A DNA stretch of 64,000 nucleotides from a virus. The stretch's first letter is position 1; every line of letters begins with the position of its first letter. Made by a program: the position numbers and the translations under genes. The notes below the pieces were generated by a model. It ran no database searches. It saw only the letters and a program-made list of their open reading frames with translations, and was not told the DNA's origin. The stretch spans positions 62,001 through 126,000 of IMG/VR virus record IMGVR_UViG_3300045919_000302; one strand, given 5' to 3'. Below are positions 1 to 64,000 of the stretch, one piece after another.

Positions 1-101
1 ATCTCGACCGCGCTGAACTTGGGTTGCATGCTGTCCACCCAGTCGTTCAGGGTTCGCATGGCCTCACGCTCCGCCCTGGATGAGGCGTCACTGTTTTCCA
101 T
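1..101 (-). CDS. partial hypothetical protein, runs off left edge
   Basis: An ATG at 99-101 opens a frame that stays open to the window edge (MENSDASSRAEREAMR...). It overlaps the stop of the preceding gene by 14 nt, which is the usual coupling here. Only about 33 codons are visible. No family can be assigned. Confidence 0.6.
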   Translation of the reverse strand, partial: MENSDASSRAEREAMRTLNDWVDSMQPKFSAVE

Positions 102-312
102 TGATCATCTCCTTGAACGGACCCAGGGCGTGATGCATCATGGCGTCTGCTGTATCCATGTTTCCGGCCTCTGCCCTCGCGGTCATGCGTCGGTCACACC
201 CCGGTCTGGCGCAGGCCCCATGGTAGTCAGAGACCCCGTAGATGATGAACTCAGTCCGCCACTGCCAGTCGTGCAGACCGATGGCGCAGAGGATCTTCCC
301 CAGGATCTTCAT
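88..312 (-). CDS. small Cys-containing phage protein, DUF1660-like
   Basis: This 74-aa protein has a conserved N-terminus (KILCAIGLHDWQWR) and a paired-Cys segment (CARPGCDRR) that may bind zinc. The layout resembles the small phage DUF1660-type proteins. Its start overlaps the upstream stop in an ATGA junction, which fixes the start. The family link is by pattern only and the function is unknown. Confidence 0.65.
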   Translation of the reverse strand: MKILGKILCAIGLHDWQWRTEFIIYGVSDYHGACARPGCDRRMTARAEAGNMDTADAMMHHALGPFKEMINGKQ

Positions 313-710
313 CCGGGCCCAGGGCCTCTCGACATCTCCATCGCCATCTTCCCAGCGTCATGCATGGCCATCATCCCGTTTTTACAGCCGCACAAGTAGG
401 GCTTCGCGCCTAAGATCACTGCCAACTTCTTCTGAGCATCGGTCATCGGGACCGCATCAAACAGTCTGGCCATGACCTCCCGTGACTGCTTGATCTCAAC
501 GGACTCGTCCATATTTTCTTCCTTCTTTTCTTCGATCGATATTTTGAATCTTCGGTCGCCAACGTAGAACGATCCGACCATGTCAAACGTCCCCAGGGAG
601 ACTAATTGGTTCAGAAACTTCTGGGTCAGATCCATCGGCTCGGCCAGCAAGTCATCCAGCTTCGGCATCCGCTCCAGGCGCTTTTCTTCTAGGTTGATAA
701 TGTCAGACAT
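309..710 (-). CDS. hypothetical protein, 133 aa
   Basis: The protein is acidic and charged at the N-terminus and Met/Gly-rich at the C-terminus (CGCKNGMMAMHDAGK). It is coupled at its 3' end by an ATGA overlap, and its start lies next to the stop of the upstream gene. I recognise no family. Confidence 0.7.
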   Translation of the reverse strand: MSDIINLEEKRLERMPKLDDLLAEPMDLTQKFLNQLVSLGTFDMVGSFYVGDRRFKISIEEKKEENMDESVEIKQSREVMARLFDAVPMTDAQKKLAVILGAKPYLCGCKNGMMAMHDAGKMAMEMSRGPGPG

Positions 711-1000
711 CAGTCCGTAATCCTCCCTGCTTGGATCTCCTCAAGCTTGTACCCGTCATGAACGAGCACGATGCGCTTGGGCTTCCCGTTGGGGTGGGCC
801 TCGCCGACCAGCTCCTGAGTGCATGCCCCGACCACCACGTCGTCGGCCAATGGTGTCCACTGGCATGGGTTACTTTTCTTGCAGATCCTGGCCTCATGCT
901 GATTCTGACGCCGGTCAACGCATTCGATCATCGACACCATCGACGCGGTGTTGATGCCGCTGACCGCATAAATCAACTGAAGCGTTGCTAGGGTGATCAT
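710..1000 (-). CDS. hypothetical protein with hydrophobic N-terminus
   Basis: I choose the ATG at 1000 rather than 1030. It has a good SD (GAAGGG) and forms an ATGA overlap with the upstream gene. The 96-aa product starts MITLATLQLIYAVSG, a short hydrophobic stretch that could be a signal or anchor. A polar body with four cysteines follows. Function unknown. Confidence 0.65.
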   Translation of the reverse strand: MITLATLQLIYAVSGINTASMVSMIECVDRRQNQHEARICKKSNPCQWTPLADDVVVGACTQELVGEAHPNGKPKRIVLVHDGYKLEEIQAGRITD

Positions 1001-1263
1001 TGGTTTTCCCTTCGAGGTAACTCTGAACATGCCTTCAAAGGAGTGCCGTACTCATTGGTTCCGCGAGCATCGGCATACTGCTTGCGAGCGTACTCAATTC
1101 CTCCAAAGTAGGTTTCACTAAGTAGGTAGGACCAGATGACATCTAAATCTTTCCAGCCAGAAAACCATCGATGACACCGAATAACAGCCCCACGGACAGC
1201 GTGGGAACTTTTATACTCGGCTAACTCGGACTTTCTAATTAGTGTCCACCCAAACAGCGTCAT
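997..1263 (-). CDS. hypothetical protein, 88 aa
   Basis: The protein is Trp/Tyr-rich (WSYLLSETYFGGIEYARKQY). It is ATGA-coupled on both sides, so it belongs to the same operon. No recognisable domain. Confidence 0.65.
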   Translation of the reverse strand: MTLFGWTLIRKSELAEYKSSHAVRGAVIRCHRWFSGWKDLDVIWSYLLSETYFGGIEYARKQYADARGTNEYGTPLKACSELPRRENQ

Positions 1264-1679
1264 GACTCTTTCCTCTCGCCGCGAGTCGGCTCAAGCAGTT
1301 TGGATGCTGGCACCGGACAACGGCTGCTGTAGCCGTGGTACTTGAGCATTTCCTCGCCCTTCGGCATGGCCTCGCCGCATATCTGGCACCTTCCAGCGGG
1401 AACCGGGGGTTTCTCTTCCACTCGGTCATAGGTCGCCGCAAAGATATCGGGCTTGCACGGATACAGCTCGCCCTTGACCCCTTTGATGATCCAGTCGCCC
1501 TTCTCGACCTTCATCATGCCTTCAAGGGTCTTGACCCAAAGGGTTTCGGTAGTTGGAGTGAAGCTGAGAACCGTGAACGGGTTCACGTCGGATAGCGTCG
1601 CTTCCCACGCGAAGGCGGCCTCCTGAAAACCGTCGTATTGCCACGCCTCAATCTCTACTGGACGTTTACGGAACTTCAT
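1260..1679 (-). CDS. conserved phage protein with C-terminal zinc-finger-like tail
   Basis: The first 90 residues follow a pattern very common in phages: MKFRKRPVEIEAWQ, then LEGMMKVEKGDWIIKGVKG, then YPCKPDIFAATYD. The function of that family is not known. The C-terminal 45 residues add a CQICGEAMPKGEEMLKYHG segment that looks like a treble-clef or zinc finger. The 139-aa product is ATGA-coupled to the next gene. Confidence 0.75.
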   Translation of the reverse strand: MKFRKRPVEIEAWQYDGFQEAAFAWEATLSDVNPFTVLSFTPTTETLWVKTLEGMMKVEKGDWIIKGVKGELYPCKPDIFAATYDRVEEKPPVPAGRCQICGEAMPKGEEMLKYHGYSSRCPVPASKLLEPTRGERKES

Positions 1680-1718
1680 TCTGTTTCCCTTTCTTTGCCG
1701 TGCTGCCTCATCGGCATG

Positions 1719-2102
1719 TCATTTCGAGCAGCCGCCATGGGCCAGTTTCGCCGCGTACTCCAGCAACCAGACCTTCGGGGCAATGCTCGCCTTGAGCGCC
1801 GTCTGCGCAGAGCAAACCCCGCCGCCCAGGGCTATGGCCGCGAGAGCGACCACCCAAATGTAATGCATTTCTTGCATGTCATACGCACCGGCGTTCTTAA
1901 CGCGCTCAAGCGCCCACTTGTGGCCCCGCCAAGCGACGTACCCGATAACCGCGAAAACAAGCGTGTCGAAAATGTTCTCGGCCACGGCATATTTAACCGC
2001 CTGAGAAGCAAGGTCCGGGAGTTGCGCCGAAGCAAAATCCGCCGCCGTATGGATGCCATTCACGATCTCGTTAAGAAACCTATCAATCGCCTGTTCTTTC
2101 AT
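1719..2102 (-). CDS. two-helix membrane protein, holin-like
   Basis: The start at 2102 has the SD GGAAAG and an ATGA overlap with the upstream gene. The 127-aa protein has an amphipathic N-terminal helix, then two predicted membrane segments (FDTLVFAVIGYVAW and MHYIWVVALAAIALGGGV). A short basic C-terminus follows. Small two-helix proteins of this layout occur as phage holins. A holin role is an inference, since the M15 lysin lies about 22 kb away. Confidence 0.6.
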   Translation of the reverse strand: MKEQAIDRFLNEIVNGIHTAADFASAQLPDLASQAVKYAVAENIFDTLVFAVIGYVAWRGHKWALERVKNAGAYDMQEMHYIWVVALAAIALGGGVCSAQTALKASIAPKVWLLEYAAKLAHGGCSK

Positions 2103-2353
2103 GTGTCTTTCCTTTCGCTGTGCTGCCGCATTGGAGATGCGTCGAGTTTTCGGACGAGTGCTGGGCAAACATCGGCGTAGCTGTTGTAGCCTTCGCTATC
2201 CTGGCTCCCGGTGCCTTCCATCTCAATTCGGAGAAAGCCGTCCTGTAAGCGGCGCTTGATGGCACCAATGAAATTCGATCGACCGTAGTAGTTAATTTCA
2301 TCCTGGTCGGTGATGGTAAATGCGACACGCTCGCCAACCTTAAAGTTATCCAT
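2099..2353 (-). CDS. hypothetical protein, 84 aa
   Basis: The N-terminus (FKVGERVAFTITDQDEINYY) suggests a small beta-barrel of the KOW/SH3 kind seen in many phage mini-proteins. It is coupled to its neighbours by an 8-nt overlap upstream and an ATGA overlap downstream. Function unknown. Confidence 0.6.
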   Translation of the reverse strand: MDNFKVGERVAFTITDQDEINYYGRSNFIGAIKRRLQDGFLRIEMEGTGSQDSEGYNSYADVCPALVRKLDASPMRQHSERKDT

Positions 2354-2516
2354 CTTTCCTCCGCGTCTCCCGACAGGCAGCGCCGCACCACGGGCATTTG
2401 TCTTCGATCCAAGAAGGGACGCCGCGATAGGTGAAGACGTTGAGCCGCATAGTCGCGCAGCACGCTTTGGTTTCAGCCCATCTATCAGCGGCTCTTACAA
2501 GCCAATGCACTTTCAT
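2346..2516 (-). CDS. zinc-knuckle mini-protein, 56 aa
   Basis: The ATG at 2514-2516 has a perfect SD (AGGAG) 10 nt upstream. The frame ends in TAA inside the start of the next gene. The C-terminal half holds CPWCGAAC, a zinc-ribbon half-site, preceded by a CC pair. It is likely a small DNA- or protein-binding factor; function unknown. Confidence 0.65.
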   Translation of the reverse strand: MKVHWLVRAADRWAETKACCATMRLNVFTYRGVPSWIEDKCPWCGAACRETRRKDG

Positions 2517-2528
2517 TTGAATCATCTC

Positions 2529-2651
2529 CTACGAGGCATGCACGAAAGCGTTGATGAAAAGCAGCACGATGGCGACACACCAAAGCACTTGCGTCTTCCA
2601 AAGGAACTTCTGCCCCAGTAGCAACGTTTCCAGTTTTTGATCCGTGGTCAT
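2529..2651 (-). CDS. single-pass membrane peptide, 40 aa
   Basis: The ATG at 2651 follows an SD (GAGGGGGAT). The product has a polar N-terminus and one membrane segment (VLWCVAIVLLFINAFV). It ends in TAG, which lies in frame with the next gene 12 nt downstream. Such mini-membrane proteins are common in phages. Confidence 0.55.
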   Translation of the reverse strand: MTTDQKLETLLLGQKFLWKTQVLWCVAIVLLFINAFVHAS

Positions 2652-2684
2652 TTCTATCCCCCTCGTTTAATGATGTTTGTCGTG

Positions 2685-2885
2685 TCAGGTCAAAACCAGC
2701 TCACTACGGAGCTGTTTATCGTTCTCGAAATAAATGCGTGCACCTTCGCTCAACCGCTTGTCGAGCATCTGATAAGTCCGAAGGGCTTGCTTCATGAGCG
2801 CCGTCTTGTTCATGCCTTTGGCTTTAGCGAGCTGCTCCAAGACGGCCATCTCTTTTTCGGTGAGATTCAGCGTAAGCGGTTTCAT
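2685..2885 (-). CDS. ribbon-helix-helix (Arc/CopG-like) DNA-binding protein
   Basis: The 66-aa protein has the RHH layout: a beta strand (KPLTLNLTEKEMAVL), helix A (EQLAKAKGMN), then KTALMKQALRTYQML. The dimer of such proteins inserts its strand into the major groove. It is ATGA-coupled to the upstream gene. Probably a phage repressor or regulator; target unknown. Confidence 0.7.
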   Translation of the reverse strand: MKPLTLNLTEKEMAVLEQLAKAKGMNKTALMKQALRTYQMLDKRLSEGARIYFENDKQLRSELVLT

Positions 2886-3247
2886 TTAGTATCTGCCTTT
2901 TCGGACTCGCGCAGGTTGACGCCATTCTTTCCCTCGATTCGGTCTTCCACGGCGCGCTGAAGATCGATAACGCCGCCGGGGAAGGTGTTCGCGAGTCTCA
3001 GCGCGCAGACCACCAAATCGGCGACATACTTGGCGTAGTCGGTACGAAGCGCCGCCGTGTCCGCCACGGCGCAGTCATGGTCCATGTCGTCGGCCAGAGC
3101 GTGCAGTTTTCCAGCCGCCTTAGAGACGTGGTGGAGCGTGTGCGCAAAGTCCTTATGGGTCATCGGAGACGCGCGGAAATCACCGCTGTAGCGGATTGTC
3201 CATGGAAGGTTTGTTTGCAACTCTCGAATCGTAAAGTCCTTAGCCAT
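2882..3247 (-). CDS. all-alpha phage protein, possibly MazG-like
   Basis: The C-terminal half (YVADLVVCALRLANTF... DLQRAVEDRIEGKNG) resembles the last helices of all-alpha NTP pyrophosphohydrolases. The catalytic ExxE...ExxD pattern is not clear, so activity is doubtful. The 121-aa gene overlaps its upstream neighbour by 8 nt (ATGGCTAA). Confidence 0.55.
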   Translation of the reverse strand: MAKDFTIRELQTNLPWTIRYSGDFRASPMTHKDFAHTLHHVSKAAGKLHALADDMDHDCAVADTAALRTDYAKYVADLVVCALRLANTFPGGVIDLQRAVEDRIEGKNGVNLRESEKADTK

Positions 3248-3527
3248 TATGTTTGTCCCCCTCGGACAATCTCTGACCGAGCGCGGAAGCTTCCGCTTTC
3301 AGCGCAGTCAAGTAGGTCTTGACCTCCAGGACCGCTTCCTGCTTCGCCTTCTCAAGCGTTTTCGCCTCAAGCGGTCTGTTTTCAAGACCAATCAGATAAA
3401 CGCTCACATGCCATTTTCCTGGATTGTCATACCGGCGATGGACAATAATTCTGATACGGCCAAAAGTTCCTTCGGACTCCTCGCCGCGATAGTGGTCACG
3501 CCACTCCGGTTTTTCATCCCTAGCCAC
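3240..3527 (-). CDS. hypothetical protein, 95 aa
   Basis: It starts with GTG and overlaps the upstream stop by 8 nt. The N-terminal half is beta-rich and the C-terminal half helical (EAKTLEKAKQEAVLEVKTY). No family recognised. Confidence 0.65.
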   Translation of the reverse strand: MARDEKPEWRDHYRGEESEGTFGRIRIIVHRRYDNPGKWHVSVYLIGLENRPLEAKTLEKAKQEAVLEVKTYLTALKAEASALGQRLSEGDKHNG

Positions 3528-3930
3528 GAGCCGTCTCCTCGTCGGATCTCGATTGAAACGGAAGATACACTTTCGGGTATCCGGATTTCCCTAGCTTCCC
3601 GGTTGTCTCCAGTTGGTTCGACGCGAACCCCTTTTTGAAGTGCGCTTCAAGCGCCCCGGATCCTCGACATAGATGACAATCTTTTGTCGGCTCACGGCCA
3701 GCGCACATCAGACAATTAATCACGTCACCGGACTTGAACCGCCTGTCGCCCTGTTGAATTGCTGCGGATGCGATATCCGCCCCGGCTTCGCCCATCGTGG
3801 TCTGAATGTAGTGCGCAAGACAGCGGACCAACTCTCTCAGACCGAATGGCTGGTCAGACGTCACGGTGATCGTGACTTTCTTTTTGTCCTTACTTGGAGC
3901 GCAATCGAGATCGAACTTTGCATTGGTCAT
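3520..3930 (-). CDS. hypothetical protein with DnaJ-type zinc motif
   Basis: The protein holds CLMCAGRE and CHLCRGSG, two CxxC pairs of the kind found in DnaJ zinc fingers, around residues 72-90. The N-terminus is beta-rich. The 136-aa gene is ATGA-coupled upstream and ends in TAG. Likely a zinc-stabilised binding protein; function unknown. Confidence 0.65.
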   Translation of the reverse strand: MTNAKFDLDCAPSKDKKKVTITVTSDQPFGLRELVRCLAHYIQTTMGEAGADIASAAIQQGDRRFKSGDVINCLMCAGREPTKDCHLCRGSGALEAHFKKGFASNQLETTGKLGKSGYPKVYLPFQSRSDEETARG

Positions 3931-4130
3931 AAGTTACTCTTCTCTCTATCTCTCAGGTAAGCGGCGGGCCGGCTTACCATGTCGCCGACCTGCATACGTT
4001 CAGGCGTCCCGGTTGATTCCGATCCGCCCGCCGCCCAAATGCCCAGGATCGCCGGAGCGTCGTGCCACCGCTTCTGTATGTCCCTCGGGTCATGACTCCT
4101 CCGGGTGGGTAGTGGCGTCCCAATCCTCAA
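3927..4130 (-). CDS. hypothetical protein, uncertain start
   Basis: The frame is supported by the ATGA junction with the next gene and by GC-rich third positions. The only upstream in-frame starts are TTG at 4130, which lacks an SD, or internal codons. A strong SD plus ATG at 4093 lies in another frame and would give only 39 aa (3974-4093). The true start, or a possible frameshift, is unresolved. Confidence 0.4.
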   Translation of the reverse strand: MRIGTPLPTRRSHDPRDIQKRWHDAPAILGIWAAGGSESTGTPERMQVGDMVSRPAAYLRDREKSNL

Positions 4131-4158
4131 CTTGCAACTTGCAAGTTGTCGTTACGCA

Positions 4159-4548
4159 TCAAGTCAACTTCCAAGCGCCGCCGCGAACATCCGCCGCCAC
4201 GCCTTCGTACCAGTAGCGCCGCTCGGCTTGGCAGGCCGGGTGCCGGCTGAGTCCCTCCATCCAGGCCGCAATCTTCTCGGCGGTGTCGTTCTGGTTGAAC
4301 TCTTTCACCCTGGCGTTGAGCCAATTGACGACCATCTGGCGATCCAGGTTACAGACCTCAGGCCACCTAAGGCCCCGCATCACCGCATAGGCTTCGAGTG
4401 GATCCAGGCCGCCGCGCTCGTTGAGGCGCTCCAGGGATTGGCCGTGATTCCTTTCCGCCGCTGCCTCGAAAGGAGCGATTAGATCCCAAGGGATCTGCCC
4501 GGGGCTATCAACCACTCCCTTGAGTGACATGATCTTAAACATTCTCAT
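4159..4548 (-). CDS. conserved phage hypothetical protein, 129 aa
   Basis: The central motif (GQSLERLNERGGLDPLEAYA) is widespread in small phage proteins of unknown function. The C-terminus is Trp-rich (WLNARVKEFN, WMEGL, YWYEGV). The start overlaps the upstream stop by 14 nt; a second ATG lies 6 nt inside. Confidence 0.65.
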   Translation of the reverse strand: MRMFKIMSLKGVVDSPGQIPWDLIAPFEAAAERNHGQSLERLNERGGLDPLEAYAVMRGLRWPEVCNLDRQMVVNWLNARVKEFNQNDTAEKIAAWMEGLSRHPACQAERRYWYEGVAADVRGGAWKLT

Positions 4549-4753
4549 CTGTGGGCCCCCTGCCTACGAGCGCTGATAGATCCATCTGACGAAGGCTCTC
4601 GGCTGCGGATCTTGCCGCTGACTCCTGGTCTTCGTTCAGTCTGATCTGGAGCATCAACCCCTCAATCACACCGATCGCATATCCCAGCTGACTTGCATAT
4701 TTCGCCAAGAGGACATGGGCCCCCGGCTCTCTACCACCCACATTCTTTTGCAT
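4535..4753 (-). CDS. hypothetical helical protein, 72 aa
   Basis: The ATG at 4753 follows a purine-rich SD (AAGAGAG). The product is mainly alpha-helical (KYASQLGYAIGVIEGLMLQI). It overlaps the next gene by 14 nt. Function unknown. Confidence 0.6.
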   Translation of the reverse strand: MQKNVGGREPGAHVLLAKYASQLGYAIGVIEGLMLQIRLNEDQESAARSAAESLRQMDLSALVGRGPTDENV

Positions 4754-4774
4754 CTCTCTTGGGTAACTTGCCCG

Positions 4775-4987
4775 TTACGTTTTGTCAACGTAGTGAGGCT
4801 TGGGTTCGATCCAGATCGGATCCACCACGCGCTCTTGCAGGCCCTCGGGTCTTTTGACTGCAATGCGGACTTTGATCTTACCGGTCTTCGATGGGCCGAG
4901 ATAAATCGCGTCCCTCTTTCTTCGGTTGGAAGAGGAACCCTTTACGGATTCAAAGTAAATCACTTCTTGGTTTTCTTGATAGGCCAT
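4775..4987 (-). CDS. hypothetical protein, 70 aa
   Basis: I choose the ATG at 4987 because GGGGGAG lies just upstream. The product (MAYQENQEVIYFESVKG...) is basic and beta-rich. It overlaps the upstream gene by 28 nt. No family recognised. Confidence 0.6.
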   Translation of the reverse strand: MAYQENQEVIYFESVKGSSSNRRKRDAIYLGPSKTGKIKVRIAVKRPEGLQERVVDPIWIEPKPHYVDKT

Positions 4988-5100
4988 TTCACTCCCCCGC
5001 GCTTCAGCGCCTTTCCACACTTGATGCAGTCAACTCTCCAGATCTCACCGATGAAGCTCGCGTCCGTATAGAGAGTGATGAAGAAGTCACCGGCTGCCAT
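4960..5100 (-). CDS. hypothetical mini-protein with CxxC, 46 aa
   Basis: The ATG at 5100 overlaps the upstream stop by 14 nt. The product ends in a single CIKCGKALKRGG knuckle and a lysine tail. Possibly a partial zinc ribbon; function unknown. Confidence 0.55.
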   Translation of the reverse strand: MAAGDFFITLYTDASFIGEIWRVDCIKCGKALKRGGVKWPIKKTKK

Positions 5101-5299
5101 CGGTCGCCTCGAAGCGCTTCTTAATCCATTCGTAGATTGCCAGCATCTCGGTGCGGTTGATGGTGTTGCCCCAGCCAGCGCCGCCGGCATACCCGATCAT
5201 CTTGAAAACCCGCCGCTTCATCTCTCCCATTGAAAGAGGATGCTCTGATCGGCCGCAATGCTTGCACGGATCTTCAGCGCTCGTTTCCGGCTCGCCCAC
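5087..5299 (-). CDS. hypothetical protein, 70 aa
   Basis: A GTG start at 5299 lies one codon after the TAG stop of the upstream gene and in the same frame. The N-terminus holds CKHCGRSEH, a zinc-binding-like motif. Function unknown. Readthrough of the TAG would fuse the two genes. Confidence 0.55.
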   Translation of the reverse strand: MGEPETSAEDPCKHCGRSEHPLSMGEMKRRVFKMIGYAGGAGWGNTINRTEMLAIYEWIKKRFEATDGSR

Positions 5300-5302
5300 G
5301 GG

Positions 5303-5782
5303 CTACCCCAAAGCCCTGCTCGCGGTCCGAGCCATGGGGCCGCCCGTCGATCTCTTCCCGACCGGCTGCTTTTTGGCCTTGATCACTTCGAGCCGGGGGC
5401 CGTCAATCCAGACGCCGTTCTGCCACTCGCCGTCCTTGTTGAGCCCGAGCTGAAGCAGGAACCGAACGCACCCGTTAAAGTGGGTGGCCCTGCCGGCGAC
5501 CACACCCTTGGCCCCGGAGATCGGATCCCTGGCCTCGTCCCCGAGATCGACGCTGATCTCCTCGGGCTCGCTCAGGGCCGGCACGACCTTCCCCTTCTTG
5601 GTGATCTTAAGAGCGGGCTCATCGATATCGTAGGACTCAGGCACCTTTCCGTCCGACCCCACTGGGGGCTGGACACTGACGCGCCGGCAGCCGTGCAGGT
5701 ACTCGGAAATCGCAATCGCGACTCCCCGGAACCCGGTCACGACACATTGAACTTCATCCCCCAACTGAACTTGCTTTTCCAT
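5303..5782 (-). CDS. tandem two-domain beta protein (phage KOW/SH3-like)
   Basis: The 159-aa protein holds two copies of one module. The first begins LGDEVQCVVTGFRGVA and ends DEPALKI; the second begins LGDEARDPISGAKGVV and ends DGPRLEVI. Each copy has a G-C-R/V core and an acidic-W/Y closing strand. This module is a common stand-alone phage protein, so the gene looks like an internal duplication. Function of the family is unknown. It ends in TAG. Confidence 0.7.
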   Translation of the reverse strand: MEKQVQLGDEVQCVVTGFRGVAIAISEYLHGCRRVSVQPPVGSDGKVPESYDIDEPALKITKKGKVVPALSEPEEISVDLGDEARDPISGAKGVVAGRATHFNGCVRFLLQLGLNKDGEWQNGVWIDGPRLEVIKAKKQPVGKRSTGGPMARTASRALG

Positions 5783-5815
5783 AATTCCCCCTGCTGGCCC
5801 GCCTGGGCTCAGTTG

Positions 5816-5890
5816 TTATAACGGAGGTTCCGGAATAAAAACGGAACCCCTGTAATAGGCCGCGATCTGTATGATCCGGCCGATATACAT
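5816..5890 (-). CDS. possible 24-aa peptide
   Basis: The ATG at 5890 lies just after the stop of the upstream gene behind AAAAGGTC. It encodes MYIGRIIQIAAYYRGSVF and six more residues. It fills an otherwise empty gap. There is no family support, so this is a weak call. Confidence 0.25.
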   Translation of the reverse strand: MYIGRIIQIAAYYRGSVFIPEPPL

Positions 5891-5894
5891 TTCG

Positions 5895-6179
5895 TCAGAC
5901 CTTTTGTCCACGGAGAGTATCGATCTCCGCCTGGAGATGGTCCGCCTTGCATCTGAGATCCTCGGAGATCGCAAGCTGCTCTGTGAGCGCCTTCTCCAGA
6001 TCGTCGCACTTCTTCTCCCAGTTCTGCCTGATCGTCCTGGCCAGAATATTCTCTGGGGCCTCGGGCAGCTCGATGTGGCCCGGGACTGGGTAACCCAAGT
6101 TGCCTACCAGCGACAGAACCTCAGGCTCGCGGGGCGTATATGAATATTCAGCCAGACCTTCTTCCAATATTGCTGACAA
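5895..6179 (-). CDS. coiled-coil protein, 94 aa
   Basis: The C-terminal 50 residues form a coiled coil (KKCDDLEKALTEQLAISEDL). The N-terminus is proline-rich. The annotated TTG start at 6179 overlaps the upstream gene by 32 nt and is uncertain, because no ATG is available. Confidence 0.55.
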   Translation of the reverse strand: MSAILEEGLAEYSYTPREPEVLSLVGNLGYPVPGHIELPEAPENILARTIRQNWEKKCDDLEKALTEQLAISEDLRCKADHLQAEIDTLRGQKV

Positions 6180-6411
6180 AATATTGCACTGACTTCTTGA
6201 GCTTCTCCAGCTCTTCGGGATAGGTCGCGTAGTACTCGTCTATCTCGGCCTTAGTCTTTTTGCCGCGACACTCGCCGCACTTCTTGGGCTCCCAGTCCCA
6301 GCTGCCGGCGCGAAAGACCTGATGATCCTTGCCGCACTCGGGGCACTTCTCGGCACCAGACCACGGGCCACCAATGGGCTGGCAACAATCGCAATGACGA
6401 TCACACCCCAC
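6148..6411 (-). CDS. zinc-ribbon protein, 87 aa
   Basis: It holds three Cys clusters (CDRHCDCC, CPECGKDH, CGECRGKK) in the first 50 residues, followed by a charged helix. The GTG start at 6411 overlaps the upstream stop by 11 nt. Probably a zinc-binding adaptor or DNA-binding protein; role unknown. Confidence 0.65.
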   Translation of the reverse strand: MGCDRHCDCCQPIGGPWSGAEKCPECGKDHQVFRAGSWDWEPKKCGECRGKKTKAEIDEYYATYPEELEKLKKSVQYFVSNIGRRSG

Positions 6412-6652
6412 TCGGCTCGCCCTTCCGCTTGAACGGGAGGACCTGCGCGGTTCGCTCGGCGGGCCTCGGGGCCAGGACGGGGCTCTCAGTCACGTAACCC
6501 TCTTCGTTCCGCCGCTGGAACTCCCTGGAGTAGTTCATCTCGTTGCAGTTGTTCGGGCAGCGCTTCAGGATCGGCGTGTACCTTCCGCCCGTGGCGATGT
6601 AGCACTCGATGAACCCACAGCCGTCCTCGCACCCGTCACACATCTTGAACAC
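6401..6652 (-). CDS. Cys-rich zinc-finger protein, 83 aa
   Basis: I prefer the GTG at 6652 because GGAGG lies 7 nt upstream; GTG at 6658 is too close to it. Cysteines cluster as CDGCEDGCG, C, CPNNCN in the first 40 residues. An AT-rich leader at 6659-6711 precedes the gene and may carry a promoter. Confidence 0.6.
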   Translation of the reverse strand: MFKMCDGCEDGCGFIECYIATGGRYTPILKRCPNNCNEMNYSREFQRRNEEGYVTESPVLAPRPAERTAQVLPFKRKGEPSGV

Positions 6653-6711
6653 GGCCACCCCTCCGCGATTATGTAATTTTGCATAAAAAAATTACGTAAC
6701 TTTATGTAAAA

Positions 6712-6966
6712 CTACATCAACAGCCCAAACTCCTCAAGCATCCCCTGAGCAAACGCCAGAGACTTCTTCAGGTGCTCGATCTCGCGCAGAGCGGCGTCCA
6801 GGCGGGCCTTCGGGACGACCTCAATGATCTCGTTGATCTCCGGCACTGGGCCGTCGCAGGTGGCGATCGTAATCCGGGTCTGATCGCCAACGCCTTGGTC
6901 CCAGCCTTTGATGCTCCATTCGCGGGAGTCGGTGACCCGTGGGGGCGTGAGCTTAGGCCCTGTCAT
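6712..6966 (-). CDS. hypothetical protein with C-terminal helix, 84 aa
   Basis: The ATG at 6966 has the SD GGAAGAAG and an ATGA overlap with the upstream gene. The C-terminus (LDAALREIEHLKKSLAFAQG) is a likely coiled coil. It ends in TAG, followed by the 53-nt AT-rich gap. Function unknown. Confidence 0.6.
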   Translation of the reverse strand: MTGPKLTPPRVTDSREWSIKGWDQGVGDQTRITIATCDGPVPEINEIIEVVPKARLDAALREIEHLKKSLAFAQGMLEEFGLLM

Positions 6967-7157
6967 GACTTCTTCCTCAGCCTGCGGCACTGGGTGCTTC
7001 CCACTAAGACGTTGCCTCGATTCTTATCCAAGGCGACACGCACGGCCGGTCCGTCGATCCCTCGGACCTCGCCGCGAAACCCATTGCAGAAGATCCCACT
7101 GGCGTCGTAACCATGCACCGCCACGCGGTCGCCTACAGCGAAGGGCTTAGGTCTCAT
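6963..7157 (-). CDS. KOW/SH3-like mini-protein, 64 aa
   Basis: The sequence FAVGDRVAVHGYDASG...GEVRGIDGPAVRVALD reads as a small beta-barrel. The ATG at 7157 (TGATG overlap) and the GTG at 7160 are both served by GGAGG. Function unknown. Confidence 0.6.
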   Translation of the reverse strand: MRPKPFAVGDRVAVHGYDASGIFCNGFRGEVRGIDGPAVRVALDKNRGNVLVGSTQCRRLRKKS

Positions 7158-7375
7158 CACGCGAACCTCCGGGTGGCCATGGCCAGGCGGTGCCGCTCGT
7201 CGTGCTTGCCAGCGTAATGCTCCCGGGCCCAGCGGATCTCGGACTGGAGATCGTCGATATGTTCGAGCAGGGCCTTGACCTCATAAGCGGCGTAGAGGTT
7301 CGCGTCCGTCAGCCCGCCTATCCCGGCAATCCTTTCTCGAACAACTTTGACTGTCTTCTGTCTCTCATTGATCAT
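7157..7375 (-). CDS. helical protein, 72 aa
   Basis: The ATG at 7375 follows GAGGAAG. The central helix (YEVKALLEHIDDLQSEIRWA) is typical of small phage coiled-coil proteins. Function unknown. Confidence 0.6.
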   Translation of the reverse strand: MINERQKTVKVVRERIAGIGGLTDANLYAAYEVKALLEHIDDLQSEIRWAREHYAGKHDERHRLAMATRRFA

Positions 7376-7385
7376 ATCCGCTTCC

Positions 7386-7487
7386 TCACTTCATCCCCCT
7401 CAACACCCAGAGCATTCCCTCGAACGACCCGTAGGCCACGGCCGCGCAGAAGCTCAGGATCAGAAACTTAAGGGCCTTCTCTCTCAT
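7386..7487 (-). CDS. membrane peptide, 33 aa
   Basis: The ATG at 7487 overlaps the upstream stop (ATGA) and follows AAGAGGA. The product has one hydrophobic helix (ALKFLILSFCAAVAYG) and a charged tail. Coupling and codon use support translation. Function unknown. Confidence 0.55.
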   Translation of the reverse strand: MREKALKFLILSFCAAVAYGSFEGMLWVLRGMK

Positions 7488-7831
7488 GGGGTCCTCTTGA
7501 AGTCTTCGATAATCTCTCGATCGATCTGACGCGCACGATCTCTCATCAATTTCGCCACAGACCTATCAAGACGCTCCTCAAACAAATCAATATTGATCGC
7601 CGTGCAATAGTAACAACTCTTATCATAGTGGCACTCCATGTCATGGAAGGTGACGTGCTGACGATCGCTAGACGCAGGCGATCCTTCCCAGAAGATGTGC
7701 TCGATTTCAAGGTCGCTCATCTGGAGGTAGCGCTCCAATCCCACCCGTGGAATTACCACGGAGTGGATCCCGTCCTTCCATCCCACAGGGACGGGTGTGA
7801 ATCTGATCAGCCAGTCTCGTTTGCGAAGCAT
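7484..7831 (-). CDS. hypothetical protein with Cys/His cluster, 115 aa
   Basis: The start at 7831 lies 8 nt after GGAGG. The middle has H-x-ECHYDKSCYYC, a possible metal site. No family recognised. Confidence 0.6.
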   Translation of the reverse strand: MLRKRDWLIRFTPVPVGWKDGIHSVVIPRVGLERYLQMSDLEIEHIFWEGSPASSDRQHVTFHDMECHYDKSCYYCTAINIDLFEERLDRSVAKLMRDRARQIDREIIEDFKRTP

Positions 7832-7835
7832 TGTC

Positions 7836-8039
7836 TCATCCTCCATCCTTCTGCATAGACTTACTCAGTTCTCGCCACTGGCTGCTCCTCATGCTGAGCC
7901 CACACTTTATGCAGGTCTTGGTCTCATCCAGAAAGCTATCCATATGTAATCGGAAAAATCCGTCATGGGGGCACGCGACTACCGCCGGAGTCCCGACTGG
8001 GCCACAACAGCAGGGGTCCTTATCTGAACTCTCTTTCAC
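7836..8039 (-). CDS. zinc-binding mini-protein, 67 aa
   Basis: The GTG at 8039 forms a GTGA junction and has the SD GAGGAAG. Cysteines occur as CCCG, CPHDG and CIKCG, a zinc-ribbon-like set. Function unknown. Confidence 0.6.
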   Translation of the reverse strand: MKESSDKDPCCCGPVGTPAVVACPHDGFFRLHMDSFLDETKTCIKCGLSMRSSQWRELSKSMQKDGG

Positions 8040-8242
8040 AGACTCTTCCTCACCGAGACTGAAATCTCCGCTCCGCAGCTCTGGCAAACAACTTCGACCA
8101 CCGTCTTGGCCGGCGTAACGGTGGAGCCAAGAACAAGGCCATCGACCTCGACCGCTGGCTCCTCTCTCCATTCGACGGCAGTCAGCCACGGGCTCCCGCA
8201 AACGTAGCAGATCAAGGTGTGGATCAACTTAAGCTTGCTCAC
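8036..8242 (-). CDS. zinc-ribbon protein, 68 aa
   Basis: The GTG at 8242 forms a GTGA junction behind AGGAGGAAAGG. The two CxxC pairs (CYVCG and CQSCG) sit at either end of a beta-rich core, a classic zinc ribbon. Function unknown. Confidence 0.6.
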   Translation of the reverse strand: MSKLKLIHTLICYVCGSPWLTAVEWREEPAVEVDGLVLGSTVTPAKTVVEVVCQSCGAEISVSVRKSL

Positions 8243-8370
8243 TTGGGTCCTTTCCTCCTGAGGGCTTCTTCCTTCGGCTTGAATCTTCCCTTCGCGTTCC
8301 CCTTCCATCGATACTGGGTGCAGAGGGTACAGCGAACGGTGCGCTTGCTATTCTTTTTTCTCTTCGCCAT
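8239..8370 (-). CDS. basic phage mini-protein, 43 aa
   Basis: The sequence VRCTLCTQYRWKGNAKGRFK followed by PKEEALRR matches a small protein that recurs in many phages. It is highly basic with one CxxC. The ATG at 8370 overlaps the upstream gene and the stop forms GTGA with the next start. Probably nucleic-acid binding; function not established. Confidence 0.75.
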   Translation of the reverse strand: MAKRKKNSKRTVRCTLCTQYRWKGNAKGRFKPKEEALRRKGPK

Positions 8371-8638
8371 AGAACTCCACCGCCTGACAATAATTGGTTA
8401 CGGCCTGGATCCGAAGGCCGCCGCGTTCATCGATGCAATAGAGCATCGGTGCGGACGACACGGACAGGGCGATCTTCGCCTGGGCCAGAGAAAAAACGAT
8501 ACCCTTCCGGCTCGTTGGCATCCCACAGAAGTGTGACCAAACGATCGCAGGCTCGGTATAGGTGGCTTTAGCCTCCACTCCCTTGTCTCGAACTTTCACC
8601 TCAATCGTGATCTCAGGTTCCGATCGATGCAGACTCAT
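8348..8638 (-). CDS. hypothetical protein, 96 aa
   Basis: The ATG at 8638 is 7 nt after AAGGA. The product is beta-rich (ITIEVKVRDKGVEAKATY). No family recognised. Confidence 0.6.
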   Translation of the reverse strand: MSLHRSEPEITIEVKVRDKGVEAKATYTEPAIVWSHFCGMPTSRKGIVFSLAQAKIALSVSSAPMLYCIDERGGLRIQAVTNYCQAVEFYGEEKKE

Positions 8639-9386
8639 TCGGCACATCCTTCACTTCTCTCTTGGCAGCGGCCTCCATAACCTTCTGCTGCTGCTCGGGA
8701 CTCATTCGGCCGTACATCGTCGCTAAATTTTCTGCGAACCTTACGAGCCGGGCTCTCGACTGAGGGTCGGCCATGACTTCGTTCATCTGGGGCTTTGAAT
8801 AGAGCTGGCTCCAGTTCACGTCTTTGCTCTTGGCCATTTGCTCCATGGCTTCGCCCGCCTGAGCATTTGTCACGCCCATCATCTTCATGAGGTCGGCCAT
8901 CTGCCGGAGCAGCTCGCGGGCTTCGGAGAAGTTCTTCTCCCCGCCGGTCAGGAGAAATCCGATCCCCTCCTCGCGCTTCATCAAGATCTCGATACGCTTC
9001 TTCTGGAGATCGAAGAGGTATTTGCACTCGGCCACCAGATCAACCTGAGCCTCGACCTTCTTTTTGGTCTCGACATAATGGTTCGGGTTCATCCGGGCCA
9101 TCATCAAGCCCTTGGGGAGTGTGGCCTTGAAGTGCTCGACCATCTGCCGGACGCTCTCCAGCTTCAGATCTGTCAGCTCGTTCAGTGACTGGATGTGGCG
9201 GGCGACCTCAACCCCGGGCATTCCACCGATCAGCATGGCCCGGACCGTCTCAAAGCAGTTCAGCGCTCGGATCCGGGCAACAAAGCTCTTGCTGACCCAA
9301 GACGGAAAGCCAACGTAGGGCGAGCAAGGAAGGTCCGCCTTGGTCTCAATGCTGGCTGACACGCCTACCGTGACGCTGAATTCCAT
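8613..9386 (-). CDS. hypothetical helical protein, 257 aa
   Basis: This is the promoter-proximal gene of the leftward operon. An N-terminal 30 residues of beta character precede a long helical region (ARHIQSLNELTDLKLESV and KKKVEAQVDLVAECKYLFDL). The helix-turn-helix-like ARHIQ segment recalls small-terminase or regulatory proteins, but this is only an impression. Met/Gln-rich C-terminus. Confidence 0.6.
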   Translation of the reverse strand: MEFSVTVGVSASIETKADLPCSPYVGFPSWVSKSFVARIRALNCFETVRAMLIGGMPGVEVARHIQSLNELTDLKLESVRQMVEHFKATLPKGLMMARMNPNHYVETKKKVEAQVDLVAECKYLFDLQKKRIEILMKREEGIGFLLTGGEKNFSEARELLRQMADLMKMMGVTNAQAGEAMEQMAKSKDVNWSQLYSKPQMNEVMADPQSRARLVRFAENLATMYGRMSPEQQQKVMEAAAKREVKDVPNESASIGT

Positions 9387-9420
9387 TCTCTAAAACCCCA
9401 TAACAGCTCGTTACAACCTA

Positions 9421-9449
9421 GACCTACAAAATGATACACGCTTTGTAAA
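9421..9449 (-). promoter_or_regulatory. promoter of the leftward operon
   Basis: TTTACA (9449-9444), a 17-nt spacer and TAGGTC (9426-9421) lie 34 nt upstream of the start at 9386. The hexamers are close to the sigma70 consensus. Confidence 0.5.
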
Positions 9450-9512
9450 GCGTCACAAAATCCTTTGAGATTGAGTGATTAAATCGGGCGGCCTCGCTCA
9501 TGACAAATAGTG

Positions 9513-9542
9513 TTGACCAAGTAGTACCTGACTTGATAGGTA
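9513..9542 (+). promoter_or_regulatory. rightward promoter
   Basis: TTGACC (9513-9518), an 18-nt spacer and TAGGTA (9537-9542) precede the plus-strand gene at 9716. A leader of about 165 nt results. Confidence 0.45.
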
Positions 9543-9715
9543 TAGCTACAGATGGATCGGGGAATCCCCTTTTGAACTCTCCGGTCCATCTACTCTGACC
9601 AAGGTCCTCGGGGCTTCCTCCTGGGCCCGGTCGAGACAACAAACACCGGTCCATCCGCTTACTCCAAGGCCAGCGGGTGGGATCAAAACCGTAAGGGCCT
9701 TTCAAGGAGTCCGAC

Positions 9716-10219
9716 ATGTCCTCGTCCATTAGCAATCTCTTGTCTCGTTGTAAGACCATCCCCACCCTGCAAGCTGCCCTAGTCGAACAGGCTAAAGACC
9801 CAAGCTGGTCTTTGGATCTGGAGGGGGAGCTTTGGATCCGGTGGGGCCGGGGGCGCATTGGCGCACGGCTCCTGGAAATCACCGTGCTCGTGGTGGGCAA
9901 TGCCACCTACGGGGAAACCTCGGCGTTCCAGGCGGTGCAGGATGCCGCACGTGGGGCCTCTCACAACTGGATGTTCCATCTCCTGAACCGGTTCTCGGAT
10001 CTCTGCTTGGAGAACGGCTGGCCTTTCTACGGTGCGTGTATCGTGGACCAGGCTGGCAACATCCCGGCGGGCTTCAGTAAGTGGTACGTGAAGAACGTGC
10101 CCGTATTGCAGCACAGACCCCTGAAGGATCTCCAGGCCGAATGCCTCACCAGTGCCCCGCCGACCGCTCACGAAATGGGACTCGCGATATCGAAGTACAT
10201 CTATAAAAATAAGCTGTAA
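9716..10219 (+). CDS. hypothetical protein, 167 aa
   Basis: The ATG at 9716 follows GGAGTCCGAC. The protein mixes helical and beta segments (LLEITVLVVGNATYG, then DLCLENGWPFYGACIVDQAG). Codon use matches the neighbours. It is the first gene of the plus-strand island with the receiver protein. I recognise no family. Confidence 0.65.
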   Translation: MSSSISNLLSRCKTIPTLQAALVEQAKDPSWSLDLEGELWIRWGRGRIGARLLEITVLVVGNATYGETSAFQAVQDAARGASHNWMFHLLNRFSDLCLENGWPFYGACIVDQAGNIPAGFSKWYVKNVPVLQHRPLKDLQAECLTSAPPTAHEMGLAISKYIYKNKL

Positions 10220-10284
10220 GCACAGGGGCTTGTTTGTTGAGATATAACGCTATCCCACTAGCGTGCCCTGTCTTGACAATTTGT

Positions 10285-10313
10285 TTGACAACTTGTCTTT
10301 TGAGGACGATATG
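10285..10313 (+). promoter_or_regulatory. promoter of the receiver-domain gene
   Basis: A perfect -35 TTGACA (10285-10290) with 17 nt to GATATG (10308-10313). A second TTGACA starts 12 nt earlier at 10273. The leader to the start codon is about 140 nt. Confidence 0.5.
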
Positions 10314-10335
10314 TGCCTCACGTAGTGACCTGAGA

Positions 10336-10400
10336 CCCCACCCATCCTCTCGACTCTCTCAACTTAGAGATACGCAATACTCTGAGCTGAGGGGGTGGGG
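10336..10400 (+). promoter_or_regulatory. leader hairpin, G/C-rich
   Basis: CCCCACCC (10336-10343) can pair with GGGTGGGG (10393-10400) in the 5' leader of the receiver gene. It may act in attenuation or mRNA stability. The effect is inferred only. Confidence 0.35.
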
Positions 10401-10458
10401 AGGGGCCTCTAACGCAGTGCATAACTAAGGACAACACCTTTGGTTATTGGGGGAACGC

Positions 10459-10872
10459 ATGAGAGAGATCTTAGTCATCGACGACGACTCGTCCATCTTA
10501 GAGGTCCTTATGGTCGCGCTCCAGACGGAAGGCTTCACAGTTATCGGAGCCTCATCTGGACAAGAAGCGCTCGATCTTGTTGCTCGGGGGCTCAGTCCGG
10601 CCCTGGTCTTCTGCGATCTCATCATGTCCGAAATGAGTGGGGGCCAATTCCTCTCCGAGTTTTTCAAACTCCGAGGTCACAATGTCCCAGTCGTGCTGAT
10701 GTCAGCCGTATCGTTTAAGCCACAGATCCCGGGCGTCACTCATCTCATCCAAAAGCCGTTCGATCTTGAAACTGTCTGCCAGATCGCCGCCACCTACTGC
10801 CCCAAGATCCCGACCGCGCTTATGGGTCTCAGTAAAAAGACCACCCAAGCCTGGATCGAAGAGGTGTCATAA
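10459..10872 (+). CDS. CheY-like response regulator receiver protein
   Basis: A stand-alone receiver domain. The acidic triad DDD is at residues 8-10, the phosphoacceptor Asp at 53 (VFCDLIM), the Ser switch at 82 (LMSAV) and the Lys at 99 (LIQKPFD). All key residues are present, so it could be phosphorylated by a host histidine kinase. The start at 10459 follows GGGGGAA. The 137-aa protein has about 20 extra C-terminal residues and no output domain. Receiver proteins are unusual in phages; it may rewire host signalling. Confidence 0.85.
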   Translation: MREILVIDDDSSILEVLMVALQTEGFTVIGASSGQEALDLVARGLSPALVFCDLIMSEMSGGQFLSEFFKLRGHNVPVVLMSAVSFKPQIPGVTHLIQKPFDLETVCQIAATYCPKIPTALMGLSKKTTQAWIEEVS

Positions 10873-10908
10873 CTTACGGGCGACCAGATCCTGGCGGGCG
10901 TAAGTTAC
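10870..10908. repeat. stop-anchored palindrome E1, likely bidirectional terminator
   Basis: The palindrome starts in the TAA of the receiver gene (TAACTTACGGGCGACCAG) and ends CTGGCGGGCGTAAGTTAC. It separates two convergent genes. It belongs to a family of similar elements at 17582, 29855, 40679, 53904 and 63090. There is no clear T-tract. Confidence 0.6.
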
Positions 10909-10918
10909 TGGACTACTT

Positions 10919-11163
10919 TCACTTGACGTGCGTATCGGTCATGTCTTCGATGGCACTTCTCACCGACAGGGCCCCAGGTTGTGGAACCTTGTCGATGAAC
11001 CCCCGCAATTCGATGTCATGGCAGATTTGAATGTCCCGCTCCCGCTGCCACGCGGCCCCGGCGAGGAATGCGCCCTTTATCGATGCCCACCCCCCCCCCC
11101 CTCCCATTCCGCGAAGTCGGTATTGTCCGCGTGCTCCTTCGCCGCTTTCTCAACTTCCTTCAT
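10919..11163 (-). pseudogene. small protein gene split at a 12-G run (frameshift or phase-variable)
   Basis: A good start (AGGAG then ATG at 11163) opens MKEVEKAAKEHADNTDFAEW and then enters 12 consecutive G (11090-11101). In the given length the frame soon stops. The downstream frame (WASIKGAFLAGAAWQRER... to the TGA at 10919) looks like the natural continuation. It is a common phage pattern and would join with 10 or 13 G. Either slippage, phase variation or a sequencing error. Confidence 0.6.
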
Positions 11164-11323
11164 TTCCATCTCCTGTGTGAGTCCGTTGGGGCGACGCCGC
11201 CCGAACGACTTCGCGCGCGGCTTCCAGCAGGTAGGGCTCCCGGTCGCCGGGCTTCCAATCGAGTCCGTTGCACGCGCTGATGGCGTGACTCAGATTTTCA
11301 ATGGCCTTCTCAACTTCCGTCAT
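11150..11323 (-). CDS. hypothetical protein, 57 aa
   Basis: The ATG at 11323 overlaps the upstream stop by 14 nt. The N-terminus (MTEVEKAIENLSHAI) is similar to that of the next gene (MKEVEKAAKEHADN), suggesting a small duplication. Function unknown. Confidence 0.55.
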   Translation of the reverse strand: MTEVEKAIENLSHAISACNGLDWKPGDREPYLLEAAREVVRAASPQRTHTGDGNEGS

Positions 11324-11537
11324 TGTTACCTCCATTTAGTTCCGACCCATCAGCGGCCTCGACTTCTTCCATTGCGTCGCAATACCAGCAGAGTTTGGAG
11401 CCCGGATCAGGCTTGTAAGGACAATCACAGTCCTTGCATTCGCACTTAGGGCATATGGTCGCCGTTCCTGTCCACTGCGTCCCGCAATGGGTGCATTGGC
11501 GGTAACCCTTTCTGATTTTGGTTTTCTTCTTTTTCAT
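11310..11537 (-). CDS. double zinc-ribbon protein, 75 aa
   Basis: It begins with a lysine-rich stretch and holds CTHCG, CPKCECKDCDCP and CWYC, enough cysteines for two zinc ions. The C-terminus is acidic. The SD is weak (GAAG). Confidence 0.6.
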   Translation of the reverse strand: MKKKKTKIRKGYRQCTHCGTQWTGTATICPKCECKDCDCPYKPDPGSKLCWYCDAMEEVEAADGSELNGGNNDGS

Positions 11538-11662
11538 CTTCTTGTCCTACGAGTAGTTAAAGCGGCTGGCTCTCGCTTAATCGCCATTTACCTGGCCTGT
11601 GTTCCTTTCCGGGGCTCCGTACTCAGTATCCCTTCCAGGCACCGCTGTTTTGCGTGTCAGGT

Positions 11663-11737
11663 CTATTTGTTCCGCCAGTAAACCACCATCAAGACAGCGA
11701 CGATTACTGGCAGAAATATTCCGACTAGGGTCAGCAC
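11663..11737 (-). CDS. membrane peptide, 24 aa
   Basis: A GTG at 11737 lies behind a strong SD (AAAGGAG). It encodes one hydrophobic helix (LTLVGIFLPVIVAVLMVVYW) with a basic end and a TAG stop. The SD makes translation plausible. The stretch 11538-11662 downstream of it holds nothing else convincing. Confidence 0.4.
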   Translation of the reverse strand: MLTLVGIFLPVIVAVLMVVYWRNK

Positions 11738-11748
11738 TTCATCTCCTT

Positions 11749-11913
11749 TCACGCACGTCTGAGTGCGTACCAATGTTTCCAAAACCAGCCGAGTTTCCCA
11801 TTCAACCGATTAAATTTCTTCCAGTCCACTTTCGGGTTGTGGACGCAATGAACGGTCCAGCAATCGCACGCTCTGAGCAGCATCATCGAGGCGGTTCCTT
11901 TTCGGACTTCCAT
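11749..11913 (-). CDS. hypothetical basic protein, 54 aa
   Basis: The ATG at 11913 starts a few bases after the upstream stop. The product is Trp/Lys-rich (VDWKKFNRLNGKLGWFWKHW) with CDC and C residues near the middle. Probably a real phage mini-protein; function unknown. Confidence 0.5.
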   Translation of the reverse strand: MEVRKGTASMMLLRACDCWTVHCVHNPKVDWKKFNRLNGKLGWFWKHWYALRRA

Positions 11914-11916
11914 CGC

Positions 11917-12290
11917 TCACCCATCAAAACACCCACACGGCATTTCCGGGACCGGCTCCTCTTCCACCTTGCGCGCATCAATCGGCACGCTCGCCCAGGA
12001 GAACCGGCGACCAAGCCCGGCGATGCTGATGTTGGGAATCGCTTTCGCTTCCATGGCAATGGCCCGGGCGTAAAGCTCTGGGTGTTCCTTCTGAAGCGCC
12101 GAGACTTCCCATTTCTTCGATGAGGGGCAATGAAAACATGAGGACTTACCGGGCTGGCGGAGCCCCGCGCGCCGGATCGCGGCCATGCAATCGTCCCTGT
12201 CGCAGTCCCACTCGATCAAGGGGTAGCGAACGAAATACTTATCGTCGTTGAAGTTCTTGGCCCGCTGAGGCTCGCCAGCGTCGCGTCTCC
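11917..12290 (-). pseudogene. 3' remnant of a PAPS-reductase-like PP-loop gene
   Basis: The frame carries only the C-terminal part of a phage PP-loop (PAPS-reductase-like) protein: RAKNFNDDKYFVRYPLIEW, then GLRQPGKSSCFHCPSSKKW. The PP-loop half is missing. The upstream DNA in this frame overlaps an unrelated zinc-protein gene, and no good start codon precedes the conserved part. A deletion probably joined the two genes. Translation is doubtful. Confidence 0.6.
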
Positions 12291-12481
12291 TCTCCGGAAT
12301 CGCCGCGCTCTTCTGGAAAAAGACACAGCTTGCATTTCGGACACTGCTCCTGCCTGTTGCCAATGCGGGCCTGCTCGGCCATCCAGTCGTGGTGGGCGAG
12401 GTACCCCAGGATCATATTCTTGAGTGGATGCCCGCAAGGATTCGGGTCGAATCGCGGATTTACGCGGATTTTCCTGGACAT
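12239..12481 (-). CDS. zinc-knuckle phage protein, 80 aa
   Basis: The N-terminal 55 residues (CGHPLKN...HHDWMAEQARIG...CPKCKLCLFPEE) match a small phage protein type with a Cys/His metal site and an LFPEE end. The last 25 residues are basic and read through the truncated PP-loop fragment in another frame, so the C-terminus is probably foreign. Confidence 0.6.
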   Translation of the reverse strand: MSRKIRVNPRFDPNPCGHPLKNMILGYLAHHDWMAEQARIGNRQEQCPKCKLCLFPEERGDSGEETRRWRASAGQELQRR

Positions 12482-12482
12482 A

Positions 12483-12785
12483 TCAAAGTCCGAACACAGA
12501 TCTCATGGCGGGAGGTAAAAGTTCACGAAGCTCAGCTTTATCTTGCTCGTCCGGCTCTTCATCGAAATCGCCGTTTCGGATCCGGGCTGCAAGCTCAGGG
12601 AGTCCGGCCTCAGTCAAGAGTTCGTTCGCCGCGATCTTCCCGCAAGCATACTTATTATTTTTATAGTCGTGGAATTCGCCGGCCTTGGCCTCGGCGATAA
12701 TTTTCTCAAGCAAGGGGGTTCTTGGTTGAACCTTCTCCAGCTCCGCCACTAATTCCACCCGCGTGTCCAGTCGCTTCTTCTTCAT
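12483..12785 (-). CDS. hypothetical helical protein, 100 aa
   Basis: The ATG at 12785 follows AGGAGATCC. The product starts with a basic patch (MKKKRLDTRVEL) and is otherwise helical with an acidic C-terminus. It begins shortly after the candidate 23-aa ORF. Confidence 0.6.
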   Translation of the reverse strand: MKKKRLDTRVELVAELEKVQPRTPLLEKIIAEAKAGEFHDYKNNKYACGKIAANELLTEAGLPELAARIRNGDFDEEPDEQDKAELRELLPPAMRSVFGL

Positions 12786-12793
12786 GGATCTCC

Positions 12794-12865
12794 TCAAATT
12801 CTTTTTCGGCCGTCGGACCAACTCCAAACCAGCCACCCTACCTGGCAGAGAAAGCCGATCTTCAC
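12794..12865 (-). CDS. possible 23-aa peptide
   Basis: A GTG at 12865 is GTGA-coupled to the upstream stop. The peptide is MKIGFLCQVGWLVWSWSDG plus RKRI, hydrophobic with a basic end. Its position in the operon is its only support. Confidence 0.3.
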   Translation of the reverse strand: MKIGFLCQVGWLVWSWSDGRKRI

Positions 12866-12999
12866 TCGTCCGGTCCTTTGTCGATCTCGCTCAGCTTGCA
12901 CTCCAGGAGCGTGTCGCTCTCTGGGATCTCCCACCAGGGCACCACTCGTACGCGCTTCTTCGTCACCTTGTGTTGCCAGATCTTGACCTTGTTAGGCAT
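12862..12999 (-). CDS. basic mini-protein, 45 aa
   Basis: The ATG at 12999 overlaps the upstream stop by 8 nt (ATGCCTAA). The N-terminus is basic with WW (VKIWQHKVTKKRVRVVPWWE) and the C-terminus acidic. Function unknown. Confidence 0.55.
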   Translation of the reverse strand: MPNKVKIWQHKVTKKRVRVVPWWEIPESDTLLECKLSEIDKGPDE

Positions 13000-13174
13000 C
13001 GAGCTTCTCGTGGAGTTTCGTGATGATCCCCTTCTGTTTGACGCTCATGGATTCGTACTTGCTGTTCCGAAGGCTTTTAATAAAGTCCTCTTCCCAATCA
13101 GTCCACTCCCGCTCATCGATGCCTTTGAGTAACGCCTGGATCTGCTTGTTGCCTGTCTCGTTTGTCTCGATCAT
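12992..13174 (-). CDS. small helical phage protein, 60 aa
   Basis: The pattern WTDWEEDFIKSL...MSVKQKGIITKLHEKLD resembles a short phage protein type (W-E-x-x-F, then L-S-x-x-Q). SD is GGAGAGCGG. Function unknown. Confidence 0.6.
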   Translation of the reverse strand: MIETNETGNKQIQALLKGIDEREWTDWEEDFIKSLRNSKYESMSVKQKGIITKLHEKLDA

Positions 13175-13313
13175 CCGCTCTCCATTCTTCCCAGCAAGTA
13201 TCGCAAAATCTTCCCACCGTCTTGCCGTTGCTAGCTCTCATCGACCAATCTTTACTGGGGCATCTTTGGCAAGTCCGGTTCAAGATCTCTCGGGCTTCTT
13301 CCGGGAGGCTCAT
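13113..13313 (-). CDS. zinc-finger mini-protein, 66 aa
   Basis: CQRCPSKDW and CDTCWEEW form a likely zinc site. It is ATGA-coupled to the ParB-family gene. Its last 20 codons overlap the next gene by 62 nt, longer than usual here. Confidence 0.55.
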   Translation of the reverse strand: MSLPEEAREILNRTCQRCPSKDWSMRASNGKTVGRFCDTCWEEWRADDRDKRDRQQADPGVTQRHR

Positions 13314-14188
13314 GCTGAGATCTTCCTGTTCGGTTTGTAGCGCCCATCCTGCACTGGCTTCGCTCGAACCTTAAAGGTGCCATCGGCCTCAAGATGTTCA
13401 CCGAGAACGGTGGTCACGCTCTTGCCATGCTTCTTCTCAATCCGGTTGATCTCGTCGCGGCTCATGTAGATCCGAACTTCGACCAACTGGAACTTCTCTA
13501 CTGCAACCAGGGCCTTCTCGACTGTCAGGCCGCTCCGAACCAGTGGGGCCATCATCCGCATGTGCGCTGCGCTCGACTCGTCCTTCTTGGCATACTCCAA
13601 AAGGGTCGTCGTCTGCTTTCGATTTAGGTGAAAATTCCGACGCAGATTAAGAACTTCGTGTGCTGTTGCCGCCGTAATTTTACCAGAAGGCTTCTTCCCG
13701 CCCTTGGCGTTGATGATGTCTTTACGGAACTGCTCCGGCACATCGCGATACACCTCAACCGCTGTTTCGACCCGTTGCTTGGAGATGTCGAGACGAGCTG
13801 CGATCTCTCCCTCGGAGAGGCCGCGATCCATCAGCGACAGGAACATCCGTCCGTCCTCGGCCACGCTCGTATTGCGACGCTTGATATTCTCCATCAGGTT
13901 GATGAAGTCACGATCAACATCGTTTTTTACGTCCATCACGTGGGCCGGAATGTCGAGCCAGCCCAGTTTGTTCGCGGCCTGGAGTCGGCGGTTCCCGAAG
14001 ACGGCCTCGTACTTAGAGACCTTCTTCTTGCCCTTCCCGGGAACAGTGACCTTCATCACCCCGATCGGATGAAAGAGGCCGTTCTTTTTCATCGAAGCCA
14101 TCAACTCCTGGAGGTCCTCCTTCTTATAGATGACCCGAGAGTTCTCGGTTTGCAAAATCTTCCCCAACTGAATATTTTCAACTTTCAT
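13310..14188 (-). CDS. ParB/Spo0J-family protein
   Basis: The N-terminal ParB nuclease-like domain carries AVFGNRRLQAANKLGW (the ERRxxA box) and LMENIKRRN. A helix-turn-helix follows (LSEGEIAARLDISKQRVETA). The C-terminal third is basic with an RHH-like or linker region. Such phage proteins may partition, regulate transcription or nick DNA. I choose the ATG at 14188 (292 aa) because a TTGACA...TAACGT promoter overlaps the first codons of the longer form. Confidence 0.8.
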   Translation of the reverse strand: MKVENIQLGKILQTENSRVIYKKEDLQELMASMKKNGLFHPIGVMKVTVPGKGKKKVSKYEAVFGNRRLQAANKLGWLDIPAHVMDVKNDVDRDFINLMENIKRRNTSVAEDGRMFLSLMDRGLSEGEIAARLDISKQRVETAVEVYRDVPEQFRKDIINAKGGKKPSGKITAATAHEVLNLRRNFHLNRKQTTTLLEYAKKDESSAAHMRMMAPLVRSGLTVEKALVAVEKFQLVEVRIYMSRDEINRIEKKHGKSVTTVLGEHLEADGTFKVRAKPVQDGRYKPNRKISA

Positions 14189-14196
14189 GACCCGGG

Positions 14197-14225
14197 ACGT
14201 TATATTGGTCATTACGAATTGTCAA
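14197..14225 (-). promoter_or_regulatory. promoter with near-leaderless start
   Basis: TTGACA (14225-14220) overlaps the stop of the upstream gene. A 17-nt spacer leads to TAACGT (14202-14197), 8 nt before the ATG at 14188. No SD intervenes. Confidence 0.55.
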
Positions 14226-14563
14226 GAAGGTGCCAGGCCGTATGTCCGTCGATCTCCGATGTAATCTTGGGGTTTCCATTCCATCATGTCGGCATGCTGT
14301 TCAATCAGGGACTTTAGGGCCTCATTGGATCCGAACTGATCCCCTCCCAGAACGCCCAGGATCGTCCCCAGGAGGAAGATCGCAGCGGCCTCGTCCGAGT
14401 AGGGGGTCTCGGTCTGGGTGCTCTGAAGCAAGATCTCCAGGGCTTTGACGGGCTCTTTCTGGGCTAGATTAAGGAGGGCCCCAAAGCTTAATAGGGTCTT
14501 CCGTTTCGTAAAATCCTCAACGACACATTGGCCCCCTTGCTGGGCCAAGATAGCTTGCTTCAT
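14222..14563 (-). CDS. hypothetical protein, 113 aa
   Basis: A helical protein with a hydrophobic middle (AAAIFLLGTILGVLGG) flanked by charged segments. It is the first gene leftward from the divergent region. Function unknown. Confidence 0.6.
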   Translation of the reverse strand: MKQAILAQQGGQCVVEDFTKRKTLLSFGALLNLAQKEPVKALEILLQSTQTETPYSDEAAAIFLLGTILGVLGGDQFGSNEALKSLIEQHADMMEWKPQDYIGDRRTYGLAPS

Positions 14564-14608
14564 GCGCTACTATTCCTCTCACACACTGTTGTTTTGTTTG
14601 GAATCCTT

Positions 14609-14637
14609 GACCTACCGATGACCAAACAAAAGGTCAA
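14609..14637 (-). promoter_or_regulatory. leftward promoter
   Basis: TTGACC (14637-14632), 17 nt, TAGGTC (14614-14609) upstream of the gene starting at 14563. The same TAGGTC -10 appears in the promoter at 9421. Confidence 0.5.
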
Positions 14638-14707
14638 GCCGGACGACTATAAGTTTTTTGGACAGACAAAACATGAATGGTTTCAGCAAGAGTTCACGTG
14701 CCACGTC

Positions 14708-14736
14708 GTGACATTTTGTTCTGAATCTGTTACTAT
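14708..14736 (+). promoter_or_regulatory. rightward promoter
   Basis: GTGACA (14708-14713), exactly 17 nt, then TACTAT (14731-14736) ahead of the YkgJ-type gene. It forms a divergent pair with the promoter at 14609. Confidence 0.55.
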
Positions 14737-14757
14737 GGGCGCTCGTTGAGGTAGAGC

Positions 14758-15450
14758 ATGATTGACATAAGGCCACGGAATCGCGAGTTCTATATGACCA
14801 GCGCCATGGGGAATCTCCTGCATTCCTGGCGACAAAAGATGCAGCCGGTCGATTTCGACAAGGCCGCCGCCGAGATCCTACGGCAAGTCGAAAATTACCA
14901 GGCCCAGATCGCGAAGCTCCCCGCCGGCCGCGAGCGGGCGAAGGTCGCGATCAAGGCTCTCCAAGAACTCATCGAGCGCGAGAAGAAACAACACCTGAAA
15001 GCCTTCGAGGCGAAGGTCCAGTGTAAGGCCGGATGCGCGGGCTGCTGCCATCAACAGGTCGAAGTCAGCGGCGACGAGGGGGCTCTTCTCGCAAGCCTCG
15101 TGGACAACGGCCTCAAGATCGACATGGAACGCTTGGAGCGCCAGGCGAATACAGACTTCACCGATCTCGAATGGTGGAGGCAGTCACAGAGAGACAAGGC
15201 ATGTCTCTTCCTTGATGAAAAGAATCAGTGCCGGATCTACAGTATGCGGCCGATGGCTTGTCGAAAGTACTTCGTATTCACACCGCCAGAACAGTGCGCT
15301 GAGGTCAGCCCGACTGGATCCATTACTGTCGGCGTCTATACAATCCCGGACGCTGAGATCTTCGCCACAGCAATCATGGACTACGTCCGGGGAGAAGCAC
15401 CGATGGCCAAGGCAATATGGAAAAACTTGAAGGCAAGAAAACATGAGTGA
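14758..15450 (+). CDS. YkgJ-family cysteine-cluster protein
   Basis: A long N-terminal coiled region (residues 20-80) precedes the cysteine cluster: CKAGCAGCCHQQVEVSGDE near 88-106, then CLFLDEKNQCRIYSMRPMAC. This CxxxCxxCC ... C...C.IY..RP..CR pattern is the YkgJ signature, thought to bind zinc or an Fe-S cluster. Enzymatic role unknown. It leads a plus-strand operon of five genes. Confidence 0.8.
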   Translation: MIDIRPRNREFYMTSAMGNLLHSWRQKMQPVDFDKAAAEILRQVENYQAQIAKLPAGRERAKVAIKALQELIEREKKQHLKAFEAKVQCKAGCAGCCHQQVEVSGDEGALLASLVDNGLKIDMERLERQANTDFTDLEWWRQSQRDKACLFLDEKNQCRIYSMRPMACRKYFVFTPPEQCAEVSPTGSITVGVYTIPDAEIFATAIMDYVRGEAPMAKAIWKNLKARKHE

Positions 15451-15598
15451 GAGATATGGGGACTGCCCAAGCTGTCTCGGGCATGGATCTGTCAAGACTG
15501 AAACCGGGGTGATCGACGAGACAACTGGCGTCAGGGAGATTGTGCAGGAGGAGTGCTTCCGCTGCGGTGGAACCGGAATGAATGGAGAAGTGCAGTGA
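15443..15598 (+). CDS. DnaJ-like zinc-finger mini-protein, 51 aa
   Basis: Two CxxCxGxG-like motifs (CPSCLGHG and CFRCGGTG) bracket a 27-residue hairpin, as in one DnaJ zinc module. It overlaps the YkgJ gene by 8 nt and the next gene by GTGA. Likely a zinc-dependent binding module. Confidence 0.7.
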   Translation: MSERYGDCPSCLGHGSVKTETGVIDETTGVREIVQEECFRCGGTGMNGEVQ

Positions 15599-15942
15599 AG
15601 CCAGAAAGTCTATCCACATCGATCGGACCGGTCTTTCTCAATCAGGATACTGGCCAGTACGATACCTGTTTGGGGTCAATGCCATACGAAGTGCTGCTAG
15701 AGAAATTCGAGGCCAAGCCACGCCCTACGGTTTACGGTGAAGAAGCGATGAAGCTTTTCGGAGAAGAGGCAGTGCAAATGGAGAGCGCCCAACTGAGGGC
15801 CGCTCGATCCATCCTCGATGATCCAGAACTGCGACAAACGATCGCCAATGCCTGCGGAGTTCCGGAAAGATACATCAGGAATCCACCACCCGATAAACTC
15901 AACGAATTCTTAAAGAGTATTTTTAAATGCGACTCAGAATGA
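15595..15942 (+). CDS. hypothetical protein, 115 aa
   Basis: The GTG at 15595 is GTGA-coupled with SD GGAGAA. The product is helical in its second half (RSILDDPELRQTIANACGVP). No family recognised. Confidence 0.6.
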   Translation: MKPESLSTSIGPVFLNQDTGQYDTCLGSMPYEVLLEKFEAKPRPTVYGEEAMKLFGEEAVQMESAQLRAARSILDDPELRQTIANACGVPERYIRNPPPDKLNEFLKSIFKCDSE

Positions 15943-16208
15943 AATCAAAACCAGAAGCGACAGGATGCTCACTCGGATTCAACACTGCCGGACTGGGCGA
16001 GGTCATCATGGGGTTCGATGATGACCCGGACGGCACTCACAACGGGGCTGACTCAATGTACATCAAAGATCTCGAAGTGCTGATCGACGACAAATGGATC
16101 TGCATGTCCGAAGCGTTCCGGACGAAGCAGCTCATCCCAAACAACTACAATACGGATTTCAGAAGGCCGGAAAATGAAGAAGAGCGCAAGCTGGGCTACT
16201 GCCCATGA
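15939..16208 (+). CDS. hypothetical acidic protein, 89 aa
   Basis: I choose the ATG at 15939 for its ATGA junction. The protein has a beta-rich core (DLEVLIDDKWICMSEAF). Function unknown. Confidence 0.6.
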   Translation: MKSKPEATGCSLGFNTAGLGEVIMGFDDDPDGTHNGADSMYIKDLEVLIDDKWICMSEAFRTKQLIPNNYNTDFRRPENEEERKLGYCP

Positions 16209-16603
16209 GGTGCTACTTTCGAGTCCTCTTTAGGCGTCAGGGGAATTATATCTATATTCTAGAACTCAAAGTATTCCCTCTGGTTTTCATCTGGACTGCG
16301 AATAAATTCCCGGAGGGGTGGGCCGAAGAGGAGATCCGCTGCTGGGACTGGGGTTCGGTCGAAGACCTACTCAAGGACGCCAAACCTGAAGACCCGAGTG
16401 ATGACGATCCGACTTACGAGATTTACGGACTCATGAAGCTAGAGTCCACCAAGTCATGGACCGACTGTGGTTATGAATACGACACCGAGTGCGATATCAT
16501 CGAGTCAGAAGCCCGTTGCCTATCTAAAGAAGACGTAGAGGCTTTCGACCCGCCGCCAGAAGACTTGGCTATCAACCCTGACCGGAGTAGTACTCCGTCT
16601 TGA
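16205..16603 (+). CDS. hypothetical protein, 132 aa
   Basis: ATGA-coupled to the previous gene. The N-terminus is beta-rich (NYIYILELKVFPLVFIWT) and the C-terminus acidic. It ends the plus-strand island and overlaps the convergent minus-strand gene by 32 nt. Confidence 0.6.
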   Translation: MRCYFRVLFRRQGNYIYILELKVFPLVFIWTANKFPEGWAEEEIRCWDWGSVEDLLKDAKPEDPSDDDPTYEIYGLMKLESTKSWTDCGYEYDTECDIIESEARCLSKEDVEAFDPPPEDLAINPDRSSTPS

Positions 16604-16943
16604 CGCTCATGTCTTTCGTGTCGAGGAGAACCTCACCTGAGATTTCGGTGTCGTGGGTCTCCGGATCCATCGGCAGGAATTGAAGGCAAACCTTATCCCC
16701 TCGGTGGATCTGAGACCCCAGTCCGCCGTCGTCGAAGTCGGCGTAGTCTCCGCCCCAGGAGATCCCTCGGCCTTCGCTGGAGTCACCCAAGATATCTCTT
16801 TCTCGGGTGATATGGAACTCTGGCTTCTCGTAACCCTTCTTCACTGCGGCAGCGCAAGCCTTCTTGATGGCCTTTTGAATCTCTTTGGCTGGGACGATGT
16901 CCTCAGACTCGACCATGGGAATTCCGAACCGTGAAACTTTCAT
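16572..16943 (-). CDS. hypothetical protein, 123 aa
   Basis: The ATG at 16943 follows GGGGG and overlaps the upstream stop by ATGA. The core (KEIQKAIKKACAAAVKKGYE) is helical and the rest Gly/Asp-rich beta. Function unknown. Confidence 0.6.
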   Translation of the reverse strand: MKVSRFGIPMVESEDIVPAKEIQKAIKKACAAAVKKGYEKPEFHITRERDILGDSSEGRGISWGGDYADFDDGGLGSQIHRGDKVCLQFLPMDPETHDTEISGEVLLDTKDMSVKTEYYSGQG

Positions 16944-17557
16944 TTGGGAACCCCCACCAGTATTTTGAGCATCTTCTCGCCGCCGATCTCGCGATAGTAC
17001 CATCCGTCGTACCCAGGGTACTTACCCTCGGGATGCGGGCCGACCCACTCGATCTGGCCCACCACGCGCTCGACGAACTCTTTCGCGTGAACGTAGGGCA
17101 CATGGTAGTGCGTGATCATGATGTGGGCCATGGCCTTTGAAACCTCGGCGTAGTGACCGATGGTCTTAAGCTGGGAGGCTCGGAACTTGAGGGCCGCCTC
17201 TTTGCCTTCAGGGCTTCCGTCAGTGCCCGTGGCCACGCCTTTGAGGCCATGGGGCTCCTCCTTGTTCACATTCACCGCGTTCACGTGGTCATCAGAGGCC
17301 GACAAATCCACCGCGAAGATTTCCAGATTTTTACCCAGGAGATCGTCGGGCGTCTTGATCTTGAGGTGGCCACCGATCTTGGCGTAGCTCTTTTGGATCA
17401 GGTCAAACAACTCCTGGCGAACCGCTGGATCGTTCTCGATGTCGGCTCGCTTGAGTTTTACCCACTGTCCGATCGGATAATGATCTGAGAACTTCTCCAC
17501 GAGCGGGAGTCCGAAGCCGTCTACGCAAACGTCAAAAGCATTTCCAGTGATGCCCAT
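16940..17557 (-). CDS. conserved phage protein, GNAT-acetyltransferase-like
   Basis: The 205-aa protein follows a pattern found in many phages: SYAKIGGHLKIKTPDDLL, EIFAVDLSASDD, then YPGYDGWYYREIGGEKMLK at the end. Homologues are sometimes annotated as N-acetyltransferase-like. An acetyl-CoA site cannot be confirmed by eye. It starts just after palindrome E2. Confidence 0.65.
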   Translation of the reverse strand: MGITGNAFDVCVDGFGLPLVEKFSDHYPIGQWVKLKRADIENDPAVRQELFDLIQKSYAKIGGHLKIKTPDDLLGKNLEIFAVDLSASDDHVNAVNVNKEEPHGLKGVATGTDGSPEGKEAALKFRASQLKTIGHYAEVSKAMAHIMITHYHVPYVHAKEFVERVVGQIEWVGPHPEGKYPGYDGWYYREIGGEKMLKILVGVPK

Positions 17558-17581
17558 ACTTCTTCTAATCTATCCCAGAAA

Positions 17582-17616
17582 GCTACGGATGCCAACGATG
17601 CGGCACCCGTAAGTTA
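17582..17616. repeat. stop-anchored palindrome E2
   Basis: On the coding (minus) strand it reads TAACTTACGGGTGCC, an 8-nt loop, then GGCATCCGTAGC. It begins in the TAA stop of the gene at 17614. It is a short member of the palindrome family. Confidence 0.5.
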
Positions 17617-18000
17617 CGCATACTGGAAATAGAGCGATATGATCATTCTGGTCTCGGTATCTCCACGTACGCTTGCCTGAAGGATTATCGTACGCTGGGT
17701 CGCTGTCGGAGCGAGTCCTCTCTCTAGGCGCTTCAGCACTGGTCTGAGCGACTCGTATTCCCACTCATTACTACATCTGAACATGATCGTTCGGACGGCA
17801 TCGGCCAACCTATGGATAGGGATCAGCTCGCCCGCCTCTAGCTCGGGCTTTTGCTCTTGTGACTCCTCTACAGGAAAGGCGGTCTCCCAGGTCTTGCCGG
17901 CCTCCTTGAGTATCCGGTTAGCCAGCCTGATTGCGTTGAGCGCCTCGCCATCGCGGTCGCTCGTAGTCATCATCATGACCTTGATGAACTTAGAGTTCAC
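17614..18000 (-). CDS. conserved phage protein, DUF2786-like start
   Basis: The segment DRDGEALNAIRLANRILKEA recalls the N-terminal helix of phage DUF2786-type proteins. The remaining 90 residues are not recognised. GTG start at 18000 with an 11-nt overlap upstream. Confidence 0.55.
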   Translation of the reverse strand: MNSKFIKVMMMTTSDRDGEALNAIRLANRILKEAGKTWETAFPVEESQEQKPELEAGELIPIHRLADAVRTIMFRCSNEWEYESLRPVLKRLERGLAPTATQRTIILQASVRGDTETRMIISLYFQYA

Positions 18001-18334
18001 CGGGTCTCTTGCTCAGCGTTTCGATGATCGGGTCAAGCAGATCACGAACCGTCCTGAGGGCATGAAGCGCCGCTCTCTCGCGAGCTTCCACGTGCGCGGG
18101 ATGGTTGAGTGCGGCTGTTGGCTTTACATGATCGAGCTGTTCCGCAAGCTGTGCTCTCTGAAGCTTGAGCTGTACAATCTGCACCCGTAGTTCGTCGTTC
18201 TCCTTACGGAGTTGGTCTATGCTGTCGGGCTTCGCAATCTCCGTCGGCTCCGGCGTCCGGCAATGAACACACAGACGCGGATAGGGTTGATCGATCGCCC
18301 TCGAATAGACACAGCCATCAGCGCACTTAATCAA
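17990..18334 (-). CDS. zinc-finger coiled-coil protein, 114 aa
   Basis: CADGCVYSR and CVHCRTPE form an N-terminal zinc site. A coiled coil follows (LRKENDELRVQIVQLKLQRA). TTG start with a TTGA overlap. Possibly a DNA-binding or scaffold factor. Confidence 0.6.
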   Translation of the reverse strand: MIKCADGCVYSRAIDQPYPRLCVHCRTPEPTEIAKPDSIDQLRKENDELRVQIVQLKLQRAQLAEQLDHVKPTAALNHPAHVEARERAALHALRTVRDLLDPIIETLSKRPGEL

Positions 18335-18819
18335 GTTTCACCACTCTCAACCGTCTTATCGACTTCTTCGTCCAGCATCTTGCCGTTCAGAGCATTCTCG
18401 AAGAAGCGCATCAACCGCCGACCTTCGAGCGAAGGAACAACGGCCGCACGGCCACCCAGCTTTGTAAGGTGAACTACCTGCTGTTCGACCAGCCCAAAGT
18501 CTTCCAGATCCTTTACGAGCCGCTTCGTGACGCCGATCCGCTCAAGCTCCTCCCGAAGGACCGGGATCTGACGCTTCTGCTCCAGCAACTGTTCCACCGC
18601 CCAGAAGATCTGGTTGAAGGCTTGGCGATGTTTTTCTTTGAATCCCCTATGGGGCAGAGGAAGGTCATCGTCATTCAGAGCCTCTAGAGGGTCAACGCGA
18701 ACCTCTTGACCGCCTCGCCAGCGATATTCAAAGCGCCCTTCGGGCGTCAGGCGATGGCCGAGGTATTCGTTCTCTTTGTGGCCAGGGGACGGCGGGGGAC
18801 GCTCGATAGGTTGTTCCAT
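18331..18819 (-). CDS. hypothetical regulator-like protein, 162 aa
   Basis: An N-terminal Pro-rich part and a helical centre (FNQIFWAVEQLLEQKRQI) precede a region that reads like a winged helix (LEDFGLVEQQVVHLTKLGG). It has its own promoter with an overlapping palindrome and no SD, so it may be autoregulated. Confidence 0.55.
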   Translation of the reverse strand: MEQPIERPPPSPGHKENEYLGHRLTPEGRFEYRWRGGQEVRVDPLEALNDDDLPLPHRGFKEKHRQAFNQIFWAVEQLLEQKRQIPVLREELERIGVTKRLVKDLEDFGLVEQQVVHLTKLGGRAAVVPSLEGRRLMRFFENALNGKMLDEEVDKTVESGET

Positions 18820-18825
18820 GTCAGG

Positions 18826-18853
18826 ACCATAACAAATGGTCCTGGGCTGTCAA
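18826..18853 (-). promoter_or_regulatory. leaderless promoter with operator palindrome
   Basis: TTGACA (18853-18848), 16 nt, TATGGT (18831-18826), then 6 nt to the ATG at 18819. The perfect inverted repeat AGGACCAT-AACAA-ATGGTCCT (18823-18843) covers the spacer and -10 box, a typical repressor position. Confidence 0.65.
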
Positions 18854-19758
18854 TGCTCGTCCGCTTTACGAAACGTCTTTGTGTAGCTTTCCTTCCATCG
18901 GAGCTTTAGATCTGTCCGGCCTTTGCCGGTCCAGTAGCCCTGGAAGTGGGCGGGAACCTCTGCACCCTCCGCGTTGAAGATCCGTTCTTTCTTGAAGTCG
19001 AAGCCCACGAGAGTCACTGGAACGCCGTGCTGACTCTCCATCATCTTGTCGTAACGGCGCTGTTCCTTGGGTTTTCGAGTCAGCGGTCTCTTGGGTGGGC
19101 GGTGCTGACGGAGGTCCGGATCTCCCGAATGAACGTAGAGGAAGCAGTTGAGAGCGAATTTAAGGGTCTCGACAGGGATGTGAAAATCCGGGTTCACTTC
19201 CTTGAGACGATCTACCGCGCCCTCGATCTCCTCGTCCTCGGAGTAGAAGTGGAGAACGTAGCGATCCCAGTTGTCCGCGTGGACTCCGTCGGGTCGCTTC
19301 ATGAACTGGAACTCCAGGCGCTTATATACTTGGCCGCGCGAGTCTTTGCCGGGATTGCCTACACACCCAATATAAACAGCGGTGTAGTTCGGGAAGTCAT
19401 CCTCGAACTCGATGCAGACGATCTTGTTGTCGGCCGGGATCACCCGAGCCGGGACGGTAATCTTGAGTTTAGAAAGCTCCTCAGAAAACTGACGGGCCAT
19501 CTTGTAAATCAGCGCCCCGTCCTGTTTGAAGATCTGGTAGAAGAGTAACGTCCTAACTGGAGCCAGCATCTGGTTCACGCGAGAGAGCATCTCGGGAAAC
19601 ACGTGCGGCTTGACGTGATTATAGACGCAATCGATGTGACGGAAGTCCGCTGCATGGTCGTGGGTCTTGTTCGTGATCTCGACCAGCTTGGAAACGTAGT
19701 CCATCCTCCGGACCATGTCCGGCATCCGATTGAAAAGCTCCCAGTGTGTCTTTCTCAT
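18850..19758 (-). CDS. AcrVA2-like protein
   Basis: The 302-aa protein ends with HFQGYWTGKGRTDLKLRW near residue 280. This closely follows the C-terminal H-x-x-GYW-x-G-x-G...RW block I recall for AcrVA2, the anti-Cas12a protein of Moraxella mobile elements. An earlier block (FALNCFLYVHSGDPDLRQ, then a basic R/K-P linker) also fits that family. AcrVA2 lowers Cas12a production. Related proteins occur widely in phages and may do other jobs. No Cas12a is visible here. Confidence 0.65.
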   Translation of the reverse strand: MRKTHWELFNRMPDMVRRMDYVSKLVEITNKTHDHAADFRHIDCVYNHVKPHVFPEMLSRVNQMLAPVRTLLFYQIFKQDGALIYKMARQFSEELSKLKITVPARVIPADNKIVCIEFEDDFPNYTAVYIGCVGNPGKDSRGQVYKRLEFQFMKRPDGVHADNWDRYVLHFYSEDEEIEGAVDRLKEVNPDFHIPVETLKFALNCFLYVHSGDPDLRQHRPPKRPLTRKPKEQRRYDKMMESQHGVPVTLVGFDFKKERIFNAEGAEVPAHFQGYWTGKGRTDLKLRWKESYTKTFRKADEH

Positions 19759-19759
19759 C

Positions 19760-20728
19760 TCAGTATCCCCCAGATCCGCAGCCGTGGTTCATCTTGTGAT
19801 GTTCCAAGAGTGCGGTCAGCTTTGCTGCCGGCATGTCCTTGTACTTAGCTTGGACCGCCACGAGCCGATCGCGGATGGTCTTCTTGGTGTTGAACACGCC
19901 GTGGTTCTTCTCCGCGCCCTGGTGACGATCGAGCTTGGCCTGCTCCATCTGGCACCACTCCTCGAACTTCACCGGGTGATTAATGGAGAGCCAGAGCAGC
20001 TCCTCCGCGCTCATGTAGGGGCAGCGCATGCAATTGCTCGGGAACGGAACCGCGTGGCCGACCGACTTGATGTACTCCTGGCACGCGGCGCGATCAAGAC
20101 CCTCTTCGACCAGCGGGAACACCCGGTGAATCGTCTTCCAGAAGGAGTCTTCCTTGCTGGCCCGCTGCTTCTCTTCAAGACGCTTGGACTTCTCGGCACG
20201 ACTCTCCTCGCCGGCAGCGTACCCGATCAGCACATCGATGTGACCGTTCTCCTGGAAGAACCGTTTGAAGGCCGCCTTTCCGCATCCCTGAGTCTTCGGG
20301 TTGACCTTAAGGCCGTAGCCGTACTTAGTGTTGATCCAGGCGTCGAGGTACTTGTAGATCGGATCCACTTTGACCTTGAGTGTGCAGGTCTTGGTGCCGA
20401 GCTGGATCAGGGTCGGTGTGAACTCGCTGTCGGCCCCGCGCATCTGGGGCTCGATGATGTTCGGCCACGCCGGACTGTGGTAACCCATGTCCGAAGTCAG
20501 ATGGACAAACTCGATCTTGTGGATCAGGCAGAAGTGCTTGACCTCTTGGACATGCTCCCACGTGTGATCGTGCTCATCGCCGGTATCAGATTGAACCACC
20601 ACGAAATCCCCGGGCGCGTATTTCGCTCTCCAGGCCGGATCGTAGACGTACTTGTAGAGCATGGTGGTCGAGTCTTGGCCGCCACCGAAGCTGAGGACTG
20701 TCAGGTGAACTTTGCGTTTAACGCTCAT
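19760..20728 (-). CDS. PAPS-reductase-like PP-loop protein
   Basis: The PP-loop SFGGGQDSTT is at residues 13-22 near the N-terminus, as in PAPS reductases and related adenylating enzymes. Later motifs include GYAAGEESR and NCMRCPYMS near residue 230, a Cys pair typical of phage members. The 322-aa protein could adenylate or transfer sulfur to a nucleic acid or small molecule. The substrate is unknown. It has its own class A promoter with no SD. Confidence 0.8.
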   Translation of the reverse strand: MSVKRKVHLTVLSFGGGQDSTTMLYKYVYDPAWRAKYAPGDFVVVQSDTGDEHDHTWEHVQEVKHFCLIHKIEFVHLTSDMGYHSPAWPNIIEPQMRGADSEFTPTLIQLGTKTCTLKVKVDPIYKYLDAWINTKYGYGLKVNPKTQGCGKAAFKRFFQENGHIDVLIGYAAGEESRAEKSKRLEEKQRASKEDSFWKTIHRVFPLVEEGLDRAACQEYIKSVGHAVPFPSNCMRCPYMSAEELLWLSINHPVKFEEWCQMEQAKLDRHQGAEKNHGVFNTKKTIRDRLVAVQAKYKDMPAAKLTALLEHHKMNHGCGSGGY

Positions 20729-20734
20729 ACAAAC

Positions 20735-20769
20735 ATTCTCTCACAACGTAAGCATATGTAAACTGTGTC
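20735..20769 (-). promoter_or_regulatory. class A promoter (GACACAG element), leaderless
   Basis: On the minus strand GACACAGTTTACA (20769-20757 region) supplies -35 TTTACA (20763-20758). A 17-nt spacer leads to GAGAAT (20740-20735), 6 nt before the ATG. The same 12-mer is found at 45984 and 56698. Confidence 0.6.
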
Positions 20770-20779
20770 AGCGCAGACA

Positions 20780-21025
20780 CTACGCCCTGACGAACCCCAG
20801 GTCTTTCAGCATCTTTTGACTGAGCACCTTCGGTAAATTTTGATAGCACTCCAGCGCCGGCAGGCGTGTTTCGAAGTCCCTCTCCATTCCGAGGTCGTCC
20901 GCACCCCAGACGCATACTCTCCATTTGCCGCCGGTAAGAAGGGGCATGAAGGAAACCCTGACGAGATCGCCAGAGAAGTTCGGATACCAGTCATCGGCGG
21001 CCTTGAGCCACTTCACCCGGCTCAT
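20780..21025 (-). CDS. hypothetical protein, 81 aa
   Basis: ATG at 21025 overlaps the upstream small gene by 35 nt. The product (MSRVKWLKAADDWYPNFSGD) is beta-rich in the middle. It sits between the two PP-loop genes. Function unknown. Confidence 0.6.
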   Translation of the reverse strand: MSRVKWLKAADDWYPNFSGDLVRVSFMPLLTGGKWRVCVWGADDLGMERDFETRLPALECYQNLPKVLSQKMLKDLGFVRA

Positions 21026-21152
21026 TGCCCCGGTCAAAGGCGATCAGCACGCCCTCGACGCCTTCGTTCTTGAGGTAATGCGCCAAGGTCGTGGCCTCTT
21101 CCTGAGTTAGGCCATCCATCACTCCCACGTCGGGGATCTTCCTCTTGCTCAC
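20991..21152 (-). CDS. hypothetical mini-protein, 53 aa
   Basis: The GTG at 21152 is GTGA-coupled to the PP-loop gene. The protein reads MSKRKIPDVGVMDGLTQEEA... with a helix and a short strand (GVEGVLIAFD). Its position between two PP-loop genes suggests a related role. Confidence 0.6.
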   Translation of the reverse strand: MSKRKIPDVGVMDGLTQEEATTLAHYLKNEGVEGVLIAFDRGNEPGEVAQGRR

Positions 21153-22096
21153 GCGACCGCCTTTTCTTTGCGGGCCTTGCGGTGAAGGTCGCGAGCCACC
21201 AGGGACTTGCGGAGCGCGGCGAGCTGGGCGACCTCCTTTTCAACGAGAGCCGGATCCGCCTTCACGCCAGTCACGGCCTGGAGCGAGACATCTTCGCCGA
21301 GCTTCTTGCTCTTCTTCGGGGCCTTGATCGTCTTGCCCAGGAACTTCTCCAGGGCGACGTACCGGGCGTACAACTGAGTCCGGCGCTTGGCGGCGATAGC
21401 GAGGTCGCCATTGTTACCGAACACACAGAAGGAGCAGGAGAGGCGGCTCATGCCGGCAGCGTATGCCCAATGCACTTCTTCGCCGGCCTGACCGATCATC
21501 TGGATCACGCTGTCGGTCGGGACGTCGAAGATCGGGAGCCAGTCGTACCACTCGCGACCCGCGATCGAGTTCTTCTCGTCGAGCAGGAAGGTAAGGGCTT
21601 CGCCGGTCTTCTCGAAGTGATCCTTGTCGAGACCCATCTCACGGTCGTCGCTCTCGCCGCCGCGAAGGCCCATGCAGTTGACGATCAGCTTGTGGCCAGT
21701 GCCCTTGATGAACTTCTGGATCGGGCCGCGCTTTCCGTCGCTGGTGCAGAACCGCTGGCCCTTGGACGGGAAGTTCATGTTCGCGACGAACATCGAGATG
21801 AGATCCTTGTCGTCGCCGTTCTTGAAGATCGAGTGGACCACGTTCAGCTCGTGGCCGCCGAGGTACTCCCGGATATGATCCTGGGTGCCGGGCCACTCGA
21901 CGTCGCCGAGATCCGCATGCACGTAGACGATCTGACCGGTCGGGACCAGGGAGCGGACCAGGATCGCCATGAGCTGGGAGTCCTTGCCGCCGCTGTGGTT
22001 CACGAAGAACATCGCCTTGCGCTCGATCAGCGACTTTATCCGGGCGAGGACTTCGGGCTTCAGCATCTTGATCAGTTTGTTGATGACGTTGTTCAT
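21149..22096 (-). CDS. second PAPS-reductase-like PP-loop protein
   Basis: The classical PP-loop SGGKDS is at residues 35-40, followed by YVHADLGDVEWPGT. The C-terminal CSFCVFGNNGDLAIAAKRR is typical of phage PAPS-reductase-like proteins. It lies about 400 nt upstream of the other PP-loop gene in the operon. I use the ATG at 22096 (315 aa); upstream in-frame TTG lies in the promoter. Confidence 0.8.
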   Translation of the reverse strand: MNNVINKLIKMLKPEVLARIKSLIERKAMFFVNHSGGKDSQLMAILVRSLVPTGQIVYVHADLGDVEWPGTQDHIREYLGGHELNVVHSIFKNGDDKDLISMFVANMNFPSKGQRFCTSDGKRGPIQKFIKGTGHKLIVNCMGLRGGESDDREMGLDKDHFEKTGEALTFLLDEKNSIAGREWYDWLPIFDVPTDSVIQMIGQAGEEVHWAYAAGMSRLSCSFCVFGNNGDLAIAAKRRTQLYARYVALEKFLGKTIKAPKKSKKLGEDVSLQAVTGVKADPALVEKEVAQLAALRKSLVARDLHRKARKEKAVA

Positions 22097-22102
22097 ACTT
22101 AA

Positions 22103-22132
22103 ATAGTACAAAACGTACTACAAAAAGTACAA
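22103..22132 (-). promoter_or_regulatory. leaderless promoter with TACAAAACGTAC element
   Basis: TTGTAC (22132-22127), 18 nt, TACTAT (22108-22103), 6 nt, ATG at 22096; no SD. The 12-mer TACAAAACGTAC (22107-22118) recurs at 59614-59625 upstream of another gene. Confidence 0.55.
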
Positions 22133-22187
22133 CACTATTTGCTACATCGCGTCAGAATTATTTCTGTTTACAATCATCGAGATAGAC

Positions 22188-22340
22188 TCATTCGCCCTGC
22201 GTCTGCCCGGACATACGGGAGCCATGGCGGATGCCGTAAGTCAGTCCATCCCGGAAGCCTGACTGGTACGAGTCCCGGATCTTCCGCATGACCACGATGT
22301 AACCGACCGCGAGCGGGACGACAAGCCAACCCAAATTCAT
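22188..22340 (-). CDS. membrane-anchored mini-protein, 50 aa
   Basis: The ATG at 22340 forms ATGA with the upstream stop. An N-terminal hydrophobic helix (LGWLVVPLAVGYIVVM) precedes a basic glycine-rich tail. Function unknown. Confidence 0.6.
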   Translation of the reverse strand: MNLGWLVVPLAVGYIVVMRKIRDSYQSGFRDGLTYGIRHGSRMSGQTQGE

Positions 22341-22606
22341 ACATCGACCTCAACTGGTTCAACCGGGGGTAGATCTTCGACCCGCTCACCCGCTGCCTCA
22401 ACGATACTAACCAGCCTCGAAATCTCTTTCGCTACGTAGAGCCAGACCAGCTCGCCTTCGCGAAATTTCATCGTCGAAAACTCTCGGCGATCCTCTGCGT
22501 CCAGCAGATAAATCAGCCCAGACGATGCGAGAAAACAGTTTCTCTTATCCTTCGAGAACCAGACCGTTGCACCAAAAACATCGACCGCGAACGTCTTCTT
22601 GGCCAT
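22337..22606 (-). CDS. hypothetical protein, 89 aa
   Basis: The ATG at 22606 follows GGGAG. The product is beta-rich first, then helical and acidic-proline at the end (PPVEPVEVDV). No family recognised. Confidence 0.6.
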   Translation of the reverse strand: MAKKTFAVDVFGATVWFSKDKRNCFLASSGLIYLLDAEDRREFSTMKFREGELVWLYVAKEISRLVSIVEAAGERVEDLPPVEPVEVDV

Positions 22607-22643
22607 CTCCCAAAGTGTAACGTGAGAAGACGGAACCCCCAAG

Positions 22644-23186
22644 CTATGTGTGCAACGGAATGCCGAATCGGTCGAGAGATTCTTCGACGACACCGATAAT
22701 CATTTCGACAATCTTGTCGAGCGATCTCGTCTCAAGTTGAGCCAACTTCTCAAGCTGACTACGGATATCGCCGCCCAAATCCACGCTCATTTCGTCCGCG
22801 TCTTGAAGTGCAATCTCAGCCTTTGCAGACAATACGTGCAGAGCTGCTCTCACTTCACGAGCGACAGCGTCGAGAGAGGATCTCAATGCATCACGGACCT
22901 CGACTGGATTAGGAGCCCCTAGTTGGTCAAGCTTCTTGAGATACTCAGACCGCGACTGGGAGATGACCTCGTCGAAACCGGCGCATATCCCCCTGCACCG
23001 ACTCACTAATCGCCTCCCAGAGAGGGAGGCCGTGGCCTCCACGTGGACCTCGTCTACCTGGGCGAGGCGTTGCAATCCCTTCAGTAAAATCTTTGCGACC
23101 AAACTGAAGTCAATCTTTGCCGGCCTGCCGCCTTTGGCTCCGTTCGCTTTGCTCGTCTCTGACCGTTTGTCTTTTAGGTTTTTCAT
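22644..23186 (-). CDS. helical protein with GGRP basic start, 180 aa
   Basis: The start MKNLKDKRSETSKANGAKGG then RPAKI is a basic motif found at the N-terminus of several phage DNA-binding proteins. The rest is long helices (REVRAALHVLSAKAEIAL). A second protein here (59667) has a similar NGQIGGRPRRG motif. Confidence 0.6.
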   Translation of the reverse strand: MKNLKDKRSETSKANGAKGGRPAKIDFSLVAKILLKGLQRLAQVDEVHVEATASLSGRRLVSRCRGICAGFDEVISQSRSEYLKKLDQLGAPNPVEVRDALRSSLDAVAREVRAALHVLSAKAEIALQDADEMSVDLGGDIRSQLEKLAQLETRSLDKIVEMIIGVVEESLDRFGIPLHT

Positions 23187-23235
23187 TTTTTTAATATATC
23201 CTAAAACAACTGTAAAGTCAAAACCATATACCGGA

Positions 23236-24111
23236 CTATGCCTCACTCACCAACTCTTCGTAGAGGTCATCGCCCAGGAACTTGCGAAGCTCTGTGCCGT
23301 TCTCCCGCATCTGGTCGTACATCCGCCGGGTCTCGGTGCTGTCCGAATCGAGCCCCAAGTTATCGCAAAAGTCGTAGAAGCTTTCCTCGGCGAGCCGGGC
23401 GTCTGTGCCCAGACCTCCGAGCACCCCGATGGCCGTGGGATTGCGCGGCTTGCCGGACTTATCGACATGAGCCTTACCCATGCTGAAGAACGCGCTCAGG
23501 GTCTTGCCCTTCATCGCCAGCCTTACGGACCAGTTGTTGGCCCAAGAGCTGTCTTCCATGTTCGGGTTCGAGTGGACCGGCAGACACTCAATCGAGATCC
23601 CGTTGCGCTCAGCGAGATTTTTCACTTGAGGAGCAGTGCTTTCCAGGGCCGAAACGATCGATCGAAGCTCCGCTAGAACCTCTCCTGGGATCTCCTCCAT
23701 GAGCCACGCCTTGCCATATTTATAGGGCTGGCCTTCATGGATATACTCCTGGTCTGGGTTCAGGCCGGCATCGGCCAAAGCCTTAGATGCCAAAGTGTAA
23801 TAATCGGTGACACGTTTGGGCGTCTTGTCTGGATCGATACTCTTGAGGAAAGCCATCTGCCGAGGAGATCCAGCCCGCATGTCATTCAGGTGGTAGAGAT
23901 CCCAGATCTGGCAGAGCCGCACGATGTTCGGACTGTCCTTGAATCGGTCGCGGATCTCGTCCACAACCTGGCCACAGCTGATTGCGTCGGTGCCTGACTT
24001 GTTCCAGACGGTACCCGAGATGCTCAACCGCGCATGGGTGAGTCGAATCTCGACAGACACGTCAGAGGAAAGATAGATCGGCTTAGCGGACAGAGGGGAT
24101 GACTTATTCAT
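23236..24111 (-). CDS. fusion of two conserved phage domains, 291 aa
   Basis: The N-terminal half has LTHARLSISG, CGQVVDEI and LYHLNDMRAG, the signature of a phage protein with a W/Y-HLNDM box. The C-terminal half (FFSMGKAH...NPTAIGVLGGL...SFYDFCDNLGLDSDS) matches a second phage protein type that is usually separate. Both have unknown functions. SD is AAGGAG. Confidence 0.65.
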   Translation of the reverse strand: MNKSSPLSAKPIYLSSDVSVEIRLTHARLSISGTVWNKSGTDAISCGQVVDEIRDRFKDSPNIVRLCQIWDLYHLNDMRAGSPRQMAFLKSIDPDKTPKRVTDYYTLASKALADAGLNPDQEYIHEGQPYKYGKAWLMEEIPGEVLAELRSIVSALESTAPQVKNLAERNGISIECLPVHSNPNMEDSSWANNWSVRLAMKGKTLSAFFSMGKAHVDKSGKPRNPTAIGVLGGLGTDARLAEESFYDFCDNLGLDSDSTETRRMYDQMRENGTELRKFLGDDLYEELVSEA

Positions 24112-24200
24112 GAGCGCTCCTTGATCAATTTGACGGTAGGCTTCTTCTGCTTCAGCTTTGTCCAAACTGAACGAGGAAGCCTGTACTGTTGGGAGTCCAT
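24108..24200 (-). CDS. basic peptide, 30 aa
   Basis: ATG at 24200 follows AAGGGAG and ends in an ATGA junction with the next gene. The peptide (MDSQQYRLPRSVWTKLKQKK...) is strongly basic. Coupling and SD support it. Confidence 0.5.
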   Translation of the reverse strand: MDSQQYRLPRSVWTKLKQKKPTVKLIKERS

Positions 24201-24221
24201 GAAAGTCTCCCTTGACGCAGA

Positions 24222-24250
24222 GCATCTCACATAGCGTAATCAAAAGTCAA
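24222..24250 (-). promoter_or_regulatory. leftward promoter related to class A
   Basis: TTGACT (24250-24245), 17 nt, AGATGC (24227-24222). The spacer shares TTTGATTAC with the class A promoter at 56674. The distance to the next start (24200) leaves room for an SD. Confidence 0.45.
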
Positions 24251-24322
24251 CAATGACCAACGAACGATAAATATCTGTGTTTACAGCAGGATAATCAAGC
24301 TGACGTAAAGCTATTTGTAAAG

Positions 24323-24778
24323 TCAGGCCGCCTGATCAAAGGCGTGATCATATACGCCATCCCAGCAATTCGGATCCGTTGGGCGATTGGCATTCGGGAC
24401 GGAAATTCGCTTGCCGCTCGCGGGAGGCGCGATGGCGAAATGAACCCATCCCTTGGTGTACCGGAAGTCCTCGAAGTAGAGGCCGAGCTTCTGCATCAGC
24501 GGGAGATTCGCGAGCACCCAGGCGCGGAGTTTTCCGTCCGGATCCGAGATGTCGCAGGCCAGGCCCTTCATGTGATTCGAGTGAGTAGCAGCCCCAGGAG
24601 TTGAGGAATTGATCGCGGCCGGACGCCAGCCTGAGTCCACGATCATGGGAAGACCGTAGGCCGCCCTTACGAGGTTCATTTGGATCAGGAGACGATCCAG
24701 ATTGGTGCTGATCTCAGCCGTATATTCCTGGGGGTATTGCTTATCCCGACCCTTGAGTAGCTCGTCTTTTAAAATCAC
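24323..24778 (-). CDS. M15-family peptidase, phage lysin
   Basis: The 151-aa protein has SGWRPAAINSS, HSNHMKGLACDISDPDG and WVHFAI. These are the His, Asp and C-terminal His zinc ligands and acid-base region of the VanY/D-Ala-D-Ala carboxypeptidase-like M15 fold. It likely cuts peptide cross-links in peptidoglycan during lysis. The GTG at 24778 has a perfect SD (AAGGAGG). There is no signal peptide, so export would need a holin. Confidence 0.85.
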   Translation of the reverse strand: MILKDELLKGRDKQYPQEYTAEISTNLDRLLIQMNLVRAAYGLPMIVDSGWRPAAINSSTPGAATHSNHMKGLACDISDPDGKLRAWVLANLPLMQKLGLYFEDFRYTKGWVHFAIAPPASGKRISVPNANRPTDPNCWDGVYDHAFDQAA

Positions 24779-24888
24779 CGTGGCCTCCTTGCATTTGCAC
24801 CCAATTGAACTACGATCTAGGTATCGGCGTAAACGGATTTGCTTCGATAGCGGAGGCCGGTCACGGAAGATCTGGCCCCGCTCACTCG

Positions 24889-25758
24889 CTAGAACTTTCG
24901 CTCTCTTTCCATTCTCCTTAGGCATTCGAACCCGGTCTCTCCTGGGAGCATCTCATAGCCACAGCCGGTTGCGCCGCCTTTCCAGGATCCAGTTTCTTCT
25001 CCCACCTCTTGGTCGAATTCCACAGAGATCGAACGCTCAACCTTTTTCGGTCCAAATCGAAAGGGAAGCTTATGGAATATTTTCCACCGCCACTCACGCT
25101 CCTCGATGTGGAACTTCACCTTCCTGTACTGGATCTCTCCGCTCTTCAGCGTATACGTGTAGTTCCCAAGAAAGATGGCCCGGTGGTCCGGAAAGTCTTC
25201 GTCTTTGAAGTCGAAGTACCCTACCTTGGGATTTTTCTTTCTCTCCTTACGAATGGCCTGGCACCGCTGCTCATAGGTGGACATGTTCCATTTGCCGTCA
25301 GCGGTCAGTACGACGTGCCTGACGCTCGCGCCCCAGTCCCACGGGAAATGGAAGTGCTTGCTGTAGCCGTACTTCTTTTTGTCGCTTCCACTTGCGGCGC
25401 AGGTGTGGCCCCAGTGCCAAACGAAGGTGTCCTTGTATGAGTAAAACCCCCAATCTCTGCCATGCGAGTCCTCAAACCATCTCGGGTTCTGGACCTCTCC
25501 GCGCTTGAACCATCCAATGGCCCACCTCTTCGGAAGGAGTCTGTGAAAGGTCAGGTAGAGAGAGCAGCCAAGAATGGCGACAGCCAACTGGACCGCACGA
25601 TCGTCCTGGCCACCCAGAGTGACCATGCACCTGACGAGCGGGTCCGCCCTCTTCCGGCTGATGTGATACTCCCATCGCCAACTGTTCGCCCAGCCGCGCC
25701 AGTGGCTGATGCTACTCTTGCGACTGTTTGGATGATCCAGCAGGTTCTGTGATCTCAT
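24889..25758 (-). CDS. conserved Trp-rich phage protein, 289 aa
   Basis: Many Trp and aromatic residues (WANSWRWEYHISRK, LGCSLYLTFHRLLP, SKHFHFPWDWG) and a Gly/Cys-rich end (SWKGGATGCGYEMLPG) match a widespread phage protein of unknown function. ATGA-coupled to the ParB-like gene. Confidence 0.65.
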   Translation of the reverse strand: MRSQNLLDHPNSRKSSISHWRGWANSWRWEYHISRKRADPLVRCMVTLGGQDDRAVQLAVAILGCSLYLTFHRLLPKRWAIGWFKRGEVQNPRWFEDSHGRDWGFYSYKDTFVWHWGHTCAASGSDKKKYGYSKHFHFPWDWGASVRHVVLTADGKWNMSTYEQRCQAIRKERKKNPKVGYFDFKDEDFPDHRAIFLGNYTYTLKSGEIQYRKVKFHIEEREWRWKIFHKLPFRFGPKKVERSISVEFDQEVGEETGSWKGGATGCGYEMLPGETGFECLRRMERERKF

Positions 25759-26513
25759 TTGGTCATCTCCGCCAGAGTTTTGATCAGAGCGGGCTCCAGG
25801 TACTCGTTGATGTTTCTGTTCTGCTCTGAAGCGAGCCTCGACAGAGTTTTGATCGCTTCGAACACGTTGTCGTTCGCGTTGAGCAGGACGGTTTCACTCT
25901 TGCCGTTCATGAAGATCACGCAGCCGTGGGTCACCATCTCGGCATGGTTTTTCATGATGCGCTGAACGCTTTTGGCAAACTTATCGAAGCTGCCACCAGC
26001 TCTCTCCTCGGCTTTCTCGATCTGGCTTTCCACGTCGTGACCGAGACCCTTCATCTCCTTCTTGACGCTCTTGGTGAGCTTCTTCCATAGACTCTTGTCC
26101 GTCACGGCGAAGATGTCCTGGAGCTTTTCGGTTCCGAACTTCTGCGAAAGACGCTCATAGTCCTTCATGAACTTCTCTGGGTTCTGAGATCCCCGGAGAA
26201 CGTTCAGGCGGAAGGCCACGAGCCCAAAGAGATCCTGATCGGACCACTTCTCGTCGGTGTGAACGACGGCCGGCACGTAGGTCATCCCCGCGATCTTGGC
26301 GGCCTTATACCGGTGCTCACCCCCAAGGATGATGTACTTCCCGTCCTGGGTGGGAACCACGTTGATCGGATCCAAGAAGCCGACATCCCGGATCTCCTCC
26401 ACCAGGCGCTGAAGCGTGGTCTCGGACATTTCGTTGATGTTGTGCGGATTCAGCACCAGGGCATCGACGTGGATGTCCACCGTCTTGAGAGAGCTTTCCT
26501 TGGTCATCTCCAT
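25755..26513 (-). CDS. ParB-like nuclease-domain protein
   Basis: The N-terminal domain has LVLNPHNIN, then YIILGGEHRYKAAKIAG, the G-G-E-H-R-x-x-A box of ParB/Srx proteins. The C-terminal 150 residues are helical with no obvious HTH. It is the second ParB-type protein in the window and has a distinct C-terminus. Possibly a nuclease or transcription factor. Confidence 0.75.
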   Translation of the reverse strand: MEMTKESSLKTVDIHVDALVLNPHNINEMSETTLQRLVEEIRDVGFLDPINVVPTQDGKYIILGGEHRYKAAKIAGMTYVPAVVHTDEKWSDQDLFGLVAFRLNVLRGSQNPEKFMKDYERLSQKFGTEKLQDIFAVTDKSLWKKLTKSVKKEMKGLGHDVESQIEKAEERAGGSFDKFAKSVQRIMKNHAEMVTHGCVIFMNGKSETVLLNANDNVFEAIKTLSRLASEQNRNINEYLEPALIKTLAEMTK

Positions 26514-27316
26514 CAGAGCACCTGATTGCCGTCGGCATCGTGGGCCGTGAGCTTCAGACTGAACACGCTCGCGTACCGACGGAGAGCCTGAAGGGCGAAG
26601 TCGATCCCCTCTGCCTCGAAGTCATTGGACCCGAGGAACTCCGCGCAGGCCAGGGCAATACACTCGGCGTTGCTCTGGATCTGGGGATTGACCGATTTGA
26701 TCTTGTCGATCGTCTGGCAGACCACCATGTAGGACTCGTGCTGAAACTGGTAGGTGATCGACTTGAGTTGATGTTCGACCGGCGTGCCTTTCACCGCGTC
26801 CTCGTTCGCCAGGGCCTGGTCCGGCTCGTTCGGCACCATCGAGGTCAGGTAACCCTTCACTTCTTTCTTGAGATCATCGGCCGTCAGGAGCTTGGCCTTC
26901 TCGACCCAGGTATCCACGTTCTCTTCGGTGACGACGCGGGTAAGGTCCTTGAGTTTGTCCCAGCCCACTTCCTTCACCTTACCGAGAAGCTGCTCGTTCT
27001 TCCCGAAGTGGAGCCAGATGTCGGCCAGGTACTTGGCCTTCGTATATTTGATGCCGAGTTCCCGGTTCGCGTACTCCTTGAAGGTCGCGTAACCCCAACT
27101 CTCGTACCGATTCTGAACCCGTGCTGCGTGAAGGAGCATAGCCAACTCAAGGTAGTTCTCCTTGATATTGTTACAGAGAGACAGGATCCGACGACGATGA
27201 TCATCGCTGGAGATGTCCAGCTGCTTCTCCTTTTCCATTAGCACCACGGGCTGGGTGTCGGGAATAAAGTCTTCAACCAGTTCAACATCAACCACTTCAT
27301 TTTTTCTTTTCGTCAT
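26513..27316 (-). CDS. hypothetical DNA-binding-like protein, 267 aa
   Basis: The centre (YESWGYATFKEYANRELGIK) resembles the DUF3102-like W-G-x-x-x-F-x-x-Y motif found next to ParB genes. ATG at 27316 has AAGGGGAAGG. It is coupled to ParB (TGATG overlap), so the two may act together. Confidence 0.6.
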   Translation of the reverse strand: MTKRKNEVVDVELVEDFIPDTQPVVLMEKEKQLDISSDDHRRRILSLCNNIKENYLELAMLLHAARVQNRYESWGYATFKEYANRELGIKYTKAKYLADIWLHFGKNEQLLGKVKEVGWDKLKDLTRVVTEENVDTWVEKAKLLTADDLKKEVKGYLTSMVPNEPDQALANEDAVKGTPVEHQLKSITYQFQHESYMVVCQTIDKIKSVNPQIQSNAECIALACAEFLGSNDFEAEGIDFALQALRRYASVFSLKLTAHDADGNQVL

Positions 27317-28149
27317 ACCTTCCCCTTTTGGAAACACAGATTTCTTACCGGACAAGCCTTTGCTCGTGAGCAAGAGGCGGAATCGCAAACCTCTCTTGGC
27401 GGAACAATTTTGGTCCTCATTCCCTCGCGGGCCAGAGCCAGGGCTTCGAGCGCCTTTTCTATAACCGCAGGATCGTATTTCACCTCGAACATCGCAAGCA
27501 GAGACTCATCCTTATCCATGTAAAGAATGATTCCCTCCTTAAGCCCGGTGAGCCACATGTAGAGCTGGGTTTGAAGGACGTGGGCTGGCTGCGGCCGACG
27601 CTTCATGTCCGCCACGAGCTTGAACTGCATGGCGTTGCAGGTCTTCAGCTCAAGGACTTTCTTTTTCTTCCCAATCCGGAGAATGCCGTCCACGTGGGCA
27701 GTCACCCCGTGAAGTAGATCAGCGGGCTCGATCTCAATGTAAAAGAAGTCGGTTCCCTGGCACTGTCCAGTCGGGCACTCCAGCCCGCAAGTCTTTGGCC
27801 TGAGAGAATCCTTGTGAACTCGGTGACATCTCCGGCAGAGCCAGTGGCCCTCAAGCCAGCCCCACTGACCGAACCATTCGTTCTGAGCCAGGGTATGAAA
27901 GGCTTTGCCGATGTCGAAGATCCTGCGGAGTCGGGGCTCGATCTTCTCGACCTTACTGATCTGATGGATATGCCTGAGTACCTCCTCCCGTGGGCAAAGC
28001 TTGACGAGCCTTGAGACCCGGTAGGTCTGATCCGCCGTCGGGGGTGGTATGACCTCCTCCGAAGCAAGCTTCAGGTTCATCTCCTGGATGAGATCAAAAA
28101 ATGGTTCGGGCTCTTCGAACGCCGCCCGTAGTGCATCTGCAAGAGCCAT
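27313..28149 (-). CDS. RecB/Cas4-like PD-(D/E)XK nuclease
   Basis: The active site reads HVDGILRIGKKKKVLELKT near residues 152-170, followed by QLYMWLTGLKEG. A C-terminal cysteine cluster (CDSASCSRAKACPVRNLC) plus an earlier Cys suggests a Cas4/AddB-type 4Fe-4S site. A zinc-ribbon-like insert (CRRCHRVH) is present. It likely resects DNA for recombination. Confidence 0.8.
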   Translation of the reverse strand: MALADALRAAFEEPEPFFDLIQEMNLKLASEEVIPPPTADQTYRVSRLVKLCPREEVLRHIHQISKVEKIEPRLRRIFDIGKAFHTLAQNEWFGQWGWLEGHWLCRRCHRVHKDSLRPKTCGLECPTGQCQGTDFFYIEIEPADLLHGVTAHVDGILRIGKKKKVLELKTCNAMQFKLVADMKRRPQPAHVLQTQLYMWLTGLKEGIILYMDKDESLLAMFEVKYDPAVIEKALEALALAREGMRTKIVPPREVCDSASCSRAKACPVRNLCFQKGKV

Positions 28150-28151
28150 AG

Positions 28152-28739
28152 TTATAGCAGCCGCAAGCGCTGCATCTCCTTACGCCATTTGTCTTTGTTT
28201 TCCATGAACAGCCCGGCCACCGTCACGTAGTAGTTGATCCGTTTGATGAGCCTGTCGGTTGGTGGCGCGGAATTGCCGCCAAGCTCCGTCCAAATTTTGA
28301 TGAAGGCTTGCTTCACCTTCTTGGTCTTCAGTTCCTTGGCCGTCTCGACGATCTCCTCGTCCATCTTCTGGCAGTACTTCTTCATCTCGTCCAGACCTGG
28401 AACCGTAAGGCCGACGGCCTGGATCCTGCCGAACTCTCGATACGTCTTCAAGATCGCATCAATATGTGCCGGATCCGCGTGAATAAGGTCCAACAACTGG
28501 TCAATCCGGAGTGTAAGCTTTTCGTCATGTTTCCACTCCAGGCTGCCAGTCACGGCAATATCCAAACCATCCGGCCTCTTTATAATGAAGTATTTGTCCA
28601 TCAACTGAATTCGGATATCGTCACAGTCCCAATAGGTGAACCTCACCTCTGAGCACCGCTTCGAAAGAGCCCGATCACGCTGCCGCAACTTCTGGGCGGC
28701 ATTGCGAATCAGCTGAGGAACATCTACCTCAACGGTCAC
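28152..28739 (-). CDS. hypothetical protein, 195 aa
   Basis: The N-terminal 75 residues are beta-rich (VRFTYWDCDDIRIQLMDKYF) and the rest helical. It sits in the recombination operon between a RecB-like nuclease and a Gp157-type gene. Function unknown. Confidence 0.65.
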   Translation of the reverse strand: MTVEVDVPQLIRNAAQKLRQRDRALSKRCSEVRFTYWDCDDIRIQLMDKYFIIKRPDGLDIAVTGSLEWKHDEKLTLRIDQLLDLIHADPAHIDAILKTYREFGRIQAVGLTVPGLDEMKKYCQKMDEEIVETAKELKTKKVKQAFIKIWTELGGNSAPPTDRLIKRINYYVTVAGLFMENKDKWRKEMQRLRLL

Positions 28740-29143
28740 AGCGTTCCCTTCATCTTGAGGAGTTCGACAACCTCAATCTTCATCTTCGATTCGCAATAGC
28801 CCCGGGCAAATTCGTAAGACTCGTCAATCTCCTTCTGAACCTCGGGAGTGACCTTCTTGCCGACGGGGAGGTGAATGCTGACGCCAACCTTCCCCATGTT
28901 GTAGTTCCCGAGCGATATCGTCGCCCCCATGTCCATCGAGATGTGGATCAAACCCTCATCCTCGATGGCCACTCTGGCGACCTCAGTCTGCTCGGACTTT
29001 AAGACCTTCTGGGTCGGGACCTTCTCGCCATCTATGTACTCGGTCTTGTCAATGGTCACTTCGGTGGTTGCCTTAGCTCCGGCCGACTTGATCTCCTTGG
29101 GCTTGTTCGCGAGCAAGACTGTCAGATCGGTACTCTTCGTCAT
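28736..29143 (-). CDS. conserved phage protein, 135 aa
   Basis: The core VARVAIEDEGLIHISMDMGA, then LGNYNMGKVGVSIHLPVG, is a pattern seen next to phage recombination genes. Possibly an ssDNA-annealing accessory. Function not established. Confidence 0.6.
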   Translation of the reverse strand: MTKSTDLTVLLANKPKEIKSAGAKATTEVTIDKTEYIDGEKVPTQKVLKSEQTEVARVAIEDEGLIHISMDMGATISLGNYNMGKVGVSIHLPVGKKVTPEVQKEIDESYEFARGYCESKMKIEVVELLKMKGTL

Positions 29144-29838
29144 TGGGCCTCCACGAGCTTGGGCTTCGCCTTGCCGGGGGTAACGCGAAGATGGGTGCCC
29201 TTCTCCAGACGGGCTCCGGGGACCGCCTTCGGATCTACCTTCAGGGCGGTCTCGATTGCCGACTTGCTGTGCTCAAGGGAGAACAACTTCTCAGCAACGC
29301 CACGCTCTTCCTTCGTCAGCTCCAGGCGATAGAAGACGTTCGCGCCCTTCTCAGCCTCGGTCAGATCCTTCCGGAACTCGACGACGCGACCGAGCTTCGC
29401 ACCAATCCAGAACTGGATCATCTCTTCGTCGTAGGCGAAGGACTCGGTGAAGCTGACCTTCATGAAGCCGGTCGGGACCAGAGCTGCGTCGTCGATGATC
29501 GTGCTCGCCCTGGAGTTGTTTTGAACGCGGATGTCCCAGGAGTCTCCGTGGAGCTTCCCGCCGGCAGCCACTGCGGCCTCCTTCATGAGATCCTCGGTGC
29601 GCTCATACATCTCCTGAAGGTAAGCGGCCTGGGCCTTGGCGGCGACGATGCCGGCTTCTAGTCCCGCCCGGAACCGGGCCGCCTGGTCCACCTTACCGCG
29701 CAGGAGGAGGTCCGCGACCTCGCCCAGCTCCTGGACTTCATCGGGGAGGGTGCTGCCGTCTTCGGCCGATTTCTTTTCGAGGTCCGCTTTGTACTGGACC
29801 AGATCCTTCAACGTGATTCCTTTTTTCAACTCAAGCAT
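29140..29838 (-). CDS. siphovirus Gp157-like protein
   Basis: A long N-terminal coiled region (YLQEMYERTEDLMKEAAVAA) leads to GGKLHGDSWDIRVQNN, VPTGFMKVSFTES and a C-terminal KVDPKAVPGARLEKGTHLRV block. This order is the Gp157 layout (viral resistance/recombination-associated, role unclear). Confidence 0.7.
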   Translation of the reverse strand: MLELKKGITLKDLVQYKADLEKKSAEDGSTLPDEVQELGEVADLLLRGKVDQAARFRAGLEAGIVAAKAQAAYLQEMYERTEDLMKEAAVAAGGKLHGDSWDIRVQNNSRASTIIDDAALVPTGFMKVSFTESFAYDEEMIQFWIGAKLGRVVEFRKDLTEAEKGANVFYRLELTKEERGVAEKLFSLEHSKSAIETALKVDPKAVPGARLEKGTHLRVTPGKAKPKLVEAQ

Positions 29839-29854
29839 CTTCTTCCCTTTCGTT

Positions 29855-29885
29855 CGGGGGCCAAGAACCTGGCACCCGTAAGTTT
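29855..29885. repeat. stop-anchored palindrome E3
   Basis: On the minus strand, right after the TGA of the helicase gene: AACTTACGGGTGCCAGG, TTC, then TTGGCCCCCG. Same family as E1. Confidence 0.5.
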
Positions 29886-32287
29886 CACCACCTGAACCCA
29901 GGAGGGCTCACAGTCTTCCAGTTTTTGGCCCCGTATTTTTTCTTACGCGACCGGGCATACACCATCGCCATGCGACACCCGCTGTCCACGAGATCCACGA
30001 CCAGCGGTGGCTTTTTGTCCGGCCTGACGCGCAGGATCCGGCCTACCGCCTGGTAGAGCGTCCCTTGGATCGGCGAGGCCATAACCATGGTGTCCAAGCG
30101 ATCGTTGTTGAATCCGACCGCCAAGAGCTGGGTCGTGGCTACGAGCACCTGGGCCTTCTCGGCGATTGCCCGTTCCTTCTTACCGATTTTCCCGTGCATC
30201 ATCCCCACCACAATCCCATGGGGCTTGAGCTGCTTTGTCAGCTCCTTGAACAAGATCTCGACATGCATCACCCGCTCAGACATCACGAGGACATGCCGGC
30301 CACTCAACGCGGCCTTCACCGCGTTGTTGATGATCACCACATTCCGGACCGGGTTGTTCGTCACCGACTTCAAGAACGGGTTCTTCTGACGATCCAAATC
30401 TCCTTCGCCGGCCCAAATATACTTCGTATCCACGAAGTAGACGGTGGGCTCTAGGACCTTGATGTCACCCATGGCTTTCACGATCGTGCCGATCCCATAC
30501 TTGAAGACGTTTTCAGCTCTGTCCTTGCGCTCCAGCGTGCCGGAGAGGCCGAGAAAGTATTTCGGCCGGAACTTGAAGAGCACCTTCTGGAACTCAGTCG
30601 CGCCGACGTAGTGGACCTCGTCGCAAGCGATCAGGCCGAACTCATCGTAAATGCTCTCAGGATAGTCATCCTTCATCGAGAGTGAGTGGAGCATACCGAT
30701 GCAAATGTCGTTACCCTTCACATCGACCGTCGATCCCTGAATAATTCCCAGCGACCAGTTGGGGAAGAAGCGTTTGATCTCCTTGATCCATTGCTCCATC
30801 AGCACCGTCGTGTGGACGACGATCAGGGTCTTCATCCCCATCCTGCGGGCGGTCTCAAGCGCGAGGACGGTTTTACCGCTGTTGTGGGTGACCGTAAAAT
30901 CGCCCATTACATACAGATGATCCCCATCAAGAGAGAAGCCGTAAAAATCGTCCTCAGGAAGACGCTCAACATCAAAAGCCGTCCTGAGCACGCTCTTCTT
31001 CTGGACTCTCTTTCTCGCCCTTTTCCTGGCGAGCCTCACTGGAACGTCAGCTAATTCACCGGAGATGCACACCCGATAGTAGGTGCCTCCGTTCCCATGT
31101 TGATCTCTCTTCTGGCAAGCCTTCATGTAAGCAGCAAAGCCAAGCGATCTGGCCAAGAAAACCACGCCGGATGCAAGCCTTCTGTCTTTCGAGATGTAAT
31201 CGAATGTGCCGTTTGACAAGCTGCCACCAGTGTCGACGATGCCAGCAAGAAGCCCCAGCCTGTCCTCTCGTGAGGAAGTCAGGTAAACACTGGGAATATG
31301 CTTGAATCTGGTGACATTCAAGCGCCGCAGCTTCGACAAGAAAGCGTTGCTCCCTTTCTTACACCCGACAGCCTTCACTGTGACGGCTCGATTGTTCGGC
31401 AACTCCATCTCAACGGAACTCATACCAATCGAATAGATGTACCGATTCCAATCGAAGATCAGCTCCCTATCCATGGAAGTCAACTCTGCCCGAGCAGCGG
31501 TGCCATCGCCAAGCCAGAGGCCCAGAATGTATGGCGGGATCGGCAGCTCTTTCTTCTGAAACTCAACCGGGACACGGTAAAGTTTGTGAACGCTTTTGAA
31601 CGACTTCGAGCGCGACAAGTAGTCAGCGACTGAGATGTTCACGATCGGGTTGTCGCCCAGGTAGTCCTTTCTTGGAGATTTCGATCCGCGAGGGTAACTC
31701 CTCTTCTTCGTCCTCATGAGAGACAGAATGTGACTCTCGTTAACGACGAACGGATCCCCCTTGGTCGGGGCAATCCTGACCATGCGCTGCCTTCCGCGTT
31801 TGAGTTCGAGAACCGTCCTCGGCTTACTATCTGGACCCATGAGCTGGTCACCGACACGCACATCTTCAACACGCCTCACGGAGCCGTCGAACATCAGGAT
31901 TTCGGTTCCTTTGGCGTGACAGCCCATAGTTGCCTCGATGATCGCACCTCCGAACTCGTTCTCCTTCATGGCTGCGATGGCTCTGGAGATCACATCCTCT
32001 TGGCCTTCGCGTGGAGCGATGGGATCCGCCGGCCTCGGCTGATTGGACCCGACGCTGTACTGGAGGACTGCTTTGGCGTCCGGAAATCTCTTCCTAACTA
32101 TCTTGTTGTAGTATCCTCGCGGGACGCAGAGGTGCTGCTCATCTTCAGCCCAGAGCCGAATCGGATCCGGCATCGGATTGAAAGAGGACGTCGAGACGGG
32201 CACGACCGTCAGCTTCTCTTTAATCATCTCACGGGCGGCGTGCGGCAAATCACTTTTTGAGACACTGACAAGACCACGGTATTTCAT
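29885..32287 (-). CDS. SF2 (DEAD/DEAH) helicase with intein
   Basis: The extein is about 453 aa. Walker A (ATMG|SGKT) is split by an intein between residues 122 and 470. The Walker B box is CDEVHYVG (556-562), the TAT-like motif LGLSGT, and motif VI QAVGRILRVRP. The fold is that of XPB/RecQ-like phage helicases. The +1 extein residue is Ser. It likely unwinds DNA in recombination-dependent replication. The SD is AGAGGCAG. Confidence 0.85.
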   Translation of the reverse strand: MKYRGLVSVSKSDLPHAAREMIKEKLTVVPVSTSSFNPMPDPIRLWAEDEQHLCVPRGYYNKIVRKRFPDAKAVLQYSVGSNQPRPADPIAPREGQEDVISRAIAAMKENEFGGAIIEATMGCHAKGTEILMFDGSVRRVEDVRVGDQLMGPDSKPRTVLELKRGRQRMVRIAPTKGDPFVVNESHILSLMRTKKRSYPRGSKSPRKDYLGDNPIVNISVADYLSRSKSFKSVHKLYRVPVEFQKKELPIPPYILGLWLGDGTAARAELTSMDRELIFDWNRYIYSIGMSSVEMELPNNRAVTVKAVGCKKGSNAFLSKLRRLNVTRFKHIPSVYLTSSREDRLGLLAGIVDTGGSLSNGTFDYISKDRRLASGVVFLARSLGFAAYMKACQKRDQHGNGGTYYRVCISGELADVPVRLARKRARKRVQKKSVLRTAFDVERLPEDDFYGFSLDGDHLYVMGDFTVTHNSGKTVLALETARRMGMKTLIVVHTTVLMEQWIKEIKRFFPNWSLGIIQGSTVDVKGNDICIGMLHSLSMKDDYPESIYDEFGLIACDEVHYVGATEFQKVLFKFRPKYFLGLSGTLERKDRAENVFKYGIGTIVKAMGDIKVLEPTVYFVDTKYIWAGEGDLDRQKNPFLKSVTNNPVRNVVIINNAVKAALSGRHVLVMSERVMHVEILFKELTKQLKPHGIVVGMMHGKIGKKERAIAEKAQVLVATTQLLAVGFNNDRLDTMVMASPIQGTLYQAVGRILRVRPDKKPPLVVDLVDSGCRMAMVYARSRKKKYGAKNWKTVSPPGFRW
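30881..31921 (-). mobile_element. intein, 347 aa, with LAGLIDADG endonuclease
   Basis: It begins CHAKGTEILMFDGSVRRVED (Cys1) and ends DFTVTHN, with Ser following. Block B is FVVNESHIL. Two LAGLIDADG motifs lie at about 254-262 (ILGLWLGDG) and 344-355 (LGLLAGIVDTGG). All splicing residues are present, so it should splice. The insertion in the P-loop makes excision essential for ATPase activity. It is a standard class 1 intein. Confidence 0.85.
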
Positions 32288-32362
32288 TTCTGCCTCTCAA
32301 GACAATAGAGAGCCCGACCCCCAGAGAGTGTGTGTGGTGGGGATATCTAGGAGCCGGGCGCT
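32288..32362. other. short gap with imperfect hairpin
   Basis: Between the helicase and the HNH gene. GAGAGCCCGAC at the left end can pair imperfectly with GCCGGGCGCTC at the right end (9 of 11). A possible terminator or border of the HNH insertion. Confidence 0.3.
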
Positions 32363-32788
32363 CTAACTTGTTACGCCAGTTTGGCCATGCTCATCTTCGC
32401 GGTGACATTTGAAACACAGCCACGTAACTTCCAGAGGCTTCGAGTAATCGTGGTGGTGAGCTTGAACCTTTTTCTCACCACACTTGCACGGCAACCGAAT
32501 CAACCTGCCACCCCTGACTGCGTTATTCACTGCGGCTCTGGCTTTGTGCCTGTCTTCATGCAAGGACCTATGCTTACGCTGATATTCGAGCTTTCTTTGC
32601 TTCCTGTCTGGATCTCGCTCACGCTTGATTTCGTAAGCTTTATATTGATCTTTTCGTTCAGCGTAGTTCCCGCTTGCGTCAGCTTTTGCGCAGGTCTTGC
32701 ACTTATTTAAGTGGCCATCCGCCATCCCTGAGTGACGATAAAAATCACTCAAGGATTTAGACGTCTGACACTTAAAACAAGTCTTCAT
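32363..32788 (-). CDS. HNH-type / zinc-ribbon endonuclease
   Basis: CFKCQTSK and CKTC at the N-terminus form a zinc ribbon. The C-terminus CKCGEKKVQAHHHDYSKPLE and CFKCHREDEH is the His/Cys nuclease core found in phage HNH proteins. A basic helical linker joins them. It sits next to the intein helicase. Homing role inferred. Confidence 0.65.
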   Translation of the reverse strand: MKTCFKCQTSKSLSDFYRHSGMADGHLNKCKTCAKADASGNYAERKDQYKAYEIKRERDPDRKQRKLEYQRKHRSLHEDRHKARAAVNNAVRGGRLIRLPCKCGEKKVQAHHHDYSKPLEVTWLCFKCHREDEHGQTGVTS

Positions 32789-32799
32789 GGCTCAGCGCA

Positions 32800-33468
32800 T
32801 CAAAAGGGGATGTCCGAGTCTTCTGTTTCGGTGGAAGCGCCGGCATCAGCCGGGGTCTTCGTCAGATCCGTCCGCTTCTGCGTATCCACCGGGGCTCCCG
32901 CGAAGCGCAGGCGGGCCTGAATTATCGAGGCCGGCTGAGGGGCTAGGATCTTCTCCCAGTCGAGCGGCTTGGCAATGTCTGCCGCAAGTTTGGTGAGATC
33001 CACCTTTTCCTTGAGAGTGATGTCGTTACCACAGCGAGGTGACTTCTCTCCGTCGCGGAAGACTTCAACCTTCCATCCGGTGAGATCGCCACCCTTCTCG
33101 GCGCGGCGGCGAGCAAGGAGATCGATCGAGTTGCCGGTGGCAACGAAGCCTTTCTTACTGTACTTGTATTCTTTTCCGTCGCTCCCCTTGTAGGGGGTGA
33201 GATCGAGGAAGCTGCTCCAGATCGTGTCCGTGCCGCGAACACCAGTTCCGCAGCCGAAGCAGTTTTCGTCCTTCGAGCAAATGAAGGTGAGCCACTTACT
33301 CCCCATGGGGACGGTGTGCTCGGTGACTTGGATCTGTTCATCCGCGAGAAAGACGCCAATGCGCTTCTCCCCGTCTTTCAAGCCGAACTTATACATCCAC
33401 AGCTCACGGCCCCCAGTGCTCTGGGCTACTCCGTGGTTCGCGTCTCCGGGCTTCTTGTACCAAGACAT
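32800..33468 (-). CDS. ssDNA-binding-like protein
   Basis: The 222-aa protein has a Cys-rich segment (CSKDENCFGCG), a beta-rich core and an acidic C-terminal tail ending DSDIPF. Such a tail is the hallmark of SSB proteins, where it recruits replication partners. SD is AAGGAG. Its position next to the helicase fits. Binding itself is inferred. Confidence 0.7.
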   Translation of the reverse strand: MSWYKKPGDANHGVAQSTGGRELWMYKFGLKDGEKRIGVFLADEQIQVTEHTVPMGSKWLTFICSKDENCFGCGTGVRGTDTIWSSFLDLTPYKGSDGKEYKYSKKGFVATGNSIDLLARRRAEKGGDLTGWKVEVFRDGEKSPRCGNDITLKEKVDLTKLAADIAKPLDWEKILAPQPASIIQARLRFAGAPVDTQKRTDLTKTPADAGASTETEDSDIPF

Positions 33469-33483
33469 GGATTGCTCCTTGTG

Positions 33484-33497
33484 GTCACGTTTGTGAC
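33484..33497. promoter_or_regulatory. perfect inverted repeat upstream of SSB-like gene
   Basis: GTCAC-GTTT-GTGAC on the plus strand, about 16 nt upstream of the start codon. It may bind a regulator or form an RNA hairpin near the SD. Confidence 0.35.
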
Positions 33498-33578
33498 TAT
33501 TTTTGGTCATCTTCGATGACACTGTTTTTCGTATGAGCCATCGTAATCACGACTCAGTACGAATTGTAAATCGATATT

Positions 33579-33827
33579 TTATTTTTTCTCGTACAACGAT
33601 CTCGCCTCGTCGGAAGAACCGGTAGGATCTTTAGTGACGCTGGTCACGATGCGTCGAAGAATCTCGGGAGTGACCGCCGCAAGAACCAGTCCTGCGTCCG
33701 GACGCTTGATGATCTGTTGGTCCTTCTCCAGCTTTACGAGATCCGGGTCTCGGGCGATCACATAGGTGGCAATGCCGTACCCGAGGATGATGCCGAAAAA
33801 TAAAACCACCACCATTGCGAGGATCAT
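33579..33827 (-). CDS. N-anchored membrane protein, 82 aa
   Basis: The N-terminus (AMVVVLFFGIILGYGIATYV) is one membrane helix. The rest is polar and helical, ending in a charged tail. ATGA-coupled to the glycosyltransferase gene. Confidence 0.6.
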   Translation of the reverse strand: MILAMVVVLFFGIILGYGIATYVIARDPDLVKLEKDQQIIKRPDAGLVLAAVTPEILRRIVTSVTKDPTGSSDEARSLYEKK

Positions 33828-35551
33828 TTTGAATCTCCCTTGGAAGCGATAACGGTTGAAACCGACTCAACGACATCTCCGACCGAGATTCCGCTCAAGC
33901 AGTGATTCGTCCCGTACTCGCAGGACACGAACGTTACGGGGGGCCTTTGGTTGTGCAAACAGAATCGGCACTCTGTCTTGGGCACGAGCGCCAATGTTTT
34001 AGCCTCTCGGCTAATAACGCGGTAAGCCGGATCGGCCACTGTGAACAGACCGACGATCGGGACCTCTGTCGTCTGGGCGACGTGAAGGATGCCGCTGTCC
34101 ATGCCGACAAAGACCACAGCTCTCTTGCACAGCTCCCGGATCTCGTGGATCGTCAACTCGTCCACGAGCGAGAGCCCTGGGAGAACGAAGTCCCCGCTCC
34201 TGCCGACGGTGACTACCTTCAGGCCCTGATTATTCAACTCATTGGCAACGGCCACCCAATTCCGCTCGGGCCACTTTCGATTGTCCCAGGTCCTTCCGGC
34301 CGCGTGAATCACGGCTACGCGGTCAATCCAAAGATCGACCGATCCAAGTTTATGCTTCAGAGTCTTAAGATCGGCATCGCCTGAGAACAGCTCCGGATCC
34401 AGACTCTCTCCAGCGACCGCCGCCTCCTGCGCGTAAGCCTCCCAGATTGGCACATTTGGCCGCTTCTCGTAAGCGAGGTCCAAATCGACAAACCTGTCAC
34501 GCTTGATACCAGCGGCAGACTTCACCGCAATCACCTGAGGATCATGCCGGAACACTTCGCCGCATTGAGTCTCTACGATCACCTTTCCCTTGGCCAATTG
34601 CTTCAGCTTCCGGATCACCCCGGTGGCCAAGATCACATCACCCAGGGCGCCTGTTCTCCGTACGACGATCGTCTCGGGAGGAGTCGGAGACCTGAACGGG
34701 TGTTCGTGCGGGTTCTTTTGGAAGATCCACCGATCGGCGGTGTTGAAAATCTTTGGCATGTTCAATGAAGAAATTCCGTTAGAGAGCCCGATAAAGTCAT
34801 ACCCCTTGAGGTCCTCTTGAAACTTCTTGAGACCCTCCATCTCCTTCATGTACCAGGCGCGATACTTGGATATCTTATCGGCTTCCGTTCTTCCGCGAGT
34901 AGCGCCCTCTGCGTGAATCGCTTTGATGGCAGGAGAATAAAAAACACGCCAACCGCTACTCCAGGCCCGAAGACAATACTCGGTGTCTTCGCATGCAACG
35001 AAGTAGCTCTCGTCCAGATTCCCGATCTGGTCGATCATCTCTTTACGGATGGCAAAGAGAGCGCCAGTTACGCCAAGAATGTACTCTGGTTTAAGAACCT
35101 TTGGATCGTAATCCGCGTGCCAGCCTCTATGAGAAAACATCCTTGCGGCTTCGTGAAAAAAAATCCCGCCGTGCTGAATCTTCCCATCCGGGTAGAAGAG
35201 GAGGCCACCGACGATCCCAATCTTTGGATCCTTTTGAAAGGCTTCAACGATCTGCTTGTCAACCCGCTCCGTGAATTCGATGTCGTTGTTGACCAGGACA
35301 ACAACGTCCCCGGTGGCTTTTGCGATCCCCTCATTCACCGCCTTGGCAAAGCCCCCGTTGGTCTCCCTCTGAATCAGAGTGACGCCCCATTCGCTGGCCA
35401 GGACCTTCATCTCCTCACGAATCTCAGTGCTGCTCCCGTCGTCCACGACGATGATCTCATGATTGCCACCATGGTGCCGAGAGAAGGATGCCAGGCACGC
35501 ATTCGTGAGATCGGGCCTATTGATAGACGGGATGACGAAAGACAGTTTCAT
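33824..35551 (-). CDS. GT2-GT9 fusion glycosyltransferase
   Basis: Residues 1-240 are a GT-A (GT2) domain: FVIPSINRPDL, VVDDGSS, VVLVNNDIEF (DxD-like), GGLLFYPDGK and CEDTEYCLR. From about 290 a GT9-type (heptosyltransferase) GT-B domain follows: RRTGALGDVILATGVIRKL, VIHAAGRTWDNRKWP and GMDSGILHVAQ. The 575-aa protein is likely a two-step glycan enzyme. Start 35551 by ATGA overlap. Confidence 0.8.
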   Translation of the reverse strand: MKLSFVIPSINRPDLTNACLASFSRHHGGNHEIIVVDDGSSTEIREEMKVLASEWGVTLIQRETNGGFAKAVNEGIAKATGDVVVLVNNDIEFTERVDKQIVEAFQKDPKIGIVGGLLFYPDGKIQHGGIFFHEAARMFSHRGWHADYDPKVLKPEYILGVTGALFAIRKEMIDQIGNLDESYFVACEDTEYCLRAWSSGWRVFYSPAIKAIHAEGATRGRTEADKISKYRAWYMKEMEGLKKFQEDLKGYDFIGLSNGISSLNMPKIFNTADRWIFQKNPHEHPFRSPTPPETIVVRRTGALGDVILATGVIRKLKQLAKGKVIVETQCGEVFRHDPQVIAVKSAAGIKRDRFVDLDLAYEKRPNVPIWEAYAQEAAVAGESLDPELFSGDADLKTLKHKLGSVDLWIDRVAVIHAAGRTWDNRKWPERNWVAVANELNNQGLKVVTVGRSGDFVLPGLSLVDELTIHEIRELCKRAVVFVGMDSGILHVAQTTEVPIVGLFTVADPAYRVISREAKTLALVPKTECRFCLHNQRPPVTFVSCEYGTNHCLSGISVGDVVESVSTVIASKGDSK

Positions 35552-36726
35552 TTTCTCTCCAGTGTTGTCTGATAAAAGCGCTCCCAAAGTGGTGCGTTTT
35601 CCTTGATGTCAAACTTCCTTACGAACGTCGTATTGGCCTTGACCCGCTCCGAGAGATCAGTCCGGCAGGCTTCACGCAAGGCTTCAAACCAGCTTCTCTC
35701 GTCATTGGGCGTAGCCATCCCACATCCGATCGAGTCTCCGTACGTCACTCCAGCTGAGGCGATCGGGAACGACCCGATGGCCATCGCCTCTGTCACCTTG
35801 AGGTTCGATTTTCCTCTGTTGAAGGGGATATCTACCACGGGCGCGAGGCTGATCTCAGGTTTGATCGCCTTGTAGGTCTGGTAGTAATTCATGCACGGCA
35901 CCGCGCTAAAAAGAAACAATCGATCCTGCGGGATGATCTCAAGCAGAGCGCGATGGGCGTACCCCATCAAGCCGAAGACCACATCCTCACTCCGGGAGAT
36001 CCGGCGGACCGCACCCACGATCAGCTCCAGATCCTTCTCATGCGACGGTCCTCCGGACCAGAAGATCATCTTCCTTCCCTGGCGCTTCTCGTCAAGATGC
36101 GGCGGCGTGATCTTTTGATTGTTCGAAAAGATGATGGGCTCGACCGGCGGCATCGCGCTGATCAGATCCAGATCAAGGCAGTTCGGGATGACCTCCACGT
36201 TCGGGAGATAATTCGAGTAGAGCTGCTTGAGGTAGGGCGTGGTCACGTCTACAGCGTCCGAGATCCGAAAGCTTTCTTCGATGATCTCCCGCCTGGACAC
36301 ATGGAACTGATGACCAGGGTTCCATTCTGGGATATTCAGATAATCGTCGTCGGCTGTTTGAACCACCACCTTGCCGGCGGACTTCGCGAGCCGCATCAGC
36401 CTCAGGTGGCTCATACCCACCGGCCGCTGGAACACGACGACGTCACTCTGGTTAATTTTGTCCAGGATGGATTTTTTCCACACCTGGATGTCGGCAGCCG
36501 ACACCAAGAGCCTCTTGCAGGAGGCGCAATGGGACTCTTCCTGGTCCCACTGCACGTCGTAAGGCCCGCAGTAGAGCCCAGCGCTCATGCACGGGTCGCA
36601 AAATACCTGCCGCTCGAACTCCTCGTCTTCGCACTGGTGTCCCCGCTCCGAAAGCTGGGACATGGGTGTAAGGACTCGAACCATCCAGCAGGCGTCACGA
36701 CGTCTGGTCGCGTAAAAAATTTTCAC
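35548..36726 (-). CDS. GT-B glycosyltransferase
   Basis: The 392-aa protein has an N-terminal Cys-rich segment (CDPCMSAGLYCGPYD, CASCK), then a GT4-like C-terminal half: PNVEVIPNCLDL, MIFWSGGPSHEKDLELI and the E-x7-E-like KVTEAMAIGSFPIASA. It starts with GTG at 36726 (GTGA overlap, SD GGAGG). With its neighbour it may modify DNA, virion or host surface sugars. Confidence 0.75.
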   Translation of the reverse strand: MKIFYATRRRDACWMVRVLTPMSQLSERGHQCEDEEFERQVFCDPCMSAGLYCGPYDVQWDQEESHCASCKRLLVSAADIQVWKKSILDKINQSDVVVFQRPVGMSHLRLMRLAKSAGKVVVQTADDDYLNIPEWNPGHQFHVSRREIIEESFRISDAVDVTTPYLKQLYSNYLPNVEVIPNCLDLDLISAMPPVEPIIFSNNQKITPPHLDEKRQGRKMIFWSGGPSHEKDLELIVGAVRRISRSEDVVFGLMGYAHRALLEIIPQDRLFLFSAVPCMNYYQTYKAIKPEISLAPVVDIPFNRGKSNLKVTEAMAIGSFPIASAGVTYGDSIGCGMATPNDERSWFEALREACRTDLSERVKANTTFVRKFDIKENAPLWERFYQTTLERK

Positions 36727-37379
36727 TTTCGCCTCCAATTCAGTGGTCTCGTTGCAGTGTCTTGTTCTGTCCAGCCATACCGGAGACGGGTATGAATGGT
36801 TGCAGGCTTAAGGCCGGTCCGCCTTGCCCACTGAGCGATGGTCATCCGCTCTCCGTTTGCGCTAACAAAACGATTCTTTCTTAGATTGTTTTGCTGCTCA
36901 GTCCGAGTGGCCCATCTGCAATTGCTTTTAGAGTAATTACCATTATTATCGATTCGATCCAGCGTTAGCCCATCGGGTCGCTCACCCATGTCGTTGAGGA
37001 AGCCCTCAAACTTATGCCACCGCTCGCAGACTCCGATCCCTCTGCCTCCATAGTTGTGGTAGGCTCGGTTTTTTTCGCTATAGCAACGCGACATCATGCC
37101 TTCCCAAATGCCGTACATTCTGGTCTTGGACATCCCATGGGTCACGTTGGATGCGGAGACATTTCGACCAAGTTGAGCCGAATTTTCCCTACGGAAACAG
37201 CCGCAGGAAGTCGTATGACCAGATCTCAGATTGCCGGCCCGGACAATCTTCTCGGCTCCACAATCACAGCGACAGACCCATAGCCTCGTCCAGCCGCGCG
37301 ACTCAAGGAAGCTCACAGCTAAAAGTCGACCAAACCTGTCCCCTTCCTTGATGTTACCGACTCCACGCACGGATTCCAA
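36723..37379 (-). CDS. HNH homing endonuclease
   Basis: CRCDCGAEKIV and CGCFRREN form an N-terminal zinc region. THGMSKTRMYGIWEGMMSRC and YHNYGGRGIGVCERWHKFE lead to LDRIDNNGNYSKSNCRWAT, the HNH core. A C-terminal RTGLKPATIHTRL is a homing HTH. A paralogue lies at 48277. TTG start with SD AGGAGG. Confidence 0.8.
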   Translation of the reverse strand: MESVRGVGNIKEGDRFGRLLAVSFLESRGWTRLWVCRCDCGAEKIVRAGNLRSGHTTSCGCFRRENSAQLGRNVSASNVTHGMSKTRMYGIWEGMMSRCYSEKNRAYHNYGGRGIGVCERWHKFEGFLNDMGERPDGLTLDRIDNNGNYSKSNCRWATRTEQQNNLRKNRFVSANGERMTIAQWARRTGLKPATIHTRLRYGWTEQDTATRPLNWRRK

Positions 37380-38439
37380 CCTCCACCCCTCCTTTACCTA
37401 TTACGAATTCGCCCACACTCGACAATGCGGCGTCAACATCTGCTGTCGTCCAAGAATCTGGATCTCTTCCTTCGAAACCATCAGCGAATAGAAACCTGTA
37501 GTCCGACTCCACCCATCGCGGCGACATCACGGACTTTGGTATGAACTCCGGATTGAACTTCACGCCTGCTATGCCGACTCTTTTGCTTAGGGTGATGAAA
37601 ATCCTCTGCCCCTGCTCCTGGGCGAAACGAAGCCCAGGCTTGTCACCGTCTACAAAAAACAACACCTCATCGGCCCAATTTTTCAGTTTTTCGAAATGCT
37701 GCATGGATAGGCTGGTTCCCATCGTCCCGAGCACGTTTTTTAATCCCCGCCGCTCCAGCGCTAAAACATCAAAAAAGCCCTCAACCAGGATCACTCTCCT
37801 GCAAGAGTGATCCAAGAATCGCTCTCCGTAAAACACCGAGTCGCGCGAGAGCCCGGGATAATGTTTGTATTTATTCTTAACAAGACCAGTCAGGTCCCGG
37901 CCGGACACGCCGATGAGCTGGCCTTTAATACTGCGAACCGGGAAGATCATCCGCTTCTCCAGCGGGTCATACCCGATCTCCCACCTGATGACCTGCTCCT
38001 GGGTCAGGCCGCGCTCGAAGGCGTACTTCGGGATCTCTTCAAGAAACTTCTTGAGCGTGTCCTCGTCAATCACCATAGCCTTCTCGGCGATCTTCCGACC
38101 GAACTTACGAGAATAGGCCCCGTAGGGTTTCTCGATTTTCTTCCAGGTCGTTCCGCCTTGATCCCCTTCGATCTGGGAAACGTAGTCATAGGCTCGATAA
38201 TCCCCCGAGTGGTCGCCGTACGTCCTGGCGAGCTTGCGGACCGTGCCTTCATTTCGGCAACTCCAACACCTGTAGAGCGACGGCTGGCCGGCCCTGGCGG
38301 TCAGCGAAGGGCTCCGGTCGCGTCCCTTGGTGTGCGTCCATGGGGCCAATGGGCAGTGGGTGGACTTGTTCGTGCCGCTCCCGCTCCGGAGCTTCGACCC
38401 CATCAGATCGAAGACGAAGTCCAGCTCCTGGTCAGTCAT
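37354..38439 (-). CDS. DnaG-type primase
   Basis: An N-terminal zinc-binding region (CPLAPWTHTKG... CWSCRNEG) precedes the TOPRIM domain: VILVEGFFDVLALERRGL, GTMGTSLSMQHF and FFVDGDKPGLRFAQEQ. The catalytic Glu and Asp-x-Asp are present. It makes RNA primers at the phage fork. Gene order with DnaB fits. Confidence 0.85.
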   Translation of the reverse strand: MTDQELDFVFDLMGSKLRSGSGTNKSTHCPLAPWTHTKGRDRSPSLTARAGQPSLYRCWSCRNEGTVRKLARTYGDHSGDYRAYDYVSQIEGDQGGTTWKKIEKPYGAYSRKFGRKIAEKAMVIDEDTLKKFLEEIPKYAFERGLTQEQVIRWEIGYDPLEKRMIFPVRSIKGQLIGVSGRDLTGLVKNKYKHYPGLSRDSVFYGERFLDHSCRRVILVEGFFDVLALERRGLKNVLGTMGTSLSMQHFEKLKNWADEVLFFVDGDKPGLRFAQEQGQRIFITLSKRVGIAGVKFNPEFIPKSVMSPRWVESDYRFLFADGFEGRDPDSWTTADVDAALSSVGEFVIGKGGVEVGIRAWSR

Positions 38440-39701
38440 CCCCAGTCCTCATCCTCGTCACGCTGACTGACGCGGCGGGGTCCGCTCGGGGCGATGCCCA
38501 CTTCCGAGAAGTCCATCCGCGTGAAGTCCCAGCGAACCTTGAGCGCGTTCTTTGAATTCTCGCCTTCGCGAACCTTGAGAGGATAGATGCTCATCTGACC
38601 CGACTCGACGTCCTCATCGAGCTGGACCAGACCGAAGACGTTCGTGGCGTTCCATCCGAGCACGTCGGACATGGCCAGATCCTCCAGGCCCATGTCGCCC
38701 TTCTTCTTTTTGGTGGAGTCGCGGTTCAGCTGGGTCGTCCCGATGATGCTCTTACTATAAACCATCGAATAGGTCTTGAGGTCGTCAGCGACCAAGGCCA
38801 TGTTTTCCATGCGGTCGCGAGTCTTCTGGCGGGCTTTCACACGGTAGCAGGCATCCACGATCACGAGCTTGGCCTTGGTGCGTTCGATCGCCCGCTCAAT
38901 ATCGATCGTGGAAAAGCCCTTCTCTGCGTCCATGATCTCGATGTCCACGGCCGGGTTGTACTGGTCCAACTCCTGGAGAAACCGTTGTTCCTCCATCGTG
39001 CTCAGCTTGCCCTTGCGGAAACCCCCGTAGTTGGCCTGAAACTCCATTGCGAAGAATCGCCCGGCCAGATCTTCCTTCGACATTTCTCCGGAGATGAACA
39101 GGACAGACTCACCTTCCTGTCTTGCTTTCTTGGCCATCGCCACAGCACAAAAGGTCTTCCCGATCCCGGTGCGGGCGGAGACGAAGCTCACATCCTTGGG
39201 CCACCAGCCCATCGTCCAGGCGTCCATCTGAGGCCATGGGGTCCGGATCCCCATCTTGCCGGCCTTGGCGTCAAGGTAGCGTTGCTTGACGATCTCCTTG
39301 ACTGCTCGAACTTCGACGACTGAGCCGCCGCCCTGAGATCTCTCCTGGGCTTTTACGAACTCCCGCAGCTCCGCGTAGGCCGCGAGCGAGTCGTCCTTGT
39401 TCATCGCGCTCTGAACTTTTACGAAGGTCTCGTTCAGCTCGTTGTAGAGCGTGCGCTTCTTAATCTCCGTGATCCAGAACCCGATGCCCTCCTGGGGCTC
39501 GGGGATGCTAACCTCAAATTTTGCCTCAACCAACTCGCGGGAGGGAATGGTCCGATGTTCGCTGAAGTACTCCTCCAGGAACTTCCAGATCGCGATCTCG
39601 CCTTCACTGGAAAAGTCGGCGACGGTAACGCCCTTCTCCGCCGCGAGCAGGAAGGCTTTCTCTTTGATGACTGAACCGACAAGCCCGAGATCGAGGTTCA
39701 C
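38436..39701 (-). CDS. DnaB-like replicative helicase
   Basis: An N-terminal helical domain leads to the RecA-like core: FVSARTGIGKTFCAVAMAKK (Walker A), LFISGEMSKEDLAGRFFAME, KLVIVDACYRVKA (Walker B) and IGTTQLNRDS. The arginine-finger region includes YPLKVREGENSK. The C-terminus is acidic. GTG start with GTGA overlap. Confidence 0.85.
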   Translation of the reverse strand: MNLDLGLVGSVIKEKAFLLAAEKGVTVADFSSEGEIAIWKFLEEYFSEHRTIPSRELVEAKFEVSIPEPQEGIGFWITEIKKRTLYNELNETFVKVQSAMNKDDSLAAYAELREFVKAQERSQGGGSVVEVRAVKEIVKQRYLDAKAGKMGIRTPWPQMDAWTMGWWPKDVSFVSARTGIGKTFCAVAMAKKARQEGESVLFISGEMSKEDLAGRFFAMEFQANYGGFRKGKLSTMEEQRFLQELDQYNPAVDIEIMDAEKGFSTIDIERAIERTKAKLVIVDACYRVKARQKTRDRMENMALVADDLKTYSMVYSKSIIGTTQLNRDSTKKKKGDMGLEDLAMSDVLGWNATNVFGLVQLDEDVESGQMSIYPLKVREGENSKNALKVRWDFTRMDFSEVGIAPSGPRRVSQRDEDEDWG

Positions 39702-40243
39702 TTTTTCATCTCCACAATCTCTAGGGACTGAGTAATGGCGCTAATCAATCTGGGTGACTTGACTCCGATGGATCGATCCATTTCGTCCAAGCTCTCGAAG
39801 TCCGAGATGACGACCGTTCTCGTATTCGCGTGGTGCCGGGCAATGATCAACCTCTCAGTGGCGCTCAAGAGGATGTAGGGCGGGACCTTGTAGTTATACC
39901 CCGAGAGGACCAGGAACTCCTTGGTCGCCAGGGCGTCGAGATCGTAATCCTTGGGGCTCTCGTCCAGATCGAACGAGGATATGAAGTAAACCGTCCGCCG
40001 ACGCCGAAAGATGCTTCGGAGCATCTTGGCCGCAAGTCTTTCGGCCCAGTCCACGTTGCCGATGAACAGGAGGCCCTTCTCTGGAAGCTGGGTTCGGCTC
40101 AGGTCGAACGATTCGACATAGGCTCTGGCCTTCTCCTTGATCGGATCCGGAACTCCTTCCAGATCGCTCTCCCAGAAGCGCCGTGGAAGATTGGCATGAC
40201 CGAAGTCAAACTCGGTCATGGACTTCTTCTCCTCGGTCACCAT
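39698..40243 (-). CDS. DnaC-like helicase-loader protein with degenerate P-loop
   Basis: The N-terminus has GHANLPRRFWESDL, the DnaC/DnaI loader start. Next, LPEKGLLFIGNVDWAERLAAK sits where Walker A (GxxGxGKT) should be, but the Gly-Lys-Thr residues are gone. A Walker-B-like strand is VVISDFESLDEM. It probably binds DnaB without ATP hydrolysis. Confidence 0.7.
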   Translation of the reverse strand: MVTEEKKSMTEFDFGHANLPRRFWESDLEGVPDPIKEKARAYVESFDLSRTQLPEKGLLFIGNVDWAERLAAKMLRSIFRRRRTVYFISSFDLDESPKDYDLDALATKEFLVLSGYNYKVPPYILLSATERLIIARHHANTRTVVISDFESLDEMDRSIGVKSPRLISAITQSLEIVEMKK

Positions 40244-40626
40244 GTGCTCCTCTTGATGCCTTCGAGCTTCTCGGATTTCACTTCTTTGACTTCAAGACCC
40301 GTCTTAAACCAGGGATACCACTTCGCATATCGCCACTCGGCGATCATCTGGTGAAAGTTCGGAATCTCTTTCAGAACACGATCGTCGCGCTCACGGCCTC
40401 GTAACTCGGTCCAATTTTTTGCGGCCCAACTTACGAACTCTCGGGCCTCACCTTCGCCCATGCGCTCAATCATGAGCTTCACGTGCGCCGGCCACCGCCA
40501 CGAATCGAAAATCTCGATCGGCTCGATGCCGACCTCCGCGAGCTGGGTTTTAAACCAGTCGAAAAGGTCCTCGGCCTTTCGCTCCCACTTCTTGCCCAGT
40601 TTCCCGGGCCTCCCCATGTTGTCCAT
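40237..40626 (-). CDS. stand-alone copy of the initiator C-terminal domain
   Basis: Residues 15-110 align by eye with the C-terminal third of the next protein. Shared landmarks are a Trp/Phe-rich helix, the ...SW+W/ELP... turn, and EIPNFHQMIAEWRYAKWYPW versus EIPTFNQMIVPWRYKCWSAR. It may compete with, or complement, the initiator. Confidence 0.7.
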   Translation of the reverse strand: MDNMGRPGKLGKKWERKAEDLFDWFKTQLAEVGIEPIEIFDSWRWPAHVKLMIERMGEGEAREFVSWAAKNWTELRGRERDDRVLKEIPNFHQMIAEWRYAKWYPWFKTGLEVKEVKSEKLEGIKRSTW

Positions 40627-40678
40627 TTGCCTTAGTCGTAGCTCGTGACAAAACGTTCAGCAAGAAATTTTCTTTTCC

Positions 40679-40708
40679 TACGCCCGCCAGGATCCGGGCC
40701 CCCGTAAC
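40679..40708. repeat. stop-anchored palindrome E6
   Basis: On the minus strand, directly after the TAG at 40708: TTACGGGGGCCCGGATCC then TGGCGGGCGTA. It is the least perfect member of the family. Confidence 0.45.
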
Positions 40709-41727
40709 TAACCCCAAGAGGAAGTTTTAATCCCGGCCATGACGCTGACCTTCGGCCGACGTGAATCGCCCACTCGCGCACGCTTCGGACGTTTGACTCC
40801 GAGCATCCGGGCGCTCCAGCACTTGTAGCGCCACGGTACGATCATCTGGTTGAACGTCGGGATCTCGTAAAGCTTGCGACCGTCAGATCCGGTAGTCTGG
40901 GCCAGGGTCTCCCAGTGGGCCACGCTGTACTCGATCACCCGCTTGGCCATGTCCACACTCTTGAAGTTTCTCAGCATGGCCACGATCTGTGGAAGCTCCC
41001 AGGATCTGAGAGCCTGCTTGTGGTGAAGTCCTCGCGCCTGCATCGCGCTCGTAAAACTTCCCCAGACCTCCTCCGCTGCCGCTTGGCGCTTCTCGGACCA
41101 CCGGAACTCGTCCATGGGTCTCTGGAGCTTCTGCCAGCGCAGCTCAGGCGATTCCTCACCTTCAACGACGGCCCGCGTCAGCGGGGTATTTTCCACAGAG
41201 GGGTCCGCAAAGCTTTCTTTGAGCGGAACCAAAACCAACTCTTGGGTATCAGTCTCTCCACGGGGAGTTCCCCCAGGTACCAGACTTTTTCTCTCCGCGT
41301 CAGCGGAGTGTAATATAATATTACTCTCAATCTCTTTTTGTCCTAGAATTTGACACCCACCCGCGTCAAGAAGCTCGCGAAGTGTTTCGTCCGGAGTTGA
41401 GAGTTTTGGCTGATAGCTCATGAGTTTCTTGGTGAACTTATAGACATTCGATGTGCCGCAACGGGCCGCCCAGTCCACATAGCCCTTCTCACGAAGCTGC
41501 CTTAGCGCCGTACAAACAGTTTGCCGCGTAGCACGAATCTCCCTGGCGATGGTCTTCTGGGAGGGAAAGCAACCAGTCCACCCGGGTAAGTTTCGGAAGT
41601 AGCCATAGAGGGAGCAGAGCACGGCACGTTCCAAGCGGCTCAGATCCGGGCACCGATCGAAGGCAAGAGGTACGACACGCTGAGCACCAGCCAGGCCGGC
41701 GACCACATCAAAATCATTTACAAGCAC
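40708..41727 (-). CDS. HTH replication-initiator-like protein
   Basis: The N-terminus has a winged HTH (FPSQKTIAREIRATRQTVCT, then ALRQLREKGYVDWAARCG), like phage O/DnaD-type initiators. A Pro/Ser-rich linker (130-190) leads to the domain shared with the 129-aa neighbour. GTG start at 41727 with SD GGGGGA. It likely binds the origin and recruits the loader. Confidence 0.7.
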   Translation of the reverse strand: MLVNDFDVVAGLAGAQRVVPLAFDRCPDLSRLERAVLCSLYGYFRNLPGWTGCFPSQKTIAREIRATRQTVCTALRQLREKGYVDWAARCGTSNVYKFTKKLMSYQPKLSTPDETLRELLDAGGCQILGQKEIESNIILHSADAERKSLVPGGTPRGETDTQELVLVPLKESFADPSVENTPLTRAVVEGEESPELRWQKLQRPMDEFRWSEKRQAAAEEVWGSFTSAMQARGLHHKQALRSWELPQIVAMLRNFKSVDMAKRVIEYSVAHWETLAQTTGSDGRKLYEIPTFNQMIVPWRYKCWSARMLGVKRPKRARVGDSRRPKVSVMAGIKTSSWG

Positions 41728-41752
41728 AGATCCCCCACAATTTTGTAGTGAC

Positions 41753-41848
41753 CCGTGTAGCAGAAATGTTACTACAGAACTTGCTACGGCTCTGTAGTTG
41801 TTTTTTCTGCTACACGGAAAAGGGGTACCTTCGCGGGTGCCCCTTTTT
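41753..41848 (+). ncRNA. candidate structured RNA or origin element with terminator
   Basis: A perfect 14-bp stem (CCGTGTAGCAGAAA at 41753-41766, complement at 41804-41817) encloses a perfect 8-bp stem (ACTACAGA / TCTGTAGT at 41771-41798). It is followed at once by an intrinsic terminator on the plus strand (AAAAGGGGTACC...GGTGCCCCTTTT at 41818-41847, then TGTTTT). This suggests a roughly 100-nt plus-strand RNA. A clear plus promoter is not seen. It could also be part of an origin. Confidence 0.55.
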
Positions 41849-41948
41849 GTTTTACATGGGGCTCAGCATGCAGCGAGAGACTGCGCCTTCGCAAGCGCAA
41901 AAAATTTGATTGAGTCGAGAAGAAAAAATTCTCCGACCTTCTCAGGTC

Positions 41949-42239
41949 TTAACGCTTTTGCTCACAGAGTGGGCACGCGCCCATCTTCACGTTGAGCGCA
42001 GCCAGAATGTATGCGCTCATGTTTTGCAGCTTGGAAAGCTTGCTTGCGACCTTGGGATCAATTCGTACTGCGACGTTCTCCTTGGTCTCTTCGGACTTCT
42101 TCGGCCACGCCTTCTTGCAGACTGGACAGTTGTATTCCAGTGCCTCGACGCTCTCCTGGATGGTGGCCCCCTTTTTTTCGCTCTTATCCAAGAGACCTGA
42201 GATTAATCGAGTGACTCGTGCGCTGATGACTTCTTTCAT
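41949..42239 (-). CDS. zinc ribbon interrupted by RHH-like segment, 96 aa
   Basis: CPVCKKAW (38-45) and CPLCEQKR (near the end) bracket ENVAVRIDPKVASKLSKLQN, which reads like an RHH strand and helix. The N-terminal helix also resembles a regulator. Probably DNA-binding. ATGA overlap with the phosphoesterase. Confidence 0.6.
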   Translation of the reverse strand: MKEVISARVTRLISGLLDKSEKKGATIQESVEALEYNCPVCKKAWPKKSEETKENVAVRIDPKVASKLSKLQNMSAYILAALNVKMGACPLCEQKR

Positions 42240-42814
42240 TTTCCACCTCTGATGATTTCGATGATTTGCGATTCGTGAACCGGTGCGAAGTCCCAGACAT
42301 CCACTCCGACGTTAATCCACTTATCTTTTGTCTTCCACTTCTCGTGGACGTGGCCGTGCAGAATCCAGCCTTCATCCTGAGGTCTAAACTCCTTGTATCT
42401 GACGTCGTAACCCTCAACTTCCACGAACGGCGGCATGTGATGCAAGAGGATAGGAACTCCGTCGATCTCGATCCGGGCTTCGAGCTGCACGGTCTTGAAC
42501 ACGGACAGATACAACTCCATCGCTTGGGCCATCTTGTTGGGCTTCGTTCGACAAGGATGGACCCAGTCGTGGTTGCCGGCGACCAGATGGATCTCGCCAT
42601 TCAGTCGCGGTCCAACCTCTGTGACCCAGTTCTTCCCGAGCGAGAAGTCGCCCAAGTACCAGACGAAGTCGCCTGGCTTCACCCGAGTGTTCCAGCGGTC
42701 AACCAGAATCGCATTCATCTCCTCTTTATCCAGAAATGGGCGATTGCAATACTTGATGACATTTTCGTGACCGAAAAGCTAATGATGGTCAGACGTGTAA
42801 AATCTGTTAACCAT
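42236..42814 (-). CDS. metallophosphoesterase gene with in-frame TAG at codon 12
   Basis: An ATG at 42814 overlaps the upstream stop (ATGGTTAA) and reads MVNRFYTSDHH, then TAG (42779-42781), then LFGHENVIKYCNRPFLDKEE without a break into the main frame. YTSDxH...FGHxNVIKYC is the N-terminal metal motif of small phage phosphoesterases. Downstream motifs GDFSLG, GNHDW and GHVHEKW are intact. Initiation at the internal ATG (42718, 160 aa) would lose the first metal ligands. Whether the TAG is read through is unknown. Confidence 0.7.
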
Positions 42815-45800
42815 CGAGCACCTCGCCTTCTACATGTCCGACATGCTTTTTGAGTTGGTCGTTGGTTTTCTCGGTTCCCCAGTCCTTCTGGAGATCATCA
42901 AGGCCGATGCCCTTCTCCATCCACGCCTGCTCTTCGGCGGTGAGCTTCTTGCCTTCAAGCACCTTACGGGCCAACTCAGCCTTCTTTTTAAGGATCCCGA
43001 TGACTTTGGAGTCCCAACGATTGCCAGCAGCCTTGATCCAGTAGACGTTCACCATGTTCTTCTGACCGATACGGTGTGCTCGTGCAGTGGCCTGGGCTTC
43101 ATCGGCAGTATTCCACGGCAGGTCGTTGAAGATCACCTTGTCCGCCCGGGTCAGGGTTGCTCCGACCGCGAGGGATTGACGGGTGGTGCAGAACACCCGC
43201 TTGTCGGTTCCTTCGCGCTGGAACTCGGCCTTGGCCGCTTCGCGGACTTCGTCAGAAAGCTGGCCGTGATGGAGCAGGGAAAGGTCGCCCATGGCTTCGT
43301 GGATCTGTTTGGCAACTTCGACCGAGTCCGAGAATACGAGCATGCTTGAGTCGGAGGATTCGAGCATCTCCTTGATGAACTCGATCGTCGCTCCGGCCTT
43401 GTCGATGGCGATGTCGCTCTTCATCCGGGCGATGTCTTCGAAGTCGATCTTGCCGTCTTCCGGGATGTCGCGGCAGCCTTCGACTTCGAGTTCGATGATC
43501 GAAGTGAGCTTCTCCGGGAGATCCTTCAGGACTTGGGCCTTGGAGGCGGTCTTGTAGAACTCCTGGATCTTGTGCCAGGTGCCGCCGATGGTCGCCATCT
43601 TGAGCGCGGTCTTGGACTCGAAGAAGCCGGGGCGGATCAGCTCCACCTGGGTGAAGAGTTCGTCCTTCTTGTTCTTGATCGCGGTGCCCGAGAGGAGGAT
43701 CTTGTGGGCGAAGAGTGAGGAGACCGAGTGGACGGATTTGGTGATCTTGGCCTTCGGGTTCTTGATCGAGTGACTATTGTGAACCAGTGCTCCGTTTACA
43801 GAGAACGAAGGGTGGCCAGACACTTTGAGATCGTAGTAAAAACCCTGCTCGTTTCCTGGGTAACCTCCAGATTCGTGAACCGTAACACCGTCCACCCTAA
43901 TTCCTTTAACTTCAGATCTTTTTTCTTGTCCTGCTCTCTCCGAGACAAGTGCGACAAGCCGTCCACTTCTACGCACAGCCGGTCCGAGACCAGCGCAAGA
44001 TCCACTTTGTAGTTCGTTGGATATCCCGGAAATCTCCCACCCAAAGACACCGCGTGATTCCATTTCCACGAACGACCGAGGCGTGACAACAACAATCTCT
44101 CCGGTTTCGTCGGCCCGTGGCCGTTCCCGCCCCGAACTGTTGGCTTCCATCCTATTCGTTTCAGAGTCGCCGAGACTTTGGATCGCGTGGCTGCTGAATG
44201 CATGGGATTCTTCAGTCTCATGCGAATAGCCGAATCCGGCCTCGCCTTCCCGGTTAGCGAGTTGCTTATTTTTAAAGCTGTCTTCTTCGTGTAAACCTTT
44301 GCTCGAATAGCAGGTTGCCTCATTCTCCATTTCGCAGAGCAGGAGGTTCCGCAAAAACGCTGCTTTCTGTACTGGTTTGGCAGGAAACTCTTCGCGCAAT
44401 AACTGCACGGCTTCTTCTTGGCTGACAAGGGTGTCTCCTTCTTTTAGGTTTTCAGCAAACACCCACCCACGACTTGTAAGGAAAGGATGATGCGATGAAC
44501 ATGTGACCGTTTGTCCACCGTATCTTAATTCAGTGCGGCTGTCCAATATCTGCGTCCTCTTGGTTCCGAGAACAGTAGATGTACCGGCAGCCGAATAGAC
44601 CTCATCACCGACTTTTATTTGATCAATCCGCACCGGCCCACTTGGGGTATCAATAAGGGTCTCAGGTCCAAAGCACTCGTCGATCACCATCACGTCGAAA
44701 CCGGCGGCCTGGATCGCGGGGAGGAACTTCTCGAAGCTCGCGAAGTTGACGCTGGCGATTTGAACCTGGGAGAGATCCGGCATCCCGTTCTTCTTGAGCG
44801 ACTTCGGGGTCAGCTCAATGCAGCGGGTGAAGTAGCCCGGGAAGAACTTCTTGGCTTCCTGGATCCAGGTCCGGCGAACCACCTTGGGGCAGACCACCAG
44901 GATCCGCTTGTTGTTCATCGCGGCGTAGCAGAGGGAGATGAGGGTCTTACCGAGGCCCATCTCAGCGCCGATCAGGGCGTTGCCGTTGGCGACATTCAGG
45001 AAGCGGACGAAGTCGTTCTGGAAGGGGAACGGGACGATCTCGGGATTGATCATCGCCATCAGCTCCGGGATCGGGGCTTCGGCGGCGGCCTTCTTCATGT
45101 CGCGCTCGACCTGGGCTTCTTCGATACCCTGGAAGAAAAACTTCCAGCTCGGGAGCAACTCGCGGGCCTTGGTGATCGCTTCGAGGGCGAGATCGAGGTT
45201 GTTGGTCAGACGGGCCCAGTCGGAGACCCGGCACTCGACGATCCCGGAGAGCTGGCTCGTTTTGTTTGAGAAGAGGCCATTCAGAACGGTGGAGAACGAG
45301 AACCGGAACTCGAACATGTCGCCCACCTTGCGGCAGATGAAGGCGTTGTTGATCCGCTTCTGGTCGAGGAGGGAGAGAGCCTTCTCCAGAGTGAGTTCGG
45401 CCTCCGGGGTCTTCTCAAACACCGGCACCGGGTTCACGGTGAAGCCCAGGGCCTCTAACTCGGCCTTGTAGCCGGCGAAGTCGAATGAGTCGATGTTCCT
45501 GCCCGGAACGTAGTTACGATCGAGGCCCCGGTCCCACCAAAGGCCGAACTTCTGGTTGACCCGGATGTACCGACGGCGCACCAGGGTGGGGATCGAGCCT
45601 TCGTGAGACATGAGAAGGGCCGCACCCCAGCGGGCGTCAAGCACCTGGAGGACTGGGGTGATCGTCGGGAGCTTGATCTCAACCTTGACTTCAACCCGGA
45701 AGCTCTGGGGGTAGTTCTGCTCGACCGCTTCGCGGCCTTCTTCGCCGAACTGGCCGAGCTGGGTCTTGAGGTACTTCTTGAGGACGTGGGCCATCTCGGT

Positions 45801-45941
45801 GGCATCGCCCCGGACACCCGGCCAGCTGATCCAGTCAGGTTGATTGAAGCCGACCTCGTTCCGCTCCTTGACTTCGTCGATTCCAAACAGGAAGTCGCCC
45901 ATGTGGCAGAGAAGCTGAGCTTGAATCAAGAATTTTTCCAT
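42807..45941 (-). CDS. SNF2-type SF2 helicase with intein
   Basis: After a 300-aa N-terminal domain of uncertain function, the helicase core has GAEMGLGKTLISLCYAAM (Walker A, 325-342), KRILVVCPKVVRRTWI, and motif II split as VIDE|SHSIKN by an intein after residue 422. Later motifs are LLSGTAIKN, FSDSVEVAKQIHEAMG and ARAHRIGQKN, typical of SNF2. The extein is about 744 aa. Confidence 0.85.
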   Translation of the reverse strand: MEKFLIQAQLLCHMGDFLFGIDEVKERNEVGFNQPDWISWPGVRGDATEMAHVLKKYLKTQLGQFGEEGREAVEQNYPQSFRVEVKVEIKLPTITPVLQVLDARWGAALLMSHEGSIPTLVRRRYIRVNQKFGLWWDRGLDRNYVPGRNIDSFDFAGYKAELEALGFTVNPVPVFEKTPEAELTLEKALSLLDQKRINNAFICRKVGDMFEFRFSFSTVLNGLFSNKTSQLSGIVECRVSDWARLTNNLDLALEAITKARELLPSWKFFFQGIEEAQVERDMKKAAAEAPIPELMAMINPEIVPFPFQNDFVRFLNVANGNALIGAEMGLGKTLISLCYAAMNNKRILVVCPKVVRRTWIQEAKKFFPGYFTRCIELTPKSLKKNGMPDLSQVQIASVNFASFEKFLPAIQAAGFDVMVIDECFGPETLIDTPSGPVRIDQIKVGDEVYSAAGTSTVLGTKRTQILDSRTELRYGGQTVTCSSHHPFLTSRGWVFAENLKEGDTLVSQEEAVQLLREEFPAKPVQKAAFLRNLLLCEMENEATCYSSKGLHEEDSFKNKQLANREGEAGFGYSHETEESHAFSSHAIQSLGDSETNRMEANSSGRERPRADETGEIVVVTPRSFVEMESRGVFGWEISGISNELQSGSCAGLGPAVRRSGRLVALVSERAGQEKRSEVKGIRVDGVTVHESGGYPGNEQGFYYDLKVSGHPSFSVNGALVHNSHSIKNPKAKITKSVHSVSSLFAHKILLSGTAIKNKKDELFTQVELIRPGFFESKTALKMATIGGTWHKIQEFYKTASKAQVLKDLPEKLTSIIELEVEGCRDIPEDGKIDFEDIARMKSDIAIDKAGATIEFIKEMLESSDSSMLVFSDSVEVAKQIHEAMGDLSLLHHGQLSDEVREAAKAEFQREGTDKRVFCTTRQSLAVGATLTRADKVIFNDLPWNTADEAQATARAHRIGQKNMVNVYWIKAAGNRWDSKVIGILKKKAELARKVLEGKKLTAEEQAWMEKGIGLDDLQKDWGTEKTNDQLKKHVGHVEGEVLDG
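43776..44675 (-). mobile_element. intein, 300 aa, in DEAH motif
   Basis: It starts CFGPETLIDTPSGPVRIDQI (Cys1), with block B VTCSSHHPFL, and ends with GFYYDLKVSGHPSFSV and VHN before Ser+1. Only the two splicing domains look conserved. The 160 residues between them are low-complexity-like and are the antisense-free frame shift of a nested endonuclease gene. Confidence 0.85.
43796..44428 (-). CDS. VSR-like homing endonuclease nested out of frame in the intein
   Basis: A 210-aa ORF in another frame of the same strand. It has an N-terminal zinc finger (CSYCAKSF...CGTSCSAKW), NUMOD3-like repeats (ALKISNSLTGKARPDS, SATRSKVSATLKRIGW as pattern), then the VSR-type core VDLALVSDRLCVEVDGLSH and LKELGWTVLRFTNLEV. 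Start TTG with a strong SD (AAGGAG, 6 nt). It probably cuts inteinless alleles. Its last third overlaps the C-terminal splicing domain. Confidence 0.8.
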   Translation of the reverse strand: MSAKKKPCSYCAKSFLPNQYRKQRFCGTSCSAKWRMRQPAIRAKVYTKKTALKISNSLTGKARPDSAIRMRLKNPMHSAATRSKVSATLKRIGWKPTVRGGNGHGPTKPERLLLSRLGRSWKWNHAVSLGGRFPGYPTNYKVDLALVSDRLCVEVDGLSHLSRREQDKKKDLKLKELGWTVLRFTNLEVTQETSRVFTTISKCLATLRSL

Positions 45942-45959
45942 TTCGAACCTCTTGAATAC

Positions 45960-45995
45960 AGCTTATCTGTTTTGTAATCAATCGTAAACTGTGTC
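45960..45995 (-). promoter_or_regulatory. class A promoter of SNF2 helicase
   Basis: GACACAGTTTACG (45995-45983) supplies TTTACG; 17 nt to TAAGCT (45965-45960). An SD (AAGAGG) then precedes the ATG at 45941. Confidence 0.6.
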
Positions 45996-46257
45996 ACCCT
46001 TGACCCTTGCTATTGATTTTCTTCAGATCCTTGACCAGGCGTTTCATCTCACGAATTGTTTCCTTGGCATGCAGAAGGAGGTTTTCAAGCTGCTTGGCTG
46101 AGTAGGTGCGACCCCTCCAGGTGCCCTTGGCCCCGACGACCTTCTTCCGCCAGCGGTAATAAGTTGCCCTGGAGATCCCGACACGCCGAAGGGCCGCTCG
46201 CTCTGGTATCCCTCGACTGACCAAGTTGCCCACCATCAGGACTTCCGTTTTCCTCAC
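45994..46257 (-). CDS. HTH DNA-binding protein, 87 aa
   Basis: RGIPERAALRRVGISRATYY (about 15-34) is a clear helix-turn-helix of the transposase/terminase-small type. The C-terminus is a basic coiled coil. GTG start, GTGA-coupled. Regulator or DNA-recognition subunit. Confidence 0.65.
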   Translation of the reverse strand: MRKTEVLMVGNLVSRGIPERAALRRVGISRATYYRWRKKVVGAKGTWRGRTYSAKQLENLLLHAKETIREMKRLVKDLKKINSKGQG

Positions 46258-46595
46258 GGGATCTTCACCTTGACGCCGATAGACTTCAGGGCTTTGATGC
46301 GGTCAAGGACATGCTTTTTTGTACATTGGATAGACTCGTTGACGCTCTCCTTGGCCTCCCTGACGACCGCACCCTTTGTCGAGAGTCCGAAGGTGTTTCC
46401 GGATGCAACCGGACCCTCAAAGACGGCGCGGTAATAGACCCGCTTCACTTTTTTTGAGAACTTAATCTCCTCAACGGTGTCGCGATAAACCGCTATCTTG
46501 TGCCCCCGATGGGATACAAAGATAAGGCATCGCTTCTCTCTAATTCCGATAACGTGATCATCCGAAATTACGTCTTTCATTTTTCTCATGGTCAT
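46254..46595 (-). CDS. hypothetical protein, 113 aa
   Basis: Beta-rich N-terminal half (RCLIFVSHRGHKIAVYRDTV) and a basic helical end. ATGA-coupled on its 5' side. Function unknown. Confidence 0.6.
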   Translation of the reverse strand: MTMRKMKDVISDDHVIGIREKRCLIFVSHRGHKIAVYRDTVEEIKFSKKVKRVYYRAVFEGPVASGNTFGLSTKGAVVREAKESVNESIQCTKKHVLDRIKALKSIGVKVKIP

Positions 46596-46789
46596 TCCTT
46601 TCTATATTTCTTCAGCTCTGCGCTCAGTTCGCAAAGCTTCTCGTAGGTTCTGGAGATCTCAAGCACAAGCTCGTCTGGAACCTCGATACCGTCTTCTTCA
46701 AGAACGTCCTCTCCAAACCACTCCTTCGCCTCCTCCGGAAGGCGTGCCAGTGTCAGCAGGGGGTCGTGAGTGTAGATAAGAACCCTCAT
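46592..46789 (-). CDS. hypothetical protein, 65 aa
   Basis: ATG at 46789 is ATGA-coupled to the previous gene. It starts MRVLIYTHDPLLTLARLP and ends in a helix. No family recognised. Confidence 0.6.
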   Translation of the reverse strand: MRVLIYTHDPLLTLARLPEEAKEWFGEDVLEEDGIEVPDELVLEISRTYEKLCELSAELKKYRKE

Positions 46790-47706
46790 TTCCTCTCTCC
46801 CTTTTCGATCCCAACATCTTTGATCCCGAAAATGTTGGCTGCACAATCGCAACCAAGCCACATAGAGATCAGCTTCCCACTCTTCTTGTCCTTGGCTTCG
46901 ATCGGAACGAACCGGCCAGAAGGAATGTGCTTGCCGCAAGCCTGGCACCCAGAGACGAACCGGCTCTGGTTGTGGACGATCCCTTTGGACCACGCGACGA
47001 TATAGTAGGTCTCCATGAGGCGCTTGCCGTCCGCACCGAAGGCCGGAACGAGCTTGTCGTTGATCTCCTGGGTCAGAACCAACCCGGTCCAGGGGTCTTT
47101 TCGCTCCGGGACCACCGGCACTTTCTTCTTCGTCCACTTGAAGGCTGGGCGCTGGCGGGGCTCGATCTTCGCCATCTTGATACTCGGGAGATCCAGGTCC
47201 AGGTTGCACTCAGTCAGGGTCTTTGTGACCTTCGGGCTGAGCCCGATCGGAGTAATCCTGGGGAGCGGGCGGGCGTCGTTCAGAAGCTCAACGGCCGCGT
47301 CCTTCTCCGCGCAGAGAGCGAGCCAGGCTTTGATCTGCTCGTCAGTCGGCTTGTACTCGATGGACTGGCCCTTTCTCCCGATCACACGCTCGCGCATCAC
47401 GGGGATGACCTTGTCGAGGTTGGAGGCTTTCCCGTAGCGGGCGCTGCCGTAGCTCAAAGCCATGGTCAGGGCGTTCATGTCATCGCGGTGCTTGTCCTTG
47501 GCGGTAAAATGGGCCTCCTTCAGTCGAAGGTACCCGGCCAGGCCCTGGTAGAAGCCGGAGCTTGCCTTAACGGATCCTCGGGGCGTCCAAGCGCCCTGAG
47601 CCAGGGACTCGTTGAGGATGGCCACGCTCGCGTTGAACTTCGCGAGCCTTGCGCCGCTCATCGCGGACTGAACGATCGACACTAATTTTGGATTCAAGTT
47701 CTTCAC
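46786..47706 (-). CDS. hypothetical protein with Cys-rich C-terminal domain, 306 aa
   Basis: The last 60 residues (SGCQACGKHIPSGRFVPIEA...WLGCDCAANIFG) resemble a zinc module of large phage proteins. The N-terminal 240 residues are helical and unassigned. It is followed by a class of small coupled genes. Confidence 0.6.
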   Translation of the reverse strand: MKNLNPKLVSIVQSAMSGARLAKFNASVAILNESLAQGAWTPRGSVKASSGFYQGLAGYLRLKEAHFTAKDKHRDDMNALTMALSYGSARYGKASNLDKVIPVMRERVIGRKGQSIEYKPTDEQIKAWLALCAEKDAAVELLNDARPLPRITPIGLSPKVTKTLTECNLDLDLPSIKMAKIEPRQRPAFKWTKKKVPVVPERKDPWTGLVLTQEINDKLVPAFGADGKRLMETYYIVAWSKGIVHNQSRFVSGCQACGKHIPSGRFVPIEAKDKKSGKLISMWLGCDCAANIFGIKDVGIEKGERK

Positions 47707-47715
47707 AAGGTCTCC

Positions 47716-48189
47716 TCAGTCGATTTTTTTAGCGCTATAGTATCCGTAGGCGTCTTTCGCGAGCTTGAAGTTGCCCATCTCAGTGCGGACGATCATGTCA
47801 TCGTCAACCAGGGCCACGGCTTTCGGTGCTTCGTAGTGGTCGGTAAGACATGAGCCATGTTTACTGACACAGGCCGAATGCCCACGACCATCCAGGTCGT
47901 CGCCAGACGGGGAGAAGAGCAGCGAGAGATCTTCGTAGCAGTCGAGCGAGCCTGACCGCGCCCGGATCGTTTGGCGGACTTTGATCTGGAAGCAGCAGAA
48001 CGGGTTCGTATTCCCATACTGGACCTTCTCGCCATTCAAGGGCGTAGAGCTGAGACGAACCGTCTCTTGAACGAAGGAGACGACATCCGCCTCCCGCCCA
48101 GACCCCACAACATGTCCCTTCTCGTCGTAGACGGCATGGGTGATGTTTTTCGAGTTCTTCTCGGCCAAGGGTTTGATGGTCAGTTTCAT
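47716..48189 (-). CDS. hypothetical protein, 157 aa
   Basis: ATG at 48189 lies 6 nt after GGAG. The middle has Cys (FCCFQIKV, SLDCYEDL) and Ser-rich parts. Its promoter is well defined. Function unknown. Confidence 0.6.
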   Translation of the reverse strand: MKLTIKPLAEKNSKNITHAVYDEKGHVVGSGREADVVSFVQETVRLSSTPLNGEKVQYGNTNPFCCFQIKVRQTIRARSGSLDCYEDLSLLFSPSGDDLDGRGHSACVSKHGSCLTDHYEAPKAVALVDDDMIVRTEMGNFKLAKDAYGYYSAKKID

Positions 48190-48208
48190 AAAGGTCTCCA
48201 TGACTCAA

Positions 48209-48237
48209 AGCGTAACAACCCTGTAAGCGTTTGTCAA
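48209..48237 (-). promoter_or_regulatory. consensus leftward promoter
   Basis: TTGACA (48237-48232), 17 nt, TACGCT (48214-48209). It sits 20 nt upstream of the start at 48189, which has an SD. Confidence 0.6.
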
Positions 48238-48276
48238 CAGTCAGGGCAAAAAAATGGGCCACCCCTGTGTCAGAAC

Positions 48277-49026
48277 TTACCGTTCGCAGGTTAGGCAGTA
48301 GCGACTGCCTCTATAAATCCTAGTATTTTTTGGACTATACCTATGCCCGCGAGAGCAGTGGGTTTTCGCCTTATTGGAGAACAGTTTGGGCGAAAGAGCC
48401 CTGGATAAGGGCCAGCCTTTCGCTAGACGAGCCTCTATGGTCGCAGGCTTTAGCCCCAGCTTCCTGGCCCACTGAGAAACCGTGAGACGCTCACCATTGA
48501 ATTCAATAAACACACTGGAGCGGCGATTATTTGCCTGCTCGATTGCGTCTGCCCATCGACAATTTCCAGGCTCATAGTTCCCGTTGTTTTCAATTCGCTC
48601 AATCGAATTTTTCCCAGCTGGCGGTTGGCCCATGTCCTCAAGAAACCGATCAAACTCCTGCCATCGCGAGCAGACAGCGATGCCTCTCGCTCCATGGCTT
48701 TGGTACCTATTGCTACCGGGGTTGAAGCAGCGCTGTAACATTGCCCTCCATGAGCGATAGGCCGGCGAGCGAGAAAGCATCTTCCTGGATCTATAAAGAC
48801 AGCCGCAAGCAACGCGCTTGCCTCTCCTGGCATTCATCAGATTCGGGCGACCTTTAACCGTTTCAGATCCGCAGTCACAGCGGCACCGCCAATAGGAGTT
48901 TGAATTTCTCGTTTCGACAAACTCAATGACTACGAGCTTGTCGAAACGAGAGCCAACAAGAGACCTATCTAAAGAGGGCGGTGAGCGCTCCGAGGAATGG
49001 TTTGTTTGATCCGACAGCTTGCTCAT
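48277..49026 (-). CDS. HNH homing endonuclease, second copy
   Basis: Same layout as 36723: [71 protein letters not shown] and [15 protein letters not shown]. It adds a C-terminal Cys/His ribbon (HCSRGH...CLTC). ATG at 49026 overlaps the upstream lipoprotein gene by 62 nt. Confidence 0.75.
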
Positions 49027-49867
49027 TGAAGTACCAATAAAAGAACCCACCAAAATAACGGGGGTTATTTACCTGAAGTGTAACATATTGACGAGCGTAA
49101 TCTGAGAGCTGCTGGGTTGTGCCGCTCTTCAGGCCAATTTCTCCAAAGCCAACCTTTGCATTGGGAAAGATTGAAGCCAGGCGATCAAAGGTCTGCTGCC
49201 ATTCCGGCAGTGCCGGCTCTCGGCCGTTGCAATCTTGCGAATAGTAAGAAATCGTGGCCAGATCCGTACCCTGCTTGACTCGGTCTGCGACATAGGTCTG
49301 GATCCAGTCGAACATTGGGCCATGCGCGTCTTCGCATGTGTTGTTGTAATAAACAGTGGTCATGACAGGGATTCCACGAGCCTTGACCGCATCGTAGCCA
49401 GCGGAGATCTTTGCGGCAACGTCGCTTGACGCACCAAGCCAATCGCCATTGATCTCGTTCCCAGACTCTAGCGCAATGACCTTCCCTTTGAAGGCATCGG
49501 CGTAGGCAGCCATCCGTGCTGCATACTGGGACGCCGAGAGCTTCTTGACCCCTTCCGAGTCCACCGGTTGACCAACAACGTCGGCCACGGCGGAAATTTG
49601 AACTACCGCATCCATGTAATCCGAAGGATTCATTCCCGGATCGAAGACAACTCGGACCATCGGCCGAACCGAAAAAGATCTCAATGCCGCAACAACGCCG
49701 GCCAGATTCGTCGTATTGTCAACCGTGACGCCGTACCGTAATCCCGCCACCGGATTCGGCAGGGGACTGACGGAGACCTGAGGCTCGGGGGTCGGAAGTG
49801 GATCCGGTTTGTTCTGCGGACAGCCGGAAAAAACCAAGAGCGTGGCAATAAGTAGAAGTGTTTTCAT
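48965..49867 (-). CDS. lipoprotein with glycoside-hydrolase-like fold
   Basis: The lipobox LLVFSGC at the N-terminus gives a lipid-anchored protein after processing. The body reads like a TIM-barrel glycoside hydrolase: [32 protein letters not shown] and [11 protein letters not shown], with two Glu in strand-end positions. Function in the phage is unknown; exclusion or surface modification is possible. Ends in TAG. Confidence 0.65.
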
Positions 49868-49882
49868 GTCCCCGACTCTATG

Positions 49883-50230
49883 TCACTCGATCACGATCTT
49901 CCACTTGTTCTTGCGGAGGGTCTCGTAAAGGGCCTCCTCAAGCTTCAAGACCATGCTCTCCGGAAGTTTAATCTTGTACTCATGCGCCATGGCATGGAGC
50001 ACCTCGTGAATCACTGTGCTCTCGGTGTTCTCGATGCCCTCGTCGAGCGAAACCTCGATCCTGGGGATGTCGTAGTAAGTGCAGCCGTACTCATCGGGCA
50101 TTGTGGTCAGATAGGTGATGGGATAACTTTGCTCTTTCACCAGAACAGCGCTCGGGAGCTTCTTGAAGACCATAGCGTTTGCGTCCTCTCTCTGGAAAAG
50201 AATCAGGACAATGAGCCAAAGCATCTTCAC
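49883..50230 (-). CDS. secreted zincin metalloprotease-like protein, 115 aa
   Basis: A signal-like N-terminus (MKMLWLIVLILFQREDANA) precedes a short domain with IHEVLHAMAHEY, an HExxH zinc motif with a downstream His. GTG at 50230 forms GTGA with the upstream stop. May process an envelope protein. Confidence 0.65.
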   Translation of the reverse strand: MKMLWLIVLILFQREDANAMVFKKLPSAVLVKEQSYPITYLTTMPDEYGCTYYDIPRIEVSLDEGIENTESTVIHEVLHAMAHEYKIKLPESMVLKLEEALYETLRKNKWKIVIE

Positions 50231-51495
50231 CAAATGAGCTTGATCGCCTGTTCCGGTGTAGATGCTTCCATCTCAAATCCGTCGCAGAAGATGGGCATCT
50301 GATGAGTGATCTCCCCGGCCTGGTTTACGATGAACAGGGCCTGCTTTGGGCGCTCGAACATGAAGTTCGAAATGAAGGCGTACTCGTCATACCCCTTCAT
50401 TGATCCGTTGATGATCAGCGACTCCGTCATAATGAGCTGGTGAAAGTGACCAACCATCATCAGATCGAATGGCCGTCGGACCGAGGCGTTTCGCTTCTGC
50501 TTTCGACTCATCCCGAGCATGAGCGGGCTGAAGATCCCGGAGATTCCATTCCCACCCCTGAACTGGTCGCCATGGGTCAAGAGGATAGTCTTCGAGTAGA
50601 TTTGGAACTGGGCGTCGGCCCCGTCAGGAATCATGAACGCGACATTCTGATTGTCTCGGTAATGCCTGGCCAGAAACTGGTAGAGAACCCACTCGTAGTT
50701 GTCGTAGACCTTATTTTTGGCCCGAGGCTTCTTGTGATGCCGACCGTGATTTCCGACGACCGCCGGAATGAAGACCTTTTTGAATCTCGACAGAAGACGA
50801 TCAATCACACCGATGAAGTGCCCGATCCAGAAGACAATCGACCGATTGATCGAGTCTTCATTCGTCTCGGCAAGTTCCTCGTGGATGTTTCCTGAAAAGA
50901 TGTCGCCGCCCAGAGCTAGAACAATCCCAGGGTATCTCGGATTCTTCACGTGCTCAGTGAGGAGTGTAATCGCGGTATTGACCGTGTGGTGCAATCTCTC
51001 AACAGCGATCTGACGATTGTACTTATTCAGGTTCTGGATCTGCTCAGCGCATACCACCTCGTCCAAGTGCAGGTCCGAGAGAAAAAGGACTGGAACGCCG
51101 CTGGTCTCTGCATCCAAAATTTTAGGCTTGAGCCATTCCACCTTTCGATTCAGGTGCGCCTGACTGACGCCGTGAACCGTGTCACGGAGGGTCTTTGACG
51201 ATACAGCTTCATCCTCGATGTCAGAGATGTGTTTATTGAGTCGTTTGATCTCATCCTTGTGTTCACTCAACCTCACGCGGAGATCGGCGAGGCTCTTGAC
51301 CTCGGGGTCGTCGTACTTAAGAGCGCCAGAGGCGGAGAGCGATGCCGCCCATCCGCCAAATACTTTCCTTAGCTCCCACTCTTTGAATTTTCCAGAGGTG
51401 AGGTACTCATGCTTTTCGGGGACTCTTTTCAACTTGTCTGCGAGATCTTTGATGTCCTTCTTGATCAGGTCGGCCTTCGACATCTGCTTAGACAT
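50227..51495 (-). CDS. calcineurin-like metallophosphoesterase
   Basis: All five metal motifs are present: LSDLHLDE, GGDIFSG, VGNHGRHHK, THGDQFRGG and GHFHQL. An N-terminal 110-aa region starts with a homeodomain-like part (KEWELRKVFGGWAASLSASG). The 422-aa protein may be a nuclease or phosphodiesterase in recombination, like phage Mre11-type enzymes; its exact substrate is unknown. Confidence 0.75.
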   Translation of the reverse strand: MSKQMSKADLIKKDIKDLADKLKRVPEKHEYLTSGKFKEWELRKVFGGWAASLSASGALKYDDPEVKSLADLRVRLSEHKDEIKRLNKHISDIEDEAVSSKTLRDTVHGVSQAHLNRKVEWLKPKILDAETSGVPVLFLSDLHLDEVVCAEQIQNLNKYNRQIAVERLHHTVNTAITLLTEHVKNPRYPGIVLALGGDIFSGNIHEELAETNEDSINRSIVFWIGHFIGVIDRLLSRFKKVFIPAVVGNHGRHHKKPRAKNKVYDNYEWVLYQFLARHYRDNQNVAFMIPDGADAQFQIYSKTILLTHGDQFRGGNGISGIFSPLMLGMSRKQKRNASVRRPFDLMMVGHFHQLIMTESLIINGSMKGYDEYAFISNFMFERPKQALFIVNQAGEITHQMPIFCDGFEMEASTPEQAIKLIW

Positions 51496-51582
51496 GAACA
51501 AACCGTCGCACCCCTGTTATCAACCAAACACAACAGGTGCCCCTTTGATTCAATTGTTCGCGTGTAAGAAAGAACTGTCGAG

Positions 51583-51616
51583 AAAAAAATGCCCCGGAGG
51601 ACTATCCCCCAGGGCA
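51583..51616 (-). terminator. intrinsic terminator after methyltransferase gene
   Basis: The minus strand reads TGCCCTGGGGGA, TAG, TCCTCCGGGGCA, then seven T. Ten of twelve pairs match. Confidence 0.75.
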
Positions 51617-51693
51617 CCCTACCTGTTGCAGATCCAAGCCGTTTGCGAGAGCTTGAACATAAATAGTTTATATATAAAAACTAAAACTGCAAG

Positions 51694-52269
51694 TCACTCT
51701 GGCTTGAAAGCCTCGGCCTGTATCTCTCCAGGAGAAAACACTGGCTGAATGCTGAGTCTGCGGACATTGATAAAACCACATTTTGTAAAGAGTCTGGTGA
51801 GCATGTCCATATCGAGTGCAAAATAGTGAAAATTTCCCGGGTAATTTTGACCGGCAAACAATTTAATATTCGCCCACTCTGAGTGCCCACAGTCTCCAAA
51901 TATCCGGAACATATTAATCTCGTCGGTTGGGTGTTCGTCTGTTCTCCGGCCCGACAGGTAGGTTTTGCAGATGAATTCGAGATCCGGGGTACGGAGAAAG
52001 ACCCGGCCACCCGGCTTAAGGACTCGCAACCAGTCGCGCACCACGCTATCGACCTTGAGCCAGGAAACGTGCTCAACGGAGTGATTTGAGAGGATCTCGG
52101 AGGCGCACCCATCTGGAAACGGCAAGGGCTCATCCCCCATCCGGCAAACAGCCGTGAGGCCGGGCATCCCGGGATCTACGTCCACATGGAGATATCCTGG
52201 CTGAGGATTGCCCCCACTTCCTACTTCGATCTTCACTGGTTTTGAAAAATCAACCTGGCGCAGCAGCAT
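51694..52269 (-). CDS. SAM-dependent methyltransferase
   Basis: Motif I is KIEVGSGGNPQPGYLHVDVD, with post-I acidic residues. SNHSVEHVSW and VLKPGGRVFLRTP follow the class I methyltransferase order. The 191-aa length and EHV motif fit glycan or small-molecule O-methyltransferases near glycosyltransferases. Substrate unknown. Confidence 0.75.
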   Translation of the reverse strand: MLLRQVDFSKPVKIEVGSGGNPQPGYLHVDVDPGMPGLTAVCRMGDEPLPFPDGCASEILSNHSVEHVSWLKVDSVVRDWLRVLKPGGRVFLRTPDLEFICKTYLSGRRTDEHPTDEINMFRIFGDCGHSEWANIKLFAGQNYPGNFHYFALDMDMLTRLFTKCGFINVRRLSIQPVFSPGEIQAEAFKPE

Positions 52270-52687
52270 TATTTAACTCCATGATCTCTATCTCAATGGT
52301 GATCCGATCAATGAGACCGGTGTTCTCTCGAATCTCGAAGCTACCTTTTTTGATTTGCTTGTCGTTCTGTATGATCCCGACCTTGAACTTGTCCTTAGGC
52401 CCGGGAGCCTGGAGGACGTCTGTGATTCCTGTAATTGCGTTATCGAAATCGACTTTGGCCTCACCCTTGAACTCGAACAGGTAATCCACCCTGAGCGGCC
52501 CCTCCAATGGCTTACGGATGCCCAGCTTGTTTTTCTGGATATTCAGCAGAATCGCACAGGTCTGTTCGTAGTCCGTAAGATTGTCGGACTTTCCCAGGAA
52601 CGGTCTGCCGGTCTTTTTGTTGGTGTAGATGGGCCGGGAGTTTTTCTTCGATCGGGCCAGGACCGGGATTGAGAAAACGAATTTCAT
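52250..52687 (-). CDS. RusA-type Holliday-junction resolvase
   Basis: Key blocks are KKNSRPIYTN, VDFDNAITGITDVLQAPG and IQNDKQIKKGSFE, the D-x-DNA and ND motifs of RusA. The 145-aa length is typical. It resolves recombination and packaging branches. SD GGGTAG. Confidence 0.85.
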   Translation of the reverse strand: MKFVFSIPVLARSKKNSRPIYTNKKTGRPFLGKSDNLTDYEQTCAILLNIQKNKLGIRKPLEGPLRVDYLFEFKGEAKVDFDNAITGITDVLQAPGPKDKFKVGIIQNDKQIKKGSFEIRENTGLIDRITIEIEIMELNNAAAPG

Positions 52688-52701
52688 GCTACCCTTTCTC
52701 T

Positions 52702-52929
52702 ATGAAGTCCCTCGAAGAACGAATTCGGGATCGGATCTGCCAGGGATGCCACGCGGCGACTTACGAGCCACACCCTGAGCAGCCCCTGGACTATCTCAAA
52801 TGCCCCACCTGCGGACACTGTCGGTTGAATAACCGAAACACAAGAGCTACCATCTGTCCAGGTGGACAGAAAGCAACTCATCGAGAACCTGGCGAAAGTG
52901 ATCTATCTCGCGGCCGGCGAAAGCTATGA
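52702..52929 (+). CDS. zinc-knuckle protein on plus strand, 75 aa
   Basis: CQGCHAAT and CPTCGHCR are spaced for zinc binding. The start lies 14 nt from the divergent RusA start. The basic tail beyond residue 50 overlaps the next plus gene. Moderate support. Confidence 0.5.
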   Translation: MKSLEERIRDRICQGCHAATYEPHPEQPLDYLKCPTCGHCRLNNRNTRATICPGGQKATHREPGESDLSRGRRKL

Positions 52930-53059
52930 CCCGTATGGAAACGTCACGAGAGCGATGAAGGACTGGTCTTTCCTGGATGAGGAAGACCGAGAGAAGTACC
53001 GCAAGTACGCCAAGGAGGTCGTGACGTACCTCGACTACGTGGGTGGGCTTAGAGTTTAG
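52862..53059 (+). CDS. small helical phage protein, 65 aa
   Basis: The pattern LIENLAKVIYLAAGE...DWSFLDEEDREKYRKYAKEV is common in small phage proteins. GTG start behind CCAGG. Converges on the minus gene with 11-nt overlap. Confidence 0.6.
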   Translation: MDRKQLIENLAKVIYLAAGESYDPYGNVTRAMKDWSFLDEEDREKYRKYAKEVVTYLDYVGGLRV

Positions 53060-53891
53060 CCAGCAGGACCTGGGCCCCACTCTGGATCGCGGCCTGGACC
53101 TTCTTGTCGTCGGCGAAGAACCCGTCAATCCGGTCCGCCATGGCGCACAGCCCGATCATGACCTCGTAGAAGAACTTGGCCGCCTCATCGCTGAATGGCA
53201 TCTCCTTGAGGTTCTCTTTGGTTCTTTCGTAGAGCCTGATCCGGTCATCGCCCTCACCGTGGTACGTGGCGTCGCCATGGAGAAGTTCCGTGCCGGTGAA
53301 ACTGTTGAGCTTGGCGTGCCAGGAGGTATCGGATCCATGATGGTTCTCCAGGCCGGAAGTGTAAGACCACGCGGTAACGCTTCCGCTCTTCCTGATGAAG
53401 GTAACCTTAAGAACAGCCCTGGCGACGAAGCCCACGCTGTAGTGGGTGGACTGCTTCATGAGGCCGTTCAGCTTACCGTGCCACTCCCCGCTATTCTCTC
53501 CCCTCAATGAATTAGTTTTCTTGGCGTAGACCCCGCTCGGGAGAAGCGTCCCATCCTTTTCTTTCCAATAGGCCACGTCGATGTTCGTGCCGTAGAGGAT
53601 CACGACCTCTTTCTTGACCTCGCAGGCCACGTAGTCAGTGGCGACGGCTTCGGAGAACTTACTCAGCTGATCGAGTCGCTTTGAGACGATCCTAGCTCTT
53701 CCCCGGTAGCGGTCGATCCCAATGTTGTCCCATTTTGAGTCAGCCTTCTTGAGACTCCGGACGGTGTCTTCGAGTTCCTCGGGGATATTCGCGCTGAATG
53801 TGCCCGAGGAGTCCACGTTGACGTCCACCTTGTGGAAGACCTTGGATCCAGGGGACTCGGCACTGAAGTAAATGCTGAACACTTTCGGCAC
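53049..53891 (-). CDS. hypothetical protein, 280 aa
   Basis: A beta-rich protein (VVILYGTNIDVAYWKEKDG, FVARAVLKVTFIRKSGSVTA) with a helical C-terminus. GTG start with SD GAGGGA. No family recognised. Confidence 0.6.
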   Translation of the reverse strand: MPKVFSIYFSAESPGSKVFHKVDVNVDSSGTFSANIPEELEDTVRSLKKADSKWDNIGIDRYRGRARIVSKRLDQLSKFSEAVATDYVACEVKKEVVILYGTNIDVAYWKEKDGTLLPSGVYAKKTNSLRGENSGEWHGKLNGLMKQSTHYSVGFVARAVLKVTFIRKSGSVTAWSYTSGLENHHGSDTSWHAKLNSFTGTELLHGDATYHGEGDDRIRLYERTKENLKEMPFSDEAAKFFYEVMIGLCAMADRIDGFFADDKKVQAAIQSGAQVLLAKL

Positions 53892-53903
53892 AGATATCCC
53901 TCG

Positions 53904-53937
53904 TTACTTACGGCTGCCAGGTTTCTGGCCCCCGTAG
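53904..53937. repeat. palindrome E4 inside a gene end
   Basis: On the minus strand CTACGGGGGCCAGAAACC then TGGCAGCCGTAAGTAA. It encodes the last residues (GYGGQKPGSRK) of the 74-aa gene and includes its stop. Confidence 0.55.
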
Positions 53938-54128
53938 CCCTTGGACCGCCTCTTCCGTGGCTTGGGTGCGGCATTTTTCCGCTCCTGATCAATGCCGTTC
54001 TGCCACGCCTGAACGACGACATCTCTGACCGCGCTCCTGAGGCCACCCCGAAGCAGCCCCAGGTGGATGTGCATCTCGGCGCTTTCGGCGAGTTCGTTAA
54101 TATCCATTTCATTCCACATCTTTGACAT
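53904..54128 (-). CDS. hypothetical protein, 74 aa
   Basis: N-terminal acidic helix, then a basic C-terminus (PKPRKRRSKG) that runs through palindrome E4. SD is AAAGGAG at 54128. Function unknown. Confidence 0.6.
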   Translation of the reverse strand: MSKMWNEMDINELAESAEMHIHLGLLRGGLRSAVRDVVVQAWQNGIDQERKNAAPKPRKRRSKGYGGQKPGSRK

Positions 54129-54144
54129 ACAGATTCGTCTCCTT

Positions 54145-54492
54145 TCACGTTAACAAGGGGCGTTGTGCCTTGGCGATGGTAGTTCGTGCGGTTACTAGGG
54201 CGTGGTTGTTTTCTCCACCAAGGCTATTGATGCGTTGGTACTCCTCAACGTAAGCAACCAATCCTTTCAACGCTGCCAGCATCTCCGGCGCGGCGGCGAT
54301 CAACCGGGCGTTGGACGAAGCCGCTCCAGTGAACCGATGAACCGTGGCCACCTTGAAATTGCCGTTTATATCGGAGTCCGGGCAATCAACCCGGATGCTG
54401 TACTCGTTCGGCTTTCCCTTTCCGCCGCCGAGCATAGACGCCTTCCACGGGCCAGGGGTAAACGATTTCAGGGACCGATCATCTTGACTCAT
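54145..54492 (-). CDS. conserved phage protein, NARLIAAAP type, 115 aa
   Basis: GPWKASMLGGG...VATVHRF and SSNARLIAAAPEMLAALKGL are the landmarks of a widespread phage protein of unknown function. A divergent copy follows at 54489. Confidence 0.65.
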   Translation of the reverse strand: MSQDDRSLKSFTPGPWKASMLGGGKGKPNEYSIRVDCPDSDINGNFKVATVHRFTGAASSNARLIAAAPEMLAALKGLVAYVEEYQRINSLGGENNHALVTARTTIAKAQRPLLT

Positions 54493-54815
54493 TTATTGAT
54501 CTCCTTTTCGGACTCGCCTTGTGCTGCCTGAATTCCATCTTTCGCCCATATGCGAATCCAAGCCAAAAGCTCTTTAGAGTCTCTCTTTTTCCGACCATCT
54601 GCCTCAGCGACGATACGCTCAAGAATGTCGAGCATTTTTGGCGATGCCGCGACTAATTGAGCATCTGCGAGCTTCTTTGGGTACTTTTCATCGCTCAATA
54701 TTTCGCGTTTATATTTTCCGGCGATGGTCGATCCGCACGCTTCATCCCCTTCAACGAAGCAATCGCCGTTAAGCTCACGAACCACCCACGGGGCATTAGT
54801 ATGTTTTCTATTCAC
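54489..54815 (-). CDS. divergent NARLIAAAP-type protein, 108 aa
   Basis: APWVVRELNGDCFVEGDEACG and KLADAQLVAASPKMLDILER match the same architecture as 54145. GTG at 54815 forms GTGA. Probably a tandem duplicate that has diverged. Confidence 0.6.
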   Translation of the reverse strand: MNRKHTNAPWVVRELNGDCFVEGDEACGSTIAGKYKREILSDEKYPKKLADAQLVAASPKMLDILERIVAEADGRKKRDSKELLAWIRIWAKDGIQAAQGESEKEINK

Positions 54816-55035
54816 GAGTCGTCTCCCCCTCGGACAATGCGACCTTCTCAAGCTCTTCCGCCAAATCGGTAATGAAGGGAGCCGAGCACTCCAACCTGTG
54901 TCCGCCCAGGCGCTCCTTCACTGAACAGGCGCACCCGCTATTGAGATGGTCGATACACTCCTTGAGGATGCCGACCAGGCTTTCGAGTTTTTCAACGCGC
55001 TTCTCAAGCGTTTCTGGTTTTCTTTTCTTAGCCAC
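54808..55035 (-). CDS. coiled-coil protein with Cys pair, 75 aa
   Basis: KRVEKLESLVGILKECIDHL is a coiled coil; CACSVKERLGG has a Cys pair. GTG start, 8-nt overlap upstream. Function unknown. Confidence 0.55.
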   Translation of the reverse strand: MAKKRKPETLEKRVEKLESLVGILKECIDHLNSGCACSVKERLGGHRLECSAPFITDLAEELEKVALSEGETTRE

Positions 55036-55438
55036 GAGTCGTCGCCTCTCCAGTCAATGCTTTTCCCATGGCTTTTTTGATCTGAGAGCATCGCTTAGAG
55101 GCTTCCTCTGCCCGCTCTCTGAAGTCCGCAAGCATGTCCTCAAGAGCCCTCTTTGCGGTTGTCCCATGACCACGGCAGTCGCTGTTGTAGGCCGCCGTAT
55201 AGTCATCTCTTGTTGAACTCGGGAGGTAAACCTGGATCTGACCCAAGACCGCACTTCCGTGCCAGCCGAAGTTCTCCCACACGCGGGGTTCGAACCCATT
55301 GCCCAGCTGTTTACAGAGCTTCTCCGCCCGGGTCTTCGCCCGCTGGTAGTCCTTCCACTTGCACCCCCACCCGCAGGCCGGGGCACAGTAAATATTGCCA
55401 GACCGCTCCGGTTTCCATGACAGTTTTTCGTCTTTCAT
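55028..55438 (-). CDS. hypothetical protein, 136 aa
   Basis: GNIYCAPACGWGCKWKDYQR then GFEPRVWENFGWHGSAVLGQ form the conserved part. It has Cys and Trp clusters, and a helical tail. Seen in other phages; function unknown. Confidence 0.6.
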   Translation of the reverse strand: MKDEKLSWKPERSGNIYCAPACGWGCKWKDYQRAKTRAEKLCKQLGNGFEPRVWENFGWHGSAVLGQIQVYLPSSTRDDYTAAYNSDCRGHGTTAKRALEDMLADFRERAEEASKRCSQIKKAMGKALTGEATTRG

Positions 55439-55812
55439 CCAGCCCCCAGGCTCTTTCTGGTTTCTTTATCTTCTCGGACGGCAGCTCTCTGTAGGCTTTC
55501 CGCCTCTTTCTCCGCGTCAACGGCAGCCTGAAGATCTTGGTCAAAGATGTCTTCGTCACCGGTCAAGAGGTAACGCCACTCAGCTCGGAGTCTGAGATTT
55601 GCCCTCTCCATTGCGAGCCGGTAGAGCAGGATGAGTTGTTCCGGAGTCAAAAACTGGGAACCACTTTCTACCCGGCTGACGCCGGCCTGGTGAAGATCCA
55701 AAATCTTCCCCCATTCGGTTTGGCTGACCCCCAGGTCTTTTCTCAGACGTTTAACCAAAGGACCGATATCGTCTTGCACGGAATACTTTTTACTCTTCTT
55801 TTTCTTCGCCAT
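55435..55812 (-). CDS. XRE-family HTH regulator
   Basis: The HTH (KRLRKDLGVSQTEWGKILDL, HQAGVSRVESGS) is a standard Cro/C1-type domain, residues 20-65. A helical acidic tail follows. TGATG-coupled start at 55812. Likely a phage repressor. Confidence 0.8.
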   Translation of the reverse strand: MAKKKKSKKYSVQDDIGPLVKRLRKDLGVSQTEWGKILDLHQAGVSRVESGSQFLTPEQLILLYRLAMERANLRLRAEWRYLLTGDEDIFDQDLQAAVDAEKEAESLQRAAVREDKETRKSLGAG

Positions 55813-56048
55813 CAAGCCTCCCAGGGTTGAACATTATCCGGTGGCTGCACCGGTTCAATTTCTAGTCGATCTAAAACTCGCCTCCAGCGAAAACGCCCGC
55901 TCTCGCACGCATCCTCCAGGGCTCGCTCCATAGACAGCCGGATCTCCTCCGGCACATGGACCGATGCCTCACACAAGAGGCCCAAGACTCTCAGGTAACG
56001 CATTTTTAGATCTGTTTCTGGGTCTGGTTTACTCTGCGGTGCGCTCAT
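55812..56048 (-). CDS. hypothetical protein, 78 aa
   Basis: Helical, with EIRLSMERALEDACESGRFR. It overlaps the lipoprotein gene by 20 nt and couples to the regulator. Function unknown. Confidence 0.6.
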   Translation of the reverse strand: MSAPQSKPDPETDLKMRYLRVLGLLCEASVHVPEEIRLSMERALEDACESGRFRWRRVLDRLEIEPVQPPDNVQPWEA

Positions 56049-56667
56049 AAGAGATCTCCTGTTCTTCTTCGACGAAGTCGTGCTTCACCGTCTTTTGCTC
56101 TGAGGCATGGACTTTTGCCAACTCGCGAAAGGCTTTCATTTCACTGGTCGGGTTCAGGGCTGGCATGTACTTCGGCAAGCTCTGGTTGAACCGCTCGACG
56201 GTCTCGCTCCACTCGCTAGGCTCGCCTTCATGAACCCAGCGAGTAGCCGCGATTACCTGTCCAGTGGTCGCATCGGTCAGGGAAATCGTCTGACTGCACC
56301 GAAGGTAAACGCTGAAAACCCCGGCCTGGCGGTCGCATCGCTCATGGGCGGTGATAACCCCTCCCACGCCGTAAAGTTTTTTGAAAAGGGCATATTTCTC
56401 CGTGTCGTCAAACCGATCCGTCTTACCCCGGTGGAGCCTGTCCTGCTCCTTGAGAGCGGCCCGGTAGCCGGCCGAACGGTCCACAACGAACCACTTCCCG
56501 CTCTCGACCAGCAGGGCCTGGATTGCGTTGTAATCGTCACCCTGGATCGAGTCTGGGTCCAGCATCACGCGCATCACGGGGGCGCTGTCGCGGGTCAACG
56601 CGAGCTTGCCGCTGGAACATCCGGTCAGGAGAAAGAGGACCGCCAGAATTAAAGATTCAGTTTTCAT
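56029..56667 (-). CDS. CsgG/LpoB-like lipoprotein
   Basis: Lipobox LLTGC. The body (DYNAIQALLVESGKWFVVDR, YRAALKEQDRLH, GGVITAHERC, TRWVHEGE) matches the CsgG-like fold of envelope lipoproteins that regulate peptidoglycan synthesis or secretion. Class A leaderless promoter. 212 aa. Confidence 0.7.
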   Translation of the reverse strand: MKTESLILAVLFLLTGCSSGKLALTRDSAPVMRVMLDPDSIQGDDYNAIQALLVESGKWFVVDRSAGYRAALKEQDRLHRGKTDRFDDTEKYALFKKLYGVGGVITAHERCDRQAGVFSVYLRCSQTISLTDATTGQVIAATRWVHEGEPSEWSETVERFNQSLPKYMPALNPTSEMKAFRELAKVHASEQKTVKHDFVEEEQEISYERTAE

Positions 56668-56673
56668 AGAATC

Positions 56674-56709
56674 AGCTTCTCATACCTGTAATCAAACGTA
56701 AACTGTGTC
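56674..56709 (-). promoter_or_regulatory. class A promoter, leaderless
   Basis: GACACAGTTTACG (56709-56697) supplies TTTACG; 17 nt to GAAGCT (56679-56674); 6 nt to the ATG at 56667; no SD. Confidence 0.6.
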
Positions 56710-56747
56710 CCAGTAGACCTGCCAGAATCTTGTTGATTTCATTGGCA

Positions 56748-56927
56748 TCACTTCTGTTTTCTAGAAATGTGCTTGATCGCCCGTGTCAAGCGGTCGTGGA
56801 CCTTCTTCGCTCGACCGAGCGGAACCCTCACCCAGTTCCCGGACTTGGTACCCTGGAACCAGATCTTGCCCTCGGACACTTCAACTCGCGGGAAAACAGG
56901 ACGGGACATCTCTCTAGGCTTTCTCAT
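56748..56927 (-). CDS. basic mini-protein, 59 aa
   Basis: ATG at 56927 follows AAGGAG. It reads MRKPREMSRPVFPRVEVSEG... with a WFQGTKSGNWVRVP strand pair and a basic end. Likely nucleic-acid binding. Confidence 0.6.
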   Translation of the reverse strand: MRKPREMSRPVFPRVEVSEGKIWFQGTKSGNWVRVPLGRAKKVHDRLTRAIKHISRKQK

Positions 56928-56946
56928 TTTTGTCTCCTTGTTTTAT

Positions 56947-57141
56947 TCACAGTTCTTCTCCTCTTTCGACATGAATCCCCATGTCGTCAAGACAGTGGGT
57001 AAGCATCTGCCTGATCAATTCTTGTTTGGTGAGTCCCGACTTCTTAACCGCTTCATCCAGGGCATGGGCGATGGATTCAGACAGGTTGAGCGAAACCACT
57101 TCCCTCCGTTTGGGCTTGGGTTTCGTCGGGACAAAAGTCAC
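56947..57141 (-). CDS. RHH (CopG-like) regulator, 64 aa
   Basis: GTG at 57141 is GTGA-coupled. REVVSLNLSESIAHALDEAV then SGLTKQELIRQMLTHCLDDM is a clear RHH domain. DNA-binding dimer expected. Confidence 0.7.
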   Translation of the reverse strand: MTFVPTKPKPKRREVVSLNLSESIAHALDEAVKKSGLTKQELIRQMLTHCLDDMGIHVERGEEL

Positions 57142-57515
57142 CGATTCCCGCCCCGGTAAAACAGGGAGTGAAGAACTTCGACCAGTTCGAAGGCGAAAAC
57201 TCTTTCCACTCTGCACTTTTCAAGCTCCTTTCTGACGGGCTTTCCGGTCCTGAGTTCGATCACCCCTGGATCCTCTGGGGTCGCGAAGGTCACGATCACT
57301 GTGTAGAGATCCGAGGCTTCCAGGACGATCTCAAGCTCGGTGATCTTCGAGCTGAACGCAGTCGGTTCCGAACGGTACCGGATTCCGCCATAGGCCCCGT
57401 GGGGTTCGAAGGCTACCGCCGACTCCATGTCCACTCCAGACTCCAGGAAGAAGGCGTTGTCCCCGTCGAAGATCTGCTCGGTGATCCGCTGGGCGTAGCG
57501 CTCGAAGTCCTTCAC
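57138..57515 (-). CDS. hypothetical protein, 125 aa
   Basis: Beta-rich (SSKITELEIVLEASDLYTVI, VTFATPEDPGVIEL). GTG start, GTGA-coupled. Function unknown. Confidence 0.6.
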   Translation of the reverse strand: MKDFERYAQRITEQIFDGDNAFFLESGVDMESAVAFEPHGAYGGIRYRSEPTAFSSKITELEIVLEASDLYTVIVTFATPEDPGVIELRTGKPVRKELEKCRVERVFAFELVEVLHSLFYRGGNR

Positions 57516-57697
57516 TTGCGCACCTTCTTGAGAGGTGTGGCGCTGCCGATAACGCGAAGCATACCGTTGAGGCGCTTCAGCTCGTTCCGATAGCTCTGGT
57601 CTGTCGCGCCGAAGCTATGAATGTTTTCGATGCGGTTCTCTACCTGTTGGCGAATGTTATTGAGCATGCGCCTGCTCGTCACGAGTTTGACCTTCAT
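57512..57697 (-). CDS. hypothetical helical protein, 61 aa
   Basis: ATG at 57697 is ATGA-coupled. It reads MKVKLVTSRRMLNNIRQQVE, helical and basic. No family recognised. Confidence 0.55.
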   Translation of the reverse strand: MKVKLVTSRRMLNNIRQQVENRIENIHSFGATDQSYRNELKRLNGMLRVIGSATPLKKVRK

Positions 57698-58005
57698 CCG
57701 AAAAGCTTCTTTCTCTGACCACGAGTAAGATAGCGCTTGTTCTCTCTCGTGAAATGGAAGGCACGGAATGTTGCTGCGCCTGCCTTTCTGCAAAACTCTA
57801 TCTTCATGGCGGAAAGCTCTTCGAACGCCTGATCCCTCGTTGCGAGTTGCCTCCGTCCACGTGTTGGCATTTCTTGAATCTGACTCATTATTTCTGACAG
57901 CTCGCGAGACATTCTCTCCATGTCAATTCCTTGGGCCTTCATGCACTCAAAGAAGTACCCTCTGGCTCGAATTCCCCTCTCCAACCATTTCTCTCGCTTA
58001 CTCAT
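57694..58005 (-). CDS. hypothetical helical protein, 103 aa
   Basis: ATG at 58005 is ATGA-coupled. Helical with a coiled-coil centre (MERMSRELSEIMSQIQEM). Basic C-terminus. Confidence 0.6.
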   Translation of the reverse strand: MSKREKWLERGIRARGYFFECMKAQGIDMERMSRELSEIMSQIQEMPTRGRRQLATRDQAFEELSAMKIEFCRKAGAATFRAFHFTRENKRYLTRGQRKKLFG

Positions 58006-58226
58006 GACCGCCTCTTCCAGAGAGTAAACTTGGCATGAACGGTCCCGCACTCGTCGATCTTGGGATCTTCGCCGGCAAAGACACCCAGGATCTGACTGCT
58101 CCTGCACCGACAGAACTTGAGCGCTTGCGCCACCGTGTGCCCTCTGCCCCAGACGTTTGGGCCGATGACCAGAAACATCTTCGCTCCTGGCGGGAGCTTC
58201 AGTTTCAACAGCTCGGATTTCCTCAT
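58002..58226 (-). CDS. hypothetical protein, 74 aa
   Basis: N-terminal lysine-rich helix, then FLVIGPNVWGRGHTVAQALK and CRCRSSQ. ATGA-coupled to the lipoprotein gene. Function unknown. Confidence 0.55.
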   Translation of the reverse strand: MRKSELLKLKLPPGAKMFLVIGPNVWGRGHTVAQALKFCRCRSSQILGVFAGEDPKIDECGTVHAKFTLWKRRS

Positions 58227-58783
58227 TGGTACACCACATGGATCGGAGCGAGCGCCGTGAAGTCGTAGGGCTGCGTCGTGGAAACTAGGACGCCAAGAGA
58301 AGTGGCGCTTGTCCCAAGGGGCCCGGAACCGAAGTTAGATAGGACCGACCCGCTACAATAGCTCTGACTGATGACGCCCCCGCCAGCCAGGGCAGAAGCA
58401 ACCATGAAGTACCCGTTGCCATCGAAAACGATGCTTTTACCGGCCTCCCCGACCCAGTTAAATGAATAGCCAGTCCCAGTGCAATTCATGCCAGAATAAT
58501 ACACATAGGAGACGACATAGGTCCCAGTCTTCAGATTGACCTTTGCGTAGACGTCTGCGGACGGGATGTAAACATCCGCTCTCCCTTGATCTTCAAATCC
58601 AACCACGTAAGCCGCGATCGATCCGTCGGCCGCCGTGATAACCGCCGTTTTAAACGTGGCCTGTGGAGCCTGGACCGGAGCCGTTGCCTGCGGGGCCGTG
58701 GTCTCGACCGAGACACTGTCTGGAGCCGGCTGGCCGTTGCATCCTGAGAAAACGAGACAAAGAACGAGTAAAAGCTTCTTCAT
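58223..58783 (-). CDS. lipoprotein, 186 aa
   Basis: Lipobox LVFSGC, then a Thr/Ala/Pro-rich linker and a beta domain rich in Ser, Gly and Tyr (TYVVSYVYYSGMNCTGTGYS). Likely surface-exposed. No family recognised. Third lipoprotein in the window. Confidence 0.65.
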   Translation of the reverse strand: MKKLLLVLCLVFSGCNGQPAPDSVSVETTAPQATAPVQAPQATFKTAVITAADGSIAAYVVGFEDQGRADVYIPSADVYAKVNLKTGTYVVSYVYYSGMNCTGTGYSFNWVGEAGKSIVFDGNGYFMVASALAGGGVISQSYCSGSVLSNFGSGPLGTSATSLGVLVSTTQPYDFTALAPIHVVYQ

Positions 58784-58792
58784 ATGTACTCC

Positions 58793-58981
58793 TTATTTTT
58801 TCTTAAGCGTTCTGGCCTTAGCGGGAACTCTCAACTCGACTCCGCAGCAATCGCACTTCAATATCTCGGGCAGCGGATCCGAGAGTGGAAACATGTGTGA
58901 CCCAGACGCGGCCGAAATATGCTCTCCGCACTCGGGGCAGGTGAATTCGATAACGGCGATATGCATGACAGCGGCCTTCAT
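58793..58981 (-). CDS. zinc-ribbon protein, 62 aa
   Basis: CPECGEH and CDCCGVE bracket a hydrophobic turn, a classic ribbon. ATGA-coupled upstream. Lysine tail. Confidence 0.6.
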   Translation of the reverse strand: MKAAVMHIAVIEFTCPECGEHISAASGSHMFPLSDPLPEILKCDCCGVELRVPAKARTLKKK

Positions 58982-59232
58982 TTGGGCTCCGTATCGATGA
59001 TTTCCTGGATCTCTTCAAGGGTGAGCTTGTCCCAGATCAACTCCAGTCGGTTCGAGTAGCTATCCGGTTCCGGGCCTTCCCGATGGTTCGGGTTGGCAGC
59101 GAGAGCGGCATTGTGGGCTTTGCTCGTGAGCACCCAGAGCCGCCGACAAAGGGCAGCGCTGACCTCCCAGCACTCGGCAATCACGTCGGCGCGGACGTAG
59201 AGTAGACCCTGCGGGCAGCGACCGGTCTTCAT
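58978..59232 (-). CDS. hypothetical protein, 84 aa
   Basis: ATG at 59232 follows GGAGG. Helical with CWEVSAALCRRLWVLTSKAH. Function unknown. Confidence 0.6.
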   Translation of the reverse strand: MKTGRCPQGLLYVRADVIAECWEVSAALCRRLWVLTSKAHNAALAANPNHREGPEPDSYSNRLELIWDKLTLEEIQEIIDTEPK

Positions 59233-59591
59233 GCGGCCTCCTGAACCCAAGGACCATAGCGTCTGTAGACGTCCATCATGTTGCGGCACTGGACTTTGGT
59301 GAATTTCGAAACCTTGCGAGCGCGGTGGGTCTTGTAGTACTCGGCGATCGGCATGCGGTAGCCGAACCAGTGGTCGAGCACGATCCCGCCGTACTCCAGC
59401 CAGGAGTGGTGCTCGGGGCCGTTCTCGGTGGTGATCCAGCCCTGGCAGACGAGCCAGGCCGGGTTACGAAGCTGGAAGTGAACCGGATCGCGGTAGCGTG
59501 GGTTCGCGACGAATCCGCCCGGGACGAAGCGCTTAGCCTTCGGGAAGAGGGCTCGGAACTGCTTGACGGTCATGATTCGTTTTGTAGCCAT
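59229..59591 (-). CDS. conserved phage protein, 120 aa
   Basis: NPAWLVCQGWITTENGPEHH, SWLEYGGIVLDHWFGYRMP and EYYKTHRARKVSKFTKVQ are well-defined blocks, probably a compact enzyme-like fold. No function assigned. Confidence 0.65.
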   Translation of the reverse strand: MATKRIMTVKQFRALFPKAKRFVPGGFVANPRYRDPVHFQLRNPAWLVCQGWITTENGPEHHSWLEYGGIVLDHWFGYRMPIAEYYKTHRARKVSKFTKVQCRNMMDVYRRYGPWVQEAA

Positions 59592-59602
59592 ACCTAAACA
59601 CT

Positions 59603-59625
59603 ACAGTATCTACTACAAAACGTAC
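59603..59625 (-). promoter_or_regulatory. element TACAAAACGTAC with -10 TACTGT
   Basis: The 12-mer (59614-59625) is identical to that at 22107-22118. TACTGT (59608-59603) lies 11 nt before the ATG at 59591. No clear SD. Confidence 0.45.
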
Positions 59626-59666
59626 AGAGAAATAACGCTGCGGGCAATGCTAATAATTACGATGTA

Positions 59667-60425
59667 TTACAGCTTATCTTCCAGGCCCGGAACGGCAGAA
59701 AGTCGGCTCATAATGCCCAAATCAGCAGCCCAAGTCTTCACAAAAGCCCAGTCCACAGGCTTCTCCGCCAGCTCGGAAATGTGCGAAATGTCCTTCGGGC
59801 GTCCCGAGGCAAGCTTGGTCAGGATGAAACCCTCGATCGAGGGTAGCAAGATCTTGCGCCCCAGAATCTGGGTTGGCTTCGCAAATTCGAAAAGAGCCTC
59901 GGCGAACTCACGATCCAGGTATTCGATCACATCCAGCTCGCGGCCGTTGAGCCCGTACTTGTGCAGAAGCCTCTTGGGCTTCGAGTAGTCGATCACCTGC
60001 TTGAATTCAAAGCCCGCTGCCCGAAGTTTTTTGTCGATCTTGACGATGTCCTGGGTGTGAACGAAGACATCGAAGTCCTCGGTCGCTGAAGCCTGGCCCT
60101 GAAGGATTGACTTCGCAAATCCACCCCCGAGCAAGAATCCACCACCCATCACCTCGATGCACCTCTTCACGAAGTCAAGAAGAGACATCCTCGCAGGAGC
60201 GCCGGTCATCTCGGCCAGGACCGATTCGATCTCCGAAATCTCGCTGACGACATCGCGCTTGAGCAGGGCTCTAACGTCCCGCTCAAGAAGATCCACTCGC
60301 TCGTGGATTGTTGTTTTGCCGCGCCTGGGGCGACCGCCGATCTGGCCGTTGCGCCGCGCCGCTGCGGCCTTGGCTTCCGATTTAACTTTTCCAAGACGAA
60401 CAGCTGCGGAGTTTTTGCGGTACAT
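59667..60425 (-). CDS. nucleotidyltransferase-fold protein (AbiEii/MNT-like)
   Basis: An N-terminal basic part (RRNGQIGGRPRRG) and a coiled coil lead to the NTase fold: FLLGGGFAKSILQGQASATE, DFDVFVHT and ELDVIEYLDREF, the G-G...S, D-x-D and third Asp motifs. The end (SGRPKDISHISELAEK) matches the AbiEii/MNT layout. Could be a toxin, antitoxin or defence factor. Leaderless promoter. Confidence 0.7.
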   Translation of the reverse strand: MYRKNSAAVRLGKVKSEAKAAAARRNGQIGGRPRRGKTTIHERVDLLERDVRALLKRDVVSEISEIESVLAEMTGAPARMSLLDFVKRCIEVMGGGFLLGGGFAKSILQGQASATEDFDVFVHTQDIVKIDKKLRAAGFEFKQVIDYSKPKRLLHKYGLNGRELDVIEYLDREFAEALFEFAKPTQILGRKILLPSIEGFILTKLASGRPKDISHISELAEKPVDWAFVKTWAADLGIMSRLSAVPGLEDKL

Positions 60426-60431
60426 GGAGGC

Positions 60432-60437
60432 ACTATA
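60432..60437 (-). promoter_or_regulatory. -10 box of leaderless promoter
   Basis: TATAGT lies 6 nt before the ATG at 60425. There is no SD. The -35 is weak (TTCCTG). Confidence 0.4.
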
Positions 60438-60453
60438 ACCCAACGGTGGCCGT

Positions 60454-60834
60454 TCAGGAAGCCCCGAGCTTACTTCCTTGAAACGACGGGAGAAGGTGAT
60501 GATGGGGGCCCTTTTCTTCGGCATCAAAGGCGTCATTGTACTGCTTCACGAGCGAATGAAAAGAAACCCCGAACTTCTTCTGGAAATAAATATTACCCAA
60601 AAGATGGACTCCCCCATTGCCTACATGATGATTGTGGCAAAGAGGAATGCAGGTACGATCGGATCCTCCGGCACCACGAGATTTTACATGGTGTGCATGG
60701 ACTGGCCACGGAGTTCCGCATCCTGAGATGGCGCAATCCCAGGCATGAATCCAAAAAACGAAATACCCGTCGATCTCTCGGGTTGGCTTTCTCGCGCTTT
60801 TTTTTGGCTTTGGAAATTTAAAGTCTTCAGTCAT
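60454..60834 (-). CDS. HNH-type nuclease, DUF968-like
   Basis: CAISGCGTPWPVHAHHVKSR, GGSDRTCIPLCHNHHVGNG and a FQKKFGVSF end match the DUF968-like HNH fold found near phage recombination genes. Metal ligands are present. Possibly a structure-specific nuclease. Confidence 0.7.
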   Translation of the reverse strand: MTEDFKFPKPKKSARKPTREIDGYFVFWIHAWDCAISGCGTPWPVHAHHVKSRGAGGSDRTCIPLCHNHHVGNGGVHLLGNIYFQKKFGVSFHSLVKQYNDAFDAEEKGPHHHLLPSFQGSKLGAS

Positions 60835-60840
60835 GTGACC

Positions 60841-61176
60841 TCAGTTGACCATGTGCTTGGGAGCAACTATCCAGTCGAACAGCGAATGATCATTTGGATC
60901 AAACGACATCACTGCACACGAAACGCCGTTCTTGTAATCCTCTTCGTCATCATGAGTCAGAGGATAAACGGAGTAGAAGTCATCCATCTCAAGGATAGAT
61001 TCGCAAATCTCACGAATCATCACAATGTTCTCTTGCTCTTGGCTCCCCAGGGGCAAGAGCAGAACGAAATCCCAGCAAGTGCGAAAGCAAGAGGAAGGGG
61101 AAACAACGATCTTGTAGCCAACGGCCCCTTCCACGCTTTTTCTCTTTTCTATTGAGTCACCGCTAAGAATTCCCAC
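60841..61176 (-). CDS. hypothetical protein, 111 aa
   Basis: GTG start. A mixed beta/helical protein (VVSPSSCFRTCWDFVLLLPL). Function unknown. Confidence 0.55.
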   Translation of the reverse strand: MGILSGDSIEKRKSVEGAVGYKIVVSPSSCFRTCWDFVLLLPLGSQEQENIVMIREICESILEMDDFYSVYPLTHDDEEDYKNGVSCAVMSFDPNDHSLFDWIVAPKHMVN

Positions 61177-61197
61177 AGTGACAGTGTAACGACAGGA

Positions 61198-61383
61198 TCA
61201 GGCAGCGTCCACGCCGTTTTCGAAAGCCCAGTTCAAGATTCTACGAATTGTTTGGGACCGATTCTTGAATCCTTTCTTGGTTTTGAGCGTGTCGATTTTT
61301 GAAAGCAGCTCGTTTTCGATCCGCGTGTAGATGAAATCGTCTTTCGTAGATTCACCCTTCAGCGGTGTTTTTTCCTTGTCCAT
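61198..61383 (-). CDS. RHH-like regulator, 61 aa
   Basis: FIYTRIENELLSKIDTLKTK then NRSQTIRRILNWAFENG gives the RHH strand and two helices. TGATG-coupled. DNA-binding expected. Confidence 0.65.
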   Translation of the reverse strand: MDKEKTPLKGESTKDDFIYTRIENELLSKIDTLKTKKGFKNRSQTIRRILNWAFENGVDAA

Positions 61384-61730
61384 CAGACCTCCAGGTTTTT
61401 CCTGCTTTGAGCAGGGTTTAGGTTACCGGCCACGAGACCGGAGTTTTGCATCCTCATGTGCGTGAGAAATTTTTGGTATTCGAGAACCACCTTGGACTCC
61501 GCATCCGTTTCGATGCGTTGGGGAGAATAGTCATCCGGGACCACGTAGCTCTCGGAGCTTCCGGAGAAGTACGGATCCGGGTGGAACTGGTATGAGATCT
61601 GCTGCTGCCCGTTCGGAATCTCAAAAACACGAACGACGTGTCTGAGTTTCATCCTGACACTTCCCTCTTCGAGGCACTCCCCCAAGATGAACATGTTGGT
61701 GCCTTTGGCCATTCCGATGAAAAGTCTCAT
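61383..61730 (-). CDS. hypothetical protein, 115 aa
   Basis: Beta-rich start (MRLFIGMAKGTNMFILGECL) and a polar C-terminus. Coupled to the epimerase gene by ATGA. Function unknown. Confidence 0.55.
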   Translation of the reverse strand: MRLFIGMAKGTNMFILGECLEEGSVRMKLRHVVRVFEIPNGQQQISYQFHPDPYFSGSSESYVVPDDYSPQRIETDAESKVVLEYQKFLTHMRMQNSGLVAGNLNPAQSRKNLEV

Positions 61731-62596
61731 GCCTGCTCCTTGTAATGGTTGATGGTTTTTTTAAGGTCAGAGAAGAATTCGTTCTTGTCGTAAGACGGAA
61801 GGAGCCAGCGCTCTGTATCCTCAGTGCGATCAAGAGCGGAGCTGCGTGATGGCTCCGGCCGAGTGACAACAAGCCCGGGGTTGGCACCCACCATTCCATA
61901 AACCGCGTGCGCCAGGAGTCCATCTTGAATGGGGTCCGTTCCGGTCAGGTGGACGAGCGTGCCAGGAGGGACGAACGGAGCCACGCAAAGGACATTAAGG
62001 AAGTCGCAGACGTGATCGATGTAGACCCACTGTCTGCTTGCGACTCCGCGCAGATTGACGCCCACACCGCGCTTTGCGCATTCGATCAAACGTGGCAGGT
62101 AGCCGTTAGTCTGCCCAGGGCCGAAAATGTTGACACTTCTCACGGTAATGACTGGAAGATCGAGCGACGTCACATAAACCGAAGCGAGGAGTTCCTGGGC
62201 AGCTTTGGTCGCGCCGAAAAGTGTCGCTGGACTGTGGGAGCGGGATTCGCTTCGGTCAATTCCATCTGACCTGACCTCGGCCGAAGACAGAATGATGATC
62301 CGCTGAACACTCTTGATACCGCGCAAGGTATCAAACAACTCAGTCGTACCGAGTACGTTGTCCTGGCAAATATCCCTTGGGAATGGGGAGTAGCTGCCCG
62401 CGAGATGGACTACAGCCTCAACCCCGTCAGCGTGGCTGTTCAGACTGCTGGCCAGATCTTCGAACTCGCCAAGACGGTAGCAAATATCCGCGCCGGGAGT
62501 GCAATCGAGCGTGATGACCTCAACATGTCGCTCTCGGAGAAAGCGAACGAGATTTTTTCCAACAAACCCTTCAGATCCAGTGATCAAAACTTTCAT
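61727..62596 (-). CDS. NAD-dependent epimerase/dehydratase family protein, Tyr to Phe at active site
   Basis: The Rossmann motif TGSEGFVG (6-13) and LSSAEVRSDG fit the extended SDR family of nucleotide-sugar epimerases. The catalytic YxxxK reads FGATK (127-131): the Tyr is Phe. That should disable the usual hydride transfer. It may be a binding protein or use another mechanism. SD AAGGGG. Its role may link to the glycosyltransferase cassette. Confidence 0.75.
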   Translation of the reverse strand: MKVLITGSEGFVGKNLVRFLRERHVEVITLDCTPGADICYRLGEFEDLASSLNSHADGVEAVVHLAGSYSPFPRDICQDNVLGTTELFDTLRGIKSVQRIIILSSAEVRSDGIDRSESRSHSPATLFGATKAAQELLASVYVTSLDLPVITVRSVNIFGPGQTNGYLPRLIECAKRGVGVNLRGVASRQWVYIDHVCDFLNVLCVAPFVPPGTLVHLTGTDPIQDGLLAHAVYGMVGANPGLVVTRPEPSRSSALDRTEDTERWLLPSYDKNEFFSDLKKTINHYKEQA

Positions 62597-62618
62597 GCAA
62601 CCCCTTACGATTTGTGAG

Positions 62619-62631
62619 GTGATTACATCAC
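62619..62631. promoter_or_regulatory. inverted repeat upstream of epimerase gene
   Basis: GTGAT-TAC-ATCAC, a perfect 5-bp inverted repeat about 25 nt upstream of the start codon. Possible operator. Confidence 0.35.
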
Positions 62632-62659
62632 AAAAAGTAAATCAGTCGCAAGTCTTGTC

Positions 62660-62703
62660 TTACGAAAAGTCTCGTAAATCGTCTCGTAAGTCTCTTTACG
62701 AAA
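62660..62703. promoter_or_regulatory. four-site operator-like array
   Basis: Plus-strand order: TTACGAAA (62660-62667), GTCTCGTAA (62669-62677), GTCTCGTAA (62681-62689), TTACGAAA (62696-62703). Direct copies 12 nt apart sit between two outward copies with the core CGTAA/TTACG. It lies between the virion-type gene and the epimerase. Confidence 0.55.
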
Positions 62704-62706
62704 CGT

Positions 62707-63081
62707 TTAGATGCCGAAGACGTAACACTTAGTCGAAGACCCCGTGGTCAGCGAGAACACCTTTACGCCGCGCTTGTTGGCCCTGCGGAAGACGACTTTG
62801 TCGCCAGGAAGGACAATGCCAGACGTCCTGCGTGCGGGTTGCGGTGGGCTTGTGGCGTTCAGGTAGAACTCGGGGAACTGGAAGGCCAGGGGGTTACTCC
62901 CGGTGTTCTGGATCACCAGCTCCGAGAGACCGACACCGAAGCTAAGGATGTTGTCCTCAGGGCTGTCAGTAGTGGTTAGCTCAGCCGAGCAGAAACTGTA
63001 AGTGCCGAACGAGGTCTGGGTCTGGGCCCCACCCTGTCCGTCGAATACATAAGGCCCAGAGGCCACGAGATTGGTTGCCAT
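62707..63081 (-). CDS. hypothetical virion-type protein, 124 aa
   Basis: Ser/Thr/Gly-rich beta protein (MATNLVASGPYVFDGQGGAQ, SGIVLPGDKVVFRRANKRG), typical of small phage structural proteins. Function unknown. Confidence 0.55.
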   Translation of the reverse strand: MATNLVASGPYVFDGQGGAQTQTSFGTYSFCSAELTTTDSPEDNILSFGVGLSELVIQNTGSNPLAFQFPEFYLNATSPPQPARRTSGIVLPGDKVVFRRANKRGVKVFSLTTGSSTKCYVFGI

Positions 63082-63089
63082 GCTTTCTC

Positions 63090-63123
63090 CTTACGGGGGC
63101 CAGAAACCTGGCGGCCGTAGCTT
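63090..63123. repeat. stop-anchored palindrome E5
   Basis: On the minus strand, in and after the TAA of the 60-aa gene: TAAGCTACGGCCGCCAGG, TTT, CTGGCCCCCGTAA. Best stem of the family. Confidence 0.6.
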
Positions 63124-63304
63124 ATCCGTTCAAGACCTTCTTCTGGGCAGACTCCGAAACCTGCTTGGAGGAGTGGATGGCCTTGCGGAGTGCGTCAGAA
63201 GTCACGTCATTGACCGACTTCCCTTCACGCTTGGCGATCTCGTACAGCTCCTCGTAGGTCTGCTGATCCACTCCCATAACGTACAACTGATCTTTCTTTT
63301 CCAT
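63122..63304 (-). CDS. RHH-like protein, 60 aa
   Basis: MEKKDQLYVMGVDQQTYEEL then IAKREGKSVNDVTSDALRKA fits an RHH domain. Stop codon TAA starts palindrome E5. Confidence 0.6.
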   Translation of the reverse strand: MEKKDQLYVMGVDQQTYEELYEIAKREGKSVNDVTSDALRKAIHSSKQVSESAQKKVLNG

Positions 63305-64000
63305 TTACTGTTTTCTCCCTTGAACAAATTTTTTACCGGTCGAGTTCAGATATCCGGATCCCCAGTAACCATCGAGATCCGAACGATTTGCATATCCCCA
63401 GCTTTTCCCGACCTGGATGATCTCGGCAAATGCGAGACTCACAACGGCGATCCTGGGCCGGCCATTCCGAAAGAACGCCTCGTAGTGAACGTTGCACTCA
63501 GTCATTACTACCGGGATGATATCGAGGTGAAATCCACCCGTAAAGGACGTCAGGCCACTGTTCTCAAGCCAAAGAAGGAGCTTTGGCGGGGCCTGAACGC
63601 GACCCGCCTGATAGAGAGGGTAGGTCTTCGCCCTGAGCCAGGCTATGGCTGCGGCGACATCCATGCCCTTCTGCCCGTTCGGGCTAATGGCTGAGGCCGC
63701 TCCGATCACCGGATTTTTTGCAATACTACTGACTGAATCAGCCGCTTTCTGAAAACTGTCCAATCCGGATTGCCCGCCAGAGAGCGTATTGCCGTTGAAG
63801 TCCGACGTGAAGATCGCTTCAAACGAAATTGTCCGACCGCTTCCGTGAACCCATTGATACAGAGGGTGACTGGACCCGATGACGTTCTTCTCTTGGTAGG
63901 CTGTGGATCGGCTGTCCTGGATCGAGTCAGGATAATGCTGAAAGGCCCGAAACGCATTCGGCTTCTGTTTATCGTTCTGATCCAGCTCAGCGAGGTACGC
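63305..64000 (-). CDS. baseplate/tail-type virion protein, 5' end beyond window
   Basis: The frame is open to the right edge. YPDSIQDSRSTAYQEKNVIG, SSHPLYQWVHGSGRTISFEA and FTSDFNG match a phage tail/baseplate protein type that often carries LysM-like parts. The C-terminus (MDVAAAIAWLRAKTYPLYQA) is conserved. It marks the start of the virion module. The first residues are missing. Confidence 0.65.
   Translation of the reverse strand, partial: AYLAELDQNDKQKPNAFRAFQHYPDSIQDSRSTAYQEKNVIGSSHPLYQWVHGSGRTISFEAIFTSDFNGNTLSGGQSGLDSFQKAADSVSSIAKNPVIGAASAISPNGQKGMDVAAAIAWLRAKTYPLYQAGRVQAPPKLLLWLENSGLTSFTGGFHLDIIPVVMTECNVHYEAFFRNGRPRIAVVSLAFAEIIQVGKSWGYANRSDLDGYWGSGYLNSTGKKFVQGRKQ

Follow-up and report, generated by a model that had tools for sequence, protein, structure and literature searches.

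The protein encoded by the phage gene analysed here is, judged by profile comparison, very probably a remote homologue of AcrVA2, and its target is quite probably a protein other than Cas12a. We tentatively regard it as a far-diverged member of a broad superfamily of phage and prophage proteins that would lower the amount of such a target. To our knowledge, AcrVA2 is the only branch of this superfamily that has been characterised.

Results

The window, meaning the whole 64,000-nucleotide stretch that was analysed, spans bases 62001-126000 of a 149,291-base IMG/VR virus record. It encodes helicases, a primase, DnaB and an exonuclease and represents a replication and accessory region; glycosyltransferase-like genes (phrog_841, phrog_7162) are located among the replication genes at 33824-36738 on the minus strand. 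The focal ORF is intact (302 amino acids, ATG start, GC3 0.72). As read from the DNA, its ATG lies 1 nt past the stop codon of the upstream PP-loop gene, and because of this one-base spacing the two genes are probably co-translated. On the other side, the 162-amino-acid protein encoded downstream of the focal gene is putatively winged-helix-like by eye. Just before the start of its gene, a perfect 9-base inverted repeat (CAGGACCAT-5-ATGGTCCTG, positions 18822-18844) overlaps the -10 element of a consensus promoter match (TTGACA-16-TATGGT, with TG before TATGGT). From its sequence, this repeat looks like a putative operator of the downstream gene; no other good copy of the palindrome was found within the window.

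Table 1 Features of the focal protein and its gene neighbourhood (window coordinates).
Feature	Coordinates	Strand	Evidence
Focal ORF, very probable remote AcrVA2-superfamily protein	18850-19758	-	hhalign with AcrVA2-family profiles; shuffles and other window ORFs as controls
C-terminal hallmark block, residues 270-292, AHFQGYWTGKGRTDLKLRWKESY	18883-18951	-	Motif and hhalign
Second matching segment, residues 168-234	19057-19257	-	hhalign with the C-terminal block removed (residues 1-262)
N-terminal part, residues 1-190, predicted helices followed by strands	19189-19758	-	Predicted structure; no family sequence match
PP-loop (PAPS-reductase-like) enzyme, directly upstream of focal gene	19760-20728	-	phrog_424, E 4.5e-22
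Second PP-loop enzyme, same gene run	21149-22111	-	PF01507, E 3.7e-5; phrog_424, E 6.5e-31
Acb3-family (CBASS inhibitor) homologue	24889-25758	-	PF25187, E 1.1e-38, 133.9 bits (cut-off 27)
Downstream gene, 162 amino acids	18331-18819	-	Profile searches; no family match

Homology was assessed both with the focal protein itself and at the profile level. No match to the focal protein was found in Pfam, NCBIfam or PADLOC, and nothing significant was returned from the PDB, phage and plasmid records, or IMG/VR. A search of PHROGs gave a weak match to phrog_6160 (E 0.23) that is confined to residues 270-288. The same family is matched by ORF43 of Shewanella phage vB_SbaS_Y11 (1.1e-58), which also matches AcrVA2 in PDB entry 7ci1 (1.5e-72) and was deposited as AcrVA2 (PMC10846135). 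By sequence comparison, the weak phrog_6160 match appears to have pointed to the right family. Searching via the adjacent PP-loop gene gave no closer relatives of the focal protein, and further motif scans found none nearer to it.

Profiles of the family were compared with the focal protein using hhalign. The first profile, for which ten additional relatives of Y11 ORF43 from phages were aligned, matched residues 144-290 (probability 92.2, E 5.7e-7, score 52.9), whereas the best of 100 shuffles scored 23.2 and the reversed focal sequence 18.4. With a profile of 64 IMG/VR members the score was 56.3, compared with maxima of 20.5 among 54 other window ORFs and 21.5 among 100 shuffles; the 74-member profile obtained by adding ten members gave a probability of 96.3 and an E-value of 1.6e-9. 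Since each of these E-values refers to a single comparison, it is the controls, which score far lower, that carry the claim of homology. The C-terminal 41 residues alone scored 46.3 (E 1.1e-8; shuffle maximum 16.7). With the block removed, residues 1-262 scored 36.1 (E 1.4e-4; shuffle maximum 21.5) and aligned over residues 168-234, which comprise a beta strand, two helices (LKFALNCFLYVHSGDPDL) and the start of a basic linker. Two co-linear segments, one before the basic linker and one at the C-terminus, match the family independently. For residues 1-190 alone, hhalign detected no sequence similarity to the family, and the order of their predicted helices and strands is compatible with it. Finally, a profile of the focal protein and its nearest relatives, built without Moraxella or Shewanella sequences, had 7ci1 (AcrVA2) as its sole PDB match, at full length (E 3.1e-17). 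A preliminary description of this DNA had noted an AcrVA2-like pattern in the C-terminal block and in the segment before the basic linker. The profile searches uphold it as remote homology: the block is present, as HFQGYWTGKGRTDLKLRW, and at sequence level the likeness extends beyond this short motif to the preceding segment.

The C-terminal block of the focal protein, AHFQGYWTGKGRTDLKLRW, occupies the place of HWHGYWQGTGQAKEFRVRW in the Moraxella bovoculi AcrVA2 (a sequence identical to PDB 7ci1; L026 in our set). The core motif of the family is H-x-R-x-x-H-W-H-x-x-W-x-G ... W, of which the focal block keeps H271, W276, G278 and W288. The upstream H-x-R and the second His are absent, with Ala-Glu-Val-Pro-Ala preceding H271 and Gln replacing the second His. 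Among the 73 relatives that have the block, a His lies five residues before the central His in 70, an Arg three residues before it in 69, and the second His is present in 67. A few relatives, L113 among them, also lack the upstream His and Arg.

Structure prediction had been proposed as a further comparison with AcrVA2. A single-sequence AlphaFold2 model of the focal protein was poor (pLDDT 41) and was set aside for fold comparison, its quality being too low. The order of elements in the single-sequence prediction (N-terminal helices, strands, two helices, linker and four short C-terminal strands) follows, as a predicted order, the three-domain NTD/MID/CTD description of AcrVA2 (PMC10846135). 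An alignment-based model built from family rows reached a pLDDT of 72 and a pTM of 0.67. When this model was compared with viral predicted structures by Foldseek, Erwinia phage RisingSun gp126 (E 4.4e-5) and a Yoloswag protein were found, both of which are assigned to the AcrVA2 family by tblastn. In the PDB search, the 50 matches listed of 238 do not include 7ci1. The structural comparison thus recovers a family member but not 7ci1 among those listed matches, and the recovery indicates consistency rather than independent proof, as family rows went into the model.

A motif scan of IMG/VR identified relatives with the same sub-motif as the focal protein. One of these, L108 (AHWSKYWVGKGRTDLKVNW), is identical to it at 14 of 21 positions over residues 270-290, and another, L114, is similar by pairwise BLASTP over residues 192-288 (E 6e-9). 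These YWxGKGR-type proteins (L108, L109, L113, L102 and L114) share an H[WF]xxYWxGKGR block with the focal protein, although overall identity is below 25% and most of them are longer. In a tree built from the C-terminal part of the family proteins, AcrVA2 and Y11 form one tight clade on a long branch (support 100/100), and the focal protein falls outside it, grouping with L102, L113 and L109 on long branches that leave its exact place unsure. By this placement outside the Moraxella/Shewanella clade, the focal protein is not AcrVA2 proper. The isolated-phage copy Y11 ORF43 belongs to the same superfamily, but unlike the focal protein, which matches neither it nor 7ci1 directly, it lies within the AcrVA2 clade. 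AcrVA2 of M. bovoculi (PDB 7CI1/7CI2; phrog_6160) and the focal protein are both encoded by phage genes and are similar in length, AcrVA2 having 322 residues; they have in common a strand with two helices, a basic linker and an H[WF]xGYWxGxG...RW block. They differ in that there is no pairwise similarity between them, H-x-R-R and the second His are absent from the focal protein, its N-terminal half is unmatched, and the gene neighbours are not the same.

The actinophage RGHWR family (phrog_15934) was considered as closest kin of the focal protein and rejected (hhalign E 0.32). This family does match the AcrVA2 family (hhalign E 3e-7): its proteins, for example in Propionibacterium phage G4 and Streptomyces phage Yara, carry a VRGHWRxQ...KGP C-terminal module akin to the AcrVA2-family C-terminus, and apart from the motif they show no similarity to the focal protein. 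Actinophage and podophage proteins in our set (L003-L008; phrog_15934 and kin) have the VRGHWRxQ module. Such a protein adjoins the DNA primase in Yara and lies between DNA polymerase and VapE in ctNMl277.

The preliminary description had also placed the focal gene next to PP-loop enzymes and raised the idea of an anti-defence island. Two PP-loop genes do lie upstream of it on the same strand, the nearer one directly adjacent, and both match phrog_424 (Table 1); the two proteins differ from each other and are weakly similar to the sulfur-modification proteins SspD/BrxP/DndC. The Acb3 homologue lies 5.1 kb upstream of the focal gene on the same strand, and its own neighbours encode a ParB-like protein (25755-26513) and an M15 peptidase (24323-24925). 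An anti-defence island at this locus is possible on the evidence of this one gene, Acb3, but the idea is weakened by the neighbours of the focal gene, which do not recur beside other superfamily members save for short M15-peptidase matches in two loci. No neighbour gene is common across superfamily loci, and the comparison gives no support to an anti-defence island conserved across the family. In 5 of 166 loci (a raw count without a base rate), the AcrVA2-like gene is directly preceded on its own strand by a PP-loop and ParB-like gene pair. These five loci (L040, L057, L135, L138 and L193) are on contigs from unrelated bacteria and phages; their PP-loop genes are of the SGGKDS/SAGKDS type and encode ~430-470 amino acids, and their ParB-like genes ~170-230. 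The ParB-like profile of these loci matches the window gene at 25755-26513 (E 2.5e-7 in a two-sequence search). Their PP-loop profile matches neither of the two PP-loop genes in the window, which indicates that it represents a different family.

We asked whether superfamily members occur together with Cas12a. Cas12a was sought with TIGR04330 in 50 bacterial genomes, picked non-randomly from 79 loci with a superfamily member, the members having been found via the motif H[IL]RR[AG]HWH. It was detected in one of these 50 chosen genomes (a raw count without a base rate), that of Moraxella lacunata, which also shows that the search works. Given this count, Cas12a cannot be the usual target of the superfamily. 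Members are spread over many phyla and phage types, and the isolated phages that carry them infect Erwinia, Lactobacillus, Pasteurella and other hosts. For the focal protein, loss of Cas12a is an unlikely function, since the protein lies outside the AcrVA2 clade, lacks H-x-R and the second His, and belongs to a superfamily with Cas12a in so few of the surveyed genomes. The activity given for AcrVA2 in the preliminary description, a reduction of Cas12a levels, is not one that these results extend to the focal protein.

Discussion

AcrVA2 has been reported to recognise the nascent N-terminal peptide of Cas12a, triggering decay of the cas12a mRNA (PMC13131331, PMC12908700), and it also binds an internal Cas12a peptide (7CI2; PMC13131331). 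By analogy, the focal protein might act through a mechanism of the AcrVA2 type, a reading we hold with considerable doubt: mRNA decay is carried over here from one characterised protein at very low identity, by inference only. The explanation that we put forward, with reservations, is that the focal protein is a far-diverged superfamily member that would recognise a peptide of one specific protein, possibly during its synthesis. Recognition would lead to loss of the target mRNA, and the amount of the target protein would fall. On this view, some host protein other than Cas12a would be targeted, whether or not it belongs to a defence system. Target choice would fall to the variable N-terminal half, and the step shared by the family would depend on the conserved C-terminal block; the focal copy has lost part of this block, so that the shared step may work differently in it. 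This explanation draws on the C-terminal homology, on the order in which the elements of that half occur, on the position of the protein on its own branch, and on how rarely Cas12a is encoded in genomes with superfamily members; the lowering of a target is inferred. Speaking against it are the lack of a direct match, the unmatched N-terminal half and the missing H-x-R and second His, which are otherwise near-invariant. The low quality of the single-sequence model, the dependence of the alignment-based model on family rows and the absence of 7ci1 from the 50 listed matches also count against it.

Several other explanations can be weighed against the same evidence. That the resemblance is due to chance, with convergence in a short C-terminal motif only, might be suggested by the fact that a block of 24 residues scores best while the N-terminal half is unmatched; however, residues 168-234 match alone and in order, and every control scores far lower, making this highly improbable. 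We consider it just as improbable that the protein is a true anti-Cas12a factor that lowers host Cas12a as AcrVA2 does. Its homology to AcrVA2 and the presence of another apparent anti-defence gene, Acb3, in the genome would be consistent with such a role, but it sits outside the tight 100/100 AcrVA2 clade, itself on a long branch, retains the core motif only in part, and belongs to a superfamily that is almost never found in Cas12a-bearing genomes.

Two further explanations, both rather unlikely in our estimation, retain more weight. The protein could keep the same fold and bind or inhibit a host or defence protein directly, the loss of residues having removed mRNA decay. The binding of an internal Cas12a peptide by AcrVA2 and the absence of H-x-R and the second His from the focal protein would both fit, although no partner is known for it and the cited AcrVA2 literature gives no role for these residues. 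Alternatively, it could associate with nucleic acids or ribosomes and serve the phage itself, acting in replication, in translation or, together with the PP-loop enzymes, in modification, and not in counter-defence, AcrVA2 having been recruited from such a family. The very wide spread of the superfamily over phyla and phage types, the coupling of the focal gene to a PP-loop enzyme, the PP-loop and ParB-like pair upstream in 5 of 166 loci, the RGHWR match to the AcrVA2 family, and the actinophage and podophage proteins encoded beside DNA primase, DNA polymerase or VapE genes all point in this direction. Against it, the superfamily has no common neighbour and its distribution is patchy, as is typical of accessory genes.

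Returning to the reading of the focal protein as a diverged, target-lowering member, a broader and more speculative extension is that AcrVA2 could represent one specialised lineage within a large superfamily of phage proteins that silence mRNAs in a peptide-programmed manner, with a different host target for each; we consider this somewhat improbable. Genes of this kind in phage genomes may easily be annotated as anti-CRISPR AcrVA2. Superfamily members occur widely and nearly always without Cas12a, and such annotation should therefore go no further than homology. The finding raises the testable question of what the other members target, and whether mRNA decay guided by nascent peptides is a general phage strategy. 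If the silencer reading is true, the focal protein, as it lacks part of the shared motif, could reveal which residues are needed for decay.
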